Assembly (NCBI RefSeq): GCF_000717875.1
Contig: NZ_JOCT01000018.1
Location: forward strand, 1 to 64,000
Length of the DNA: 64,000 nucleotides
Origin: Streptomyces sp. NRRL S-455
GTDB lineage: Bacteria > Actinomycetota > Actinomycetes > Streptomycetales > Streptomycetaceae
Reading direction: 5' to 3'
Part shown: positions 1 to 64,000 of the stretch, piece after piece
Layout of the letters: every line of letters starts with the position of its first letter
Numbering within the stretch: position 1 is the first letter of the stretch
Made by a program: the position numbers and the translations under genes
Notes under the pieces: model-generated
Database searches by the model: none
Told to the model about the DNA's origin: nothing
The model's input: only the letters and a program-made list of their open reading frames with translations

Positions 1-108
1 CTGCGGGCAGTCGTGCCGCTGGGGCGATGGGGGTCCCCCCTGCTCGAGCGAAGCCGAGAGCTTGGGGGAGGGTGGGCGCAGCGGCACCCCGCAGCGCCGA
101 GTTGCGCG
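1..108. repeat. Long intergenic repeat, copy A
   Basis: This stretch matches the reverse complement of 39949-40056. Positions 1-80 are identical to 40056-39977, and the match continues with one indel and a few mismatches to about position 108. The core contains a G-run/C-run pair (gggggtcccccc) followed by an imperfect stem-loop around ctcgagcgaagccgag and a closing cttgggggag, so it can fold as RNA on either strand. Short G-rich/C-rich repeats of this look are common between Streptomyces genes. The element may continue beyond the left edge. It lies downstream of the minus-strand gene that ends at 178. Confidence 0.85.
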
Positions 109-177
109 ATGCCCCGGCCTCAGGACCAACGCCCAGCACACTCGGAACGTCGGTTCACCGGGCCGACCACAGGCCTC

Positions 178-1041
178 TTACCACTGCGGCGGACTCGCGA
201 TGGACCTGGCCAGCACATCGTCCAGCACCCGCGCCGTCTCCGGCACGTCCAGCTGCGAGTTGTCGATGATCGGCAGACCGGACCCGTACCACCCGGCCAT
301 CCGCCCATGGATACGCGCGACCTCCTCGTCCGTCAGCCGCCGGTTCCCCGAGCGCTCCGCATTGCGTTCCAGAACGATGTCCAGCCCGGGAAGGAGGACG
401 ACCGGCAGCAGCCCCGGCCCCACATGCCGCTTCCAGCCACCGAGGCCGACGACCGGCCGGTCGGGGAAGACCGCGTCGTCGAGGATGCACGAGATGCCGT
501 TGGCCAGGAAGTTCCGCGCGGCGAAGCCGCAGGTGCGGCGGGCGAGGCGGTACTGCGCCTCGGAGTTGTCGTTCCACCCGGACTGCGGGTCGGCGAAGCC
601 GGAGCGGACCCACTCGCGTACGTCGTCGAGGCTGATGTGCGCCGTGGGAACCCGGCGATGGTCCGCCCAGTACTTGGCGACGCTGGTCTTGCCGGCGCCG
701 GCCGGCCCGATGAGCAGCACGGCGAGCGTCGTTCCCGCCGGGTCGGGTGCTGCGGCGGCGGGCGGCACGCTCGGCACACCCACCGGCCCGGCCGGTGGCA
801 GCGGCACATGGCCGGTGGTGTCCGGCACGGGAGGAACAGAGGCGTGCTGGGGAGGCGGGGCATGCGGTGACGGCGCGGGCGGGGGCGCGGGGTACCCAGG
901 CGGCGGGGGAACGGGCGCGGAGCCCTGGTGGGCGCCCGGTTGCTGGGGGCCCGGGTGGTGTGCGGCCGGCGACCAGCCGGCGGCCGGTCCGTGCCCCGTC
1001 TGGTGGGGCGGCGGCAGCGGAGAACCCACTGCGTGCTGCAT
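178..1041 (-). CDS. P-loop ATPase/kinase-like protein with proline-rich N-terminus
   Basis: Predicted 287-residue soluble protein. The first ~95 residues are rich in Pro, Gly, Ala and His and look disordered. A Walker A motif (GPAGAGKTS) follows, then a single P-loop NTPase domain resembling AAA_33/zeta-toxin-like small-molecule or nucleotide kinases. The segment HISLDDVREWVRSGF is the expected region after the P-loop, and a late R-rich lid (ERNAERSGNRRLT) is present. I chose the ATG at 1041 because GGAG sits about 8 nt upstream; an in-frame GTG at 1104 would add 21 residues without a clear binding site. It is downstream of aroB on the same strand after a 163-bp gap. The substrate is unknown. 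Confidence 0.75.
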   Translation of the reverse strand: MQHAVGSPLPPPHQTGHGPAAGWSPAAHHPGPQQPGAHQGSAPVPPPPGYPAPPPAPSPHAPPPQHASVPPVPDTTGHVPLPPAGPVGVPSVPPAAAAPDPAGTTLAVLLIGPAGAGKTSVAKYWADHRRVPTAHISLDDVREWVRSGFADPQSGWNDNSEAQYRLARRTCGFAARNFLANGISCILDDAVFPDRPVVGLGGWKRHVGPGLLPVVLLPGLDIVLERNAERSGNRRLTDEEVARIHGRMAGWYGSGLPIIDNSQLDVPETARVLDDVLARSIASPPQW

Positions 1042-1204
1042 CCGGTGCCACTCCGTCTCGTACAGGCGATGGGCGCTGACAGCGAGGGCGGAACCCGCTG
1101 TCACCGAACGGTACCGCCCCTGGTCGTCGTTGTGTGAACGGCCGGGGGCGGTCCGAAGTGCCCGGCCCGTAAGGCGATTTCGGGCGGAAGGCGCGCCGTG
1201 GTAC

Positions 1205-3989
<2,785 letters not shown>

Positions 3990-4201
3990 CGGTGCTCCTC
4001 AGTGCTCACGGCCTGCTTACTGCCCAGCGTACGCATGTCACCGCGTACGGCGACGGGCGGACCGGATGCGCGGCCACGGTCCGCCGCCTCCGATCCTCCC
4101 ACGTCCCGGGAACGGCTCCGATCCGAGTCCGGCAGACGGACAGCCGGGACGAAGGGCGCAGCCATGACGCCCCGTGTGCACGCGAGCCCCTGGACTGTGC
4201 C

Positions 4202-4217
4202 GGCTGACGCGTCAGCC
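4202..4217. other. 16-bp perfect palindrome over the aroE stop codon
   Basis: The sequence ggctgacgcgtcagcc equals its own reverse complement. The aroE stop codon (4212-4214) lies inside it. Having no loop, it is a poorer RNA hairpin than a DNA-level symmetric site. It could be a protein-binding site in front of aroC or simply the centre of a weak termination structure. No protein is implied by the sequence. Confidence 0.35.
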
Positions 4218-5027
4218 CCGCTGGGCTGCCTCGCGCATCGCGGCGAGCGGCGAGCGGGGGTCGCCGGTGAACTGCCGGAACTGGAACACCGCTTGGTGGA
4301 CCAGCAGGTCGAGGCCGCTCAGCACCTGGCCGCCACGCTCCGCCCACGCCGCCGCCAGAGGCGTGGGCCAGGGCTCGTAGAGCACGTCGAAGAGGGTGCC
4401 CACCCGCGCGGGCACCTGCTCGGCCAGCGCGTCCGTTCCCCCGGCGGGGGTCGTGGAGACGACCAGGGGCGCCTCGAAGGCCCGCGCCGCGTCGGTCCAC
4501 TCGGCGGGCCGGACCCGGACGCCGAGCCGCTCGCCCCACTGGCGCATCTCCGCCGCGCGTCGCTCGCTGCGCACGTACACGGCGACCTCTCCCGTGCAGA
4601 TCCTGGCGAGTGCCGCGAGTGCCGAGGACGCCGTGGCGCCGGCGCCCAGGATCGCCGCGCTCTCCACCTTCTCCACACCGCGTTCGTGCAGAGCCGCCAC
4701 CAGCCCGGGGATGTCGGTGTTGTCACCGACGAGCCGTCCGTCCGGCTGGAAGACCACGGTGTTGACCGCCTCCACCGAGGCCGCCGTGCCGGTGATCTCG
4801 TCGAGCAGCGGGATCACCGCACGCTTCAGCGGCATGGTGAGCGACAGCCCCGCCCACTCCGGGCCGAGCCCCGCGAGGAAGCCGGGCAGCGCCTCCTCGT
4901 CGATCTCGAACCGGTCGTAGGACCAGTCGGTCAGTCCCAGTGCCCGGTACGCCGCGGTGTGCAGTCGCGGTGACAGGGAGTGAGCGATCGGCGAGCCGAG
5001 AACGGCGGCCCGGCGAGGTGCGGCCAT
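4212..5027 (-). CDS. aroE: Shikimate dehydrogenase
   Basis: 271 residues. It reduces 3-dehydroshikimate to shikimate with NADPH. The shikimate-binding SLSPRLH is near residue 18, the catalytic Lys lies in LTMPLKRA at about 65, and the matching Asp is in GDNTDIPG near 103. A Rossmann glycine motif (GAGATASSALAAL) follows at about residue 127. It begins 10 bp after the mltG stop, so it is probably co-transcribed with mltG. Its stop codon sits in a perfect 16-bp palindrome. Confidence 0.94.
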   Translation of the reverse strand: MAAPRRAAVLGSPIAHSLSPRLHTAAYRALGLTDWSYDRFEIDEEALPGFLAGLGPEWAGLSLTMPLKRAVIPLLDEITGTAASVEAVNTVVFQPDGRLVGDNTDIPGLVAALHERGVEKVESAAILGAGATASSALAALARICTGEVAVYVRSERRAAEMRQWGERLGVRVRPAEWTDAARAFEAPLVVSTTPAGGTDALAEQVPARVGTLFDVLYEPWPTPLAAAWAERGGQVLSGLDLLVHQAVFQFRQFTGDPRSPLAAMREAAQRG

Positions 5028-5037
5028 CGGATGTTCC

Positions 5038-6729
5038 TCAGTTGTTCCGCGAGGCGTTGAACTTGTCGACCAGCTTCTGGTGCTCTGCGTTGGTCTTGGT
5101 GAACTCGCTGGTCTTGCCGTCCAGCGAGATGAAGTAGTACCAGCCGTCCTTGGTCGGGTTGAGCGCGCCCTTCAGCGCCTCCTCCCCCGGATTGTCGATC
5201 GGTCCGGGCGGCAGGCCCTTGTGGAAGTACGTGTTGTACGGGTTGTCGTAGGTCCGCAGCTCGCTCAGACTCAGATCGATCTTGCTCTGGTTCTTGATGT
5301 AGTTGTACGTGGAGTCGAACTCCAGCATGCCGTTGGTCTGCGGGTTCCCCTGCTTCATACGGTTGTAGACGACCTCGGCCATCTTGCGGAAGTCGTCGTG
5401 GCTCGTGCCCTCGGCCTGGGCCAGGCTGGCGACGGTGATCAGCTGCCAGGGGCCTTCGAGTCCGAGGCTGTCGGCCTTCTGCTCGACGCCGAGCTTCTCG
5501 TACGTCTCGGTGGCCCGCTGGACCATCTGCTTCAGAACGCCCTCGGGCGTCTGCCCCTTGGCGATGCCGTAGCTGGAGGGGTAGAGGAACCCTTCCAGCG
5601 GGTCCTTGACGCCCGGGTGGTTCATCGCCCAGCCGGGCAGGCCGAGCTTCTTGTAGTCCTTCTTGGCGACCGCGGCGGTGGTGCCTTCCTTGACCTCCAG
5701 CCGCTTGTCGATGAGGCGGTAGATGTCAGCGTTGCGCTTGCCCTCGGCGATGATCAGGTTGTCGCGGCTCTCCGGGCTGAGCATCATCTCGACCGCGCTC
5801 TCGGCCGACATTTGCTTCTGCAGCGTGTACACGCCGTCCTGGATGTTCCGGCCGTCGGGGTTGCCCGCCTGGGCCGAGACGAAGGCGTCGACGCTCTTGA
5901 CGACCCCCGCGGACTTCAGCACCCGGCCGATCTCGTAGCCGTCCGCGCCCTTGGGGATCTCCACGGACACTTCCTGCCCGCTGCCGTCCCCGGCGAAGTC
6001 CGGGGCATCGGCGAAACGATCCTGGAAGAACTGGTAGCCGAAGTAACCGACACCTCCCACACCGCCGCCGAGGATCAGGACGACCAGCAGGCAGGCCATG
6101 CCGTTGCGGCGCTTCTTGGGGTTGCCGCCGCGTCCTCGCTCGTCGTCGCGCCCGCGGCGGTCCCGCTGCTCGTCATCGTCGTCCCCGCCCGCGAAGAAGG
6201 CGTGCTCGCCCTGGTCGGGCCCGGGGTCCCAGTCGGTCTCCGGCTCCGGCTCGGCGCGCCGCCGGCTGGGCGGTTCCGGCGGTGGGTAGGCATCGGCCGT
6301 GCCGTAGTCGTCGGCCTGCTCCGGGCCGTACCCGGCGGCCTGCTGCCCGTAGGGGTCCGCGGCGTCACCGGGGTACGGCGATTGCTGGTGCGATCCGGTG
6401 GCCCAACCGCCCTCGTCGTACTGCTGTTGCTGGTGCTGGTTCTGCTGCGGGCCCTGCCCCTGCGTGTACCCCTGCCCCTGGTAGGGCTGGTGCCCCTGCG
6501 CCGCGTACTGCTGGTCGTACTGGTACTGCTGTTGCGCCTGACCGTATCCGGCGTGTTCGCCGGTGCCCCAGTCACCGTACTGCTGCTGCTCTGGATAGTG
6601 CTGCGGCTGGCCGCCGTAGGGGGACTGCTGACCCTGGTGGGCCTGCTGTCCTCCCCATCCGCCGTCCCCGTACAACGGGTCCTCCGGATGCCACGGTTCG
6701 GAGCCTGGGCCCCGGCCATACTCAGTCAT
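5038..6729 (-). CDS. mltG: Endolytic murein transglycosylase, MltG/YceG family, with long Gln/Tyr/Gly-rich N-terminus
   Basis: 563 residues. Residues 1-200 are cytoplasmic, disordered and rich in Q, Y, G and P, then acidic and Arg-rich. One membrane helix lies at about 211-233. The YceG domain follows outside the membrane at about 250-555. The conserved Glu in ASLAQAEGTSHDD matches the catalytic position of MltG, which cleaves nascent glycan strands and ends their polymerisation. NGMLEFDSTYNY and the C-terminal PGPIDNPGEEALKGALNP are also family features. It sits between ruvX and aroE, the usual actinobacterial arrangement. The 200-residue N-terminal extension is far longer than in enterobacterial MltG. 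Confidence 0.92.
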   Translation of the reverse strand: MTEYGRGPGSEPWHPEDPLYGDGGWGGQQAHQGQQSPYGGQPQHYPEQQQYGDWGTGEHAGYGQAQQQYQYDQQYAAQGHQPYQGQGYTQGQGPQQNQHQQQQYDEGGWATGSHQQSPYPGDAADPYGQQAAGYGPEQADDYGTADAYPPPEPPSRRRAEPEPETDWDPGPDQGEHAFFAGGDDDDEQRDRRGRDDERGRGGNPKKRRNGMACLLVVLILGGGVGGVGYFGYQFFQDRFADAPDFAGDGSGQEVSVEIPKGADGYEIGRVLKSAGVVKSVDAFVSAQAGNPDGRNIQDGVYTLQKQMSAESAVEMMLSPESRDNLIIAEGKRNADIYRLIDKRLEVKEGTTAAVAKKDYKKLGLPGWAMNHPGVKDPLEGFLYPSSYGIAKGQTPEGVLKQMVQRATETYEKLGVEQKADSLGLEGPWQLITVASLAQAEGTSHDDFRKMAEVVYNRMKQGNPQTNGMLEFDSTYNYIKNQSKIDLSLSELRTYDNPYNTYFHKGLPPGPIDNPGEEALKGALNPTKDGWYYFISLDGKTSEFTKTNAEHQKLVDKFNASRNN

Positions 6730-6850
6730 CGATCCCCTAGAGCCGCGAGGCGGCGGTCACGCGGCTTCCGGCCCGGCTCCCGTCCCGCCTCTTGCTGTGC
6801 GGTGGCTGTTCGAACGCCGCCACATCGCGCGGAACGTTACCGTATCGCGA

Positions 6851-7315
6851 TCAGATGACCACTTCGACGCCTTCGCCGGGTGCTTTACCTGACACCCGTT
6901 CGGATTCAAGGGCCTGTTGCAGGATGACCACGGCTGCTGCCTGGTCGATGACGGAACGCCCCTTCTTGGACCTCACGCCCGAAGCGCGCAGTCCCTGACT
7001 GGCCGTCACCGTCGTCATGCGTTCATCGACGAGTCTCACCGGAATCGGCGCGATCATGCGCGCCAGTTCCTGGACGAAGCCACGGACCTTGACCGCGGCC
7101 GGACCCTCGCCGCCCTTGAGGGAGCGCGGGAGACCGACCACGACCTCGATCGGCTCGTACTCCTCGACCAGTTGCTTCAACCGCCGCTGAGCTGCGGGAA
7201 CATCACGCCCCGGGACCGTCTCCACCGGGGTGGCGAGGATCCCGTCGGGGTCGCACGAGGCGACCCCGATGCGGGCGTCCCCGACGTCGATCGCGAGTCG
7301 ACGTCCTCTGCGCAT
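6851..7315 (-). CDS. ruvX: Putative Holliday junction resolvase-like RuvX (YqgF family)
   Basis: 154 residues with an RNase H-like fold. The N-terminal acidic motif AIDVGDARIGVA is typical, VVGLPRSLKGGEG and RLVDERMTT follow, and the C-terminus carries DQAAAVVILQQAL with the last conserved Asp. YqgF proteins are linked to 16S rRNA 5'-end processing in other bacteria and were named for their similarity to resolvases. The gene lies 16 bp after alaS and 121 bp before mltG, the standard context. Confidence 0.92.
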   Translation of the reverse strand: MRRGRRLAIDVGDARIGVASCDPDGILATPVETVPGRDVPAAQRRLKQLVEEYEPIEVVVGLPRSLKGGEGPAAVKVRGFVQELARMIAPIPVRLVDERMTTVTASQGLRASGVRSKKGRSVIDQAAAVVILQQALESERVSGKAPGEGVEVVI

Positions 7316-7331
7316 CTGCTTGACCCGATTC

Positions 7332-10001
7332 CTACTTGGCCGTCTCGGCGACTAGGCGCTCGACCGCATCGACGGCGTCACCGACGGCGGCCGGGTTCTG
7401 GCCGCCGCCCTGGGCGACGTCCGGCTTGCCGCCACCGCCGCCGCCGAGGGTCTTGGCGGCGGTGCGGACCAGGTCACCGGCCTTCAGACCGCGCTCACGG
7501 GCGGCCTCGTTGGTGGCGATGACCGTCAGGGGCTTGCCGTTCGCCACCGTGAACAGGGCGACGACGGCGGCCCGGCCGCCCTGGATGCGTCCGCGCACGT
7601 CGAGAACCAGCTTGCGCAGGTCGTCGGCGGTCGTGCCGTCCGGGACCTGACCGGTCACGACCGCAACCCCACGGACGTCCTTGGCGGACTCGGCGAGACC
7701 GGCGGCGGCCTGGAGGACCTTCTCGGCGCGGAACTTCTCGATCTCCTTCTCGGCGTCCTTCAGCTTGCCGAGCATGGCGGAGACCTTCTCCGGGAGTTCC
7801 TCCGGGCGGCCCTTGATCAGCTCCTGGAGCTGGGCGACGACCGTGTGCTCCCGGGCGAGGAAGTTGTAGGCGTCCACGCCGACCAGGGCCTCGATGCGGC
7901 GGACACCGGAGCCGATGGAGGACTCGCCGAGCAGCTTCACCAGACCCAGCTGGGCGGTGTTGTGCACGTGCGTGCCGCCGCACAGCTCCTTGGAGAAGTC
8001 GCCGATGGTGACCACGCGGACGCGCTCGCCGTACTTCTCGCCGAACTCGGCGATGGCGCCCTGCTTCTTGGCCTCGTCGATGCCCATGACGTCGGCGCGG
8101 ACGTCGAGGTCGCGGGCGAGCACCTCGTTGATCTTCTGCTCGACGTCGGTCATCACGGCCGTCGGGACGGCGGACGGGGAGCCGAAGTCGAAGCGGAAGC
8201 GGCCGGGCTGGTTCTCGGAACCGGCCTGGGCGGCCGTCGGGCCGAGGGCGTCGCGCAGGGCCTGGTGGGTCAGGTGCGTGGCCGAGTGGGCACGGGCGAT
8301 GGCCTTGCGGCGGCGGTCGTCGATGGCGGCGTGGGCCTTGGCCCCGACGGTGACCTCGCCGACCTGGACGACGCCCTTGTGCACGTAGACACCGGGGACC
8401 GGCTTCTGGCAGTCGCGGATCTCGATGACGGCACCGGAGTCGACCTTGATGCGGCCGGTGTCGCCGATCTGGCCACCGCCCTCGGCGTAGAAGGGGGTGC
8501 GGTCGAGGACGATCTCGACCTCGTCGCCCTCGGTGGCGGCCGGGGAGGAGGCACCGTCGACGAGGATGCCGACGATCGTGGACTCGCTCTCGGTGTCGGT
8601 GTAGCCGATGAAGTCGGTGGCACCGGCCTGGTCGGCGATCTCACGGTAGGCGCCGGCGCCGGCGTGCCCGGTCTTCTTGGCCTGGGCGTCGGCCTTGGCG
8701 CGCTCCCGCTGCTCCTTCATCAGGCGGCGGAAGCCGTCCTCGTCCACGGAGAGGCCCTGCTCGGCGGCCATCTCCAGGGTGAGGTCGATCGGGAAGCCCC
8801 AGGTGTCATGGAGCAGGAAGGCCTTGTCGCCGGGCAGGACGGTGCCGCCGGAGGCCTTGGTGTCGCTGACGGCCGTGTCGAGGATGTTGGTGCCGGCCTT
8901 CAGCGTCTTGAGGAAGGCGTTCTCCTCGGCGAGGGCGACCTTCTCGATGCGCTCGCGGTCGGTGATGAGCTCCGGGTACTGCTGGCCCATCATCTCGATC
9001 ACGGTGTCGATCAGGTCCTTGACGACCGGGCCGGTGGCGCCGAGCAGGCGCATGTTGCGGATGGCGCGGCGCATGATGCGGCGCAGCACGTAGCCGCGGC
9101 CCTCGTTGCCGGGGGTGACGCCGTCGCCGATGAGCATCACGGAGGTGCGCATGTGGTCGGTGACCACGCGCAGGGAGACGTCCGAGGCCTGGGCGTCGCC
9201 GTAGCGGACGCCGGTCAGCTCGGTGGCCTTGTTGATGACGGCCATCGAGGTGTCGATCTCGTACATGTTCTGCACGCCCTGCAGAATCATGGCGAGACGC
9301 TCGAGGCCCAGGCCGGTGTCGATGTTCTTGCTGGGCAGGTCGCCGAGGATCGGGTAGTCCTTGCCCGGTCCCTCGCCCCGCTCGTACTGCATGAAGACGA
9401 GGTTCCAGATCTCCACGTACCGCTCGTCGTTGACGGCGGGGCCGCCCTCGGCGCCGAACTCGGGGCCGCGGTCGTAGTTGATCTCGGAACAGGGGCCGCA
9501 GGGGCCGGGGACGCCCATGTCCCAGTAGTTGTCCTTCTTGCCCAGGCGCTGGATGCGCTCCTTCGGCACGCCGACGACCTCGTGCCAGATGCGCTCGGCC
9601 TCGTCGTCGTCCTTGTAGACGGTGATCCACAGGCGCTCGGGGTCGAGGCCGTAACCGCCCTTGTCCTGGGGGCTGGTGAGCAGCTCCCAGGCGAGCTTGA
9701 TGGCGCCTTCCTTGAAGTAGTCGCCGAAGGAGAAGTTGCCGCACATCTGGAAGAACGTGCCGTGCCGGGTGGTCTTGCCGACCTCTTCGATGTCCGGCGT
9801 GCGCACGCACTTCTGGACGCTGGTGGCACGGGCGAAGGGCGGCTTGACCTCACCCAGGAAGTAGGGCTTGAAGGGCACCATGCCGGCCGGGACGAGGAGC
9901 AGAGTCGGGTCGTCCGCGATGAGCGACGCCGAAGGGACGACGGTGTGACCGCGCTCCTCGAAGAAGCTCAACCAGCGGCGGCGAATCTCAGCCGACTCCA
10001 T
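7332..10001 (-). CDS. alaS: Alanyl-tRNA synthetase
   Basis: 889 residues, full length. Class II catalytic core at residues 1-440. The editing domain carries the zinc-ligand pairs HSATH near residue 575 and CGGTHVH near 675. The C-Ala domain at the end has a glycine-rich [16 protein letters not shown]. It attaches Ala to tRNA-Ala and hydrolyses mischarged Ser or Gly. The start at 10001 shares its A with the stop of the small upstream gene (TGATG), so they are coupled. Downstream ruvX is 16 bp away. Confidence 0.98.
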
Positions 10002-10354
10002 CAGTGGTCCTCATTCCGGTTGTACGGGTACGTCTGGTAAGCCGAGCCCTCGACGTACTTCGGGTTGTTGCGGTTCTCGATGGCGGGGTACCGCCGGGGT
10101 GCGGGGAGTTCGGGGTTCTCGTTGATCCCGAGGGCGTCGCCCAACTCGGCTTCCCGCACGGCCATGTTGTGCCGGACGTCGAGCGCGAAGTCCACCGCGC
10201 GGTCCTTGATGCGGTGACCGGCCTCGAGCGCCTTGTTCCCCGCTGTTCTGGCAAGGCTCTCGGGGGTCAGCTGCTTCAGCTTGCGGTTGACCTTGGTGGT
10301 GGCCCAGACACCGGCGGCGACGCCCGTGGTGAACCAGAAGGTACGGCGGAACAT
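10001..10354 (-). CDS. Small conserved actinobacterial protein upstream of alaS
   Basis: 117 residues. A short hydrophobic segment ([17 protein letters not shown]) at residues 5-21 could anchor it in the membrane. The rest is charged and includes a helix-prone [26 protein letters not shown] region, ending in a polar tail. I recognise it as the small protein regularly found between a DUF948 gene and alaS in Streptomyces, but its function is unknown. Translationally coupled to alaS by a TGATG overlap. Confidence 0.8.
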
Positions 10355-10363
10355 CGCTGGCTC

Positions 10364-10804
10364 TCAGTCCTTCTTGCCTCGGGTGCTGCGCCGGCTGACC
10401 GTGCGGCCGACGATCACGGCCCGCCTGGACTCCTTGGCCGGCGCCTCCTCCTTGCGGCCGCCGATGGCCCGGCGCACGCCGTACCCGAAGGCGGCGACCT
10501 TGACCAGGGGGCCGCCGAAGGTGGAGGCGACGGTGGTCGACAGTGCGGAGGCGTTCGACGTGACCTCCTGGACGTCGGAGGCGATCGCGTCGACCCGGTC
10601 GATCTGGGTCTGCGCGGAACGCACCGCCGTGGAGGCGTCCGCCAGCAGCGGGACGGCCTGGTCGGTCACGTCCGCCACCAGCTTGGTGGTCGCCTTGAGC
10701 GTCTGGGCCAGCCTCGCCAGCGCGACGGCGAGGAAGGAGACCAGGATCGCCCAGAAGACGGCCACCAGGATCCCGGCCACCTCTCCACCGGACACTGTGT
10801 GCAC
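10364..10804 (-). CDS. DUF948 membrane-anchored protein
   Basis: 146 residues. An N-terminal membrane helix (VAGILVAVFWAILVSFLAVAL, about residues 9-29) is followed by a long amphipathic helical stretch typical of DUF948, with regularly spaced Val, Ala and Asp. The C-terminus is basic (RRAIGGRKEE to RRSTRGKKD). The start is GTG at 10804 with AGGGAG just upstream; a second GTG three codons later is possible. DUF948 proteins are uncharacterised; a role at the membrane is inferred from the topology. It ends 9 bp before the next gene of the alaS run. Confidence 0.82.
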   Translation of the reverse strand: MHTVSGGEVAGILVAVFWAILVSFLAVALARLAQTLKATTKLVADVTDQAVPLLADASTAVRSAQTQIDRVDAIASDVQEVTSNASALSTTVASTFGGPLVKVAAFGYGVRRAIGGRKEEAPAKESRRAVIVGRTVSRRSTRGKKD

Positions 10805-10912
10805 CCGCTCCCTGAAACGTGCCTGAACATCGAAAAAGTCGTGCCACGAGCCTATCGCGCCGGGGGTGGCGCTCCGTACCGGATTACCGCCCCGGGGCAG
10901 GGCAATCGCGAA

Positions 10913-10954
10913 AGCCCGCTGTTCCCCCGCCCGAGGGCGGGGGAACAGCGGGCT
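10913..10954 (-). terminator. Perfect 20-bp hairpin downstream of rpsD
   Basis: The arms at 10913-10932 and 10935-10954 are exact complements around a 2-nt loop. It is rich in G and C and begins 25 bp after the rpsD stop. No long T-run follows, as is common for Streptomyces terminators. It separates rpsD from the alaS group. Confidence 0.85.
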
Positions 10955-10979
10955 GAAGTACCGCGCGCCTGCTGAGAAA

Positions 10980-11594
10980 TCAGCGGGCGTAGTACTCGAC
11001 GACGAGCTGCTCGTCGCAGATCACCGGGATCTCCTTGCGGTTCGGCTCGCGGTCCAGGCGGAACGCCAGGGCCTTGAGGTTCACCTGGAGGTAGCGCGGG
11101 GTCTCGCCCTCGGGGGCGAAGCCACCCTCACGGGCGATCGTGAAGAGCGTCTTCTCCTTGGAGCGCTCGCGCACCTGCACGACGTCGTCCGGGCGGACAC
11201 GGAAGGAGGGCTTGTCGACCTTCTTGCCGTTGACCGCGATGTGGCCGTGGGTGACCATCTGGCGGGCCTGGTAGATCGTGCGGGCGATGCCCGAACGCAG
11301 GACCAGGGCGTCGAGACGGCGCTCCAGCTCGATGATCAGGGCCTCACCGGTCTTGCCCTGGACCTTGGAGGCACGCTCGTAGGCGCGGACGAGCTGGCGC
11401 TCGGACACGTCGTACTGCGCGCGCAGGCGCTGCTTCTCGAGCAGACGGACCTTGTAGTCCGAGTTCTGCTTGCGGCCGCGGCCGTGCTCACCCGGCGGGT
11501 AGGGGCGGGCCTCGAAGTACTTGACGGCCTTCGGGGTCAGCGCGATGCCGAGGGCACGCGACTTCTTGACCTTGGGGCGGGACTGGTTCGCCAC
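10980..11594 (-). CDS. rpsD: 30S ribosomal protein S4
   Basis: 204 residues. S4 binds 16S rRNA early in assembly and helps control decoding accuracy. The S4 RNA-binding domain spans about residues 90-160 ([20 protein letters not shown], then [17 protein letters not shown]). The N-terminal region ([20 protein letters not shown]) has no CxxC pairs, so it is the zinc-independent form. It is monocistronic: a perfect hairpin follows the stop, and a 311-bp gap precedes the gene. Confidence 0.97.
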
Positions 11595-11905
11595 TGTCTC
11601 TCATTTCCTTGATTCGGCTTGTCAGGGTTGTGGGAGGTCGCATCCGCAGCCGGGGAATCCCGCCTCGCCCTTGCGGACGGGGTGGGCAGCCGCTCCCCTG
11701 GTCTGGGCACATACGTGCAGCACGCGAGTGGCCCACCGGCCGCTCCCGCCGCAGGGCGGGTGGTGGTGGGCTGCCCGCGACACCGTTCGACGGTGCGCGA
11801 CGCTCCTGGAGCCGATTCCGGAGAACCGTGCCCCCGACTGGCTCCGACCGACTGTCCCGTTCTGACTGCACGAGACGCGGCACTTCGGACGAGTTTACAG
11901 GGTGC
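11595..11905. other. 311-bp intergenic region between rarA and rpsD
   Basis: No convincing reading frame is seen on either strand. A small GC stem (cccgcc/ggcggg, 11745-11760) could end rarA transcription. The promoter and leader of rpsD must lie in the part nearer 11595, but I cannot pick clear -35/-10 boxes. Confidence 0.5.
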
Positions 11906-13261
11906 TCAGGACCGCTTTCGACCGAGGTTCTTCCGGGTCCATTCGACGGCGTCCGCGTAGCGGGCCTCCGCGCCGTGCCGGGTGGGCTCGTAGTACTCGC
12001 GGTCCTTGAGGGCGTCCGGGGCGTACTGCTGAGCGGCGATGCCCTCGGGCAGGTCGTGCGGATACACGTACCCCTTGCCGTGGCCGAGCTTGGTCGCGCC
12101 CTTGTAGTGGCTGTCCCGCAGATGCGCGGGGACCGGGCCGGCCAGGCCCTTGCGGACGTCCTCCAGCGCGGCGCCGATCGCGGTGGTCGCGGCGTTGGAC
12201 TTCGGCGCGAGGGCGAGGGCGATGGTGGCGTGGCTGAGGGTGAGGGCGGCCTCCGGGAAGCCGATCATGGCGACGGCCTGGGCGGCGGCGACCGCCGTCT
12301 GCAGGGCGGTCGGGTCCGCGAGACCGATGTCCTCGCTGGCGGAGATCATCAGGCGCCGGGCGATGAAGCGGGGGTCCTCGCCGGCCTCGATCATGCGGGC
12401 CAGGTAGTGCAGGGCGGCGTCGACGTCGGAGCCGCGGATGGACTTGATGAGGGCGCTGGCCACGTCGTAGTGCTGGTCGCCGTCGCGGTCGTACTTCACG
12501 GCGGCCCGGTCGACCGTCTCCTCCAGGGTGGTCAGGCCGATCTCCGTCTCGCCCTTGTCGAGGGCGGCTCCGGCGGCCGCCTCCAGGGCGGTGAGGGCGC
12601 GGCGGGCGTCGCCGCCGGCGATGCGCAGCAGGTGGTTCTCGGTCTCCTCGGGGAGGGTGACGGCGCTCTTGAGGCCGCGCTCGTCGGTGAGGGCGCGGCG
12701 GATGAGCCCTCTGATGTCGTCGTCCGTGAGCGGTTCGAGGGTGAGCAGCAGGGAGCGGGACAGCAGGGGTGAGATCACCGAGAAGTACGGATTCTCCGTG
12801 GTCGCCGCGATGAGCGTGACCCAGCGGTTCTCGACGGCCGGGAGCAGGGAGTCCTGCTGGGCCTTGCTGAAGCGGTGGATCTCGTCGAGGAAGAGGACCG
12901 TCTCCTTGCCGTACCCGCCGGAGGCTCGGCGGGCGCCGTCGATGACCGCGCGGACCTCCTTGACGCCCGCGGTGATCGCGGACAGCTCGACGAAACGGGC
13001 GTCGGTGGCCTTGGAGACGACGTACGCCAGGGTGGTCTTGCCGGTGCCGGGCGGGCCCCAGAGGAGCACCGAGGAGGCGCCGGCCGGTCCGGAGGCGCCC
13101 TCGCCGACCAGTCTGCGCAGGGGTGAGCCGGGCTTCAGCAGGTGCTGCTGGCCCACGACCTCGTCGAGGGTGCGCGGGCGCATCCGCACCGCCAGGGGGC
13201 TGCTGGTCGGTTCCTTCTCCTGGCGTTCTTCTGCTGCGGCGGTGAACAGGTCGGGCTCCAC
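11906..13261 (-). CDS. rarA: Replication-associated recombination protein A (RarA/MgsA) AAA ATPase
   Basis: 451 residues. It is a clamp-loader-like AAA+ ATPase acting at stalled replication forks. [15 protein letters not shown] lies near residue 29, Walker [10 protein letters not shown] near 69, Walker [10 protein letters not shown] near 122, and sensor AATTENPYF near 152. The C-terminal MgsA oligomerisation region includes EDIGLADP and [18 protein letters not shown]. The start is GTG at 13261 with only a weak binding site; the N-terminus (EPDLFTAAA) is family-like. The next upstream gene is 56 bp away. Confidence 0.94.
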
Positions 13262-13317
13262 GTCAGAAACCCTAAATCACGGCACCGACAATCCGGCCGG
13301 GCCCCGGAACGCCCGGG

Positions 13318-13974
13318 TCAGCTGGTCCAGAAGTCCCACCAGCGGGTGAGGACCAGCATGCCGATGATGCCGACGTGCAGCACGGGCATGACCCAGGTGA
13401 ACTCGCCGAAGAAGCCCTTGAGCCAGCTCGGGGCGGGCAGGAAGCCCTTGCGGATGTTGAACGACGTCACGTACCAGAACATCAGGATCGTGGCGACCCA
13501 GGCCAGGCAGCACCACAGGCACAGCGCGTTGATCCGGTACAGGGACTGGAACATCAGCCAGGCGCAGAAGCCGACGCCGAACAGGCAGCCGGCGTTGAAG
13601 GTGAGCCAGTACCAGCGCGGGAAGCGGGCGCGGGCGAGCAGGGCCACTCCGACGCCGATGACGATCGCGTAGGTGACCAGGCCGAGCATCGGGTTCGGGA
13701 AGCCGAAGACCTCGGCCTGCTTGCTCTCCATGACGCTGCCGCAGGAGACGACGGGGTTGAGGCTGCAGCCGGGCGTGAACGTCTTGCCCTCGACCTTGGC
13801 CTCGAGGATCTTGAACTTGTCGATCGTGATGACCCACGAGGCGAGCACCCCCGCCGCACCGGTGATCACCAGCAGCAGGGCCAGAGCCCGGCTGCCGCCC
13901 TCACGGCGGGGCGCGATCTCGGCGCGCTCCGGCTGGGCCTCCGTGGAGACGTCCTTCACTGTCGTCTTGCTCAT
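13318..13974 (-). CDS. Vitamin K epoxide reductase (VKOR) family membrane protein
   Basis: About 218 residues with five predicted membrane helices. The two expected cysteine features are present: the loop pair in CSLNPVVSCGSV and the redox CxxC in ALCLWCC. Bacterial VKOR homologues re-oxidise DsbA-like proteins and pass electrons to quinone, driving disulphide formation outside the cytoplasm. No fused thioredoxin domain is present and no Dsb partner adjoins it. I chose ATG 13974; an in-frame TTG at 14007 would add 11 residues. It lies between hisS and rarA. Confidence 0.88.
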   Translation of the reverse strand: MSKTTVKDVSTEAQPERAEIAPRREGGSRALALLLVITGAAGVLASWVITIDKFKILEAKVEGKTFTPGCSLNPVVSCGSVMESKQAEVFGFPNPMLGLVTYAIVIGVGVALLARARFPRWYWLTFNAGCLFGVGFCAWLMFQSLYRINALCLWCCLAWVATILMFWYVTSFNIRKGFLPAPSWLKGFFGEFTWVMPVLHVGIIGMLVLTRWWDFWTS

Positions 13975-14188
13975 CCCGCCCGATTCCGTCACTCGAGACC
14001 CGGACAACTTCGGTCAGGGCCATTCTGCCGCACGGGGGCTGTGTGCACCGTTCAGTGGACATAAGCATGTCCGCAGGGTCGTCCCCGAGGGTTCGGTTCC
14101 GGCCAACGCTCGTAGCACGACAGCACAGGCGTACGGCCTTGGGAGAGCGAGGAAGGCGCCGAGAACCCCGGCGCCCTCCGAATGCGCC

Positions 14189-15451
14189 TCAGCCGAGCCG
14201 GGCCTCCAGCTCCGCCACGATCTCGTTCACACCCACCGCCGTCTGCTCGCCCGACTCCATGTCCTTGAGCTGGACGACGCCCTCGGCGAGGTCGCGTTCG
14301 CCGGCGACGATCGTGTAGCGGGCGCCGCTGCGGTTGGCGTTCTTCATCGCGCCCTTGAGGCCCTTGCCGCCGTAGGAGAAGTCGGCCGCGATGCCGTTCT
14401 TGCGCAGCTCCGTGACCTTGGCGAACAGGACGCGGCGGGCCTCCTCGCCGAGCGGGACGGCGAACACGCTGGTGGTGGCGGGCAGTTCGAGCTCGACGCC
14501 CTCCGCTTCCAGGGCGAGGACGGTGCGGTCGACGCCGAGGGCCCAGCCGACGGACGGCAGCGCGGGTCCGCCGATCATCTCGGACAGGCCGTCGTAGCGG
14601 CCGCCGCCGCCCACCGCGGACTGGGAGCCGAGGCCGTCGTGGACGAACTCGAAGGTCGTGCGGGTGTAGTAGTCCAGGCCGCGCACCAGCTTCGGGTCGT
14701 CCTCGAAGGCGACGCCCGCCGCCGTGATCAGCTCGCGGACCTCCTCGTGGTACGTCTTGCACGCGTCGCACAGGTAGTCGCGCAGCAGTGGGGCCTCCCC
14801 CAGCTGCTTCTGGACCGACTCGCGCTTGTCGTCCAGGACGCGCAGCGGGTTGATCTCCGCGCGGCGCAGTGTGTCCTCGTCCAGGTCCAGGCCGCGCAGG
14901 AACTCCTGCAGCGCGGTCCGGTACACCGGGCGGCACTCCTTGTCGCCCAGGCTGTTGAGCAGGATCCGGAAGTCGCTCAGGCCCAGCGAGCGGTACGCCT
15001 GGTCGGCCAGGATGATCAGCTCGGCGTCGAGCGCCGGGTCCTCGGCGCCGATCGCCTCGGCGCCGACCTGCGAGAAGTGGCGGTAGCGGCCCTTCTGGGG
15101 GCGCTCGTAGCGGTAGTACGAACCCGAGTACCAGAGCTTGACCGGGAGGTTGCCCGCCTTGTGCAGGTTGGCCTCCAGCGCCGCGCGCAGGACCGAGGCC
15201 GTGCCCTCGGGGCGCAGGGCGAGCCGGTCGCCGCCCTTGGTCTCGAAGGCGTACATCTCCTTCGTGACGATGTCGGTCGACTCACCGACCCCGCGCGCGA
15301 ACAGCTCCACGCTCTCGAAGCCCGGCGTCTCGATGTAGCCGTAGCCGGAGTTGCGCAGCGGCGCGGCGATGGCCTCGCGGACGGCGAGGTACTTCGCGCT
15401 GTCCGGCGGGATCAGGTCGTACGTGCCCTTGGGGGCCTTGAAGGTGCTCAC
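14189..15451 (-). CDS. hisS: Histidyl-tRNA synthetase
   Basis: 420 residues, the expected length. Class II motif 1 region at the N-terminus ([15 protein letters not shown]), motif 2 in [16 protein letters not shown], the histidine-specific [12 protein letters not shown] and the [15 protein letters not shown] loop, then motif 3 (GWALGVDRT) and a C-terminal anticodon-binding domain. GTG start at 15451, 11 bp after the upstream metallo-hydrolase stop, so the two are probably one transcript. Confidence 0.97.
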
Positions 15452-15462
15452 GGAAGGTCTCG

Positions 15463-16170
15463 TCACATTCCTCGTCGGGGAGCGTCGAAGGCTCCCTGGC
15501 CGGCCGCCACCTGCCGCAGATACGGGTTGGTGGCGCGCTCCTGGCCGATGGTCGTCTGGGGGCCGTGGCCGGACAGCACCACGGTCGAGTCGTCGAGCGG
15601 CAGGCACACGCGGGCCAGCGAGTCGAGCATCTCGGCCATGTCACCGCCGGGCAGGTCGGTGCGTCCGATGGAGCCGGCGAACAGCAGGTCGCCCGAGAAC
15701 AGGATCGGCGGGATGTCCGCCGCCTCGGGCATGCCGAAGGTCACCGACCCCTTGGTATGGCCGGGCGCGTGGGCGACGGACAGCTCCAGGCCCGCCAGCT
15801 CCAGCTTCGCCCCGTCGGCCAGCTCCTTGACGTCGTCCGGCTCCCCCACGGTCAGCTCGCCCAGCAGCGGCATCCCGATGGAACGGCCGATCCCCTTCTC
15901 GGGGTCGTTCATCATGTACCGGTCGTCGGGGTGGATCCAGGCCGGCACGTCGTGCGCGCCGCACACCGGGACGACCGAGGCCACGTGGTCGATGTGGCCG
16001 TGGGTGAGGACGACGGCGACGGGCTTGAGCCGATGCTTCCTGATCGCTTCCTCGACGCCGTCGGCGGCCTGATGGCCGGGGTCGATGATCACGCACTCCT
16101 CACCGGCGGCGGGGGCGACGAGATAGCAGTTCGTCCCCCAGGCCCCGGCGGGGAACCCGGCAATGAGCAC
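15463..16170 (-). CDS. Metallo-beta-lactamase-fold hydrolase (glyoxalase II-like)
   Basis: 235 residues. The dinuclear metal motif THGHIDH is near residue 56, HAPGHTKGS supplies a further His near 134, FSGDLLF supplies the bridging Asp, and a late LSGHGPQT gives the final His. Such proteins hydrolyse thioesters or related bonds. The position between hisS and a cyclophilin gene matches the glyoxalase-II-like gene of the conserved actinobacterial block. GTG start with GAAGGA upstream. The true substrate is unknown; streptomycetes use mycothiol rather than glutathione. Confidence 0.88.
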
Positions 16171-16337
16171 GATCGTCCTTCGTTGTGTCGATACGGGCGG
16201 CTGCGGCTGTCCACAGAGCCTACCGGCGCTGCCGATTCCTCAGCGAACCCATATACGGTACGGGGCACACGCAGGCGGTCGGCGCACAGGACCCGCGCGT
16301 ACCGGTCGACGTATCAGACGCATGAGGAGAGAACCCG

Positions 16338-17183
16338 GTGGTCAGCCAGGAACAGCGGCGGCGTCAGCTCGCCCGTGAGAAGTACTTGCGGCAGCAGCAG
16401 CGGCGCACTCAGACGCGACGCAAGGCCCGCATCCGCAATTCCGTGATCGCCTCGGTCCTCGGCGTGGTCGTGGTGCTGTCCGTGACGGTCTTCCTGACCA
16501 AGCCGTTCGAGGACGACGGCAAGAAGGAGAACGCGGGCGCGGAGGTCACCCCGAGCGCCTCCCCCAGCAAGGCCCCGGACCCGTGCGAGAAGCCCGCCGC
16601 GGGCAAGGTCAAGTCGGACACCTGGAAGAAGGAACCGGCGATGACCATCGACAAGTCGGCGAAGTACACGATGAAGATGGACACGACCTGCGGCGAGATA
16701 GACATCGCCCTGAAGGCGTCGGCGGCGCCGCACACCGTCAACTCGTTCAACTTCCTCGCCGGAAAGGGCTACTTCGACCACAGCAAGTGCCACCGGCTCA
16801 CCAACCAGGGCATCTACGTCCTGCAGTGCGGTGACCCGCAGGGCACCGGCATGGGCGGACCGGGCTACACGATCCCGGACGAGAACCTGAAGGACAAGAG
16901 CCTCAAGGGCGGGGTGTACCCGGCGGGCACGGTCGCGATGGCGAACCAGTACAACGCGCAGACGAAGCAGGGCCGGAACAGCGGCGGCAGCCAGTTCTTC
17001 CTCGTCTACCAGGACAGTCAGCTGCCGCCCGACTACACACCGTTCGGTACGGTGTCCGAGGCGGGCATGAAGGTCCTGCAGAAGATCGCCAAGGCGGGGG
17101 CGCAGGGGCCCGACCCTCAGACGGGCAACACGGCGCCCAACGCGACGGTCGTGATCAACAAGGCCACGGTCACGAAATCCTGA
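16338..17183 (+). CDS. Membrane-anchored peptidyl-prolyl cis-trans isomerase (cyclophilin type)
   Basis: 281 residues. A basic Gln/Arg-rich cytoplasmic start (residues 1-33) precedes a membrane helix (VIASVLGVVVVLSVTVFL, about 35-53), a Ser/Pro/Lys linker, and a cyclophilin domain from about 105. The domain shows CHRLTNQGIYVLQCGDP with the catalytic-type Arg, and SGGSQFFLVYQDS. It probably folds exported or membrane proteins. GTG start at 16338 behind gaggaga. It is divergent from the metallo-hydrolase across a 167-bp promoter-bearing gap. Confidence 0.9.
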   Translation: MVSQEQRRRQLAREKYLRQQQRRTQTRRKARIRNSVIASVLGVVVVLSVTVFLTKPFEDDGKKENAGAEVTPSASPSKAPDPCEKPAAGKVKSDTWKKEPAMTIDKSAKYTMKMDTTCGEIDIALKASAAPHTVNSFNFLAGKGYFDHSKCHRLTNQGIYVLQCGDPQGTGMGGPGYTIPDENLKDKSLKGGVYPAGTVAMANQYNAQTKQGRNSGGSQFFLVYQDSQLPPDYTPFGTVSEAGMKVLQKIAKAGAQGPDPQTGNTAPNATVVINKATVTKS

Positions 17184-17319
17184 TCCCCAACTGCGTAATT
17201 TCGGTCGCGCGGGATGCGGACACGCCCCCCGCCGGTCGCCTATGTTGGCCGTGACGAAACTGTGGACGATGCCCGGGGGTGCCACAGGCCCCTCGCAGGC
17301 ATCATGTGGAGGAGGCGCT

Positions 17320-18549
17320 GTGAGCAGCGACCCGTGGGGCCGCGTCGACGAGACGGGGACCGTGTACGTGCGTACGGCCGACGGCGAGCAGGTCGTCGGT
17401 TCCTGGCAGGCAGGCTCCCCCGAGGAGGCGCTGGCCTATTTCGAGCGCAAGTACGAGGGCCTGGTTGTCGAGATCGGCCTCCTCGAGAAGCGAGTGAAGA
17501 CCACCGACCTGTCCGCGAAGGACGCCCAGGCCGCGATCGACCACATTCGCGAGCAGGTCGACGCGCACCATGTGGTGGGCGATCTGGACGCGCTGCGGGT
17601 CCGGCTGGACAAACTCGTGGAGCTGGTGGAAGCGCGCCGTGAGGAGCGCAAGGCGCAGCGGGCGAAGCAGTCCGACGAGGCGCGCAAGGCCAAGGAGGCG
17701 CTGGTCGCCGAGGCCGAGGAGCTGTCGCGGTCCGACCAGTGGCGGGCGGCCGGTGAGCGGCTGCGAGCCCTGGTGGACACCTGGAAGGGTCTGCCGCGGC
17801 TGGACCGCAAGTCCGACGACGAGCTGTGGCACCGGTTCTCGCACGCCCGGTCGGCGTTCTCCAAGCGGCGCAAGCAGCACTTCGCGCAGCTGGACGCGCA
17901 GCGCGAGGAGGCGAGGCGGACCAAGGAGCGGCTGGTCTCCGAGGCCGAGGCGCTGTCGAACTCGACGGACTGGGGTGCGACGGCCGCGCGCTACCGCGAG
18001 CTGATGGCCGAGTGGAAGGCCGCCGGCCGTGCCCAGCGCGAGCACGAGGATGATCTGTGGAACCGCTTCCGCGGCGCCCAGGACATCTTCTTCGCGGCCC
18101 GCAGCTCGGTCTTCGCCGAGCGGGACGCCGAGCAGGCGGAGAACCTCAAGCTCAAGGAGGAGCTGGCCGAGGAGGCCGAGAAGCTTCTGCCGATCACGGA
18201 CCTGAAGGCGGCCCGGGCCGCGTTCCGGAACGTGAACGAGCGCTGGGAGGCCATCGGTCACGTGCCGCGCGACGCCCGGCCGAAGGTCGAGGGCCGTATG
18301 CACGCCGTCGAGCGGGCCATCCAGGAGGCGGAGGAGGCCGAGTGGCGGCGGACCAACCCGGAGGCACGTGCGCGTGCCGAGGGTCTGACCGGCCAGCTGC
18401 AGGCCGCCGTGGACAAGCTGAGGGGCCAGATCGAGCAGGCCCGGGCGCAGGGCAACAACGCCAAGGCCGACAAGCTCCAGCGTGAGCTCGAGGGCCGGCA
18501 GGCGCTGCTGGACCAGGCGCTGAAGGGTCTGCAGGAGTTCGGGGGCTGA
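17320..18549 (+). CDS. DUF349 coiled-coil protein
   Basis: 409 residues, largely helical. Several DUF349 repeats are visible, each with a W-x6-R...L pattern: SDQWRAAGERLRALVDTWKG, STDWGATAARYRELMAEWKA and a third near LKAARAAFRNVNERWEAIG. The ends carry charged coiled coil (RGQIEQARAQGNNAKADKLQ). The GTG start at 17320 sits after GGAGGAGG. Function is unknown; helical-repeat proteins of this kind often bind RNA or proteins. It converges on rel with a shared terminator. Confidence 0.85.
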   Translation: MSSDPWGRVDETGTVYVRTADGEQVVGSWQAGSPEEALAYFERKYEGLVVEIGLLEKRVKTTDLSAKDAQAAIDHIREQVDAHHVVGDLDALRVRLDKLVELVEARREERKAQRAKQSDEARKAKEALVAEAEELSRSDQWRAAGERLRALVDTWKGLPRLDRKSDDELWHRFSHARSAFSKRRKQHFAQLDAQREEARRTKERLVSEAEALSNSTDWGATAARYRELMAEWKAAGRAQREHEDDLWNRFRGAQDIFFAARSSVFAERDAEQAENLKLKEELAEEAEKLLPITDLKAARAAFRNVNERWEAIGHVPRDARPKVEGRMHAVERAIQEAEEAEWRRTNPEARARAEGLTGQLQAAVDKLRGQIEQARAQGNNAKADKLQRELEGRQALLDQALKGLQEFGG

Positions 18550-18570
18550 TCAGTCGGCACAGGAGGACAT

Positions 18571-18613
18571 GCGAAGGGGGCTCCCGTACGTGTCGTACGG
18601 GAGCCCCCTTCGC
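18571..18613. terminator. Bidirectional hairpin between convergent genes
   Basis: The arms at 18571-18590 and 18594-18613 are exact 20-bp complements with a 3-nt loop. It lies 21 bp after the DUF349 gene and 13 bp after rel, and can end transcription from both sides. Confidence 0.9.
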
Positions 18614-18626
18614 GCGCTACGGCCGG

Positions 18627-21143
<2,517 letters not shown>

Positions 21144-21258
21144 GAGGGCTCCTCGTGCGCGATCCGGGTCCCCGGTCAGGCTCCGGAGACCCCATGGTAG
21201 CGATCCTGAGCTCCGGGATCGCCTTCAGGCCAATGTGAGAGCCGTCTAACCGGCAAAC

Positions 21259-21299
21259 GCCGGAGGCGGGTGCCGGATTCCTCCGGCCCCGCCTCCGGC
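21259..21299 (-). terminator. Hairpin downstream of the small secreted-protein gene
   Basis: 12-bp arms gccggaggcggg (21259-21270) and cccgcctccggc (21288-21299) with a smaller inner stem in the loop. It lies 84 bp after the stop of the gene at 21383 and upstream of rel. Confidence 0.65.
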
Positions 21300-21382
21300 A
21301 CCCTACGTCGTCAGCGCGCTACTGCCGGGCAGCTCGAACCTCAGATCTCGCCGGCCGTCGCTCGCGGACGTCCGCGGAGCGG

Positions 21383-21793
21383 TCAGCGCCACTTGAAGAG
21401 GGCCGCGCCCTTGACCTTCATCTCCTTGATGTCGGCGACGTTCCCCCAGTGCACCTTGACGGAGCCCTTCTTGCCGCAGCCGGCGTCGTACCACTTCACC
21501 TGGCCTCGCGCGTCGGAGCCCTTGACCTTGACGCAGATACGGCCGCCGCGCTCGACTGCCCACTGGTAGCCGACCTTCAGACCGTCGCGGCCGATGATGC
21601 TGCAGTCGGAGTCCTTGACCTTGCTCCAGCGGCCGGGGACAGAGCCCGCGTTCTTCCACGAGCTCGAGCAGCTCGCACCAGCGGGCGACGAGATGCTCGC
21701 CGGAGCGGCGTTCACGGGCGCCGCCGCCGCGGTGATCGCTGCCGCGGACACCAGCGTGACCGCCCCCGTGGCGATCTTGCGTGAGATCAACAC
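21383..21793 (-). CDS. Small secreted protein of unknown function
   Basis: 136 residues. The Sec-type signal peptide is ISRKIATGAVTLVSAAAITAA with a likely cleavage after NAAPA or VNA. The mature part is small, basic and Trp-containing, with four cysteines (SCSSSW, DCSI, ICVKV, GCGKK) that could form two disulphides. The GTG at 21793 is preceded by GGAGG at about 6 nt. The 5' leader forms a strong nested stem-loop. I do not recognise the family. Flanking terminators make it a single-gene unit inserted between rel and apt, genes that are adjacent in related actinobacteria. Confidence 0.8.
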   Translation of the reverse strand: MLISRKIATGAVTLVSAAAITAAAAPVNAAPASISSPAGASCSSSWKNAGSVPGRWSKVKDSDCSIIGRDGLKVGYQWAVERGGRICVKVKGSDARGQVKWYDAGCGKKGSVKVHWGNVADIKEMKVKGAALFKWR

Positions 21794-21815
21794 TCGAATC
21801 CTCCGTTTCCTTGTT

Positions 21816-21854
21816 CCCGCTCGCACCCACAAGTGGGTCGGTCAGGCGAGCGGG
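21816..21854 (-). promoter_or_regulatory. Nested stem-loop in the 5' leader of the secreted-protein gene
   Basis: The outer 9-bp stem (21816-21824 with 21846-21854) encloses a perfect 6-bp hairpin acccac-aa-gtgggt (21825-21838). It sits about 15 nt upstream of the GGAGG of the gene starting at 21793. It may affect mRNA stability or translation, or bind a regulator as DNA. Confidence 0.45.
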
Positions 21855-21970
21855 GTGGTCGGAATCGATCATTCCAACCCCTTTTGGCGCCCTACAAGGA
21901 TCTTGAGCAACATCTGAGCTAATGGATCAAGCGAGGGTGTGGCGGCTCGCTCCAGCAATGTGCGCAAACG

Positions 21971-22011
21971 TGAGGGCGGGTGCCCCGGGAGTTCCGGGGC
22001 ACCCGCCCTCA
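21971..22011 (-). terminator. Perfect 18-bp hairpin downstream of apt
   Basis: The arms at 21971-21988 and 21994-22011 are exact complements around 5 nt. It starts 15 bp after the apt stop and closes the secD-secF-apt transcript. Confidence 0.88.
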
Positions 22012-22025
22012 CGATCTCGGCCATC

Positions 22026-22565
22026 TCAGACGGTGATCAACGTCTCCAATGGTGCGCCTGCCAGCGCGGGCTCGAGCCGCTGCCTGCCGTGGAGGAAACC
22101 GAGTTCCATGAGGATCGCGACACCGCTGACCTCCGCTCCAGCTCGACGGATGAGCTGGAGGGACGCCTCGACGGTGCCGCCGGTGGCAAGGACGTCGTCG
22201 ACGATCAGGACGCGGTCGCCGGCGGCCAGGTCCTCGGCGTGCACCTCGATCTCCGCCGAGCCGTACTCGAGGTCATAGGCCTGGGCGAGGGTGGCTCCGG
22301 GGAGCTTGCCCGCCTTGCGCACCGGGATGAAGCCGAGGCCGGCGCGGACGGCGACCGGAGCGCCCAGGATGAAGCCGCGGGCCTCCAGACCGACGACCTT
22401 GGTGGCGCCGGTGCGCTCGGCGATCTCCGACAGGGCGTCGGTGAGCGCGGTGAACGCCGCCGGGTCCGCGAGCAGCGGGGTGATGTCCTTGAACATCACA
22501 CCCGGCTCCGGGTAGTCGGCCACGTCCCGGATGCGGCTGAGCAGCAGTTCCTTGATGTCGGTCAC
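22026..22565 (-). CDS. apt: Adenine phosphoribosyltransferase
   Basis: 179 residues. It makes AMP from adenine and PRPP (purine salvage). The PRPP-binding loop VLIVDDVLATGGT is near residue 118, and the N-terminal DYPEPGVMFKDITPLL is diagnostic for APRT. The GTG start at 22565 overlaps the secF stop by 4 bp (GTGA), so it is translated with the Sec genes. Confidence 0.96.
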   Translation of the reverse strand: MTDIKELLLSRIRDVADYPEPGVMFKDITPLLADPAAFTALTDALSEIAERTGATKVVGLEARGFILGAPVAVRAGLGFIPVRKAGKLPGATLAQAYDLEYGSAEIEVHAEDLAAGDRVLIVDDVLATGGTVEASLQLIRRAGAEVSGVAILMELGFLHGRQRLEPALAGAPLETLITV

Positions 22566-23671
22566 CGGCGCTTCCCCGAGGGACGGCCGCGTCCGCGGGT
22601 GCGGGACGCCGGCTGGTTGCGGGGGCCGACGACGGCGGGCGCGGCATCCTCGGGCTCACCGGCGTACGACTCGTCGTGCACCTCGGTCTCGCCCTTGTCG
22701 CCGGACTGGGCCCGCTTGGCCAGGACTCGCTTCTTCAGGGCCTTCATCTGCGGCTCGCGCTCCTTGAGGTCGGCGACCAGCGGCGTGGCGATGAAGATCG
22801 AGGAGTACGCACCGGCCGCGAGACCGACGAACAGCGACAGCGAGATGTCGTTCAGCATGCCGGCGCCGAGCACACCGCCACCGATGAACAGCAGGCCCGC
22901 GACCGGCAGCAGCGCGACCACCGTGGTGTTGACGGAGCGGACCAGGGTGCTGTTGATCGAGCGGTTGGCGATGTCGCTGTAGGTCCAGCGGGTCTGTTTG
23001 GTGATGTCCTTGGTCTGTTCCTTGAGGCTGTCGAACACCACGACCGTGTCGTAGAGCGAGTAGCCGAGGATGGTCAGCAGACCGATCACCGTGCCCGGTG
23101 TGACCTCGAAGCCGACGAGGGCGTAGATACCGACCGTGATGGTGATGTCGTGGATCAGTGCGACGAACGCCGCGAGAGCCATGCGCCACTCGAAGGCGAT
23201 CGCGAGGTAGATCACCACGAGCACCATGAAGATGCCGAGGCCCTGCCAGGCCTTGTTGGCGATCTGGTCACCCCAGCTCGGGCCGACCAGTTCGGCGTTG
23301 ATCTGCTCCGCCTCGACCTTGAGGTCGTCGGACAGCTGGTCCTTGATCTTGTCGGCGGCGCCGGTGTCGATGCCGGCGACCTGGATGCGCATGCTGCCGT
23401 CGCCGAGCTTCTGGACGATCGCGTCGTGGCCGGAGGCCTCCTCCGCGTACCCCTCCGCCTGGGACACCGAGGCGCTGGTGTTCTTCGGGGTGGTGAAGAC
23501 GGCGCCGCCCTGGAACTCGATGCCCATGTGCAGGCCCCGGACCGCCAGGCCGACGATGGCCGTGATGGTGATCAGGATCGACAGGCCGTACCAGAGCTTG
23601 CGGTTCTTGACGAAGTCGTAGCCGACCTCGCCACGGTGCAGTCGGGCGCCGAGGTTGCCGAGTTTCGACAT
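22562..23671 (-). CDS. secF: Protein translocase subunit SecF
   Basis: 369 residues with six predicted membrane helices. The first is at about 26-45, a large extracytoplasmic loop follows, and RND-type helices come after (GTVIGLLTILGYSLYDTVVVFD is the classic D-containing segment). SecDF uses the proton gradient to pull exported proteins through SecYEG. Residues after about 315 form a charged cytoplasmic tail ending in basic residues. ATG at 23671 starts 2 bp past the secD stop. Confidence 0.96.
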   Translation of the reverse strand: MSKLGNLGARLHRGEVGYDFVKNRKLWYGLSILITITAIVGLAVRGLHMGIEFQGGAVFTTPKNTSASVSQAEGYAEEASGHDAIVQKLGDGSMRIQVAGIDTGAADKIKDQLSDDLKVEAEQINAELVGPSWGDQIANKAWQGLGIFMVLVVIYLAIAFEWRMALAAFVALIHDITITVGIYALVGFEVTPGTVIGLLTILGYSLYDTVVVFDSLKEQTKDITKQTRWTYSDIANRSINSTLVRSVNTTVVALLPVAGLLFIGGGVLGAGMLNDISLSLFVGLAAGAYSSIFIATPLVADLKEREPQMKALKKRVLAKRAQSGDKGETEVHDESYAGEPEDAAPAVVGPRNQPASRTRGRGRPSGKRR

Positions 23672-23672
23672 C

Positions 23673-25424
23673 TCAGGCCTCCTTGGGGTCGACGGGGACG
23701 GCAGGACGGCGGGTGCGGCGCAGCGGCGGCTGGACACCCAGGCTCTTCGGGTCGAGGCCGGACCACTTGTGGCCGTTCGCGAAGAACGGGCGGCGGGCCA
23801 TGAGCGTCAGCAGCGGCTTGGTGAAGAAGAACACCACGACCACGTCGAGCAGGGTGGTCAGACCGAGCGTGAACGCGAAGCCCTGGACCTTGCCGACGGT
23901 GACGATGAAGAGCACGGCGGCGGCCAGGAACGAGACGAAGTCGGAGACCAGGATGGTGCGCCGGGCGCGCGGCCAGGCCCGCTCGACGGCGGGGCGCAGC
24001 GAGCGGCCCTCGCGGATCTCGTCACGGACGCGTTCGAAGTAGACGATGAACGAGTCCGCCGTGATGCCGATGGCGACGATGGCGCCGCAGACGGCCGGCA
24101 GGTTCAGCGCGAAGCCGATGGTGGGGCCGAGCAGCGACATGATCGTGTAGGTCAGCGCGGCCGATACCAGCAGCGAGAGGATCGCGATGAACGACAGGCC
24201 GCGGTAGTAGACCAGCAGGTAGATGACGACCAGCGCGAGGCCGATGGCGCCGGCGATGAGACCGGCCTCCAGCTGCTCGCCGCCGAGCGCGGCGGTCACC
24301 GTGGTGACGCTGTCCTCCTCGAAGGACAGCGGCAGGGCTCCGTACGACAGCATGTTGGCGAGACTCTTGGCCTCCTCCTGGGTGAAGCTGCCGGAGATCT
24401 GCGCGTTGCCGCCGCCGATGGCGGTCTGGACGAACGGGTGGGAGACGACCTCGTCGTCCAGAACGATCGCGAACTCGTTCTGCGGGGTGGTCTGCTGCGC
24501 GAGCTTGCCGGTGATGTCGGCGAACTTCTTGGTGCCCGCGGAGTTGAAGGTCATGTCGACCTGCCAGCCCCCGGCACCCTGGGTGTTGAGGCTCGCCTGG
24601 GCCTTCTTGATCTCGGTGCCGTCGACGGCGACCGGGCCGAGAAGGAACTTGCTCCATGCCGTGCCGTCCTGCCCGCAGGCGACGGTGGGCTGGTCGTTCT
24701 TGGCCGCCTTGCCCGCGGTGGCACGCTGCTTCGGGTCGGAGCAGTCGAGGGCCGCGTACTCCTTCTCCAGCCCGCCGGACGGGGAGCCGGTGGTGCTCGA
24801 CGGCGAGGGGCTGCCGGAGGCCTTGGGGCTGTCGTCGGCGGACGGTGTGGCGTCCGCCTTCAGCGCGTCGGTCACGGCACGGCCCTGAGAGGTGGCGGAG
24901 GCCGACGGGCTCGGGGAGCCGGACGTCGCGGAGTCCTTGGCCTTTTCGGAGCCGGACGCGCTCGGGGAGGCGCTCCCACCGGAGCTCGCGCTCGGGGTGG
25001 GCGCAGCCTCGCCGGGGGCGGCCTCGCGCTGCAGGACCGGGCGGAAGTAGAGCTTGGCGGTGGTGCCGACCTGATCCCGGGCTTCCTTGGAGTTGGTGCC
25101 CTTGGGGATGTTGACGATGATGTTCTTGTTGCCCTGGGTCTGTACCTCGGACTCCGAGACGCCCAGACCATTGACACGGCGTTCCATGATCTCGACCGCG
25201 GTGTCCATGTTGGTCTTGTTGATGGCGTTTTCCTGGCCGGGCTCGGCGACCGCGCGGAGCGTGATGCTGGTACCGCCGGCCAGGTCGATGCCGAGACGGG
25301 GCTTCGTGTGCCCCGAGGCGAACATTCCACCGGTGAGCGCCGCGATGGCGATCAGGATCAGGACCAGCGAGCGCCCCGGCTTGCTCTGGGCGCTCGCGTT
25401 CCGGCCCTTTTTAGGTGTGGCCAC
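23673..25424 (-). CDS. secD: Protein translocase subunit SecD
   Basis: 583 residues. First membrane helix at about 20-38, then the P1 extracytoplasmic domain (GIDLAGGTSITLRAV early), then five clustered helices containing the GAIVAIGITADSFIVYFERV segment with the proton-pathway Asp. A Ser/Ala/Pro-rich low-complexity insertion of about 90 residues (roughly 135-225) interrupts the periplasmic-type region. GTG start at 25424. secF follows after 1 bp. A strong hairpin separates it from yajC upstream. Confidence 0.95.
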   Translation of the reverse strand: MATPKKGRNASAQSKPGRSLVLILIAIAALTGGMFASGHTKPRLGIDLAGGTSITLRAVAEPGQENAINKTNMDTAVEIMERRVNGLGVSESEVQTQGNKNIIVNIPKGTNSKEARDQVGTTAKLYFRPVLQREAAPGEAAPTPSASSGGSASPSASGSEKAKDSATSGSPSPSASATSQGRAVTDALKADATPSADDSPKASGSPSPSSTTGSPSGGLEKEYAALDCSDPKQRATAGKAAKNDQPTVACGQDGTAWSKFLLGPVAVDGTEIKKAQASLNTQGAGGWQVDMTFNSAGTKKFADITGKLAQQTTPQNEFAIVLDDEVVSHPFVQTAIGGGNAQISGSFTQEEAKSLANMLSYGALPLSFEEDSVTTVTAALGGEQLEAGLIAGAIGLALVVIYLLVYYRGLSFIAILSLLVSAALTYTIMSLLGPTIGFALNLPAVCGAIVAIGITADSFIVYFERVRDEIREGRSLRPAVERAWPRARRTILVSDFVSFLAAAVLFIVTVGKVQGFAFTLGLTTLLDVVVVFFFTKPLLTLMARRPFFANGHKWSGLDPKSLGVQPPLRRTRRPAVPVDPKEA

Positions 25425-25509
25425 CTTCTCGTACTCCCTCTCGGGCCGCCGCGCTCCGGATCGGCGGACGGGCGGCCATGACTAAGGTCGGGATTCCGTG
25501 CGAGCTGGG

Positions 25510-25554
25510 CGTGTCCCGGGGTGCGCGGGACTGGCCCGCGCACCCCGGGACACG
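25510..25554 (-). terminator. Perfect 20-bp hairpin immediately after yajC
   Basis: The arms 25510-25529 and 25535-25554 are exact complements with loop actgg. It begins 1 bp after the yajC stop and stands 86 bp before the secD start, so it should limit read-through from yajC into secD. Confidence 0.88.
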
Positions 25555-25555
25555 A

Positions 25556-26053
25556 CTACTTCGCGTCGGAGTCGCCGTCGGTCTTCTTCGGCTCTTCGTC
25601 CGTCTTCGCCTCGCCGGCCGGGGAGTCGTCGGCGGGCTCGTCGCCGGCGTCCTTCTTGCCGAGGTCGACGGCCTTGTCGTCAGCGGTGGCGTCGGCGGCG
25701 GAGTCGCCGGTCTCGGTGAGGGAGGAGGCGTCGTCCGGGACGAGGTCGGCGTCGGACTTCAGGTCGTGCTCGATGCCGTGGACGATGCGGTTGTACTCGT
25801 CGTCGGTGAGGACGGCACCGATGGCGTTCTTGGCGAAGAGGAGCTCGACGCCCGGTCCGGCGTCGACGAGGACGGTGTCCTCGTTCACCTCCTTGACCGT
25901 GGCGTACATGCCCCCGATGGTGCGGACACCGCTGCCGGGCTGCATTTGGTTCCGCATCTCCACGGCCTGCTGCTGCTTCTTCTTGGCCGACCGGGTCATC
26001 AGGAACATGGCCCCGATGAGCACGATGAACGGGAGGAGGGTCAGGAGACTCAC
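25556..26053 (-). CDS. yajC: Preprotein translocase subunit YajC
   Basis: 165 residues. A single N-terminal membrane helix (LLTLLPFIVLIGAMFLM) precedes a basic stretch (RSAKKKQQQAVEMRNQM), and the YajC core follows (GSGVRTIGGMYATVKEV). Residues after about 105 form an acidic, Asp/Glu/Lys-rich tail absent from enterobacterial YajC. It associates with SecDF. GTG start at 26053. Confidence 0.94.
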   Translation of the reverse strand: MSLLTLLPFIVLIGAMFLMTRSAKKKQQQAVEMRNQMQPGSGVRTIGGMYATVKEVNEDTVLVDAGPGVELLFAKNAIGAVLTDDEYNRIVHGIEHDLKSDADLVPDDASSLTETGDSAADATADDKAVDLGKKDAGDEPADDSPAGEAKTDEEPKKTDGDSDAK

Positions 26054-26237
26054 GGGTCGGTACTTCCTTCACACGACCGCGCTGTGAGCGGCCAGCTGGT
26101 TGGGGGTCTGTACGCCGCCGACAAAGGCGGCATCGGCGGAGTCTAAGCGAGTCCGCGCGCATGGAACAACGCCCAGCATGGCACCGGGGTTCCTGCTCCG
26201 GCCACTGACCTCGCCGTCCGGACGTGTGACGGCGCCG

Positions 26238-27332
26238 TCACGCCCCGAACAGGTCCTGTTGTCCGTTTCCCCCGGTCTGGGAGCGCGGCGGGGTGAGGCC
26301 GAGATGCGCCCATGCGGCGGGGGTGGCAACCCGGCCTCGCGGGGTGCGGGCGAGCAGTCCCTCCCGCACCAGGAAGGGCTCGGCGACCTCTTCCACGGTC
26401 TCACGCTCCTCCCCCACCGCGACAGCGAGCGTGGACAGGCCGACCGGGCCTCCGCCGAACAGCTTGAGCAGGGCTTCGAGCACGCCCCGGTCGAGGCGGT
26501 CGAGGCCGCGCTCGTCCACCTCGTAGACGGCGAGGGCGGCCGCCGCGATGTCCTTGGTGATCAGCCCGTCGGCCTTGACCTGCGCGTAGTCCCGGACGCG
26601 GCGCAGCAGCCGGTTGGCGATGCGGGGCGTGCCGCGGGAGCGGCCGGCGATCTCTGCGGCGCCGTCCGGCTCGACCTCGACCTCGAGGAGGTTCGCCGAG
26701 CGGTGGATGACCCGCTCCAGTTCGGCCGGTTCGTAGAACTCCATGTGAGCGGTGAAGCCGAAGCGGTCGCGCAGCGGGGGCGGCAGCAGGCCCGCGCGGG
26801 TGGTGGCACCGACCAGGGTGAACGGGGGCAGCTCCAGCGGGATGGCGGTGGCTCCGGGGCCCTTGCCGACGATGACGTCGACGCGGAAGTCCTCCATCGC
26901 CATGTACAGCATCTCCTCGGCAGGCCGGGACATGCGGTGGATCTCGTCGAGGAAGAGGACCTCGCCCTCCTGGAGGGAGGAGAGGATCGCGGCGAGGTCG
27001 CCGGCGTGCTGGATGGCGGGGCCGGAGGTGATGCGGATGGGGGCGCCCATCTCGGCCGCGATGATCATCGACAGGGTGGTCTTGCCGAGGCCGGGGGCGC
27101 CGGAGAGCAGCACGTGGTCCGCGGTGGCGCCACGCGCACGTGCGGCGCGCAGAACGAGGTCGAGCTGTTCGCGGACCTTCTCCTGGCCGATGAACTCGTC
27201 CAGGTCCTTGGGGCGCAGGGCGGCCTCGACGGCCTGGTCCTCGCCGTCGGCGACCGAGCCCACCAGCCGCTCCGCGGCGGGGCCGACGAGCCGCTCGCCG
27301 CCGGGTGTGTCGGTCGTGTCGTCCCAGTTCAT
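26238..27332 (-). CDS. ruvB: Holliday junction branch-migration helicase RuvB
   Basis: 364 residues. AAA+ motor of the RuvAB complex. Walker [10 protein letters not shown] is near residue 76, Walker [10 protein letters not shown] near 126, sensor ATTRAGLL near 172, and the winged-helix C-terminus contains TPRGRVATP. The N-terminal ~35 residues are a variable extension before [15 protein letters not shown]. It is the last gene of ruvC-ruvA-ruvB, 25 bp after ruvA. Confidence 0.97.
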
Positions 27333-27357
27333 ATGCAGTGCCTCAGCAAGTCGTGGA

Positions 27358-27963
27358 TCAGCGGGCGCGGTTCAGGGTCTGCAGGGCCGCCTTCAGCAGC
27401 TGTCCCACCTGGGGCGTGCCCTCGGCGGCCTCGGCCTGCGGGGCCACGGCGGTCACCGCCTCGTCGGCCTCCCGGGTCGCGTACCCGAGGCCGATCAGGG
27501 CGGCGTGCAGCTGGTCGCGCCAGCCGGTGCTGACGGGTGCGCCGACGGCGGGCGCGCCGACCGGCTCACCGAGCCGGTCCTTCAGCTCCAGGAGCAGCTT
27601 CTGCGCGCCCTTCTTGCCGATGCCGGGGACGGCGGTGAGGGCCTTCTCGTCGGCGGTGGCGACGGCCCTGCGCAGGGCGTCCGGCGCGTGCACGGCCAGC
27701 ATGGCCTGGGCGAGCCTCGGGCCGACGCCGCTCGCGGTCTGGAGCAGCTCGAAGACCTGCCGCTCGTCGTCGTCCGCGAAACCGTACAGGGTGAGCGAGT
27801 CCTCGCGTACGACGAGGGAGGTGTGCAGCTTGGCGGGCCGGCCCGTACGGAGCGTGGACAGCGTGTTCGGCGTGCACTGCACGGCCATGCCGACGCCGCC
27901 GACCTCGACGACCGCGGCGTCGGGGGCGAGCGCGGCGACCGTGCCGCTGACGAAGGCGATCAT
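27358..27963 (-). CDS. ruvA: Holliday junction branch-migration protein RuvA
   Basis: 201 residues. The N-terminal OB-like domain begins [10 protein letters not shown]. Two helix-hairpin-helix motifs follow ([17 protein letters not shown] and [20 protein letters not shown]). The C-terminal domain III that contacts RuvB has [18 protein letters not shown] at 27963 overlaps the ruvC stop by 4 bp. Confidence 0.97.
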
Positions 27964-28499
27964 GCCGTTCGGCCTTTCGGTGCTGTGGCGGTGCGCAGGG
28001 CGACGGCCTGCTGGAGTCGGTTCTGCGCGGGGGCGCGCCAGATGTGACAGATGGCGAGGGCGAGGGCGTCGGCCGCGTCGGCGGGCTTGGGCGGTGCGCT
28101 GAGCCGCAGCAGCCGGGTCACCATGGCACCCACCTGGGCCTTGTCGGCCCGGCCACTGCCGGTGACGGCGGCCTTGACCTCGCTCGGGGTGTGCAGGGCG
28201 ACGGGGATCCCGCGACGGGCGGCGCAGAGCATGGCGACGGCGCTGGCCTGGGCGGTGCCCATCACCGTACGGACGTTGTGCTGGCTGAAGACGCGCTCGA
28301 CGGCCACGAACTCCGGCCGGTGCTCGTCCAGCCACTGCTCGATGCCCTGCTCGATGGCGACCAGGCGGTGGCCGAGGTCGGCGTCCGCGGGCGTCCGGAC
28401 GACGCCGACGCCGACCATGGTGAGCGGCCGTCCGGCGACGCCCTCGACCACGCCGACACCACACCGGGTGAGCCCCGGGTCCACCCCCAGCACGCGCAC
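27960..28499 (-). CDS. ruvC: Holliday junction resolvase RuvC
   Basis: 179 residues. RNase H-fold endonuclease that cuts Holliday junctions. The catalytic acids are visible: Asp in [12 protein letters not shown], Glu in [14 protein letters not shown], and the late pair in [18 protein letters not shown] start at 28499. First gene of a coupled ruvCAB operon. Confidence 0.97.
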
Positions 28500-28641
28500 G
28501 CGCCCCTCCCCTTTCTGCGGCTAACCCGCCGCCGCTCTCGCGGACCTGGCTGAGCACCGTCGTGGTTCCTCAATTGATGGTCGCGGTCCGTGGACGGTGA
28601 TCTTGACCAAGCCAGGCTATCCGCTGCCACCGACAACGACA

Positions 28642-28673
28642 GCGGGCCGGAAGACTTGTGTCCTCCGGCCCGC
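28642..28673 (-). terminator. GC hairpin downstream of yebC
   Basis: 10-bp arms gcgggccgga (28642-28651) and tccggcccgc (28664-28673) around 12 nt. It lies 44 bp past the yebC stop and upstream of ruvC. Confidence 0.7.
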
Positions 28674-28680
28674 CGAGATC

Positions 28681-28713
28681 GCGGCATTCGCGGCATTCGC
28701 GGCATTCGCGGCA
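28681..28713. repeat. 9-bp tandem repeat, 3.7 copies
   Basis: The unit gcggcattc occurs three times in a row (28681-28707), followed by the partial copy gcggca. It lies between the yebC stop (28717) and its terminator. A simple replication-slippage array with no coding content. Confidence 0.9.
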
Positions 28714-28716
28714 GCG

Positions 28717-29469
28717 TTACGCGCCGACCTTCTCCATGACCTCGTCGCTGACGTCGAAGTTGGCGAAGACGTTCTGCACGTCGTCGCTGTCCTCCAGCGC
28801 GTCGATCAGCTTGAAGATCTTCTTGGCGCCCTCCTCGTCCAGCTCGACCTGCATGGTCGGGACGAAGTTGGCGTCGGCTGAGTCGTAGTCGATGCCGGCG
28901 TCCTGCAGTGCGGTGCGGACCGCGACCAGGTCGGTGGCCTCGCTGAGGACCTCGAAGCTCTCACCGAGGTCGTTGACCTCCTCGGCGCCCGCGTCGAGCA
29001 CGGCGGTCAGCACGTCGTCCTCGGTCAGCTCGCCCTTGGGGACGATGACGACGCCCTTGCGGTTGAAGAGGTACGACACCGAGCCCGGGTCGGCCATGGA
29101 GCCGCCGTTGCGGGTCATGGCGACGCGAACCTCGGAGGCGGCGCGGTTGCGGTTGTCGGTGAGGCACTCGATGAGCACCGCGACGCCGTTCGGGCCATAG
29201 CCCTCGTACATGATCGTCTCGTAGTCGGCGCCGCCGGCCTCCAGGCCCGCGCCGCGCTTGACCGCGGAGTCGATGTTCTTGTTGGGGACCGACGACTTCT
29301 TCGCCTTCTGGATGGCGTCGTACAGCGTCGGGTTGCCCTCGGGGTCGGCGCCACCCATCCGGGCCGCCACCTCGATGTTCTTGATCAGCTTCGCGAAGAG
29401 CTTGCCGCGCTTGGCATCGATGACGGCCTTCTTGTGCTTCGTCGTGGCCCATTTAGAGTGGCCGGACAT
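28717..29469 (-). CDS. yebC: YebC/PmpR family protein
   Basis: 250 residues, full length. The signature N-terminus ([20 protein letters not shown]) and [19 protein letters not shown] are present. YebC-family members have been described as transcriptional regulators and more recently as translation factors that relieve ribosome stalling; which applies here cannot be read from the sequence. It sits between pdxT and ruvC, its conserved neighbours. Confidence 0.95.
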
Positions 29470-29520
29470 CTGCCTGTCTCCTTCGCGTAACCCATCTCAG
29501 CAACGAACGCAGGAATCCTA

Positions 29521-30126
29521 CTAGGAGTCGGCTGCCCGGTTCTCGCGCACCATCTCGGCGAACAGGGCGTGCAGGCGGTGGTCGCCGGTCAGTTCCGGGT
29601 GGAACGACGTCGCCAGCGCGTTGCCCTGGCGGACGGCGACGATGTGGCCGTCGTGCTCGGCGAGCACCTCGGCCCCGGCGCCGACGGACTCGACCCAGGG
29701 GGCGCGGATGAAGACGCCCTCCACGGGGTCGCCCTCGACGCCCTTGACCTGTACTGCCGCCTCGAAGGACTCGTTCTGCCGGCCGAAGGCGTTGCGGCGC
29801 ACGATCATGTCGATGCCGCCGATGGTCTCCTGTCCCGAGCGGGGATCGAGGATCTTGTCGGCGAGCATGATCATGCCGGCGCAGGTGCCGTAGACGGGCA
29901 GCCCGTCGCGCACTCGCGCGCGGAGGGGCTCCATCACCCCGAACAGCACGGCCAGCTTGGAGATGGTGGTGGACTCGCCGCCGGGGATGACGAGGCCGTC
30001 CACCTCGGCGAGTTCTTCGGGGCGCCGCACCGGCCTGGCCACGGCGTCGGCCGCGGCCAGGGCGACGAGGTGCTCCCGTACGTCGCCCTGGAGGGCCAGG
30101 ACGCCGATCACAGGTGCTTCGGTCAT
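29521..30126 (-). CDS. pdxT: Pyridoxal 5'-phosphate synthase glutaminase subunit
   Basis: 201 residues. Class I glutaminase that feeds ammonia to PdxS. The catalytic Cys is in YGTCAGMI near residue 82, the His-Glu pair is in [10 protein letters not shown] near 180, and [11 protein letters not shown] is the oxyanion region. ATG at 30126, 14 bp after pdxS. Confidence 0.96.
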
Positions 30127-30140
30127 GTCTCTGATGTGCC

Positions 30141-31046
30141 TTACCAGCCGCGGTTGGCGTAGCGCTCGGCCTCGGGCAGGGTGTCGCAGTTGATGCCGAC
30201 CATGGCCTCGCCGAGGTTGCGGGACGCGTCCGCGATGATCTTCGGGTCGTCGTAGAAGGTGGTCGCCTTGACGATGGCGGCGGCCCGCTTGGCCGGGTCC
30301 CCGGACTTGAAGATGCCGGACCCGACGAAGACGCCCTCGGCGCCGAGCTGGCGCATGAGCGCGGCGTCGGCGGGGGTGGCGACGCCACCGGCGGAGAACA
30401 GCACGACGGGGAGCTTGCCGAGCTCGGCGACCTCCTTGACCAGCTCGTACGGGGCCCGCAGCTCCTTGGCGGCGGCGTACAGCTCGTGGTTGTCGAAGCC
30501 ACGCAGCTTGGCGATCTCGTTCTTGATCTGGCGCAGGTGGCGGACGGCCTCGACGACGTTGCCGGTGCCGGCCTCGCCCTTGGAACGGATCATCGCGGCG
30601 CCCTCGGCGATGCGGCGCAGGGCCTCGCCCAGGTTGGTGGCACCGCAGACGAACGGCGTGGTGAAGGCCCACTTGTCGGAGTGGTTGACCTCGTCGGCCG
30701 GGGTCAGGACCTCGGACTCGTCGATGTAGTCGACGCCGAGGGACTGCAGCACCTGGGCCTCGACGAAGTGGCCGATGCGGGACTTGGCCATCACCGGGAT
30801 GGAGACGGCCTCGATGATGCCCTCGATCATGTCCGGGTCGGACATGCGGGCCACGCCGCCGTCCTTGCGGATGTCGGCCGGGACCCGCTCCAGGGCCATG
30901 ACCGCGACGGCTCCCGCGTCCTCGGCGATCTTCGCCTGCTCCGGCGTGACGACGTCCATGATGACGCCGCCCTTGAGCTGCTCGGCCATGCCGCGCTTCA
31001 CACGGGCGGTGCCGGTCTCGGGGGCCTGGTTCTCGGAGATGGACAC
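30141..31046 (-). CDS. pdxS: Pyridoxal 5'-phosphate synthase lyase subunit
   Basis: 301 residues. A (beta/alpha)8 enzyme that makes PLP from ribose 5-phosphate, glyceraldehyde 3-phosphate and ammonia. Strong family sequence: [40 protein letters not shown] and [13 protein letters not shown] with its catalytic Lys. GTG start at 31046 with GAGGT upstream. First gene of pdxST. The 259 bp upstream must hold its promoter; no riboswitch-like fold was recognised. Confidence 0.97.
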
Positions 31047-31271
31047 GGGTGACCTCGCTGAGTGAAAGGGGGTTACTGCAAGCACCGAGGAAACGTGAGG
31101 GGAACAGGCCACATCAAGGGCCAATAGGAAGCCGGTGGATTCTTTTCGGCGAGCGGCCGTTCACCAAGGGTCGGTCACCTCGGCGTGGTCCTCGGGCCTT
31201 GCGCGCTCGGAAGGCCCCGTCGGACGTGGATCCGAAGCCCGTCCCCAGCCCGGCACCAGGAAACGACGGAG

Positions 31272-31295
31272 GGTCCGACCGCAAGTTGCCGGACC
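31272..31295 (-). terminator. Weak hairpin after the orphan 96-residue gene
   Basis: 6-bp arms ggtccg (31272-31277) and cggacc (31290-31295) around 12 nt, 11 bp past the stop at 31306. The stem is short, so this is tentative. Confidence 0.35.
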
Positions 31296-31305
31296 GCACG
31301 CACGA

Positions 31306-31596
31306 CTAATCGCCAATGAAGATCAGGTAGCCCGAGCGGCGGATCGCTTGGTGAGCCTCCTCGATGACACGCCTCACCACCGGGGTCTTCTCCTCCTCTC
31401 GCAGCTCTTCCAGCTCCACCACAAGGCGCTCCAGCTGGGGGGTGTTGAACATCGTGAGGTCGTACGGCGAGATGCCCCGCCGCAGGCTGCTCTCCGGCGC
31501 TCGCGCGCACAAGGCGAGGAACGAATCCTCCACATCGTCACCGAACTCCTCGACGACATCCTGCGCGCGGTTCAGTCTCCGCATGCCCAGACCCAT
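31306..31596 (-). CDS. Hypothetical 96-residue helical protein
   Basis: Soluble, charged and mostly helical. It begins MGLGMRRLNRAQDVVEEFGD, has a central SPYDLTMFNTPQLERLVVELEEL amphipathic stretch and ends RRSGYLIFIGD. One Cys. The start at 31596 has GGAG about 7 nt upstream. I do not recognise a family. It stands alone between pdxS and a toxin remnant on the opposite strand, at a place where the conserved gene order is interrupted. An antitoxin-like or regulatory role is conceivable but not supported by motif. Confidence 0.6.
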   Translation of the reverse strand: MGLGMRRLNRAQDVVEEFGDDVEDSFLALCARAPESSLRRGISPYDLTMFNTPQLERLVVELEELREEEKTPVVRRVIEEAHQAIRRSGYLIFIGD

Positions 31597-31783
31597 GCCG
31601 GCTCTCCTCTCTCGTTTCAGGGTGTCGGAGGAATCGGGTACATCGTCAGCAGATCCCCGTACACGCTCACCACGATGGTGACGCAGTGGGTTTCCCGCTC
31701 TCCGCTGTCCCTGGAGGACTTGCGAACTTCTTCTTGGGGTCGAGGCAGACGCTCTTCTCACGGTAGGCCGAACCACCGTTCGC

Positions 31784-32089
31784 GTGGCTCCCCCCTGGTC
31801 CGACATCAGCGGTCTGGGCGTCGAAGTGGTAGTAGGCGCCATGGAAGGACTGCCCTTTGAAGGCGTGCTGCGGTTCGCGTTCCCGCGTCCAGGCTTTACC
31901 CCTTGCACGTGGCTGACCACCGTGTCCCGGGACGACCTGATCGAGCGGGCGGGCGCCCTGTCCTCAGCGAAGCTCAGCGAGATCGAGGATGCCCTCCGAC
32001 TCGGTGAACAGGAGAAGGAGTGGACCCCGGCGACGACCGCGAAGCTCAGCGAGACAAGGGACGCCCTCCGTCTCGGCGGACTCGCGTAG
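31784..32089 (+). pseudogene. MazF/PemK-like toxin, 5'-truncated remnant with duplicated C-terminus
   Basis: The readable frame gives 101 residues. SDISGLGVEVVVGAMEGLPF, then FPRPGFTPCTWLTT and VSRDDLIERAGALSSAKL, resemble the C-terminal two-thirds of a MazF/PemK subfamily. The N-terminal region expected to carry an RRGDIW-type motif is absent: the frame stays open to about 31682, but its translation there does not look toxin-like. Near the end the module AKLSE...DALRLG is repeated (31963-32001 and 32038-32082). No antitoxin gene directly precedes it. A decayed, probably inactive type II toxin is the simplest reading. Confidence 0.55.
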
Positions 32090-32205
32090 GCCGAGACGGA
32101 ACGGACGCCCCCGATGGCGGGGTCGATCTCGTCCAGACGATCGACGCTGGCCACCTGTCTCCTCGGCGCCCCTCACCCTCGAGATCACGATCTACGGCTG
32201 GAGTA

Positions 32206-32748
32206 CTAGGCGGCCCGCTCCACCAATGCCGCCGGAGGCTCGTCGTCCATTTCGAAGGCCAGAGGGAAAGGCGCGTGGCCGGCCAGGCGGAACCAGCGCA
32301 CCTTGCGGTGCCGGCGCAGGGCCCTGGCCGCCCGTACGGCGTCGTTGTGGAAGCGCCGGGCCATCGGGACCCGGCGGACGGCCTCGGTGAGCTCCCGGGC
32401 CGCCTCCTCGCCCCCGGGCGCCTCGCGTACGGCCTCCACCTGCGCGGGCTCGGCGAACACGGCGCGCAGGGCCTGGCTCAGCTCGCTCTCGGCGACCTCC
32501 CGCTGTTCCTCCTCGGCCTGCCGGGCGGCGTGGGCGGCCTCGTAGAGCACGATCGAGGCGGCCGGGTCGAGCACCCCGGAGGTGGCCAGTTCCTGTGCCA
32601 CCGAGGCCCGGCGCAGCAGTTGCGCGTCCAGGGCGGCCCGGGCGGCGTCGATCCGGGCGTGGAGGCGGTCGAGGCGCCCGGCGGTCCAGCTCAGGTAGAG
32701 CCCGATCGCCACCAGGGCCACGGCGATCCAGATGAGAGTGGTGGTCAC
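32206..32748 (-). CDS. Membrane-anchored hypothetical protein, LemA-like N-terminus
   Basis: About 180 residues. An N-terminal membrane helix (TLIWIAVALVAIGLYLSW) is followed by a helical bundle region (RLDRLHARIDAARAALDAQL, EEEQREVAESELSQALRAVF) reminiscent of LemA. The C-terminus (VRWFRLAGHAPFPLAFEMDD) is well conserved-looking. GTG at 32748 is chosen so the helix is at the N-terminus; an in-frame GTG at 32793 would add 15 residues. It lies 87 bp downstream of the mannosyltransferase gene. Function unknown. Confidence 0.7.
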   Translation of the reverse strand: MTTTLIWIAVALVAIGLYLSWTAGRLDRLHARIDAARAALDAQLLRRASVAQELATSGVLDPAASIVLYEAAHAARQAEEEQREVAESELSQALRAVFAEPAQVEAVREAPGGEEAARELTEAVRRVPMARRFHNDAVRAARALRRHRKVRWFRLAGHAPFPLAFEMDDEPPAALVERAA

Positions 32749-32835
32749 GGGCGGCAAGGCTAGCGCCAGGGCCGGTCCGTCCGTGCGCCCCACCCCGTCC
32801 CGCGCACCGGCTGGAAATGCCCCCGCGGCCCGGTG

Positions 32836-33999
32836 TCAGTCCCGGGCCAGCCCCAGTCGGCCCCAGAGCCCCGTCGTCCGCTCGTCCTCGGCGACCGCCG
32901 CCGCCCCCGCGGTCACCGTCTCGTACACCGACAGGATGTCCGCGCCGACGGTCGACCAGTCGAAGCGGCGTACGTGGGCGCTGCCCCGCTCGCGCAGCTC
33001 CGCGCGGCGGGCCGGGTCGTCCAGGAGGCGTACGGCCGCGTCGGCCAGGGCGTCGGCGTCCTCGTTGGGGAACAGTTCGCCGGCCTCGCCCCGGTCCAGG
33101 ACCTGTGCGAAGGCGTCCAGGTCGGAGGCGAGGACGGGCGCTCCGGCGGACATGGCCTCGACCAGGATGATGCCGAAGCTCTCGCCGCCGGTGTTGGGCG
33201 CCACGTAGAGGTCGACGCTACGCAGGAAGCGGGCCTTGTCCTCGTCGCTGACCATGCCGAGGAACTCGACGCGGGAGCGCAGCTCGGCCGGGAGCGTCTC
33301 CACGGCCTCCTCCTCGTCGCCGCGGCCGGCGACCAGCAGGCGGGTCTGTGGGCGGGCGGCGAGGATCTTGGGCAGGGCCTTCATCAGCACCGGCAGACCC
33401 TTTCGGGGTTCGTCGATGCGGCCGATGAAGCCGATCGTGTCACCCTGCCATTCGGCCTTGGGCTCGGCCTTGGCGAAGAAGTCGACGTCGACGCCGTTGG
33501 GGATCACCACCGCGTCACCGCCGAGGTGCTCCACGAGGGTGCGGCGGGCGTACTCGCTCACCGCGATCCGCGCGCTGATCTTCTCCAGGGCGGCCTGGAG
33601 GATCGCGTACGCGGCGATCATGGCCCGGGAGCGCGGGTTGGAGGTGTGGAACGTCGCCACGATCGGGCCCTGGGCGGCCCAGCAGGTCAGCAGACCCAGC
33701 GACGGCGAGGTCGGCTCGTGGATGTGGATGACGTCGAACGCGCCGTCGTGCAGCCAGCGGCGCACCCGGGCGGCGCTCAGGAAGCCGAAGTTCAGCCGGG
33801 CCACCGAGCCGTTGTACGGCACCGGCACGGCGCGTCCGGCGGAGACGACATACGGCGGGAGCGGGGTGTCGTCATCGGCCGGGGCCAGGACGGACACCTC
33901 GTGCCCGAGCCGGATGAAGTACTCGGCCAGGTCACGGATGTGGAACTGGACGCCGCCCGGTACGTCCCAGGAGTACGGGCAGACGATGCCGATTCTCAC
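32836..33999 (-). CDS. pimA: Phosphatidylinositol mannosyltransferase, PimA-like (GT4)
   Basis: 387 residues with the two-domain GT-B fold. The N-terminus IGIVCPYSWDVPGGVQFHIR carries the GGV loop for the acceptor; IHIHEPTSPSLGLL and the donor-binding ESFGIILVEAM (E-x7-E) are typical of GT4. It transfers the first mannose from GDP-Man to phosphatidylinositol at the inner membrane face. GTG at 33999 overlaps the acyltransferase stop by 4 bp. With its two upstream neighbours it makes a PIM biosynthesis cassette. Confidence 0.92.
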   Translation of the reverse strand: MRIGIVCPYSWDVPGGVQFHIRDLAEYFIRLGHEVSVLAPADDDTPLPPYVVSAGRAVPVPYNGSVARLNFGFLSAARVRRWLHDGAFDVIHIHEPTSPSLGLLTCWAAQGPIVATFHTSNPRSRAMIAAYAILQAALEKISARIAVSEYARRTLVEHLGGDAVVIPNGVDVDFFAKAEPKAEWQGDTIGFIGRIDEPRKGLPVLMKALPKILAARPQTRLLVAGRGDEEEAVETLPAELRSRVEFLGMVSDEDKARFLRSVDLYVAPNTGGESFGIILVEAMSAGAPVLASDLDAFAQVLDRGEAGELFPNEDADALADAAVRLLDDPARRAELRERGSAHVRRFDWSTVGADILSVYETVTAGAAAVAEDERTTGLWGRLGLARD

Positions 34000-34904
34000 G
34001 AGGTTCCCTTCGCAGGGTCGAGGTCCGCCAGCCACAGGCGCTGCAGCATGTGCCAGTCCTCGGGATGGTCGGCGATCCCGGTGGCGAAGGCGTCGGCCAG
34101 CGCCTGTGTCATGACGGACGTCTTCTCGGCGCGCGTGCCCGACTCGGGCACCTCCACCGGCGGGTGGACGCGGCCCCGCATCACGGGCGACTCGTCGTAC
34201 CAGAGCGTGACGGGCAGCAGCAGGGCGCCCGTCTGCTGGGCGAGCAGGGCCGGTCCGGCCGGCATCCGGGCCGTGTCGCCGAAGAAGTCGACCTCGACGC
34301 CGGAGGCGGACAGGTCGCGGTCGGCGACCAGGCAGACCAGGCCGCCGTCGCGCAGCCGCCGGGCCAGGGTGCCGAAGGCGGTGTCTCCGTTGTGCGGCAG
34401 GACCTCCATGCCGAGGCCCTCGCGGTAGGCGACGAACCGGTCGTACAGCGTCTCCGGCTTGAGGCGCTCGGCGACCGTGGTGAAGGGGATGCCCAGCTTG
34501 GTGGTGACCCAGGCGCCGGCCAGATCCCAGTTGGCGAGGTGCGGCAGGGCGAGTATGACGCCGTTGCCGGCGGCCAGGCCCTCGGTGAGGTAGTGCAGGT
34601 CCTTGCCGTCGAAGCCGTCCTCGATGCGCTCCTTGCTCCACGTGGGGAGCCGGAAGGACTCCATCCAGTAGCGCAGGTAGGACCGCATGCCCGCGCGGGA
34701 GAGATCGGCGAGGCGCTCGGGGCCCGCGCCGGGCACCACGCGCGCGTAGTTGCTCTCCAGACGCTGCACGCCCTTGCCGCGCTGTTTCCAGGCGAGGTCG
34801 GCGATGGTCCGTCCGAGCCGGACGGCGACCGGCTCGGGGAGCTTCTTGACCGTGCTCCAGCCGAGGCCGTACAGCGCGTCCGTCAGCCGGTCCTGGGCGC
34901 TCAC
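33996..34904 (-). CDS. Phosphatidylinositol mannoside acyltransferase, LpxL/HtrB-like
   Basis: 302 residues. The acyltransferase HX4D signature appears as LPHLANWDLAG near residue 122. An N-terminal helix (LYGLGWSTVKKLPEPVAVRL) suits membrane association. Related actinobacterial enzymes (PatA) acylate the mannose of PIM. GTG at 34904; it overlaps the genes on both sides by 4 bp, which ties it to the PimA-like and PgsA steps. Confidence 0.92.
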   Translation of the reverse strand: MSAQDRLTDALYGLGWSTVKKLPEPVAVRLGRTIADLAWKQRGKGVQRLESNYARVVPGAGPERLADLSRAGMRSYLRYWMESFRLPTWSKERIEDGFDGKDLHYLTEGLAAGNGVILALPHLANWDLAGAWVTTKLGIPFTTVAERLKPETLYDRFVAYREGLGMEVLPHNGDTAFGTLARRLRDGGLVCLVADRDLSASGVEVDFFGDTARMPAGPALLAQQTGALLLPVTLWYDESPVMRGRVHPPVEVPESGTRAEKTSVMTQALADAFATGIADHPEDWHMLQRLWLADLDPAKGTS

Positions 34905-35599
34905 GTGGCCGCCTCGCTCCCGTGAGAGGCGTTGTGCTGCTTGCCTTCATTGTCCTGCGCCGCCTCGGCGGCCTCGGCCTCGGCGGACTCCCGGCGGACC
35001 GTGACGACCCGCTGGATCAGCGTGACGAGGCTGCCCACGGCGACGATCCACAGGGCGACGGGCAGCAGGTACTGGATACCGGGCACACCGAACGCGTGCA
35101 GGCCCGCGAGACCCGCCGCGACCAGGGAGATCACCAGCCGCTCAGCACGCTCCACGAGCCCGTTGACGGCGACCGGCAGGCCGATCGACTCGCCGCGGGC
35201 CTTGGTGTACGACACCACCTGCCCGCTGGCCAGGCAGAAGATCGAGACGGCACACAGGACGAGGTCGTCGCCCCCGCCCGCGTACCAGAGGATGAAGCCG
35301 CCGAAGATCGCGCCGTCGGCGACCCGGTCGAGCGTGGAGTCCAGGAAGGCGCCCCAGCGGCTGGAGCGGCCCAGCTGGCGGGCCATGTTGCCGTCGACGA
35401 GGTCGGAGAACACGAACAGCGTGATCACGACCGTGCCCCAGAAGAACTCGCCCCTGGGGTAGAAGACCAGCGCACCCGCGACCACACCGGCGGTGCCGAT
35501 GAGCGTGACGGTGTCGGGGCTGACGCCACGCCGGATCAGAAACGCGGCGAACGGTGTGAGGACACGCGTGAAGAATGCACGCGCGTACTTGTTCAGCAT
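34901..35599 (-). CDS. pgsA: Phosphatidylinositol phosphate synthase (CDP-alcohol phosphatidyltransferase)
   Basis: 232 residues with about six membrane helices. The full CDP-alcohol signature is present: DLVDGNMAR, eight residues, then GAFLDSTLD (D-x2-DG-x2-AR-x8-G-x3-D-x3-D). It joins CDP-diacylglycerol to inositol phosphate, the actinobacterial route to phosphatidylinositol. The C-terminus is a charged Glu/Ala/His tail. ATG 35599 has GGGAAGG upstream; an in-frame ATG at 35656 would add 19 residues. First gene of the cassette, divergent from the EF-G-like gene across 274 bp. Confidence 0.94.
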   Translation of the reverse strand: MLNKYARAFFTRVLTPFAAFLIRRGVSPDTVTLIGTAGVVAGALVFYPRGEFFWGTVVITLFVFSDLVDGNMARQLGRSSRWGAFLDSTLDRVADGAIFGGFILWYAGGGDDLVLCAVSIFCLASGQVVSYTKARGESIGLPVAVNGLVERAERLVISLVAAGLAGLHAFGVPGIQYLLPVALWIVAVGSLVTLIQRVVTVRRESAEAEAAEAAQDNEGKQHNASHGSEAAT

Positions 35600-35873
35600 G
35601 GCCTTCCCGAGGGTCGGTGTCGCCGTCTGGCCCCTGCTGGCCACCGGCTGGCCCATCGTAGCCACGCGCGAGTGCGGGCGAGGGGTGGGCACCCTGACCC
35701 CTTCGGTTGAACCGTCAAGCGGCTGCCGGGAGGGGCGATCACGTCGTTCGTATGGACGCACCGTGACGGGAGTGGGAAGGTCGAATGACCGCGGGCGTCG
35801 CCGGAGCCGCACCGCACGCGGATCCCGCGTGTCCGCGCCCACAGTGACCTCACCGTGCACGGGAGGCAGGACC

Positions 35874-38072
35874 ATGGGCGACAAGGCACAGACACACCCC
35901 GGAGCCGCCGGCAGGGCACAGGCGGCCGACCACCCCCAGTCCGTACGGAATGTGGTGCTGGTCGGCCACTCCGGATCGGGCAAGACCACGCTGGTGGAAG
36001 CCCTCGCGCTGACGGCGGGGGCGGTGAACCGGGCGGGCCGCGTGGAGGACGGCGGCACCGTCTCCGACTACGACGAGATCGAGCACCGGCAGCAACGCTC
36101 GGTGCAGCTCTCCCTGGTGCCCGTCGAATGGGACGGCATCAAGGTCAACCTTCTCGACACCCCCGGCTACGCCGACTTCGTAGGGGAGCTCAGGGCCGGT
36201 CTGCGGGCGGCGGACGCTGCCCTCTTCGTCGTCTCGGCCTCGGACGGCGTGGACGGCTCCACCCGCATGGTGTGGGAGGAGTGCGCGGCCGTGGGCATGC
36301 CACGGGCCATCGTCGTCACGCACCTCGAAGCGGCACGCGCGGACTTCGAGGAGATGACACGGGTGTGCGCCGAGGCCTTCGGCGCGGACGACCCCGACGC
36401 GGTCCTGCCGCTCTACCTGCCCCTGCACGGCCCCCAGGCCCCGGACGGGCACGCGCCGGTGACCGGCCTGATCGGCCTGCTGTCGCAGAAGCTGTTCGAC
36501 TACTCGACGGGCGAGCGCAAGGAGTCCGAGCCGGGCGAGGACCAGCTGCCGGTGATCGAGGAGGCCCGCAACCGGCTCATCGAGGGGATCATCTCGGAGA
36601 GTGAGGACGAGACCCTCATGGACCGCTACCTGGGCGGGGAGCCGGTCGACGTCAAGACGCTGATCGACGACCTGGAGCGCGCCGTCGCACGCGGGGCGTT
36701 CTTCCCCGTCCTGGCCGCCGCCCCCGCGGCCGAGGGCTCCCGGCAGGGGCTCGGCACGGTGGAACTGCTGGAGCTGATCACGCGGGGTTTCCCGACCCCG
36801 CTGGAGCACGAGACGGTGCGGGTCACCACCATCGACGGCAAGCCGAGGGAGCTCAAGCCGTGCGACCCCGACGCCCCGCTGGTCGCCGAGGTCGTGAAGA
36901 CGTCCTCGGACCCGTACGTCGGCCGGCTGTCCCTGATCCGCGTTTTCTCCGGCACTCTGCGCGCCGACCAGACGGTCCACGTCTCCGGGCACGGCCTGGC
37001 CGACCGCGGGCACGAGGACCACGACGTCGACGAGCGGATCGGCGCCCTGTCCACGCCGTTCGGCAAACAGCAGCGCCCGGTGTCGCACGTCATCGCGGGC
37101 GACCTCGCGTGCGTGGCCAAACTGAGCCGCGCCGAGACCGGGGACACCCTGTCCGCCAAGGACGACCCGCTGCTCATGGAGCCCTGGCAGATGCCCGACC
37201 CGCTGCTGCCGCTGGCCATCCAGGCACACAGCAAACCGGACGAGGACCGGCTCTCCCAGGGCCTGGCCCGGCTGGTGGCCGAGGACCCGACGATGCGGCT
37301 CGAACAGAACCAGGACACGCATCAGGTGGTCCTGTGGTGCCTGGGCGAGGCGCACGCGGACGTCGCCCTGGAGCGGCTGCGCAGCCGGTACGGCGTCCAG
37401 GTCGATGTCGTCCCGCACCGGGTCTCCCTGCGTGAGACGTTCGCGAGCAAGTCGGCCGGGCGCGGCCGGCACGTCAAACAGTCCGGCGGGCACGGCCAGT
37501 TCGCCATCTGCGAGATCGAGGTCGAGCCGCTGCCCGGTGGTTCGGGCATCGAGTTCGTGGACAAGGTCGTCGGCGGCGCGGTGCCGCGGCAGTTCATCCC
37601 GTCGGTGGAGAAGGGCGTACGGGCCCAGGCCGCCAAGGGAGTCGCCGCCGGGCATCCGCTCATCGACGTACGTGTGACGCTGCTCGACGGCAAGGCGCAC
37701 TCGGTGGACTCCTCCGACGCCGCGTTCCAGACGGCCGGCGCGCTCGCGCTGCGGGAGGCCGCGGCGGACGCGAAGATCCATCTGCTGGAGCCGGTGGCCG
37801 AGGTGTCGGTACTGATCGGCGACGAGTTCGTGGGTGCCGTGATGAGCGATCTGTCGGGGCGCCGCGGCCGGGTGCTCGGCACCGAACAGACGCCCGGCGG
37901 CCGCACCCTGATCCGGGCCGAGGTGCCCGAGATCGAGATCGGCCGCTATGCGATCGACCTGCGGTCGATGGCGCACGGCACGGCCCGTTTCAGCCGCCGC
38001 TACGCGCGGCACGAGCCGATGCCGCCGCAGGTCGCGGAAAGGGTGCGCGAGGAGGCGCGCGCGGCCTCGTAA
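35874..38072 (+). CDS. EF-G2-like translational GTPase with degenerate GTPase motifs
   Basis: 732 residues with the five-domain layout of EF-G. G1 is GHSGSGKTTL (residue ~32) and G3 is DTPGYADF, where canonical EF-G has DTPGH with the catalytic His. At the G4 position, IVVTHLEAARADF replaces the NKMD-type guanine-specificity motif. Domain IV has VKQSGGHGQFA, and domain V looks normal. Such EF-G2 paralogues are not the essential translocase; their role is unclear. GTP specificity is doubtful from the motifs alone. The start has gggaggcagg upstream. It is transcribed opposite to its neighbours and interrupts the pgsA-HIT-thrS order known from Mycobacterium. Confidence 0.88.
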   Translation: MGDKAQTHPGAAGRAQAADHPQSVRNVVLVGHSGSGKTTLVEALALTAGAVNRAGRVEDGGTVSDYDEIEHRQQRSVQLSLVPVEWDGIKVNLLDTPGYADFVGELRAGLRAADAALFVVSASDGVDGSTRMVWEECAAVGMPRAIVVTHLEAARADFEEMTRVCAEAFGADDPDAVLPLYLPLHGPQAPDGHAPVTGLIGLLSQKLFDYSTGERKESEPGEDQLPVIEEARNRLIEGIISESEDETLMDRYLGGEPVDVKTLIDDLERAVARGAFFPVLAAAPAAEGSRQGLGTVELLELITRGFPTPLEHETVRVTTIDGKPRELKPCDPDAPLVAEVVKTSSDPYVGRLSLIRVFSGTLRADQTVHVSGHGLADRGHEDHDVDERIGALSTPFGKQQRPVSHVIAGDLACVAKLSRAETGDTLSAKDDPLLMEPWQMPDPLLPLAIQAHSKPDEDRLSQGLARLVAEDPTMRLEQNQDTHQVVLWCLGEAHADVALERLRSRYGVQVDVVPHRVSLRETFASKSAGRGRHVKQSGGHGQFAICEIEVEPLPGGSGIEFVDKVVGGAVPRQFIPSVEKGVRAQAAKGVAAGHPLIDVRVTLLDGKAHSVDSSDAAFQTAGALALREAAADAKIHLLEPVAEVSVLIGDEFVGAVMSDLSGRRGRVLGTEQTPGGRTLIRAEVPEIEIGRYAIDLRSMAHGTARFSRRYARHEPMPPQVAERVREEARAAS

Positions 38073-38241
38073 TTGGCGCCCGGCGCCACCAAGTTCCCCC
38101 CTGGGGGCTTCTCTCCGCAGCGGCGGGTGGCTTGCGGGCCGCCCGCCGACGGATGCCGGCGCCTGCCGATACGCTGATGACCTGATCAACAGGTGTGCGG
38201 AGCGCGGAAGTCGGGAAGGCCGCAATGCAGGTGCGGCAGCG

Positions 38242-39909
38242 ATGGGGGCGGCAGTGACGGACGGATTCGACTTCAGCCCAGGGGCTCAGGTGCCCCTGGC
38301 GGGTGCGACTGGCCAGACGGCGGCGACCTACGCACTGGCCGCCGCGGCGTACCGGGACGACGAGGTCACCAAGATCCTGAACGCGGACAACGAGTGGCAC
38401 CAGTCGAAGGTGACCCCGCCGCGTCCCTGGGCGAAGATCTTCCGCCCGCGTTTCGGGGAGGCCTTCTCCCGCGCCGTCATCGACCGGATGCTGGGTGCGG
38501 ATCGCGCACCGGTCATCCAGTCCTTCGGCATCGAGCCCCAGGTCGTCGTGGAGCACTGTCTGGCGGCCCACCGCATCCGCCGCGACCGCGACAACTGGCT
38601 CTCGGCGGTCACGGTGATCTGCGGGGTGCTCTTCCTGCCGGGCTTCCTCGTGTGGCTGCTGGTGTTCACGTTGCGCACCACCATGGCCAAGCGCGAGGAC
38701 AAGCGCGCCGGCGCCCTCGCCACGACCCTGCTGGTCGCGGTGGGCGCCCTCGCCGTGCTGTTCCTGATCCGCATGCCGTTCACGGGTTTCTGGGCCCTCT
38801 ACGGGCGCGCGGCGGTCATCATGCCGGTCGTCGGCTGGTTCTGGGCCAAGCACATCTGCGAGCGGACGGCCCGCGACCTGCGGGAGCGGTGGGCGGGTCT
38901 GCTGTCCGGCGGCGGCGTGGGAGCCAAGATCCCCGAGGCCGTGCCGGGCAATCCCGGCGACGCGGCCGAGCAGGTGCGCAAGGAACTGGCCCGCCTCGGC
39001 GCCGAGCAGCGCTCCAACTCCGTCTTCTACGCGGGCCCCAGGGGCATACTCGGCATGGGCACGCGCTGGGGCAGCTGGCAGCTGGCCGAGGAACTGGTCT
39101 CCGCGGAGCCGGGCAAGGACTTCCACCCCTTCCGCAGCTGGGACGTCATCGTGGCGATCCAGGGCGGACTGAGCATGCTGGAGCGCACGTCCATCAACAC
39201 CGGCGGCTTCCCCAAGCCGTCGATCACGCACTGGATCGTCACGCCGATCGGGGAGAAGGCGACGGAGGTGTCCCGGCCGAGCGGCACGGACGTCGACGCG
39301 TACACGATCCGGACGCACGCCGTCCAGGACATCTGCAACAAGCAGCAGTTCGGCAGCGGCGACCGGCACTACCTCGGCGTGCAGTGGACGCTCTGGGACG
39401 GCCATCTGGTGATCACGATGCTGATCACGGTGACGGTGCTGCACGACACCCTGCGCATCGAGGTCACGGGGCACGCGCTGGGGCCGGTCAACCCTTTGTT
39501 CAACGAGAAGCCCGCGGCCAAGGAGAAGACGGTCCAGAAGTCCTTGCGGTTCTGGGAGACCCGCACCGTGAAGCTCCCGCTGATCGACACCGACGAGGTG
39601 GTCCGGCTGGCCGCGCGGGCCCCGCTGACCTGGTACCCACCGCTGCTGAACTGGCTCGGCGGCAAGCTGACGCTTCCGGAGCCGTTCGGTCTGCGGCACG
39701 CGTGGGCGGATCAGCCGTGGCGGCACCGGTTCATGGCGGACGACGCCCTTCGGGCCGCGACGCCTGTGCTGCGTGTGGTGCATGCGGCGGCGTTGAAGGT
39801 GCTGCGGGAGAACGGGGTGGACGTGGAGAAGTTCGGGGCGCGGTCGGCGGCGCTCAGTGGGACCGTGCAGGAGGCTTCGCCGAAGAAGGCGGACGTGTAC
39901 GACGCCTAG
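38242..39909 (+). CDS. Integral membrane protein of unknown function
   Basis: 555 residues. A soluble N-terminal ~117 residues (TYALAAAAYRDDEVTKILN and HQSKVTPPRPWAKIFRPRFG) precedes three hydrophobic segments at about 119-143, 158-176 and 184-201, and a further one near 394-410 (HLVITMLITVTVLHDTLRIE). The long C-terminal part is soluble and ends polar. ATG 38242 was chosen; GTG 38254 is equally possible. It lies 169 bp after the EF-G-like gene on the same strand. I do not recognise a family. Confidence 0.75.
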   Translation: MGAAVTDGFDFSPGAQVPLAGATGQTAATYALAAAAYRDDEVTKILNADNEWHQSKVTPPRPWAKIFRPRFGEAFSRAVIDRMLGADRAPVIQSFGIEPQVVVEHCLAAHRIRRDRDNWLSAVTVICGVLFLPGFLVWLLVFTLRTTMAKREDKRAGALATTLLVAVGALAVLFLIRMPFTGFWALYGRAAVIMPVVGWFWAKHICERTARDLRERWAGLLSGGGVGAKIPEAVPGNPGDAAEQVRKELARLGAEQRSNSVFYAGPRGILGMGTRWGSWQLAEELVSAEPGKDFHPFRSWDVIVAIQGGLSMLERTSINTGGFPKPSITHWIVTPIGEKATEVSRPSGTDVDAYTIRTHAVQDICNKQQFGSGDRHYLGVQWTLWDGHLVITMLITVTVLHDTLRIEVTGHALGPVNPLFNEKPAAKEKTVQKSLRFWETRTVKLPLIDTDEVVRLAARAPLTWYPPLLNWLGGKLTLPEPFGLRHAWADQPWRHRFMADDALRAATPVLRVVHAAALKVLRENGVDVEKFGARSAALSGTVQEASPKKADVYDA

Positions 39910-39948
39910 TTGTTGAGGTGCGCGGCGTTGTCGCTGGGGCGGGGGGTG

Positions 39949-40056
39949 TGCGCACTCGGCGCTGCGAGGTGCCGCCTGCGCCCACCCTCCCCCAAGCTCT
40001 CGGCTTCGCTCGAGCAGGGGGGACCCCCATCGCCCCAGCGGCACGACTGCCCGCAG
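39949..40056. repeat. Long intergenic repeat, copy B (inverted relative to copy A)
   Basis: Reverse complement of the repeat at the left edge; 80 bp are identical and the rest nearly so. It fills the space between two convergent genes (stop at 39909 on plus, stop at 40058 on minus) and ends 1 bp before the HIT gene stop. Its imperfect stem-loop could serve as a two-way terminator. Confidence 0.88.
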
Positions 40057-40057
40057 G

Positions 40058-40606
40058 CTAGGTAGCCGGCCAGGCCTCCGACAGCATCTTCCTGGTGTCG
40101 GCCAGGAGCTGCGGCAGTACCCGCGTGTGGCCCACCACCGGCATGAAGTTCGTGTCCCCGCCCCAGCGCGGCACGATGTGCTGGTGCAGGTGCGCCGCGA
40201 TGCCCGCGCCGGCGACCGAGCCCTGGTTCATGCCGATGTTGAAGCCGTGTGCGCCGGAGGCCGTGCGCAGGGCCGTCATCGCCTGCTTGGTGAGCTCGCC
40301 GAGCTCGGCGGTCTCCCCCGCGGTGAGGTCGGTGTAGTCGGCGACGTGGCGGTAGGGCACCGTCATCAGGTGGCCGCCGGTGTACGGGTACAGGTTGAGC
40401 ACCGCGTAGACCTGCTCGCCGCGCTTGACGACCAGCCCGTCCTCGTCGGACTTGGCCGGGATCGAGCAGAAGGGGCAGCCGTCGCCGGAGCCCGGGCCGG
40501 TCGGCTTGTTCTCGCCCTGGATGTAGGCCATCCGATGGGGCGTCCACAGACGCTGGAACGCGTCCTGCGTCCCCACTCCCAGCTGCTGCTCCGGCTCACT
40601 CGTCAT
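40058..40606 (-). CDS. HIT family hydrolase (Ap4A phosphorylase-like)
   Basis: 182 residues. The histidine triad is HLHQHIVPRW near residue 144. A zinc-type CPFCSI motif near 44 and GGHLMTVPYRHV are typical of the actinobacterial HIT proteins that act on dinucleoside polyphosphates. ATG 40606 was chosen over an ATG four codons earlier. It lies between thrS and the PIM cassette, its conserved place. Confidence 0.92.
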   Translation of the reverse strand: MTSEPEQQLGVGTQDAFQRLWTPHRMAYIQGENKPTGPGSGDGCPFCSIPAKSDEDGLVVKRGEQVYAVLNLYPYTGGHLMTVPYRHVADYTDLTAGETAELGELTKQAMTALRTASGAHGFNIGMNQGSVAGAGIAAHLHQHIVPRWGGDTNFMPVVGHTRVLPQLLADTRKMLSEAWPAT

Positions 40607-40645
40607 GCAGTGCAGCATATGGCGTCGAGCTGGGGGGACGGCAAA

Positions 40646-40670
40646 GGCCCCCGGGATCTCTCCGGGGGCC
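40646..40670 (-). terminator. Hairpin downstream of thrS
   Basis: 9-bp arms ggcccccgg (40646-40654) and ccgggggcc (40662-40670) around 7 nt, 15 bp past the thrS stop. It falls just upstream of the HIT gene, so HIT likely has its own promoter or uses read-through. Confidence 0.75.
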
Positions 40671-40684
40671 CGTGCGCCCTGTGA

Positions 40685-42661
40685 TCAGACCTGCGCCCGC
40701 TCCTCGACGACCTTCTGGATCTTCGCGATGGCCTCGTCGAAGGGGATGCCGTTCTCCTGGGAGCCGTCGCGGTAGCGGAAGGACACGGACCCGTGGGACA
40801 TGTCCTCGTCGCCCGCGATGACCATGAAGGGCACCTTCTGCTTCTGGGCGTTGCGGATCTTCTTCTGCATCCGGTCGGAGGAGGAGTCCACCTCGACGCG
40901 CAGGCCCTTCTGCCTGGCCGCCGCCGCGAACTTCTCCAGGTACTCGACGTGCGCGTCACCGATCGGGATGCCGACCGCCTGGACCGGGGCGAGCCACGCC
41001 GGGAAGGCACCGGCGTAGTGCTCCAGGAGCACCGCGAAGAAGCGCTCGATCGAGCCGAACAGCGCGCGGTGGATCATGACCGGGCGGGTCTTGGAGCCGT
41101 CCGCGCCCGTGTACTCGAGGTCGAAGCGCTCCGGCAGGTTGAAGTCGAGCTGGATGGTCGACATCTGCCAGGTGCGGCCGATGGCGTCCTTGGCCTGGAC
41201 GGAGATCTTCGGCCCGTAGAAGGCGGCACCGCCCGGGTCCGGGACCAGCGGCAGGCCCTGCCTCTCGGCGACCTGGCGCAGTGTCTCGGTCGCCTCCTCC
41301 CAGGCCTCGTCCGAGCCGACGAACTTCTCCGGGTCCTTGGTGGACAGCTCCAGGTAGAAGTCGTTCAGGCCGTAGTCGCGCAGCAGGTCCAGGACGAAGG
41401 TGAGGAGCTTGTCGAGCTCCTCGGACATCTGCTCGCGGGTGCAGTAGATGTGCGCGTCGTCCTGGGTGAAGCCGCGGGCCCGGGTGAGGCCGTGCACGAC
41501 ACCGGACTTCTCGTACCGGTACACGGTCCCGAACTCGAACAGGCGCAGCGGCAGTTCGCGGTAGGAGCGGCCGCGCGCGTCGAAGATCAGGTTGTGCATC
41601 GGGCAGTTCATGGGCTTGAGGTAGTAGTCGACGCCCTCGTCGAGCTGCATGGGCGGGTACATGCCGTCGGCGTACCAGTCCAGGTGGCCCGAGGTCTCGA
41701 AGAGCTTGCCCTTCGTCGCGTGGGGGGTGTAGACGAACTCGTAGCCCGCCTCCTCGTGCCGCTTGCGCGAGTAGTCCTCCATGACCCGGCGGATGATGCC
41801 GCCCTTGGGGTGGAAGACGGCGAGGCCGGATCCGATCTGCTCCGGGATGGAGAACAGGTCGAGCTCGCTGCCGAGCTTGCGGTGGTCGCGCTTCTCGGCC
41901 TCGGCGAGGAACTCCAGGTGCTGCTTCAGCTCGTCCTTGCTCGGCCAGGCGGTGCCGTAGATGCGCTGGAGCATGGGGTTCTTCTCGCTGCCGCGCCAGT
42001 AGGCGGCCGCGTTGCGCATCAGCTTGAACGCCGGGATGGCCCGGGTCGAGGGCAGGTGGGGACCGCGGCAGAGGTCCTTCCAGCACAGCTCGCCGGTCTT
42101 GGCGTCCAGGTTGTCGTAGATCGTCAGCTCGCCGGCGCCGACCTCGACGTCCGCGCCGTCGTCGCTGGACGCGGAGCCCTTGAGGCCGATCAGCTCCAGC
42201 TTGTACGGCTCGTTCGCGAGCTCCTCGCGGGCGGCCTCGTCGGTGACCGCGCGGCGGGCGAACTTCTGCCCGCGCTTCTGGATCTCCTGCATCTTCTTCT
42301 CGATGGCCTTGAGATCCTCGGGCGTGAACGGCTTCTCGACGTCGAAGTCGTAGTAGAAGCCGTCCTTGACGGGCGGGCCGATGCCCAGCTTGGCCTCGGG
42401 GAAGAGTTCCTGCACGGCCTGGGCCATGACGTGCGCGGTGGAGTGGCGCAGGATGTTGAGGCCGTCCTCGGAGGAGATCTCGACGCCTTCGACCTCGTCG
42501 CCGTCCAAGAGGGCGTACGACAGGTCCTTGAGCTCGCCGGCCACGCGCGCGGCGATGATCGAACGCTGGCCGGCGAAGAGCTCGGCGGCCGTAGTGCCCG
42601 TCGTCACCACGCGTTCTTCCCGCTCGGAATCGCGCTGGATGATCACACGGACGTCTGACAC
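40685..42661 (-). CDS. thrS: Threonyl-tRNA synthetase
   Basis: 658 residues. TGS domain at residues 1-65, then the editing domain with [10 protein letters not shown] near 94. The class II core has [10 protein letters not shown] with the zinc-binding Cys, [20 protein letters not shown] (motif 2) and motif 3 near [13 protein letters not shown]. The C-terminal anticodon domain follows. GTG at 42661 has AGGAGA upstream. The gene is followed by a short hairpin and preceded by a 94-bp gap. Confidence 0.98.
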
Positions 42662-42755
42662 CGGTCTCTCCTGACTGAAGGTGGGGCTGCGGGCGCCATA
42701 CCGGAGCGCGCGCACGAGTAAGGATCGTACCGACCTCGGACCGCCCTGGGCGAAA

Positions 42756-43985
42756 TCAGTCCCCGCAGTCCCCGCCGCAGGCCTCCTCGAAGAAGTCGAG
42801 GTTCTCGTGGAGCTCCTTCATCATCCGGTCCCGCTCGGCGTCGTCGACATGCACCGGTACGACGCCGTGGGCGCCGGTGAGGCGCCGGAATCCGCCGCGG
42901 CTCTCCAGCCGCCCCCGCACCCGCACCGGCAGTCCGACGAGGTGGGCGTGCCCGGCGATCCGATACGCCTCCTCGTCCAGGGTGATCCGCACGTGCGGCA
43001 CGTCGATCCCGGCGAGCACACGCAGCCGTACGGTGCCCTCTCCACGCGGCCCCGACCTGCGCATCCGGACGACCGTTCCGGTGATCCGGACCGGCACGGC
43101 GGGTTCCTCGCGGCGGTAGCGTGCCCCGGCCTCGCGCAGCGCGGGCAGGTCACCGGGCGAGAACTCCACCGGCTCGGCGGAGGGTGCGCAGCCCTCGGGC
43201 ACTCCGGCCGCCGGGGCCCAGTCGACGGCGATCCGGGCACCCTCGGTACCCCGGACCAGGGACACGAGCGCCTCGGTGAACTCATGGCTCACTCCCGCCT
43301 CGACCGCCCCGTCGAAGGCGTCCATGCCACCGGTGGCGCGCTGGTAGTCGATGGCCTCCCGGGCGGCGAACAGGGCGTGGTGGAGACGTACCGCGAGCGG
43401 GCGGCCGCCGGCGACGGGCACGAAGGCGGTGAGCCGGCCGTCGGTGGCGGAGCCGACGAGGACGTTCTCCAGGGACGCGGCCGCGGAGCGGCGGTGGCGG
43501 GCCCCGTGGTAGCCGGTCCGTGCGCGGGTGGCGAGTGCCGCCGCGAGCAGCATGCGGCGGGCGGCGGTGCGCAGCCGGTCCTCGACGGCCCAGGGCGCCG
43601 CACCGGCCGGCCCGGCTGGTACGTCGTGCCACCAGCGGATCTCGTCGCTGGGCACGGCGAGGGAGACGAGGACCTCGCGTGCGGCGGGTGAGCCGCTGCG
43701 GGACAGGGCGAGCATCGCCTCACCGAGCAGGTCGTCACTGTCGGGGAAGGCGCGGCTCTCGGGCACCAGCAGGCTGGTGCCGCTGCCGCCGGGGCCGGGC
43801 GGGGTCCAGCGGCCGTAGCGCCCGGGTGCGCCGCCGCGTCGCTGCCATCCGTGCCGGCGCAGCAGGGTGCCCAGGACGGCCGGGTCGACGTCCAGGGGCT
43901 CGGGTGGGCGGCCGTGCCGGCCCGTGGTCTCGGCGGGGTGCGGCCGGACCTGCCGTACTGGCTCCTCCGTGGGGCGGTGCGTCAC
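42756..43985 (-). CDS. Hypothetical 409-residue protein, possible C-terminal OB-fold, partner of a DUF4365 protein
   Basis: Soluble. The N-terminal ~35 residues are polar, then a [20 protein letters not shown] motif resembles a small winged or HTH unit. The middle is Arg- and Ala-rich helical sequence ([20 protein letters not shown]). Residues ~300-395 are beta-rich ([34 protein letters not shown]) and look like an OB-fold. The end is acidic with CGGDC. GTG start at 43985 overlaps the DUF4365 stop by 4 bp, so the two proteins are made together. I do not recognise a named family; a nucleic-acid role is inferred from the possible OB-fold and the neighbour. Confidence 0.65.
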
Positions 43986-44548
43986 GGTCTGTCTCCCGTC
44001 CCGACCCGGGTCATGATCTCGCACAGCGCCCGGTCGTCGAAGATGCGTGAGGTCGGTATCCGCACGGTGGTGCGGCGGCGGCCGGTGATGGGGTGGCCGG
44101 CGAGGTTGGTCCAGTAGCAGCAGTGCCTGAGGTCGAGCCGGTCGTGGCCGGCGCGCAGCCAGTCGTCCTGGGAGCGCGGCACCAGCATCACCACCAGGAT
44201 CTTGTGCACGGAGACGGGTGTGCGGGCGAGCTTCGCCAGGTGGTCGTTGTCGAGGGTGAAGGCGAAGGTGCGGCCCGGAGGGTTCGGCGGCACCTGGTAG
44301 GTGGCCTTGAGCTGCACCTTGATGGTGACCTCGTCGTCGACCGTGTGCCCGGGGGCGCTGTGGCTGACGTGCCAGTCGATGCCGTTGTCCGGGAACGGCT
44401 GGGACAGCGAGCAGCCGGCGGCCGCCGCGACGGCGTGCAGATAGCCGACCTGCAGCGTCTCCATGCAGGCGGTGGTGGCGAGAGTGCCGCGGGAGGGAGC
44501 CGTGCGCTCGGGCAGCAGCCCGCCCCGTTCGGGCTGCGCAATGGCCAT
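43982..44548 (-). CDS. DUF4365 domain protein, nuclease-like
   Basis: 188 residues. GIDWHVSHSAPGHTVDDEVTI followed by KVQLKATYQ gives an Asp and a QxK spaced as in PD-(D/E)XK nuclease folds, and the arrangement matches DUF4365. The end has SRIFDDRALCEIMTRVG. The ATG at 44548 follows GGAAGG. Translationally coupled to the 409-residue gene. It starts 162 bp from a divergent exonuclease gene, so the three may share a control region. A defence or repair role is possible but untested; catalytic competence is inferred only from the motif spacing. Confidence 0.72.
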   Translation of the reverse strand: MAIAQPERGGLLPERTAPSRGTLATTACMETLQVGYLHAVAAAAGCSLSQPFPDNGIDWHVSHSAPGHTVDDEVTIKVQLKATYQVPPNPPGRTFAFTLDNDHLAKLARTPVSVHKILVVMLVPRSQDDWLRAGHDRLDLRHCCYWTNLAGHPITGRRRTTVRIPTSRIFDDRALCEIMTRVGTGDRP

Positions 44549-44710
44549 GGCCAACAGCCTTCCAGAACAAGTGAGTCCCCGTTGCGGGCCGCTGAACTGC
44601 ATCAACCCGTACTTCTGTTGTCTCCTTCCGGCGTACGGCGCAAACAGCCCGGGTATCACCGGATCGGGCAGCGGACGGTGCGTCAACTGCCGAAGGTCAA
44701 CAAGGGGTTG

Positions 44711-45445
44711 ATGGCTATGACGACGTGCTGGTATGAGGGGCCGTTGGCCGCCTTCGACACGGAGACCACGGGCGTGGACGTCGAGACCGACCGGATCGTG
44801 TCGGCCGCCGTGGTCGTCCAGGACGCCCCGGGCGTCCGGCCGCGGGTCAGCCGCTGGCTGGTGAACCCGGGGGTGCCGGTGCCCGCCGAGGCGACGGCGG
44901 TGCACGGGCTGACGGAGCAGCACCTGCAGCGCAGCGGGCGTTGGCCGGCACCGGTGATGTACGAGATAGCGGAGGCGCTGGCGGAGCAGGCCCACGTCGG
45001 CCGTCCGGTGGTGGTGATGAACGCGCCGTTCGATCTGACGCTGCTCGACCGGGAGTTGCGCCGCCACCGCGCCTCGCCCCTGAGCCGCTGGTTCGAGTCG
45101 GCGCCCCTGTGCGTGCTCGACCCGAGGGTCCTGGACAAGCATCTGGACCGCTACCGCAAGGGCCGTCGCACCCTGACGGACCTGTGCGCGCACTACGGCG
45201 TCGCCCTGGAGGGCGCGCACGACGCGGCGGCCGACGCCATGGCGGCGCTGGAGGTCACCCGGGCGGTGGGCCGGCGTTTCGCGACCCGGCTGGAGCGGCT
45301 CGCTCCCGGTGAGCTGCACACGCTGCAGGCGGTGTGGCACGCGGCGCAGGCCCGGGGGCTGCAGGCGTGGTTCGCGCGCAGCGGCGTGGAGGAGGCGGTC
45401 GACCCGGCCTGGCCCCTGCGTCCGGACCTGCCGGCGGCGGCCTGA
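44711..45445 (+). CDS. DEDD-family 3'-5' exonuclease (DnaQ-like)
   Basis: 244 residues. ExoI motif FDTETTGVD at residue ~15, ExoII NAPFDLTLLD near 103, and ExoIII with GAHDAAADAMAALEV near 170 (DEDDh type). Such enzymes proofread or trim DNA or RNA ends. A C-terminal extension of about 60 residues lies beyond the nuclease core (ERLAPGELHTLQAVWHAAQA). ATG 44711 has AAGGGG just upstream; a second ATG at 44717 has better spacing. It reads toward a tRNA-Val gene on the other strand and shares the hairpin at 45471. Confidence 0.88.
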   Translation: MAMTTCWYEGPLAAFDTETTGVDVETDRIVSAAVVVQDAPGVRPRVSRWLVNPGVPVPAEATAVHGLTEQHLQRSGRWPAPVMYEIAEALAEQAHVGRPVVVMNAPFDLTLLDRELRRHRASPLSRWFESAPLCVLDPRVLDKHLDRYRKGRRTLTDLCAHYGVALEGAHDAAADAMAALEVTRAVGRRFATRLERLAPGELHTLQAVWHAAQARGLQAWFARSGVEEAVDPAWPLRPDLPAAA

Positions 45446-45470
45446 GCGCCTGGCGCGGCGCATGAAAAAA

Positions 45471-45493
45471 CCGGTCCGCCTGAGGCGGACCGG
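45471..45493. terminator. Intrinsic terminator shared by tRNA-Val and the exonuclease gene
   Basis: Perfect 10-bp arms (45471-45480 and 45484-45493) with loop tga. On the minus strand it is followed by six T residues (aaaaaa on plus), giving a classical intrinsic terminator for the tRNA; on plus it is followed by ctgttt. Confidence 0.9.
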
Positions 45494-45503
45494 CTGTTTC
45501 CGG

Positions 45504-45575
45504 TGGGCGATACTGGGTTCGAACCAGTGACCTCTTCGGTGTGAACGAAGCGCTCTCCCACTGAGCTAATCGCCC
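45504..45575 (-). tRNA. tRNA-Val (CAC)
   Basis: 72 nt without CCA. Acceptor gggcgat pairs with atcgccc, the anticodon loop is ttcacac with anticodon CAC, and the T-loop is ggttcgaac. CCA is not encoded (ACCG follows). Identical to the copy at 55698-55769. A T-tailed hairpin follows. Confidence 0.95.
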
Positions 45576-45614
45576 GGGAACGCACTGAACAATACAGGCC
45601 CCGGCACGTTTCCT

Positions 45615-46061
45615 TCAAACCGCTTGGAGATGCCTGGCCAGTCCTCGTGCTCCCGCCCGCATCATCAGCCGGTGATTGGCCCGGAAGGCGGGCCGGCACG
45701 GCAGCGCGAGCCGGCGCAGCAGCGGCTTGCGGACGTCGACGACCTGGTCGTACCGCGCGAGGGCGCCGGTCCCGAGCGGCGTGACCGTCCAGCGTGCCGA
45801 CCCCTCGATGTCGCCGGACAGGGCGATCTCCAGCACGCCCGCCGCGGGGTCGCGCCGCGTTTCGCGCGCCGTGAAGGTGATGTCGTACGGCAGGACGGAG
45901 CGGATCCGGAGCACCCCGGTCGTGTCGTCGAGCCGGGTCACCTCGCGGACCTGGCGCCACCACCGGGGGTAGTCCTCGGCGCGTTCCAGCGTCTCGTACA
46001 CGGTGGCGGGCGGCGCGGGAAGGTTCCACCGGCTGCGGAAGCGGTAATGGTTCCAGTCCAT
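45615..46061 (-). CDS. SRPBCC (START/polyketide cyclase-like) family protein
   Basis: 148 residues. The N-terminal FRSRWNLPAPPATVYETLER and EDYPRWWRQVREVTRLDD are typical of a helix-grip lipid or small-ligand binding fold. SARWTVTPLGTGALARYDQ is a middle strand pair. Ligand unknown. ATG 46061 chosen because MDWNHYRFRS fits the start of the fold. Divergent from the large membrane-protein gene with 99 bp between. Confidence 0.82.
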   Translation of the reverse strand: MDWNHYRFRSRWNLPAPPATVYETLERAEDYPRWWRQVREVTRLDDTTGVLRIRSVLPYDITFTARETRRDPAAGVLEIALSGDIEGSARWTVTPLGTGALARYDQVVDVRKPLLRRLALPCRPAFRANHRLMMRAGARGLARHLQAV

Positions 46062-46160
46062 GACGGCAGTCTGCCCACACACCGTGGTGTGCTGTCTGAG
46101 TACGCGCCTGAGTATCCGCACTCATGCCCGCACGGGGTGACCCGCACCACACTGCGAGGC

Positions 46161-48527
46161 ATGACGCACCTTCCGCCCCCGGCCGAGGAGTTGCGGCTCC
46201 TCGATGCCGAACTCTGGCAACTGGAGGCCCGGCGCACCCAGTTGCTGGCCCGTCGCGCCTGGCTGGTCGCGGCCCTGCGCCAGACGCAGCCGCCGCCGCA
46301 GACGCCGCCCGCGGCACCGCCGCGCCCGGAGACCACCGCGCCCAGCGTGCAGAACGTGCTCCTGGTGCTCGGCGGTGTCCTGCTCACTCTCGCGGCGGCG
46401 GTGTTCACGCTGGTCAGTTGGGGGCACCTGGGGATCGCGGGGCGGGCGCTGGCGCTCGGCGCGGTCACGGTGGCCACGCTCGCCGCACCGGTGGTGCTGC
46501 TGAAGCGGGGGCTGCGTTCGACCGCCGAGTCGGTGGCGGGGCTCGGGCTGGCGCTGACCGTCCTGGATGCCTACGCACTGCACGCGGCGGCCTTCGCCGG
46601 GGCGGCCGGCACCGGGTACGCGGCGGTCGCGTCAGCGGTGCTGGCCGCGGTCTGGTCGGCGTACGGTCTGCTGCCCGCCACGGCCGCGCTCCGGCTGCCC
46701 CTCCCCTGCGCCGTGGCGGCGGCACAGTTCCCGCTGCCGCTGTGTGCCCTGGCTGTCGACGCGGGTCCGTACACGGTCACGGCCGCCCTGCTGGTGACGG
46801 CCGGTTTCGACGCCGCGGTGGCGTTGCGCGTCATGAGCAGGTCCGTACGGATCACCGCCATGGCCGGTGCGTACGCCGTGGGCGGCTGCGGCGTCCTGGC
46901 CGCGGCGTGGCTCTCCCTGGCGGCCGACGGTCCGGCCGGGTCCGCTCGTGCCGGAGCCCTCCTCCTTCTCGCCGCGGTGATCGCACTGGGCGCCGCCTGG
47001 CGCAGCCCGGGTGACCACCACCCCCTGGGCCTCGCGGTGGCCTCGGGGCTGCTCACGGTCGGCGCGCTCGGCGGCCTGGCCCGCTCCTGGACGCCGGAGA
47101 TGTGGACGGTTCCGGGGTATCTGCTCTGCGGGATCGCGCTGTTGGCGGCGCTGCGGGCCGGGTGGCTGCCGGACCCGGTGCGGATGGGCTTCGCCTGGGC
47201 CTCCGGTGTCGTGCAGGCGCTGGCCGTGCTGTGGACCCTGCCCGTGGTCGCCGTGGTGGTGCTGGGGCCGGCCGGCTGGCTGGGCCGGGTGTGGAGCGGT
47301 ACGCCGGTGGACGCGCGTGCCGCGGTGACCGTCGAAGCCCCCTGGCCGCCCGACGCGTTGGGCGCCCCTGTCGTCCTGATGGCCGTCGCGGTGGTTCTCG
47401 CTCTGGCCGTCCGTGCGGAGAAGTGGCGTGCGCGGGCGCGGACCGGCGCGCTCGGCCTGGGAGCGGCCACGGCGCTGATCCTCCCGGCGGTCCTCGCGGT
47501 CCCGTACGTCGCGGGCCTGCTGGTCCTGGGGGTGCTGACAGCGGCTGCCCTGTACCTGTGCCGGACGGTGGTGTCCGCCGCACGGACCACCGCCCTCGTC
47601 CTCGCCCTGGTCACCTCCGTCTGTCTCACCCTGGTGTCGCTCGCCTCCCAGAGCGCGACCCTCGTGGTGCTGTCCGTGCTGACGGCACTGTTCGCGGCGG
47701 CCTCGTGGCCGGCGGGCGTCGCACCGGTGACGGCTCCGGCCGCCCTCGGGTACGCCGCCGTCCTGGCCTCGGCGACGGGCGCCGCCGCGGACTGGCCGCC
47801 GGCCCGTGTCGCCCTGCTGGTCCTGGCCGTTTCCGTGGCCGCCGCCCTGTTCGCGGCACGCCTCGACGGGTCCCGGGCGACCGTGCCGGTCGAGGTCGTG
47901 GGAGCCGCCACCGGCCTGCTCGCCGTGGGCCTCGCCGTCACGGACCCTCCGCTGCTCGCCCTGGTGCTCGCCCTGTGCGGAGTGATCGCCGCGGGCACGG
48001 CGCTGCGTCCGGGGCGTCGCCGGGCCGGTTACGTGGCCACCGCCCTGTTCGTGCTGGCCGCCTGGGTACGCCTGGCCGCCTGGGAGGTCGCCACGCCGGA
48101 GGCGTACACGCTCCCGGTCACCGTTCCGGCGCTGCTGGTCGGCGCCCTGCGCCGGCGGCGGGACCCGCAGGCCTCCTCCTGGGCGGCTTACGGTCCCGGG
48201 CTCGCGGCCACCCTCACGCCGAGTCTCGTCGCGGCCTGGGGCGACCCGGGCTGGACAAGGCCGCTGCTGCTGGGCACGGCCGCACTGCTGGTGACCCTGC
48301 TGGGAGCCCGTCATCGCCTCCAGGCGCCGCTGGCGCTCGGCGGCTCGGTGCTGGCCCTGGTCACACTGCACGAACTCGCCCCGTATATCGCGCAGGTGAC
48401 CGGGGCACTCCCCCGCTGGGCACCTCCCGCCCTCGCCGGACTCCTGCTGCTCGCGCTCGGGGCGACGTACGAGCAGCGGATCCGGGACGTCCGGCGGGTG
48501 CGGGAGGTCCTGGGGAGGATGAACTAG
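46161..48527 (+). CDS. Large polytopic membrane protein of unknown function
   Basis: 788 residues. An N-terminal helical and Pro-rich cytoplasmic segment (LRLLDAELWQLEARRTQLLA, then PPPQTPPAAPP) is followed from about residue 65 by some 20 hydrophobic helices that fill the rest. Architecture resembles the SCO7613-type C-terminal-domain membrane proteins of Streptomyces, but I am not certain of the family. No catalytic motif seen. ATG 46161 has GAGG only 1 nt upstream; an in-frame GTG at 46137 is an alternative. A MITE-like element starts 21 bp after its stop. Confidence 0.75.
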   Translation: MTHLPPPAEELRLLDAELWQLEARRTQLLARRAWLVAALRQTQPPPQTPPAAPPRPETTAPSVQNVLLVLGGVLLTLAAAVFTLVSWGHLGIAGRALALGAVTVATLAAPVVLLKRGLRSTAESVAGLGLALTVLDAYALHAAAFAGAAGTGYAAVASAVLAAVWSAYGLLPATAALRLPLPCAVAAAQFPLPLCALAVDAGPYTVTAALLVTAGFDAAVALRVMSRSVRITAMAGAYAVGGCGVLAAAWLSLAADGPAGSARAGALLLLAAVIALGAAWRSPGDHHPLGLAVASGLLTVGALGGLARSWTPEMWTVPGYLLCGIALLAALRAGWLPDPVRMGFAWASGVVQALAVLWTLPVVAVVVLGPAGWLGRVWSGTPVDARAAVTVEAPWPPDALGAPVVLMAVAVVLALAVRAEKWRARARTGALGLGAATALILPAVLAVPYVAGLLVLGVLTAAALYLCRTVVSAARTTALVLALVTSVCLTLVSLASQSATLVVLSVLTALFAAASWPAGVAPVTAPAALGYAAVLASATGAAADWPPARVALLVLAVSVAAALFAARLDGSRATVPVEVVGAATGLLAVGLAVTDPPLLALVLALCGVIAAGTALRPGRRRAGYVATALFVLAAWVRLAAWEVATPEAYTLPVTVPALLVGALRRRRDPQASSWAAYGPGLAATLTPSLVAAWGDPGWTRPLLLGTAALLVTLLGARHRLQAPLALGGSVLALVTLHELAPYIAQVTGALPRWAPPALAGLLLLALGATYEQRIRDVRRVREVLGRMN

Positions 48528-48548
48528 TGCCGCGGCACCAGCCGTCGG

Positions 48549-48729
48549 CTAGGGGGTGTCCGCAATGTCGCGTCGTCCGCCCGGAGGGCGGGCCCCGCGG
48601 CGTCCGGTGCGTGCTCTCGGCGTGCCGGGCGGACGCCCGCGTACTGGTTGTACTCGGGTGTTCGCCCGGTGCGGCGAGAGTGCGTGCCGGGCGTCGCGGG
48701 GCAGGCGGGACTTTGCGGACACCCCCTAG
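48549..48729. mobile_element. 181-bp near-palindromic MITE-like element
   Basis: The ends are perfect 17-bp inverted repeats: ctagggggtgtccgcaa (48549-48565) and its complement (48713-48729). Complementarity continues inward through most of both arms to a 7-nt loop at 48644-48650; the main break is a roughly 16-nt insertion in the left arm (about 48577-48592). There is no reading frame. The outer bases are ctag on both sides. The TAG stop of the lyase gene (48726-48728) lies in the right end. Size, terminal repeats and ctag ends fit a non-autonomous element moved by an IS5-family transposase; no transposase gene is in the window. Confidence 0.75.
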
Positions 48730-51467
48730 GGCATCTTGTCTCCGACCAGCGCCAGGTTCTGGATGGCGGCCAGCCCGTACAGCGCCGTGGCGTTGGTGGA
48801 GACCCAGGCCGCCTCGCTGCCCGCCACCAGAGCGGTCGGGCCCTCGATCTTCTTCGTCGACCAGTCGGTGCTCTCCTTGTAGTCCCAGGTGTCGGCGCTG
48901 TTGTAGAACTGCCGCCACGCCCGGGCGGCCAGCTTCTCGTCGCCCGTCCGGGCAGCCGCGTAGGCGTCCTGCCGGGAGTGGCCCTGGAAGAGGAGCAGGC
49001 TGCCGAAGTCGGAGCCGTAGCGGGCCTTCTGCTCGGCCTTGGTGGCGTTGTAGTAGCGGCAGTAGTCGAGCCACGCCTCCTTGAACTTCGGCATGTCGAT
49101 CTGGTCGATGAGTTCCGCGCACATCTCGACCAGGCCGAACATCGCCGACAGGTGCGAGACCCCGACCACCGGCTTGTCCGCGATGGCGAACTTCCCGGTG
49201 TCCAGGTCGTACAGCCCGTTGCCCTGGACGAAGCCGTTGGGCTGGGCGGCGATGGTCTCCATGGTCGACAGGACCCTGGCCCTGGCCTTCTCCCACTTGG
49301 GGCCGCGCCGTTCCCACTCGGTGAGCCAGGCGGAGACCAGACCGCTCCAGTCGGTGCCGAAGCCGACGGACAGGGCGTTGCGGTCGGGCGTGTAGGGCTC
49401 GGTGCGGATCTTGCGGATGGGGTCGAGGACGAGGAACGTCTCGTCGGAGTCGACGTTGGCGTGCATGAGGTCGCCGACCCGTTCGTCCGCCGTGAGGAAG
49501 TAGTAGTAGCGCCGGTAGGTGGTGTTGGCGATGCGCTGCTGCTTGGCGCTGTCGGCGAAGTGCTGGACGCCGTGCCGGGTGCCGAGGCCCGCCCACTTGC
49601 CGAGGTGGTAGACGTCGACCTCGCCGGTGTGCCGGGTCATGGCCTCGGCGAACCGGAAGATGTCGGCGCGGCCGGAGCGCATGTACGCGAACCAGAGCCA
49701 CAGGTCCGGCGAGAGTTCGGAGTTGTCCCAGGCGTAGCCGCCGACGTCGTAGCACCACTGGTGACGGCTGGGGTCGTAGCTGTGCATGATGTCGCCGTAG
49801 TCCCAGAAGCCGTACCAACGGCGCTGCTCCACCTGGTCCTTGTAGTAGGTGAAGAGGAAGTCGAGGTGGTCCTCGATCTTCGCCTTGGCGGCGGTGGAGC
49901 GGTCGGGCTCGGAGAACAGCTTGCCGAAGACGCCCGCCTTGATGAGCTGCTTGGGCGGGGCGGCGAGCTGCGGCGGGGTGCGTACGGCCTCGACCTGCTC
50001 GGCCATCCGCTCGGCGCTCGGTGTGGACTCGTGGGCCCAGAAGAGGAGTTCGCTGGTGCGGGCGATGCCGTAGGGGGTGCCGAAGCCGGGCTCGTAGTCC
50101 TCGTAGGTGATGTTGAGGCCTTCGAGCTGCTCGGGATAGGTGTCCTGGCCCATGCCGTCGTGGTAGAAGCGCAGATCCATGGGCTGCGCCTCCGGCGACC
50201 AGAGCCAGAGCGTGATCTCGGCGGTGTCGGTCTGGGCGTCGCGGATGTCGAGCTGGGCGGGGAACTTCTCCCAGAAGTCCCTGAGGCCGAAGGCGAATCC
50301 GCCGCTCGCGCCGCCGACGTACCCGAAGCCGCTGGCTCTCCGGCCGCCGCCCGCGCCGATCCAGCCGTGGCCCTTCTTGGTGCGCTTGCGGACGGTGAAG
50401 CCGTCGGCGGACAGCTGGGAGAGGGTGTAGTCGCCCCACTCGGGGATGTACTGGAGGCGGGTGGTGACGCGCTGGTCCCAGGTCGACGGGTCGGGCAGCT
50501 TCCTGCCCTCGAACTGGGCCGTGCGCACGGCCGCGCCCGGGTCGCGGCGCAGGCCGGTGATGCCCTTGACGGCCTCGCGGAGCAGGCCGGTGCCGTCGCC
50601 GCCGATGCGGATGTGCCGGTCGTAGGCCGCGTCACGCATCGGCACCTGGAAGCGCACGCCGAGCCCGCGGATGAAGTCGCCGCTCGCCTTTCCGGGCTCC
50701 TGGGTGCCGTCGAAGGTGAGGGTGTGGACCATGCGGAACGACTCGGCGCCCGCGTAGAAGTAGAGCCGGATCGAGAAGGGCAGCCAGCTGCGGCCGCCCT
50801 TGCGGTGCTTGCCGTCGATGCGGACGACCGCGCGGACCGGGCCCTCCTGCTCGACCTCGACCTTGGAGACGGCGCCGTCGAAGCGCTCGGTCTTGACCGC
50901 GCCCTGGTCCTCGTCCTCGATCTCCGGCTGGCGGATCAGCACCAGCCGGCCATTCCTGGCGATCTCCGTCGAGCCCCGGGTGACCGACTTGACGATCGTG
51001 GAGCCGGACTTGCCGATCCTCACGGTGATGACGCCGGTCGAGACGTCGATGGTGCCGCCGCTCTTGTCGACGGTGACCTTCTTCTCGGGGGCGGCGGGCG
51101 TCCCGGCCTTCAGGGTGAGCTTGCCGGTGCCCGAACCGACCGCGTGCGCGGTCCACTTGAGGGAGCCGTCGGGCCAGTAGCCGATCGGCCACGACTGCAC
51201 GGGTACGGCCTTGCCGTCCGCGTCCGTCAGCGCGAAGGTCTGGTCCTTCTGGTAGGCGCCCTTCGGCCAGGGCACGCCGACGGTGGAGCCGGGGGCCGCG
51301 CCGAGGCCGCCGTCCTCCAGCCAGTCCAGGATCACCGGGTCGGGGTCGGCGTTCTCGGCCACGGGTGCGGCCTGCGCGTCCTGCGCTCCCAGCGCCCAGC
51401 TGAACTGGGCGGCGGCTCCGGCGACGGCGGCCGCCTTCAGGAGGGACCTGCGAGGGATGGGGGACAT
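48726..51467 (-). CDS. Tat-exported rhamnogalacturonan-lyase-like protein (YetA/PcRGLX type)
   Basis: 913 residues. A twin-arginine signal (PRRSLLKAAAVAGAAAQFSW) with a likely AQA cleavage at residues ~33-35 is followed by beta-rich N-terminal domains (GSTVGVPWPKGAYQKDQTF, SWPIGYWPDGSLKWTAHA) and a C-terminal alpha-toroid-like region (RWYGFWDYGDIMHSYD, WLWFAYMRSGRADIFRFAEA, YHLGKWAGLGTRHGVQHFAD). This fits the large YetA/exo-rhamnogalacturonan lyase family acting on plant pectin fragments. ATG 51467 has AAAGG upstream. Its stop codon sits inside the MITE-like element. It is downstream of an ABC sugar importer and a YesL-like protein. The exact substrate is inferred. Confidence 0.68.
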   Translation of the reverse strand: MSPIPRRSLLKAAAVAGAAAQFSWALGAQDAQAAPVAENADPDPVILDWLEDGGLGAAPGSTVGVPWPKGAYQKDQTFALTDADGKAVPVQSWPIGYWPDGSLKWTAHAVGSGTGKLTLKAGTPAAPEKKVTVDKSGGTIDVSTGVITVRIGKSGSTIVKSVTRGSTEIARNGRLVLIRQPEIEDEDQGAVKTERFDGAVSKVEVEQEGPVRAVVRIDGKHRKGGRSWLPFSIRLYFYAGAESFRMVHTLTFDGTQEPGKASGDFIRGLGVRFQVPMRDAAYDRHIRIGGDGTGLLREAVKGITGLRRDPGAAVRTAQFEGRKLPDPSTWDQRVTTRLQYIPEWGDYTLSQLSADGFTVRKRTKKGHGWIGAGGGRRASGFGYVGGASGGFAFGLRDFWEKFPAQLDIRDAQTDTAEITLWLWSPEAQPMDLRFYHDGMGQDTYPEQLEGLNITYEDYEPGFGTPYGIARTSELLFWAHESTPSAERMAEQVEAVRTPPQLAAPPKQLIKAGVFGKLFSEPDRSTAAKAKIEDHLDFLFTYYKDQVEQRRWYGFWDYGDIMHSYDPSRHQWCYDVGGYAWDNSELSPDLWLWFAYMRSGRADIFRFAEAMTRHTGEVDVYHLGKWAGLGTRHGVQHFADSAKQQRIANTTYRRYYYFLTADERVGDLMHANVDSDETFLVLDPIRKIRTEPYTPDRNALSVGFGTDWSGLVSAWLTEWERRGPKWEKARARVLSTMETIAAQPNGFVQGNGLYDLDTGKFAIADKPVVGVSHLSAMFGLVEMCAELIDQIDMPKFKEAWLDYCRYYNATKAEQKARYGSDFGSLLLFQGHSRQDAYAAARTGDEKLAARAWRQFYNSADTWDYKESTDWSTKKIEGPTALVAGSEAAWVSTNATALYGLAAIQNLALVGDKMP

Positions 51468-51580
51468 TGAGAATGCTGCCTTTCCTTGTCCGTGCGGGAA
51501 GCGATTCCGTGCGCTGATCAGGGCATGACAGAGAGAGGTGCGGCGTCCGGGGCGCCGACCTGGAATGAGGGCACCACCGG

Positions 51581-52171
51581 TCAGCGGTGCCGGTACCGCT
51601 GCTCCACGGCGACGGCCGCCGCCGCGACGGCCCCGAGCACCGGGGCCGCCAGCGGCGCGGCGAACCAGGCTGACAGCGCGACCACGGCCAGACCGGCGAC
51701 GACGAGGAAGGAACCGGCCGGGTCGAGGACCGTCCGGCGCCAGGCCTGAGCGAGCAGTGTCCGCCAGCGGGCGTCCGGCTCCCAGACCGCCGCCGCGCGC
51801 AGCCCGGCCACCACGAGCCCGATGAGCGCGACGACCCCTACCGCCCCGACGAGCGGCCCGCCGGGAATCCCCGCCCGGGCCGCCTGGACGTCCACCCAGA
51901 CCGCGGCCACCGCCGCCCACCCGGCGACCCCGGCGAGCCACCCGCCGCGCAGGGCCGTCCGGAAGTCGGCGACGAACTCCCGCCACCCCCCGCCCTCGTG
52001 CGCGGTACGCCGCCGCAGATGCCGCGCCCCGGCGGCGAAGGCCGCCGGGTACGTGACAACTCCCAGCGAGGCCACCGCGATCCAGACCCCGGTCAGCAAG
52101 CACTCGGCGAACACGGAGAACCTCTCGGCGAGCACCGACTCACCACGTGCCTTCACCCGAGTCCCGGCCAT
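51581..52171 (-). CDS. DUF624/YesL-like membrane protein
   Basis: 196 residues with about four membrane helices (LLTGVWIAVASLGVVTYPAA, AGVAGWAAVAAVWVDVQ, LVGAVGVVALIGLVVAGLRA, FLVVAGLAVVALSAW). The pattern and the position beside CUT1-type sugar permeases match YesL, whose role is unknown but which often accompanies rhamnogalacturonan and oligosaccharide uptake genes. GAGGTGA precedes the ATG at 52171; a GTG two codons earlier is possible. It starts 7 bp after the permease gene. Confidence 0.8.
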   Translation of the reverse strand: MAGTRVKARGESVLAERFSVFAECLLTGVWIAVASLGVVTYPAAFAAGARHLRRRTAHEGGGWREFVADFRTALRGGWLAGVAGWAAVAAVWVDVQAARAGIPGGPLVGAVGVVALIGLVVAGLRAAAVWEPDARWRTLLAQAWRRTVLDPAGSFLVVAGLAVVALSAWFAAPLAAPVLGAVAAAAVAVEQRYRHR

Positions 52172-52178
52172 GCTCACC

Positions 52179-53060
52179 TCAGCCCTTCAGACCCGACGTG
52201 GCCATGCCGTCGATCAGGTACCGCTGGAAGGCGAGGAAGAAGGCGAGGACCGGCAGCAGCGCGACGAGCGACATGGCGATCATGCCGCCGTAGTTGGCCA
52301 CTCCTTCCTGGTCGACGAACATCTTCAGGCCGAGCGAGACCGTGTACTTGTCGGGCTCGTTGAGGTAGATCAGCGGCCCCATGAAGTCGTTCCAGGAGTT
52401 GATGAAGGTGAAGATCGCGCTGGTGATCAGGGCCGGCCGGCTCAGCGGCAGCACGATCGACCAGTAGATCCGCAGGTGCCCGCAGCCGTCGAGGCGAGCC
52501 GCCTCGTCCAGTTCCTTGGGCATGTTGCGCATGAACTGCACCATCAGGAAGACGAAGAACGCCTCGGTGGCCAGGTACTTCCCGAGCAGCAGCGGCGTAT
52601 AGGTGTTGATCATCTCCATGTTGCGGAACAGCACGTACTGCGGGATCAGCAGCACGTGGTACGGCAGCAGGAGCGTGCCGATCATCAGCGTGAAGAGCAG
52701 ATTGCGGCCCGCGAACCGGATCCGCGCGAAGGCGTAGGCCGTCAGCGAGCAGGACAGCAGGATGCCGACCACGGAACCGACCGCGAGGAAGAGCGAGTTG
52801 AAGAAGAACGTGGAGATCGAGATGCCGGCGATGCCGTCGGCGAGGCTCGTGTAGTTGCCGATGATCGGGTCGCCCGGGAGGAGGTCCAGGCTGCCGACGA
52901 TGTCCTCGCTCTTCTTGAAGGAACCGCCGATGACCCAGATCACCGGGTAGAGGATCACCGCGAGGACCAGCAGGGACCCGATGTGCCAGGCGAGGGAGCC
53001 CGGCAGCTTGTGCCGCAGTCCGCCCCCTCGCGGGGTGACGTCGGTGACCTGAGCACTCAT
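52179..53060 (-). CDS. Carbohydrate ABC transporter permease, MalG/CUT1 type
   Basis: 293 residues with six membrane helices. The EAA loop that contacts the ATPase is ELDEAARLDGCGHLRIYWSI. The C-terminus (LAFQRYLIDGMATSGLKG) is typical of MalG-type permeases. ATG 53060 overlaps the partner permease stop by 4 bp. Confidence 0.95.
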   Translation of the reverse strand: MSAQVTDVTPRGGGLRHKLPGSLAWHIGSLLVLAVILYPVIWVIGGSFKKSEDIVGSLDLLPGDPIIGNYTSLADGIAGISISTFFFNSLFLAVGSVVGILLSCSLTAYAFARIRFAGRNLLFTLMIGTLLLPYHVLLIPQYVLFRNMEMINTYTPLLLGKYLATEAFFVFLMVQFMRNMPKELDEAARLDGCGHLRIYWSIVLPLSRPALITSAIFTFINSWNDFMGPLIYLNEPDKYTVSLGLKMFVDQEGVANYGGMIAMSLVALLPVLAFFLAFQRYLIDGMATSGLKG

Positions 53061-54058
53061 CGGGCGCCCTCCTCGTAGTGCACCCAGCGCTTCTGGGACC
53101 AGAACAGCACCGCCGTCACCAGGGCCACCGCGACGAGCAGTACCCAGGCCATGGCGGAGGCGAGACCCATCCTGCTGTTCTCGAAGCCCTGGACGTAGAG
53201 ATAGCAGGTGTAAACCATGGAACCGTCCGCAGGGCCACAGGCGTTGCCGCCTGCGCCGCCGCCGACGATGTACGCCGAGCTGAAGATCTGGAAGGAGTGG
53301 ATCGTCTCCAGCAGGACGTTGAAGAAGAGCACCGGTGAGATCATCGGCAGCGTGATGTTCCAGAACCGCCGCAGCTTGCCCGCCCCGTCGACCTCGGCAG
53401 CCTCGTACAGCTCGCGCGGGACCTGCTTGAGGCCGGCCAGGAAGATGACCATGGGGGCGCCGAACTGCCAGACGGTGAGCGCCACCAGGCTGTAGATGAT
53501 CAAATCCGGGTCGCCGGTCCAGCCGCCGACGTCCACGCCGAAGATCTTCTGTGTACGGTCGACGATCGCGTCGTCCGAGAAGATCGCCTTCCAGACGATC
53601 GCGATGGACACGCTCGCGCCGATCAGCGACGGCGCGTAGAAGGCGGCCCGGTAGAAGGCCTGCCCCCGCCGGCTCTGGGCGAGCAGCAGCGCGACGCCGA
53701 GGGCCGCGAGCAGCTTCAGCGGTGTACCGACGACGACGTACCAGAGCGTGACCTGCACCGAGTGGCGCCAGCGCGGATCGCCGAACATCTCGGAGAAGTT
53801 GTCGAGGCCGATCCACTTGGGCGCGTCGAACAGGTTGTAGTCGGTGAACGCGAAGTACAGCGAGGCGATCATCGGGCCCGCGGTGAGCAGCAGGAACCCG
53901 GCGATCCACGGGGACATGAAGAGATAGCCGGCCAGGTTCTCCCGGCGCCGTCGCCGCTTGAGGGCGGCGGGGCGCGCGGGCTTCACCGGACCGTGCCGCG
54001 GCTCGGAGTCCTTGGTCAGGGCCTCCATCGCAGGGGCGTGTGTCACGGTGGTTCCCAT
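53057..54058 (-). CDS. Carbohydrate ABC transporter permease, MalF/CUT1 type
   Basis: 333 residues. A charged N-terminus (ALKRRRRRENLAGYLFMSPW) precedes six helices. The EAA loop is ELYEAAEVDGAGKLRRFWNI. ATG 54058 shares its A with the binding-protein stop (TGATG). No ATP-binding gene lies beside it; in Streptomyces such importers usually borrow the shared ATPase MsiK. Confidence 0.95.
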   Translation of the reverse strand: MGTTVTHAPAMEALTKDSEPRHGPVKPARPAALKRRRRRENLAGYLFMSPWIAGFLLLTAGPMIASLYFAFTDYNLFDAPKWIGLDNFSEMFGDPRWRHSVQVTLWYVVVGTPLKLLAALGVALLLAQSRRGQAFYRAAFYAPSLIGASVSIAIVWKAIFSDDAIVDRTQKIFGVDVGGWTGDPDLIIYSLVALTVWQFGAPMVIFLAGLKQVPRELYEAAEVDGAGKLRRFWNITLPMISPVLFFNVLLETIHSFQIFSSAYIVGGGAGGNACGPADGSMVYTCYLYVQGFENSRMGLASAMAWVLLVAVALVTAVLFWSQKRWVHYEEGAR

Positions 54059-55347
54059 CAGGTGCCGAGAGCCGTCTTCGACTCGGTGAAGAACTGCTTG
54101 ACGGCCTCGTCCACCGAGCGCTTGCCCAGGCCGAGTTCCTCGCCGATGCGCAGGAACGCGGTCTCACAGATGTCCGCGCCGTTCGGGTGCGGCGTGATGG
54201 GCTCCAGGACACCGGCCTCGACGAGGGACTCCTCGTACTCGGCTATCGCCTTGTTGACCGGATCGGTCGGCTGGTACGCGTCGTACTGGGCCTGCGTCGC
54301 GGGCACCCCGCGGTCGTAGCCCATGATCTTGGCGACCTCGGGGTCGTGCACCATGAAGTCGATGAACTGGGCGACCTCCTTGGGGTGCTGGGTGCGCTTG
54401 GAGGCGCTCAGCATCAGCGAGCCGAGGTACTGGCCGGTCTTCTTGCCGTCCGTGGTCGGGATGGGGGCCAGACCGTATTCGCTCTTGCCCTCGGAGGTGT
54501 AGCGGACGGTGAAGTTGTCCCAGGTGAACTCACCGCCGGAGATCTCCCCGGCGACCGCCGACTTGGGCTTGATCTGGGCGACCTTCTTCTGGTCGGCGTA
54601 GCTGCCGTCCTCGACGCCTTCCTTGGCCTTCGCCCACCAGTCCTTCAGATCCGCCTCGGTGAACCCGAGTCCGTCCTCGGTGAAGAACGCCTTGCCGTTC
54701 TGGCGCAGGTAGAGGTCGTAGAGGTACATGACGTTGTACGGGCCGGTGTCACCGGCACGCCCCGTCTTGTCGCGGATCTTCTTCATCGCCGCGTGGTAAT
54801 CGTCCCAGGTCCAGCCCTGCTCCGGTTTCACGCCGGCCCTGGTGTAGACGGGCTTGTCGATCACCAGGGCCATCGAGTTGGAGCCGACCGGAACCCCAAG
54901 GAGCTTCCCGTCGATCTCGCCGAACTTCTCGAGTCCCGCACGGAATCCGTCCGTCCGGAGGTTGCCGGCCTTGACCTGCTCGCTCAGATCGAGCAGCACG
55001 TTCTTGGAGTCGTATTTGCGGAGGAACCCGATGGCATTCTGGAAGACGTCCGGCGGATTCCCGCCGGAGGCCTGGGTGTTGAACTTCTTCCAGAAGTCGA
55101 GATAAGACTGGAAGTCCGTTTTCACCTTGATCTTCGGGTACTTCTTCTCGAAGAGCGCGATGGTCCTGTTGATGCGCTGGGCGCGGTCCTCCGCTCCCCA
55201 CCACGCGTAACGGATCGTCACCGTCCCGTCCGCGGAAGTGCCTCCGTCCCCGCCGCAGCCGGTGGTCGCGGCCAGCCCCAGCGTGGCTGCCGTGGCACCG
55301 GCCGCCTTCAGGATCGTACGTCTGTCAACATTCCCGCCGTTCACCAC
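54058..55347 (-). CDS. Sugar-binding lipoprotein of an ABC importer
   Basis: 429 residues. A Tat-like start (DRRTILKAAGATAA) runs into a lipobox ending TTGC, so the mature protein would be anchored by lipid on a Cys near residue 31. The rest is a type 1 extracellular solute-binding fold (TIRYAWWGAEDRAQRINRTI, PDVFQNAIGFLRKYD, GKKTGQYLGSLMLSASKR). GTG 55347 has GGGGAGG about 6 nt upstream, which decides it over the GTG at 55365. First gene of the uptake module; two LacI-type sites lie 34-58 bp upstream. Confidence 0.94.
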   Translation of the reverse strand: MVNGGNVDRRTILKAAGATAATLGLAATTGCGGDGGTSADGTVTIRYAWWGAEDRAQRINRTIALFEKKYPKIKVKTDFQSYLDFWKKFNTQASGGNPPDVFQNAIGFLRKYDSKNVLLDLSEQVKAGNLRTDGFRAGLEKFGEIDGKLLGVPVGSNSMALVIDKPVYTRAGVKPEQGWTWDDYHAAMKKIRDKTGRAGDTGPYNVMYLYDLYLRQNGKAFFTEDGLGFTEADLKDWWAKAKEGVEDGSYADQKKVAQIKPKSAVAGEISGGEFTWDNFTVRYTSEGKSEYGLAPIPTTDGKKTGQYLGSLMLSASKRTQHPKEVAQFIDFMVHDPEVAKIMGYDRGVPATQAQYDAYQPTDPVNKAIAEYEESLVEAGVLEPITPHPNGADICETAFLRIGEELGLGKRSVDEAVKQFFTESKTALGT

Positions 55348-55380
55348 GGTTGGACCTCCCCGCACGTCGTCCCGCTCGCA

Positions 55381-55392
55381 TGAATCGTTTCA
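55381..55392. promoter_or_regulatory. LacI-type operator 1
   Basis: tgaatcgtttca (tgaaacgattca on the other strand) is a near-perfect palindrome with the central CG typical of LacI/GalR-family operators. It is 34 bp upstream of the binding-protein start. The matching regulator gene is not in the window. Confidence 0.55.
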
Positions 55393-55393
55393 A

Positions 55394-55405
55394 GTAAGCG
55401 CTTGC
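55394..55405. promoter_or_regulatory. LacI-type operator 2
   Basis: gtaagcgcttgc contains the palindrome aagcgctt with a central CG. It is one base away from operator 1, so two dimers of a LacI-family repressor, or one on alternative registers, could bind over the promoter. Confidence 0.5.
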
Positions 55406-55651
55406 TGGCACAAGGTACGGAGGGGCTGAGAGTGCGTCAATGACTCGGGCAAGAATTTCTCACCGAGCGGCCGGAGGGCAGGAGTGGACGGCGACCCGCC
55501 CGGGGAGGTGCCGACGCGGCGACATCACTGGTGAGGCAGGTGCGACGGGAGGTTCCAACGGCTCCGGGCGGGGCGCAGGTTTTTCGGTCGCGGCCGAAAG
55601 GCGGCGGCAGCGGACACGCACATCCACGGACACCGCCCGCGCGGACAACGA

Positions 55652-55690
55652 CGGCGGCCCGCCTGCACGTGCTGTGCAGGCGGGCCGCCG
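55652..55690 (-). terminator. Perfect 17-bp hairpin downstream of the second tRNA-Val(CAC)
   Basis: The arms 55652-55668 and 55674-55690 are exact complements with loop gtgct. It begins 7 bp past the tRNA end. Unlike the first copy there is no T-run. Confidence 0.85.
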
Positions 55691-55697
55691 ACCCGGG

Positions 55698-55769
55698 TGG
55701 GCGATACTGGGTTCGAACCAGTGACCTCTTCGGTGTGAACGAAGCGCTCTCCCACTGAGCTAATCGCCC
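55698..55769 (-). tRNA. tRNA-Val (CAC), second copy
   Basis: All 72 nt are identical to 45504-45575, with anticodon CAC in loop ttcacac and no encoded CCA. Short similarities extend past the 5' end (cgcccggg and gaacaatac/gaacattac), consistent with an old duplication. Confidence 0.95.
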
Positions 55770-55844
55770 GGGCGCAGGAAGAACATTACCCCATGTCAGG
55801 GGGTGCCTGTGACCAGCGGGCCGGCACCGGCACCCCGCCACGCC

Positions 55845-56303
55845 TCACTGGTTCTCGATCTTCCACGGCATGACGATGCCGAACTTCCACACGTAGATAC
55901 CGACCAGTACGGCCACGATCACCAGCCCGATCGAGGTCAGGATGATGTTCCGGCGCCGCACCCTGGGGTCGAGGGCGCGCTGCGCCGCCTCCGTGACCTT
56001 CCGCTTGGTCCAGCGGAGCACCAGCTGGGCCCACACGAACTCGGTCGCCCAGATCGCCATACCGCCGAAGATCACGACCCAGCCCGGTCCGGGCAGGGGC
56101 AGCATGATGATGCCCGTCACGACCACCGCGAGCCCGATGATGAAGACGCCGACCTGCCAGCTCACATGCAGCACGCGGCGCGCTTTGATGAATTCCGGCG
56201 CACGCGAACCGAGCCCCCGCTCCTGTTCACCGCTCGCCTCGTCGGTCCCCGTCTCGTTCGACGCCACGGCCACCTCGCCCGGCTCGTTACTCCCCGTATT
56301 CAT
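55845..56303 (-). CDS. TIGR02611-type small membrane protein (PGPGW motif)
   Basis: 152 residues. A polar N-terminus is followed by helices at about 52-70 and 76-98 that carry the family motif LPLPGPGWVVIFGGMAIWAT, and a last helix near 127-147 (IILTSIGLVIVAVLVGIYVW). Function unknown. ATG 56303 has no visible binding site, so the mRNA may be leaderless or nearly so. Divergent from ssgB. Confidence 0.85.
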   Translation of the reverse strand: MNTGSNEPGEVAVASNETGTDEASGEQERGLGSRAPEFIKARRVLHVSWQVGVFIIGLAVVVTGIIMLPLPGPGWVVIFGGMAIWATEFVWAQLVLRWTKRKVTEAAQRALDPRVRRRNIILTSIGLVIVAVLVGIYVWKFGIVMPWKIENQ

Positions 56304-56494
56304 ACGGGCAAACACTACCTGAGCGAAACCAGTCACCGGAATGGACGCACGACGCGAACGATCTCTCGGCCGGAAGGGTTACGTAAAGGCACGCAAAACA
56401 CTCAGAGGGGTTTACAACGGCACCGTAGGTGGCATGTCGATTTCGCCGACGTGCGAATCCCCGAGCGCACACTGAGCGAAAGGCCCTGGCGCTT

Positions 56495-56908
56495 ATGAAC
56501 ACCACGGTCAGCTGCGAGCTGCACCTGCGCCTCGTTGTGTCGAGCGAGTCCTCCCTGCCTGTCCCCGCAGGCCTGCGGTACGACACGGCCGACCCCTACG
56601 CCGTGCACGCCACCTTCCACACCGGAGCCGAGGAGACCGTCGAGTGGGTGTTCGCCCGCGACCTCCTCGCCGAGGGACTTCACCGCCCTACGGGCACCGG
56701 CGACGTCCGCGTCTGGCCGTCGCGCAGTCACGGCCAGGGCGTCGTGTGCATCGCCCTGAGCTCTCCGGAGGGCGAGGCTCTGCTCGAGGCCCCGGCAAGG
56801 GCCCTGGAGTCCTTCCTGAAGCGCACAGACGCCGCCGTGCCGCCCGGCACGGAGCACCGGCATTTCGATCTCGACCAGGAGCTGTCGCACATCCTGGCGG
56901 AAAGCTAG
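56495..56908 (+). CDS. ssgB: Sporulation protein SsgB
   Basis: 137 residues, exactly the SsgB length. The N-terminus NTTVSCELHLRLVVSSESSL and HATFHTGAEETVEWVFARDL are characteristic. SsgB marks sporulation septum sites with SsgA and recruits FtsZ in aerial hyphae. ATG 56495 has GAAAGG upstream. The 5' region has gtttac about 90 bp before the start; ssgB is known to depend on sigma-H, but I could not fix a promoter with certainty. Its presence identifies a sporulating streptomycete. Confidence 0.96.
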   Translation: MNTTVSCELHLRLVVSSESSLPVPAGLRYDTADPYAVHATFHTGAEETVEWVFARDLLAEGLHRPTGTGDVRVWPSRSHGQGVVCIALSSPEGEALLEAPARALESFLKRTDAAVPPGTEHRHFDLDQELSHILAES

Positions 56909-56986
56909 GGCGAGGCGCTCACGAAGCCGCCCGGCGCCGTCGACTCGGGGAGACGGCTCGGGCCCGGACAACCGCATACGGGATAC

Positions 56987-57026
56987 ACCGGCGCCGGCAC
57001 CGCGCATCTCGCGGGGCGGCGCCGGT
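56987..57026 (+). terminator. Hairpin downstream of ssgB
   Basis: 9-bp arms accggcgcc (56987-56995) and ggcgccggt (57018-57026), with further inner pairing, 78 bp after the ssgB stop and ahead of the CGNR gene. Confidence 0.55.
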
Positions 57027-57197
57027 TCGCGTGCGCCCCGGCCACGCCTGGCCGGCCGCGGTGGGAACCATGCCGAGCCCGGCAGCGTTGTAATCGAAGC
57101 CATGTGCGGGCATGAGGGCGGTCCGGCGCTGGTGGAGCCGTTACCATCGGCCAGCATCGGCGGGCGCCTGCCCGACCCCCAGGCCAGGGAGCAAATC

Positions 57198-57758
57198 GTG
57201 CTGATCACCCACGACACCCGGTGCGCCCTCGACACCGTGGTCGATCTGGTGAACACCGCACCGGAGGACGACACGGCGCCGGACGGGCTGCCGGACGTGG
57301 CGGCCCTCGCAGATTTCGTACGAAACCACGAGATCAGCGATGTCGGTGTGCTCTCGGAGTTCGATCTCTCGGCGGTGCGCAAGATCCGCGGGCGGTTCGC
57401 CTCCGTCTTCGCCGCCCCCGACGCCCGGACCGCGGCGAACCTGATCAACGAGCTGGTAGCGGCCGCCGGCACCACTCCGCGGCTCACGGACCACGATGGC
57501 TACGACTGGCACGTGCACTACTTCGCGCCCGGTGCGTCCGTCGCCGATCACCTCGCCGCCGACTGCGGGATGGCGCTGGCGTTCTTCGTGGTCGCCGGGG
57601 AGCAGGAGCGGCTGCGGCGCTGCGAGGCGCCCGATTGCCGACGGGCCTTCGTCGATCTGTCCCGCAACCGCTCACGGCGGTACTGCGACAGCCGCACCTG
57701 CGGAAACCGCCTGCACGTGGCCGCGTACCGGGCACGCCGCAAGGAAGCCGCCGGCTGA
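57198..57758 (+). CDS. CGNR zinc-finger protein (ABATE domain)
   Basis: 186 residues. The N-terminal ABATE-type region begins LITHDTRCALDTVVDLVNT. The C-terminal CGNR finger is C-EAPDC-RRAFVDLSRNRSRRYC-DSRTCGNR, with four Cys to bind zinc. Such proteins are putative DNA-binding stress or resistance regulators. GTG 57198 is preceded by AGGGAGC, which decides it over an upstream in-frame ATG. Confidence 0.88.
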   Translation: MLITHDTRCALDTVVDLVNTAPEDDTAPDGLPDVAALADFVRNHEISDVGVLSEFDLSAVRKIRGRFASVFAAPDARTAANLINELVAAAGTTPRLTDHDGYDWHVHYFAPGASVADHLAADCGMALAFFVVAGEQERLRRCEAPDCRRAFVDLSRNRSRRYCDSRTCGNRLHVAAYRARRKEAAG

Positions 57759-57856
57759 CGCCCGGTCCGCCGCGCGCGGCCGGTCCGGCGGGACTCCGGA
57801 AGGACATGGACGCCCACGCGGCCCCAGCGGGTGACGCCGGGCACCGCGAGTACGGC

Positions 57857-58009
57857 TCACAGCAGCAGCAGGTCGTGCAACGAGGCCATGAGCAGCAGAC
57901 TCCCGATCACCGCAAGGAAGATCATCAGCGGTGGCTGGGAAAGGGCGAAGAGGCAACCCCGTGGCTCGTCCTGGGGCGGCGCGGGGTCGCTCTGTGTCGT
58001 GTCCAGCAT
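57857..58009 (-). CDS. Small membrane protein, 50 residues
   Basis: Reads MLDTTQSDPAPPQDEPRGCL at the N-terminus, followed by a hydrophobic helix (PLMIFLAVIGSLLLMASLHD) and LLLL at the end. The polar Pro/Asp-rich head and single C-terminal helix look like a real tail-anchored peptide. ATG 58009 is the only usual start codon in frame but has no good binding site. It lies alone between a CGNR gene and a small membrane-protein gene. Function unknown. Confidence 0.55.
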   Translation of the reverse strand: MLDTTQSDPAPPQDEPRGCLFALSQPPLMIFLAVIGSLLLMASLHDLLLL

Positions 58010-58162
58010 CTCGCGGCGATGATGACGCAGCCGGGCGACCGGACGCGATCAGCGCCCCGGTTCGGAGCGGGAGTGCGCCGATTCGGCGAGGTCCGGTTCG
58101 GGTTGTGATCACTTCCGCGCGCCCTCGGACGCACTGTGACGATTCAGCCGACGTGTGGCCCG

Positions 58163-58651
58163 TCAGATGCCGTGCTTCTTGAGGATGGCCTCGATGTCGC
58201 TGAAGTCGTCGTCTTTCTTGGGGGCCGCCGCGGGCCGGGAAGCAGGGCGGGAGCCCTGGCTCAGGGAGGGTGCCGAGGCCGCCGGGGCCACCGCGTCCGG
58301 CTGGGCCGCCGCGCGGGCCGCCGCTCTGCGTTCCTTGCGGGTGCCGCCGCGGCGGCGCTCCACGACACGGGTGGTCGTGAACAGCACCCAGGCGACGCCG
58401 AGCACCCCGAAGCCGGCCCACGCCGTGGGGCTGAACGCGGTGTCGGCCAGCCACTCGACGACTCCGGTCATCACCAGGCCGATCGGCACGAGCGAGTACG
58501 CGGCGATGCGGACCGCCGCGAGGAAACGCTTACGGTATGCCGTGATGGCCGCGATACCCAGGCCTGCCGCGGACACGGCGGAGCAGACTGTCTCGGCGAT
58601 CATCCGGTCCTCCAGCGTGGCGCGGTCGAGCAGGGCCTTCGTCTCTTCCAT
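58163..58651 (-). CDS. Two-helix membrane protein with basic Ala-rich C-terminus
   Basis: 162 residues. An N-terminal amphipathic segment (EETKALLDRATLEDRMIAET) leads to hydrophobic stretches near 24-36, 47-65 and 75-92. The C-terminal half is Arg/Ala/Pro-rich and ends with a conserved-looking DDDFSDIEAILKKHGI that could be a docking peptide. ATG 58651 has no strong binding site. Divergent from the DsbA-like gene. No known family. Confidence 0.72.
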   Translation of the reverse strand: MEETKALLDRATLEDRMIAETVCSAVSAAGLGIAAITAYRKRFLAAVRIAAYSLVPIGLVMTGVVEWLADTAFSPTAWAGFGVLGVAWVLFTTTRVVERRRGGTRKERRAAARAAAQPDAVAPAASAPSLSQGSRPASRPAAAPKKDDDFSDIEAILKKHGI

Positions 58652-58795
58652 CCTGCACCCGCCGCACCCCGGCGGGCCATGCCCCGGCCGGACATCAGGG
58701 ACATCTCCGGGTCGTCTCCTCCTCGGGTGCCGGGCGGGTCCGGCCCGGTGAGGTCCGATTGGGGCGAGGTGCACACGGGCTGGAAGACTGTCGGC

Positions 58796-59326
58796 ATGAG
58801 CGACTCAGCCCCCGCCCGTCCCGCCGCCCCCGTTCTCGAGATCTGGTGCGATCTCCAGTGCCCGGACTGCCGCACCGCGCTGGACGACCTCGGTGCCCTG
58901 CGCGCCCGCTACGGCGACCGTCTGGAGCTGCGGCTGCGGCACTTCCCGCTGGAGAAGAACAAGCACGCCTTCGCCGCCGCCCAGGCCGCGGAGGAGGCGT
59001 GGGAACAGGGCCGGGGGTGGCCCTACGTCGAGGCACTGCTCGGGCGGGTCGAGGAGCTGGGCCGTAAGGGAGAGCCCTTCCTGGTCGAGTTGGCCCGCGA
59101 ACTGGACCTGGACGCCGAGGAGTTCGACACCGCGCTGATCGACGGCCGGCACATCCTGTTCGTGGACGCCGACCAGGCCGAGGGCAAGGCGATCGGCGTG
59201 ACGGGCACCCCGACGTACGTCATCGGGGGCGAGCGGCTCGACGGGGGCAAGAGCCAGGAGGGGCTGCGCGCTCGGATCGAGGAGATCGCGGACCGGCTGC
59301 TGGCGGGGCAGGAGCAGCAGGGCTGA
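58796..59326 (+). CDS. DsbA-family thioredoxin-fold oxidoreductase
   Basis: 176 residues. The redox motif CPDC is near residue 22 in LEIWCDLQCPDCRTALDDL, and the cis-Pro loop is VTGTPTYVIGG near 140. The helical insert (HAFAAAQAAEEAWEQGRGWP) is typical of DsbA-like proteins. No signal peptide is visible, so it appears cytoplasmic. Partner unknown. Confidence 0.88.
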   Translation: MSDSAPARPAAPVLEIWCDLQCPDCRTALDDLGALRARYGDRLELRLRHFPLEKNKHAFAAAQAAEEAWEQGRGWPYVEALLGRVEELGRKGEPFLVELARELDLDAEEFDTALIDGRHILFVDADQAEGKAIGVTGTPTYVIGGERLDGGKSQEGLRARIEEIADRLLAGQEQQG

Positions 59327-59371
59327 CCGCCCGGTCCCCGGCCCTTGATCCCTGATCCCCTGCCCCGGCCG

Positions 59372-60196
59372 CTACAGCAGCGGCTTGTACATGGCGTACT
59401 GCTCGGTCTCGTAGCCGAGCGAGGCGTAGAGCCGCTCCGCCGGTTCGTTGCCGGCGAAGACGTTGAGGCCGATGACCCTTCTGCCCTCGACGATCGCCTG
59501 GGCCTCGGCGAGCAGCATGAGGGTGCGGCCGTGTCCCCTGCCCCGGTGGGCGGCGTGGGTCTCGACGTCGAAGACGAAAGCGTTGTCCTCGCGCAGCGCG
59601 AGCCACAGCGTGCCCACGGACGTGCTCTCGTGTTCCACGACGCTGATGAGGTTCCCGGGGGTGGCGAGGCCCTCGGGCAGCAGGGTGGCGTGGTCGCGCT
59701 CCGACTTGGCCCGGGCCTCGGCCTCCGGAACGCCCCGCTCGATCCAGTCCCGCGCGTAGTCCTCCTTGCCCTTCTCCAGCCAGGGGCCGAACTCCGCCTC
59801 GGTCATGGGCCGGGCACGGCTGCCCTCCGGCAGGTCCGGCGCGGTGTCGCCGAGCGGTTTCGCCATGGCCCGGTTGCGCACCACGTAGCCGAGGGCCGTG
59901 GCGAGCCGGAACGCCGGCGCGGAGCCGGCGGGCACCGCGACCTCGATACGCCGGCACCCCCAGCCCCGCGCCACCTCCTCCGCCGCGAGCGCGGCCACCG
60001 TCCCCCGGCCGCGCCCCCGGTCCGGTTCCTCGATGCGCAGGCTCATGATCCGGGCCACGGCGCCACCGAACACGGGGTGTGTGCCGAGGTGTATCGCCCC
60101 TACGGGACGGCTGTTCACGCACACCTGGTAGCGACGTGAGCGCGTCCCGTCGCCGTTCTGCTGAAGCGGCTCGCTCGGCCGCAGGGTCGTGGTCAT
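59372..60196 (-). CDS. GNAT acetyltransferase with two tandem domains
   Basis: 274 residues. Both halves show the acetyl-CoA binding R/Q-x-x-G-x-G/A motif: EEPDRGRGRGTVAALAAEE near 65 and HAAHRGRGHGRTLMLLAEAQ near 220. The second half ends with FAGNEPAERLYASLGYE, the classic C-terminal GNAT strand and helix. Substrate unknown. ATG 60196. Confidence 0.9.
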   Translation of the reverse strand: MTTTLRPSEPLQQNGDGTRSRRYQVCVNSRPVGAIHLGTHPVFGGAVARIMSLRIEEPDRGRGRGTVAALAAEEVARGWGCRRIEVAVPAGSAPAFRLATALGYVVRNRAMAKPLGDTAPDLPEGSRARPMTEAEFGPWLEKGKEDYARDWIERGVPEAEARAKSERDHATLLPEGLATPGNLISVVEHESTSVGTLWLALREDNAFVFDVETHAAHRGRGHGRTLMLLAEAQAIVEGRRVIGLNVFAGNEPAERLYASLGYETEQYAMYKPLL

Positions 60197-60263
60197 CAGG
60201 GCTGTTCTACCCACGAGCCGCGGCCCTCTTCAGCCGGATGTCCGAGGCACGTGACGAAGCGTG

Positions 60264-61085
60264 TCAGGGGTCGAGGTCGTTCCCGGACCGCTCCTCGAAG
60301 ATCCGCATGGCCTTGGCCGTCACCGGGCCCGGCCCGTCCGGCAGCTCACGGCCGTCGACCCGGTGCACGGCCTGCACGTCCCGCAGCGTGGAGGTGAGGA
60401 ACACCTCGTCGGCCCGCTCGAGGACGTCCAGCGGCAGGTCGGTCTCCGTGGCGCCGGTCCACTCGATCGTCAGCGCGCGTGTGATGCCCGCGAGGCAGCC
60501 CGAGGCGAGCGGCGGCGTGTGGATCTCACCGTCGAGGACCACGAAGACGTTGGACCCGGTGCCCTCGCACAGCTGACCCACGGTGTTGGCGAACAGCGCC
60601 TCGGAGGCGCCCTGTTCACGGGCCCGGGCCAGGGCGACGACGTTCTCGGCGTACGAGGTGGTCTTCAGGCCGGTGAGCGCGCCGCGCTCGTTGCGGGTCC
60701 AGGGGACCGTGATCACGGCGGTGGAATCGGGGCGGCGGGTGGTCTCGCCGACGGCGACGACAAGGGTGGGGCCGTGTTCGCCGCGGTCGGAGCCGAGCGG
60801 ACCGTGGCCACCGGTGTAGGTGATGCGGAGGCGGCCGAGCGGCACGGGATCGGCTTCGAGGACGGCGGCACAGGCGCGGCGCACCTCGTCGTGGTCCGGG
60901 TCCGGCAGTCCGAGGCCGCGCGCCGACCGGGTGAGCCGGTCGAGGTGCCGGGTGAGCGCGAACGGGCGGCCGTGCACGGCCTTCAGCGTCTCGAAGACGC
61001 CGTCGCCCACGGTCAGTCCGTGGTCGAAGACGGAGACGCGGGCGGACTCGATGTCCTGCAGCCCGCCATCGAGCCAGATCTTCAC
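60264..61085 (-). CDS. pabC: Class IV aminotransferase, probable 4-amino-4-deoxychorismate lyase
   Basis: 273 residues. PLP-enzyme fold type IV: FDHGLTVGDGVFETL at the N-terminus, LKTTSYAENVVALARAREQG with the PLP Lys, and EGTGSNVFVVLDGE. The GTG start overlaps the chorismate-binding gene by 4 bp, which argues for PabC rather than a branched-chain aminotransferase. It releases p-aminobenzoate from aminodeoxychorismate for folate. Confidence 0.88.
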   Translation of the reverse strand: MKIWLDGGLQDIESARVSVFDHGLTVGDGVFETLKAVHGRPFALTRHLDRLTRSARGLGLPDPDHDEVRRACAAVLEADPVPLGRLRITYTGGHGPLGSDRGEHGPTLVVAVGETTRRPDSTAVITVPWTRNERGALTGLKTTSYAENVVALARAREQGASEALFANTVGQLCEGTGSNVFVVLDGEIHTPPLASGCLAGITRALTIEWTGATETDLPLDVLERADEVFLTSTLRDVQAVHRVDGRELPDGPGPVTAKAMRIFEERSGNDLDP

Positions 61086-62167
61086 GTCAGGTCCTCTCCA
61101 CTCGCCTCGTATGTTCCCGACGCTATCGCGAGCAGCCGGGCCGCCTTCAGTTCGGTCTCCCGCCACTCCCCCTCGGGGTCCGAACCCCAGGTGATGCCGG
61201 CACCGGTACCGAAGCGCAGCAGGCCGTCGGTCCGGTCGATCCAGAAGGTACGGATGCCGACGGCCAGCTCACCGGCCCGCCGGTCCGCGTCGACCCAGCC
61301 GATCCCCCCGCAGTACGGCCCCCTGGGCGCGGTCTCCAGCGCGTCGATGATCCGCAGGGCACTCGACTTGGGCGCGCCGGTGACGGAGCCGGGCGGAAAG
61401 GCGGCGCCGAGCAGCTCGGCCCAGCCGGCCCCGTCCGCCAGCTCACCGCGGACCGTCGAGACGAGATGCACCAGCCCCGGGTGTTTCTCGACGGCACACA
61501 GGTCGGGCACCGTCACACTGCCGGTCGCGCAGACCCGCCCGACGTCGTTGCGCACCAGGTCCACGATCATCACGTTCTCGGCGTAGTCCTTCTCCAGCAG
61601 GTCCGCCTCGGTGCGGCCGGTGCCCTTGATCGGCCCGGACTCGACGACCCGGCCGGCGCGCCGCAGGAACAGTTCGGGGGAAGCCGTGGCGATCTCCACC
61701 CCGTGAGCGGGCAGGCGGATCGTTCCTGCGTACGGGGCCGGGTTGCCGCGGGCCAACAGCGCGGTGAGGGCGTCCACGTCGGCGCCGGGTGGGACGGGCG
61801 CGGACAGGACCCGGCACAGGTTCGCCTGGTAGACCTCGCCGGCCGCGATGTGTTCGCGGATCCGCCGCACGGCCGCGGTGTACGCGGTGCGATCGAGCGA
61901 CGACGTCCAGTCATGTGCCGCCGGTCCCCGCCATGCGCCGGGCACGGGAGCGGGCACCGGAGCCCGGTGCACCTCCCGGAAGCGGGCGCAGGTCAGACGG
62001 CCCTCGAAGTCGGCGCAGACGGCCCAGAAGCCGCTGGATTCCAGGGCTTCGGGATCATCGGTGACATCGAGGAGCCCGGTGGCGACGCGGTCGCCGAAGC
62101 GGGCGAGAGGAGGGAGGTCGAGCACGCAGTCGAGTCTATGGCGGTGTCCTCCGGGTGACCGGGGCAT
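61082..62167 (-). CDS. pabB: Chorismate-binding protein, probable aminodeoxychorismate synthase component I
   Basis: 361 residues. Chorismate-binding core: YQANLCRVLSAP, SGPIKGTGRTEADLLEKDY, ENVMIVDLVRNDVGRVC, and PPGSVTGAPKSSALRIID then RGPYCGGIGWVD. It aminates chorismate at C4 using ammonia from a glutaminase encoded elsewhere. ATG 62167 has GAGGGGAC just upstream; a GTG at 62125 would shorten it by 14 residues and may be the family start. Coupled to pabC. It draws on the chorismate made by the aro genes of this window. Confidence 0.88.
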   Translation of the reverse strand: MPRSPGGHRHRLDCVLDLPPLARFGDRVATGLLDVTDDPEALESSGFWAVCADFEGRLTCARFREVHRAPVPAPVPGAWRGPAAHDWTSSLDRTAYTAAVRRIREHIAAGEVYQANLCRVLSAPVPPGADVDALTALLARGNPAPYAGTIRLPAHGVEIATASPELFLRRAGRVVESGPIKGTGRTEADLLEKDYAENVMIVDLVRNDVGRVCATGSVTVPDLCAVEKHPGLVHLVSTVRGELADGAGWAELLGAAFPPGSVTGAPKSSALRIIDALETAPRGPYCGGIGWVDADRRAGELAVGIRTFWIDRTDGLLRFGTGAGITWGSDPEGEWRETELKAARLLAIASGTYEASGEDLT

Positions 62168-62302
62168 GTCCCCTCAGGACGCTCTGCGACGCGCCTGAGC
62201 AGGTGAGGCGCAGCACGCTGCACAAACGCGTTTTTGTACTGGCCCCGGAATCCGCTAGAGTTCAACACGTCGCCGGGCCGCGAGAGCGGACCGAAACGAC
62301 AG

Positions 62303-62375
62303 GCGGACGTAGCTCAGTTGGTAGAGCGCAACCTTGCCAAGGTTGAGGTCGCGAGTTCGAGCCTCGTCGTCCGCT
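62303..62375 (+). tRNA. tRNA-Gly (GCC)
   Basis: 73 nt. Acceptor gcggacg with cgtccgc, anticodon loop ttgccaa giving GCC, T-loop gagttcgagcctc. Discriminator U and no encoded CCA. First of a five-tRNA cluster. Confidence 0.95.
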
Positions 62376-62412
62376 CGAAGGAACAGGGGGCTTCCCGGCC
62401 CCCTACACTCCT

Positions 62413-62486
62413 GGTGGAGTGGCCGAGAGGCGAGGCAACGGCCTGCAAAGCCGTCTACACGGGTTCAAATCCCGTCTCCACCTCCA
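62413..62486 (+). tRNA. tRNA-Cys (GCA)
   Basis: 74 nt including an encoded CCA (62484-62486), the only CCA in the cluster. Acceptor ggtggag with ctccacc, anticodon loop ctgcaaa giving GCA. It ends 1 bp before the next tRNA. Confidence 0.95.
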
Positions 62487-62487
62487 A

Positions 62488-62559
62488 GGACGATTAGCTC
62501 AGCGGGAGAGCGCTTCCCTGACACGGAAGAGGTCACTGGTTCAATCCCAGTATCGTCCA
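62488..62559 (+). tRNA. tRNA-Val (GAC), copy 1
   Basis: 72 nt. Acceptor ggacgat with atcgtcc, anticodon loop ctgacac giving GAC. No encoded CCA. Identical to the copy at 62701. Confidence 0.95.
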
Positions 62560-62585
62560 CTGGATCTGTTCGAAGATCCGAACCC

Positions 62586-62657
62586 GCGCGATTAGCTCAG
62601 CGGGAGAGCGCTTCCCTGACACGGAAGAGGTCACTGGTTCAATCCCAGTATCGCGCA
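62586..62657 (+). tRNA. tRNA-Val (GAC), copy 2 with altered acceptor stem
   Basis: 72 nt. Body identical to the other two copies, but the acceptor is gcgcgat with atcgcgc: pair 2:71 changes from G-C to C-G and pair 3:70 from A-U to G-C, each with its partner. No encoded CCA. Confidence 0.94.
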
Positions 62658-62700
62658 CGCAGTGCCCATGATCCGCTCCTTTGAGTGGCCATGGTCCCGA

Positions 62701-62772
62701 GGACGATTAGCTCAGCGGGAGAGCGCTTCCCTGACACGGAAGAGGTCACTGGTTCAATCCCAGTATCGTCCA
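62701..62772 (+). tRNA. tRNA-Val (GAC), copy 3
   Basis: 72 nt, identical to the copy at 62488. Anticodon GAC. Last of the cluster; the hairpin at 62783 follows. Confidence 0.95.
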
Positions 62773-62782
62773 CATCACACCG

Positions 62783-62815
62783 GAGCCCCCGGCCGAACGA
62801 ATCGGCCGGGGGCTC
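62783..62815. terminator. Perfect 14-bp hairpin after the tRNA cluster
   Basis: The arms 62783-62796 and 62802-62815 are exact complements around 5 nt. It ends the tRNA transcript and also lies 22 bp past the convergent zinc-finger gene. Confidence 0.88.
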
Positions 62816-62836
62816 GGTCGTGTCCGCCTCGCCCCG

Positions 62837-63127
62837 TCATGACGAGAACAGCATGTGCCCGAAGCTCTTGTGGCGGTGGTGTCCGTGGTGGCCGTGATGA
62901 CCGTGGCCGCCGTGCGGTGCGCCCCAAGCGGGGGCCGGAGGAGCCGGGTAGGCCTGCGGGGCGGGCGGAGGCGGCGGGGCGGTCTGTGACCACTGGGCCT
63001 CCAGGCGGGTCAGCGACTCCAGCTCGCCGTAGTCGAGAAAGATCCCACGGCAGCCGCTGCACTGCTCGATCTGGACGCCGTTGCGGTTGTACGTGTGCAT
63101 CGGCGCATGGCACTTCGGACACTGCAT
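62837..63127 (-). CDS. TFIIB-type zinc-ribbon protein with His-rich tail
   Basis: 96 residues. MQCPKCHAPMHTY and QIEQCSGCRGIFLDYGELES make a zf-TFIIB zinc ribbon (two CxxC pairs). The rest is Pro/Ala-rich and then a run of Gly-His (HGGHGHHGHHGHHRH), a possible extra metal site. ATG 63127. Function unknown; similar small ribbons are common in Streptomyces. Confidence 0.88.
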   Translation of the reverse strand: MQCPKCHAPMHTYNRNGVQIEQCSGCRGIFLDYGELESLTRLEAQWSQTAPPPPPAPQAYPAPPAPAWGAPHGGHGHHGHHGHHRHKSFGHMLFSS

Positions 63128-63205
63128 GGTCGTTCACTCCTCGCCGGTCGGTCCTGCTTCGTGTGTCGACAGGACAGACTCTGTCCCGCTGTGGTCGGTT
63201 GCACC

Positions 63206-64000
63206 CTACTTCGCGTGCTCCCGCGTCAACTGCGGCGGGACGGTGGCCATTCGGTCACAGGCGTCCACGACCGACTGCTCCACCTCGTCCAGGGGCCGGC
63301 CGGCCGCTACCGCCTTGGCGACGGCCCTGGCCGCGGTCTGCACGGTGATGGCCCGGGCGGGGACGTCCAGGGCGGGCCAGGGATCGCCGTCGACGGGGAC
63401 GGCGGGGCCTCCGGCCGCACGGTAGGCGGCGAGGAAACGGCCCCACTCGTCGGGCGGGAGCAGTCCACAGGCGTACCAGGCGGCGGGACGGGCGAGGTCC
63501 CAGGCGGGGACGCCGACGCCGAGGTCGTCGACATCGATCAGCAGCCAGGGGCCGTCGGGAGCGGGGTGGCGTACGAGCTGGCCCAGGTGAAGGTCGCCGT
63601 GGCACAGCGTCGTGGTGTCCGGCATCGGGGCCTCGGCGCGGGCCCAGGCAGGGAGCGTGTCCCAGGCCCGGTGGACGGGGGCGGCGGCGGGATGCCGGCC
63701 GGCGTCCCGGAGCCGGGCGACGGCGCGGGCCGCCTTGGCCGGGCCCCGCATGACGGGCAGGGCCTGCGGGGCCGGGGTGCGGTGGAGCCGGGCGAGGAGT
63801 GCGGCGGCGGCTTCCCAGGGGGCGGCGTCGGGGGTGTCCGGGTCGACGGGGGATCCGTACGGCCAGAAGGTCACGAGGCGGCCGTGCAGGTCGGCCGGGG
63901 TCGGAGCGAGTGGGGGCAGCAGGATGCCGGGGTGGCCGGCGGCGACTGTGAGGCGGCCGGCCAGTTCGGTGGGGTCGGTGTCCGGAGGGTGGGCCTTCGC
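63206..64000 (-). CDS. Aminoglycoside phosphotransferase-like protein, partial at the right edge
   Basis: 265 residues are visible and the frame stays open to the window edge, so the N-terminus lies beyond it. The kinase-like signature is LCHGDLHLGQLV with the catalytic HGD, followed by LIDVDDLGVGVPAWDLARPA (DxD metal site). This is the APH/choline-kinase fold. Resistance is not implied; many such proteins act on other small molecules. The GTG at 63874 is only an internal in-frame codon, not a likely start. Confidence 0.85.
   Translation of the reverse strand, partial: AKAHPPDTDPTELAGRLTVAAGHPGILLPPLAPTPADLHGRLVTFWPYGSPVDPDTPDAAPWEAAAALLARLHRTPAPQALPVMRGPAKAARAVARLRDAGRHPAAAPVHRAWDTLPAWARAEAPMPDTTTLCHGDLHLGQLVRHPAPDGPWLLIDVDDLGVGVPAWDLARPAAWYACGLLPPDEWGRFLAAYRAAGGPAVPVDGDPWPALDVPARAITVQTAARAVAKAVAAGRPLDEVEQSVVDACDRMATVPPQLTREHAK

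What the first reader, a model, noticed from the sequence alone, without database searches (positions are those of the whole stretch)
48549..48729. 181-bp near-palindromic MITE-like element ending on a stop codon
The ends are perfect 17-bp inverted repeats with ctag at both tips, and most of the two arms are complementary around a 7-nt loop. The right tip supplies the TAG stop of the lyase gene, and the left tip is 21 bp past the membrane-protein stop. It may be a non-autonomous transposon that has become a two-way terminator and has trimmed or fixed the C-terminus of the lyase. I link it to IS5-type elements only from the ctag ends.
Basis: partly seen in the sequence, partly recalled or inferred. 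Interest (0 to 1): 0.72.

Follow-up and report, generated by a model that had tools for sequence, protein, structure and literature searches.

The report
IS5-type mini-transposon at a stop codon
A short DNA parasite without genes of its own sits exactly at the stop signal of a Streptomyces gene without changing the protein, and belongs to a family whose members share one folded core but carry different ends.

Summary
In detail: 181 bp, perfect 17-bp inverted ends, CTAG at both tips, very stable hairpin. It is a mobile MITE. Relatives occur in this genome and in 17 of 36 others of the genus, none of 24 outside. An 891-bp IS5-family element with nearly the same ends is the likely transposase source. 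A 97%-identical relative has the empty site with one CTAG, already the lyase stop; the lyase ends ...MP* in 24 of 30 loci. Nothing was trimmed: element ends plus duplicated TA rebuild CTAG on both sides. Of 73 insertion sites with exact CTA|TAG flanks, 49 scored as stop codons, against 12 of 41 background CTAGs. I read it as a strand-specific, RNA-like hairpin passed between IS-type ends. Its function is untested, termination included. Eight full-text searches of an open-access library, six naming Streptomyces, showed no paper on such a family.

The parts
48549..48729 (+). MITE with CTAG at both tips (type A ends); 48552-48726 (175 bp) if the duplicated target is TA
48549..48565 (+). left perfect 17-bp terminal repeat CTAGGGGGTGTCCGCAA; the first 21 bases match the end of the 891-bp IS5-family element L230 except two variable bases and one mismatch
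48713..48729 (-). right perfect 17-bp terminal repeat
48577..48591 (+). side hairpin CCGCCC-GGA-GGGCGG next to the core; a like hairpin is seen in the printed elements of types A, B, C, G and H, not D, E and F
48597..48697 (+). 101-nt core hairpin (sense strand = + strand here) shared by elements with other ends
48726..48729 (-). right CTAG tip = stop codon (TAG) of the lyase gene; the same CTAG is present in the empty site
48726..51473 (-). PcRGLX-type lyase, 915 aa as scanned, C-terminus ...GDKMP*
46164..48527 (+). large membrane protein (no Pfam match at E<=0.001); start not determined; stop TAG at 48525-48527 lies in CTAG 48524-48527
48524..48541 (.). CTA-GTGCCGCGGCAC-CAG: probable deletion remnant of a type F element inserted at the membrane gene's stop; absent in G026
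   Evidence: inference from type F ends

Best explanation
The feature is a MITE moved by an IS5-family transposase. SHOWN: it has many dispersed relatives, an empty site in a close relative, and an IS with nearly the same ends elsewhere in the genus. It sits at a CTAG that already was the lyase stop. The element starts with G and ends with C, so CTA-G...C-TAG rebuilds CTAG at both junctions and leaves the stop of either flanking gene intact. Sites at stop codons are over-represented among sites with exact CTA|TAG flanks. A 101-nt core of constant length is shared by elements with six other sets of ends (seven in all); its pairs covary and its wobbles are G.U on one strand. INFERRED: movement in trans by a related IS5 element, since none with these ends was found in this genome. 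The core is maintained as a single-strand hairpin, most likely in RNA at the 3' end of the gene it lands behind, where it would affect 3'-end processing or stability in the manner reported for ERIC and Correia elements. Cores change ends by recombination between elements.
For: Copies: 33 BLAST matches in the own genome at E<=0.01, self and partial pieces included; 18 of 37 genus genomes counting the own one, 0 of 24 outside; two G017 copies 99% alike. Empty site in G026, 97% identical. IS: L230 and L229, 891 bp, ends TAGGCCGTGTCCGCAAAGTC (TGGGCC... in L229), both with PF13340 and PF01609; L229's two frames also pass the NF033580 cut-off. Second pair: four 173-bp type B MITEs and 942-bp elements L413 (Pfam and NCBIfam) and L375 (Pfam only). 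Stop docking: 49 of 73 versus 12 of 41 background, Fisher p 0.00017. Core: 101 nt in 60 of 73 distinct cores. Covariation: 109 double-change cells versus 31.1 (sd 3.8) shuffled, 13-20 when slid. Nine G.U-majority pairs, no A.C-majority pair. The core-oriented strand folds better in 47 of 47 elements folded.
Against: No IS with type A ends was found in the window's own genome (8 of its 10 DUF4096 places read), so mobility here is past or depends on an outside source. The duplication could be CTAG or TA. Shared ancestry inflates covariation and strand counts; the column sign tests are p 0.004 and 0.019. Orientation towards the gene whose stop was hit is only 26 to 13, p 0.053, and the window's copy is opposite to the lyase. 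No RNA data were available. The excess at stop codons may be selection against harmful insertions rather than targeting; type A alone gives p 0.053, and with the window's CTAGs (7 of 11 stops) added to the background p is 0.001. Pairs without exact CTA|TAG flanks were dropped before the 73 were counted, for example 29 of 49 type A pairs. In the 20 plasmid records listed, 14 show no annotated feature under the match.
Confidence: 0.88

Rival explanations
1. Two-way terminator: after insertion the hairpin ends transcription of both convergent genes and has been kept for that.
For: Very stable hairpin between two convergent genes.
Against: A paired type A end is in 1 of 30 lyase loci, so not kept here over time. 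The one terminator-like site in 48300-48950 lies at 48834, outside the element. Hairpins this long can also be cut rather than terminate (inference).
Confidence: 0.25
2. The G.U asymmetry is mutational, not selected: C-to-T damage on one strand of an ancestral palindrome, inherited by all cores.
For: The cores are homologous, and from G.U a single transition always returns to a Watson-Crick pair, so persistence alone is weak evidence.
Against: 18 of 48 core pairs changed on both sides, and the core length is mostly constant while the ends differ. New G.U variants exceed A.C ones in Watson-Crick-majority columns, 79 to 8 cells, 20 to 7 columns.
Confidence: 0.35
3. The different ends do not come from swapping; each arose as the terminal repeats co-evolved with diverging IS5 transposases while the core stayed.
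For: A, B, C, D and one of the two G ends read TAGGnnnTGT; partners of A and B are both IS5 family. AU tests do not reject A, F, E or G as clades (p 0.07, 0.12, 0.07, 0.47), and B is one side of a weakly supported branch.
Against: Cores of A and F are as alike (87%) as cores within A (87%). The core tree needs 10 label changes for 7 end types, least possible 6, but it rests on 101 columns and many forks are unresolved. Two elements in G304, L433 and L434, carry an E end and an F end on one core.
Confidence: 0.35
4. It is not mobile but a conserved structured RNA or REP-like regulatory element of this locus.
For: Structure and covariation.
Against: Empty site in a 97%-identical relative, dispersed near-identical copies, CTAG duplication, IS with nearly the same ends; no Rfam match at E<=1.
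Confidence: 0.02

Closest known systems
IS5-family insertion sequences of the NF033580 (transpos_IS5_3) type, DUF4096 and DDE in two frames
   Same: Nearly the same ~20-bp terminal repeats and, in L230, the same CTAG flanks; the best candidate helper.
   Different: The MITE has no transposase, and its interior does not align with the interior of L229 or L230 beyond shuffled controls (6 and 96 of 100 shuffles as high).
ERIC / Correia (NEMIS) elements
   Same: Non-autonomous elements under 200 bp, with TA at their termini, whose transcripts fold into long stem-loops; insertion of ERIC at gene 3' ends is said to affect transcript levels, and Correia-bearing transcripts to be cut by RNase III (passages of PMC2229807 and PMC10969869).
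   Different: GC-rich, whereas most of those are said to be A+T-rich; found in Streptomyces and Embleya; often at CTAG stop codons; one core with several sets of ends.
RUP of pneumococcus
   Same: MITE tied to an IS family by shared ends and TA-containing targets (passage of PMC2229807).
   Different: RUP is tied to one IS630 element; here one core appears with seven sets of ends, two of them tied to IS5 elements.

Membership tests
MITE | short, no coding capacity, terminal inverted repeats | tested here: met
   181 bp, 17-bp perfect ends; the ORF list shows only mechanical ORFs running across it
MITE | target-site duplication with an empty site | tested here: met
   G026 empty site with one CTAG; one at each tip in the window. 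TA versus CTAG not resolved
MITE | multiple dispersed copies | tested here: met
MITE | autonomous partner with matching ends | tested here: met
   L229, L230 in two other genomes of the genus; none found in the own genome
MITE | moves when the transposase is supplied | not testable with these tools
   needs a bench assay
IS5-family derived | ends shared with an IS5-family element | tested here: met
IS5-family derived | target duplication of the IS5 type (recalled, from no call: 2-4 bp around TA for the IS427-like group) | tested here: inconclusive
   CTA|TAG in 20 of 49 type A candidate pairs, decayed ones included, TTA|TAG in 3; the latter would fit a TA duplication
ERIC/Correia family | sequence homology to ERIC or Correia | not tested
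   no ERIC or Correia sequence was aligned; only Rfam was scanned, no match. Works-like comparison only
intrinsic terminator | GC hairpin followed by a T-run | tested here: not met
   scan finds none at the element

The most novel reading that the evidence does not exclude
A 101-nt strand-specific hairpin RNA module is itself the unit of selection in Streptomyces. It acquires new terminal repeats by recombination and so rides on many transposases (IS5-type, perhaps also IS630-like for type F). It parks at CTAG stop codons, where insertion is silent for the protein and the hairpin becomes the mRNA's 3' end.
Probability: 0.3. Interest if true: 0.8.

Novelty: new variant of a known kind. Interest (0 to 1): 0.58.

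Why it matters
Bacterial MITEs are usually thought of as shortened relatives of one IS (recalled). Here one folded core is found with seven sets of ends, and with a hybrid of two in one genome. This makes the core rather than the ends the persistent unit, and makes it testable whether a host-neutral RNA hairpin is what survives. The self-restoring CTAG also explains how a transposon can hit stop codons again and again without harming proteins in high-GC genomes.

Tried and rejected
Lyase C-terminus changed by insertion: rejected. The stop is present in the empty site, and the end is ...MP* in 24 of 30 loci (the window counted), MPS* in 5, M* in 1.

IS630 as helper for type A: of 21 IS630-type (DDE_3) loci scanned, 4 (L161, L164, L166, L167) showed paired CTAG ends, with other terminal repeats. 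Rejected for type A; open for type F, whose ends also begin CTAGTG.

Helpers of other types: no autonomous partner was seen for E and F in the listed places (lists were capped) nor for C and D in the loci held. Types G and H were not searched for one.

DUF4096 places of G000, G009, G017 and G026: 64 matches, 30 loci held and scanned, no paired type A ends; one unpaired near-match in L172.

Automatic boundary finding by lenient self-alignment ran into GC-rich flanks and was replaced by a stricter search; several of the 69 pairs listed are chance pairs and were not counted. The 25 non-A elements folded were picked by eye from that list. The symmetric-score pairing stops at the side hairpin in most type A elements, so I rely; its raw totals were G.U 188, A.C 24. 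Eight cores with 11 or more other mismatches were dropped before the test and alignment A2. Over all 60 cores of 101 nt the raw cells are G.U 561, A.C 49; 58 have more G.U, 1 more A.C, 1 equal. In 15 type A copies alone, Watson-Crick-majority core columns gave 11 with G.U and 5 with A.C variants, p 0.21.

The geometry was the minimum-energy fold of the window copy, which favours G.U; searches use plain mirror pairing.

Annotated plasmid copies: I opened 4 of the 20 listed. Two (H1, H5) were listed with a feature under the match, so the agreement of their CDS stops with the tips is not an unbiased sample; H4 has no CDS at a tip and H2 is not annotated there.

Orientation effect: 26 same, 13 opposite, p 0.053, not claimed.

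Papers: eight searches (six name Streptomyces) listed no paper on a Streptomyces MITE family; the library holds open-access papers only. Of PMC10969869 and PMC2229807 I saw passages only; the former's main text has no word 'Streptomyces'.

Full report
What is there. The 181 bp at 48549-48729 are as described: perfect 17-bp ends with CTAG at both tips and a fold of -171.7 kcal/mol, z -16.2. The loop is 5 nt in the predicted fold, and a small side hairpin (48577-48591) sits in the left arm. The right CTAG holds the stop of a PcRGLX-type lyase gene on the minus strand. Rfam has no match at E<=1.

Mobility. BLAST of the element gives 33 matches in its own genome at E<=0.01, self on both strands and partial pieces included. 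Of 61 genomes (own one included), 18 match at 1e-15: 18 of the 37 of the genus and none of the 24 others. 30 plasmid records match, 28 Streptomyces and 2 Embleya, and no phage record does. G017 has at least 13 copies, several at contig ends; two of them are 99% alike. Of 23 paired type A candidates in the loci held, 13 are exactly 181 bp, from several genomes.

Empty site. The lyase 3' end was found in 85 of 199 genus genomes at 1e-60, and 30 loci were fetched. A paired type A end is in 1 of the 30, the window's own. G026, 97% identical, reads AACTAG-CTCTCGG-CTAG-GGCATC where the window has ...CGG-CTAG-element-CTAG-GGCATC. So the target was a CTAG that was already the lyase stop. The lyase ends MP* in 24, MPS* in 5 and M* in 1 of 30 loci, counting the window. 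In G009 and G089 one CTAG is the stop of both convergent genes.

Helper. The end motif GTGTCCGCAAAGTC occurs in 58 of 295 genus genomes; the list of places was capped. Two listed pairs span 879 bp; both belong to an 891-bp element with DUF4096 and DDE_Tnp_1 reading frames in two frames. L229's frames score above the NCBIfam cut-off for IS5 family transposase NF033580; L230 was scanned with Pfam only. Inside the ends, the MITE does not align with either IS beyond shuffled controls. In the own genome no pair of ends at IS spacing was found, and the 8 of its 10 DUF4096 places that were held lack these ends.

Target. CTAG is rare: 12 in 64 kb, Markov expectation 28. I restored the empty site in scripts and scored coding upstream of TAG with a codon model trained on 44,982 codons. 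In G149, 39 type F pairs were found; 36 have CTA|TAG flanks and 33 of these had enough flank. There the CTAG is a stop of a flanking gene in 25 of 33, against 12 of 41 CTAGs in 240 kb of G149 and G009 (Fisher p 0.00014). Over types A (12 of 21), B (4 of 5), E (3 of 4) and F (30 of 43) it is 49 of 73, p 0.00017. Only sites with exact CTA|TAG flanks entered; 29 of 49 type A and 9 of 15 type B pairs were dropped as decayed or doubtful. Type A alone gives p 0.053. In the window itself 7 of 11 CTAGs (the copy made by the element left out) scored as stops; with these pooled into the background p is 0.001. None of the sites classified lay inside a gene; in the background 2 of 41 did. Record annotation: NZ_CP108294 wrbA ends at 1504 with the element at 1501, and NZ_CP108277 has a minus-strand CDS whose stop begins at 1677 with the element ending at 1680; NZ_CP109523 shows no such fit and NZ_CP109481 is not annotated there. 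The first two were listed with a feature under the match, so this is not a fair sample; 14 of the 20 listed records have none, in a gene table that is said to be incomplete. Because the element starts G and ends C, CTA-G and C-TAG rebuild CTAG at both tips.

Shared core, different ends. Elements with homologous cores carry other ends: A GGnnGTGTCCGCAAAGTC; B GGGCCTGTTGCGAAAGTG; C GGGCCTGTTCTGAATTC; D GGGGTGTTTCGAAAGTC; E GGGGCTTCTGATGGATCTCCG; F GTGCCGCGGCAGGCAACG; G ACCTGGCGTCACATTC and CCCTGTCGTCAAATTC. H, GGTCGGTCGGCAATCACC (L018), has the side hairpin only. For example the core hit G032:C2:36862-36963, 90% identical to element positions 49-150, lies between type E ends at 36839 and 36990. 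The E and F end motifs occur in 37 and 25 of 295 genomes. Type B has its own IS5-like partners of 942 bp (L413, L375). Of 73 distinct cores found in the loci held, 60 are exactly 101 nt; end pairs were F/F 18, A/A 16, E/E 7, B/B 6, G/G 5, C/C 2, D/D 1, none on either side 6, and 12 one-sided or mixed. A/D mixtures there may be motif overlap, since A and D ends are alike. L433 is E/F, and L434 shows the same by direct reading. Mean core identity is 87% within A, 87% between A and F, 84% between A and E, but 67% between A and C. The core tree needs 10 label changes for 7 end types (13 if unlabelled rows are counted as a group); its bootstrap had not settled, and single-clade tests for A, F, E and G are not rejected at 0.05. 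So repeated swapping is suggested, not proven.

Structure. On 15 type A copies (13 of 181 bp, 2 of 180) 95.3% of cells pair and 53 cells have changes on both sides, against 16.0 (sd 3.4) shuffled and 2-8 when slid. On 52 of the 60 cores, without gaps and with plain mirror pairing: 91.8% paired, 18 of 48 pairs with double changes, 109 cells against 31.1 (sd 3.8), 13-20 when slid. The strand with the side hairpin on its left folds better than its complement in 22 of 22 type A and 25 of 25 other elements folded; the window copy gives -171.7 against -126.8 with 11 and 0 G.U pairs. Nine pairs are G.U in the majority and none A.C (p 0.004); in Watson-Crick-majority columns G.U variants are 79 cells in 20 columns, A.C 8 in 7 (p 0.019). 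In 15 type A copies alone the like column count is 11 to 5, p 0.21. This points to a single-strand hairpin, RNA or single-stranded DNA, on one strand. Shared descent limits the weight of these counts.

How it works, most likely. An IS5 transposase supplied by a related IS moves the element into CTAG. Survivors lie behind stop codons, either because many harmless CTAGs are there or because such sites are preferred. The core then is transcribed as a 3' hairpin of the gene it follows. Published ERIC and Correia cases (passages read) say that such hairpins can alter or be cut in mRNA. For this family that step is inferred only; the orientation preference is 26 to 13, p 0.053.

Second, older insertion. 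CTAGTGCCGCGGCACCAG at 48524-48541 is absent in G026 and equals the two palindromic tips of a type F element joined, with TA flanks and one change. If so, both convergent genes were hit at their stops. Among 517 loci held it occurs in 6, all of them overlapping stretches of the window's own locus.

Noticed in passing
48524-48541: CTAGTGCCGCGGCACCAG just after the membrane-protein stop, probably the deletion remnant of a type F element; missing in G026.
   Followed up: partly
L139 (G009) and L131 (G089): A single CTAG palindrome is the stop codon of both convergent genes (membrane protein and lyase), with no intergenic base.
   Followed up: partly
L433, L434 (G304): Hybrid elements with a type E end on one side and a type F end on the other of one core.
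   Followed up: partly
L315, L316, L324, L340: Pairs of type B ends 2.1-2.8 kb apart, larger than the 942-bp IS; possible cargo-bearing relatives.
   Followed up: no
L246, L247, L248: Very small elements of 62-71 bp with full type A ends and little core.
   Followed up: no
L521 1501-1680 (NZ_CP108277): A copy with yet another end, CTAGGGCGTGTTTTAGAAGTA.
   Followed up: no
G149: 39 paired type F elements, most of them exactly 163 bp; no autonomous partner with those ends among the places listed.
   Followed up: partly
46164-48527: Large membrane protein without a Pfam match; the end of its gene was recognised beside the lyase in 16 of 30 loci, the window's included.
   Followed up: no
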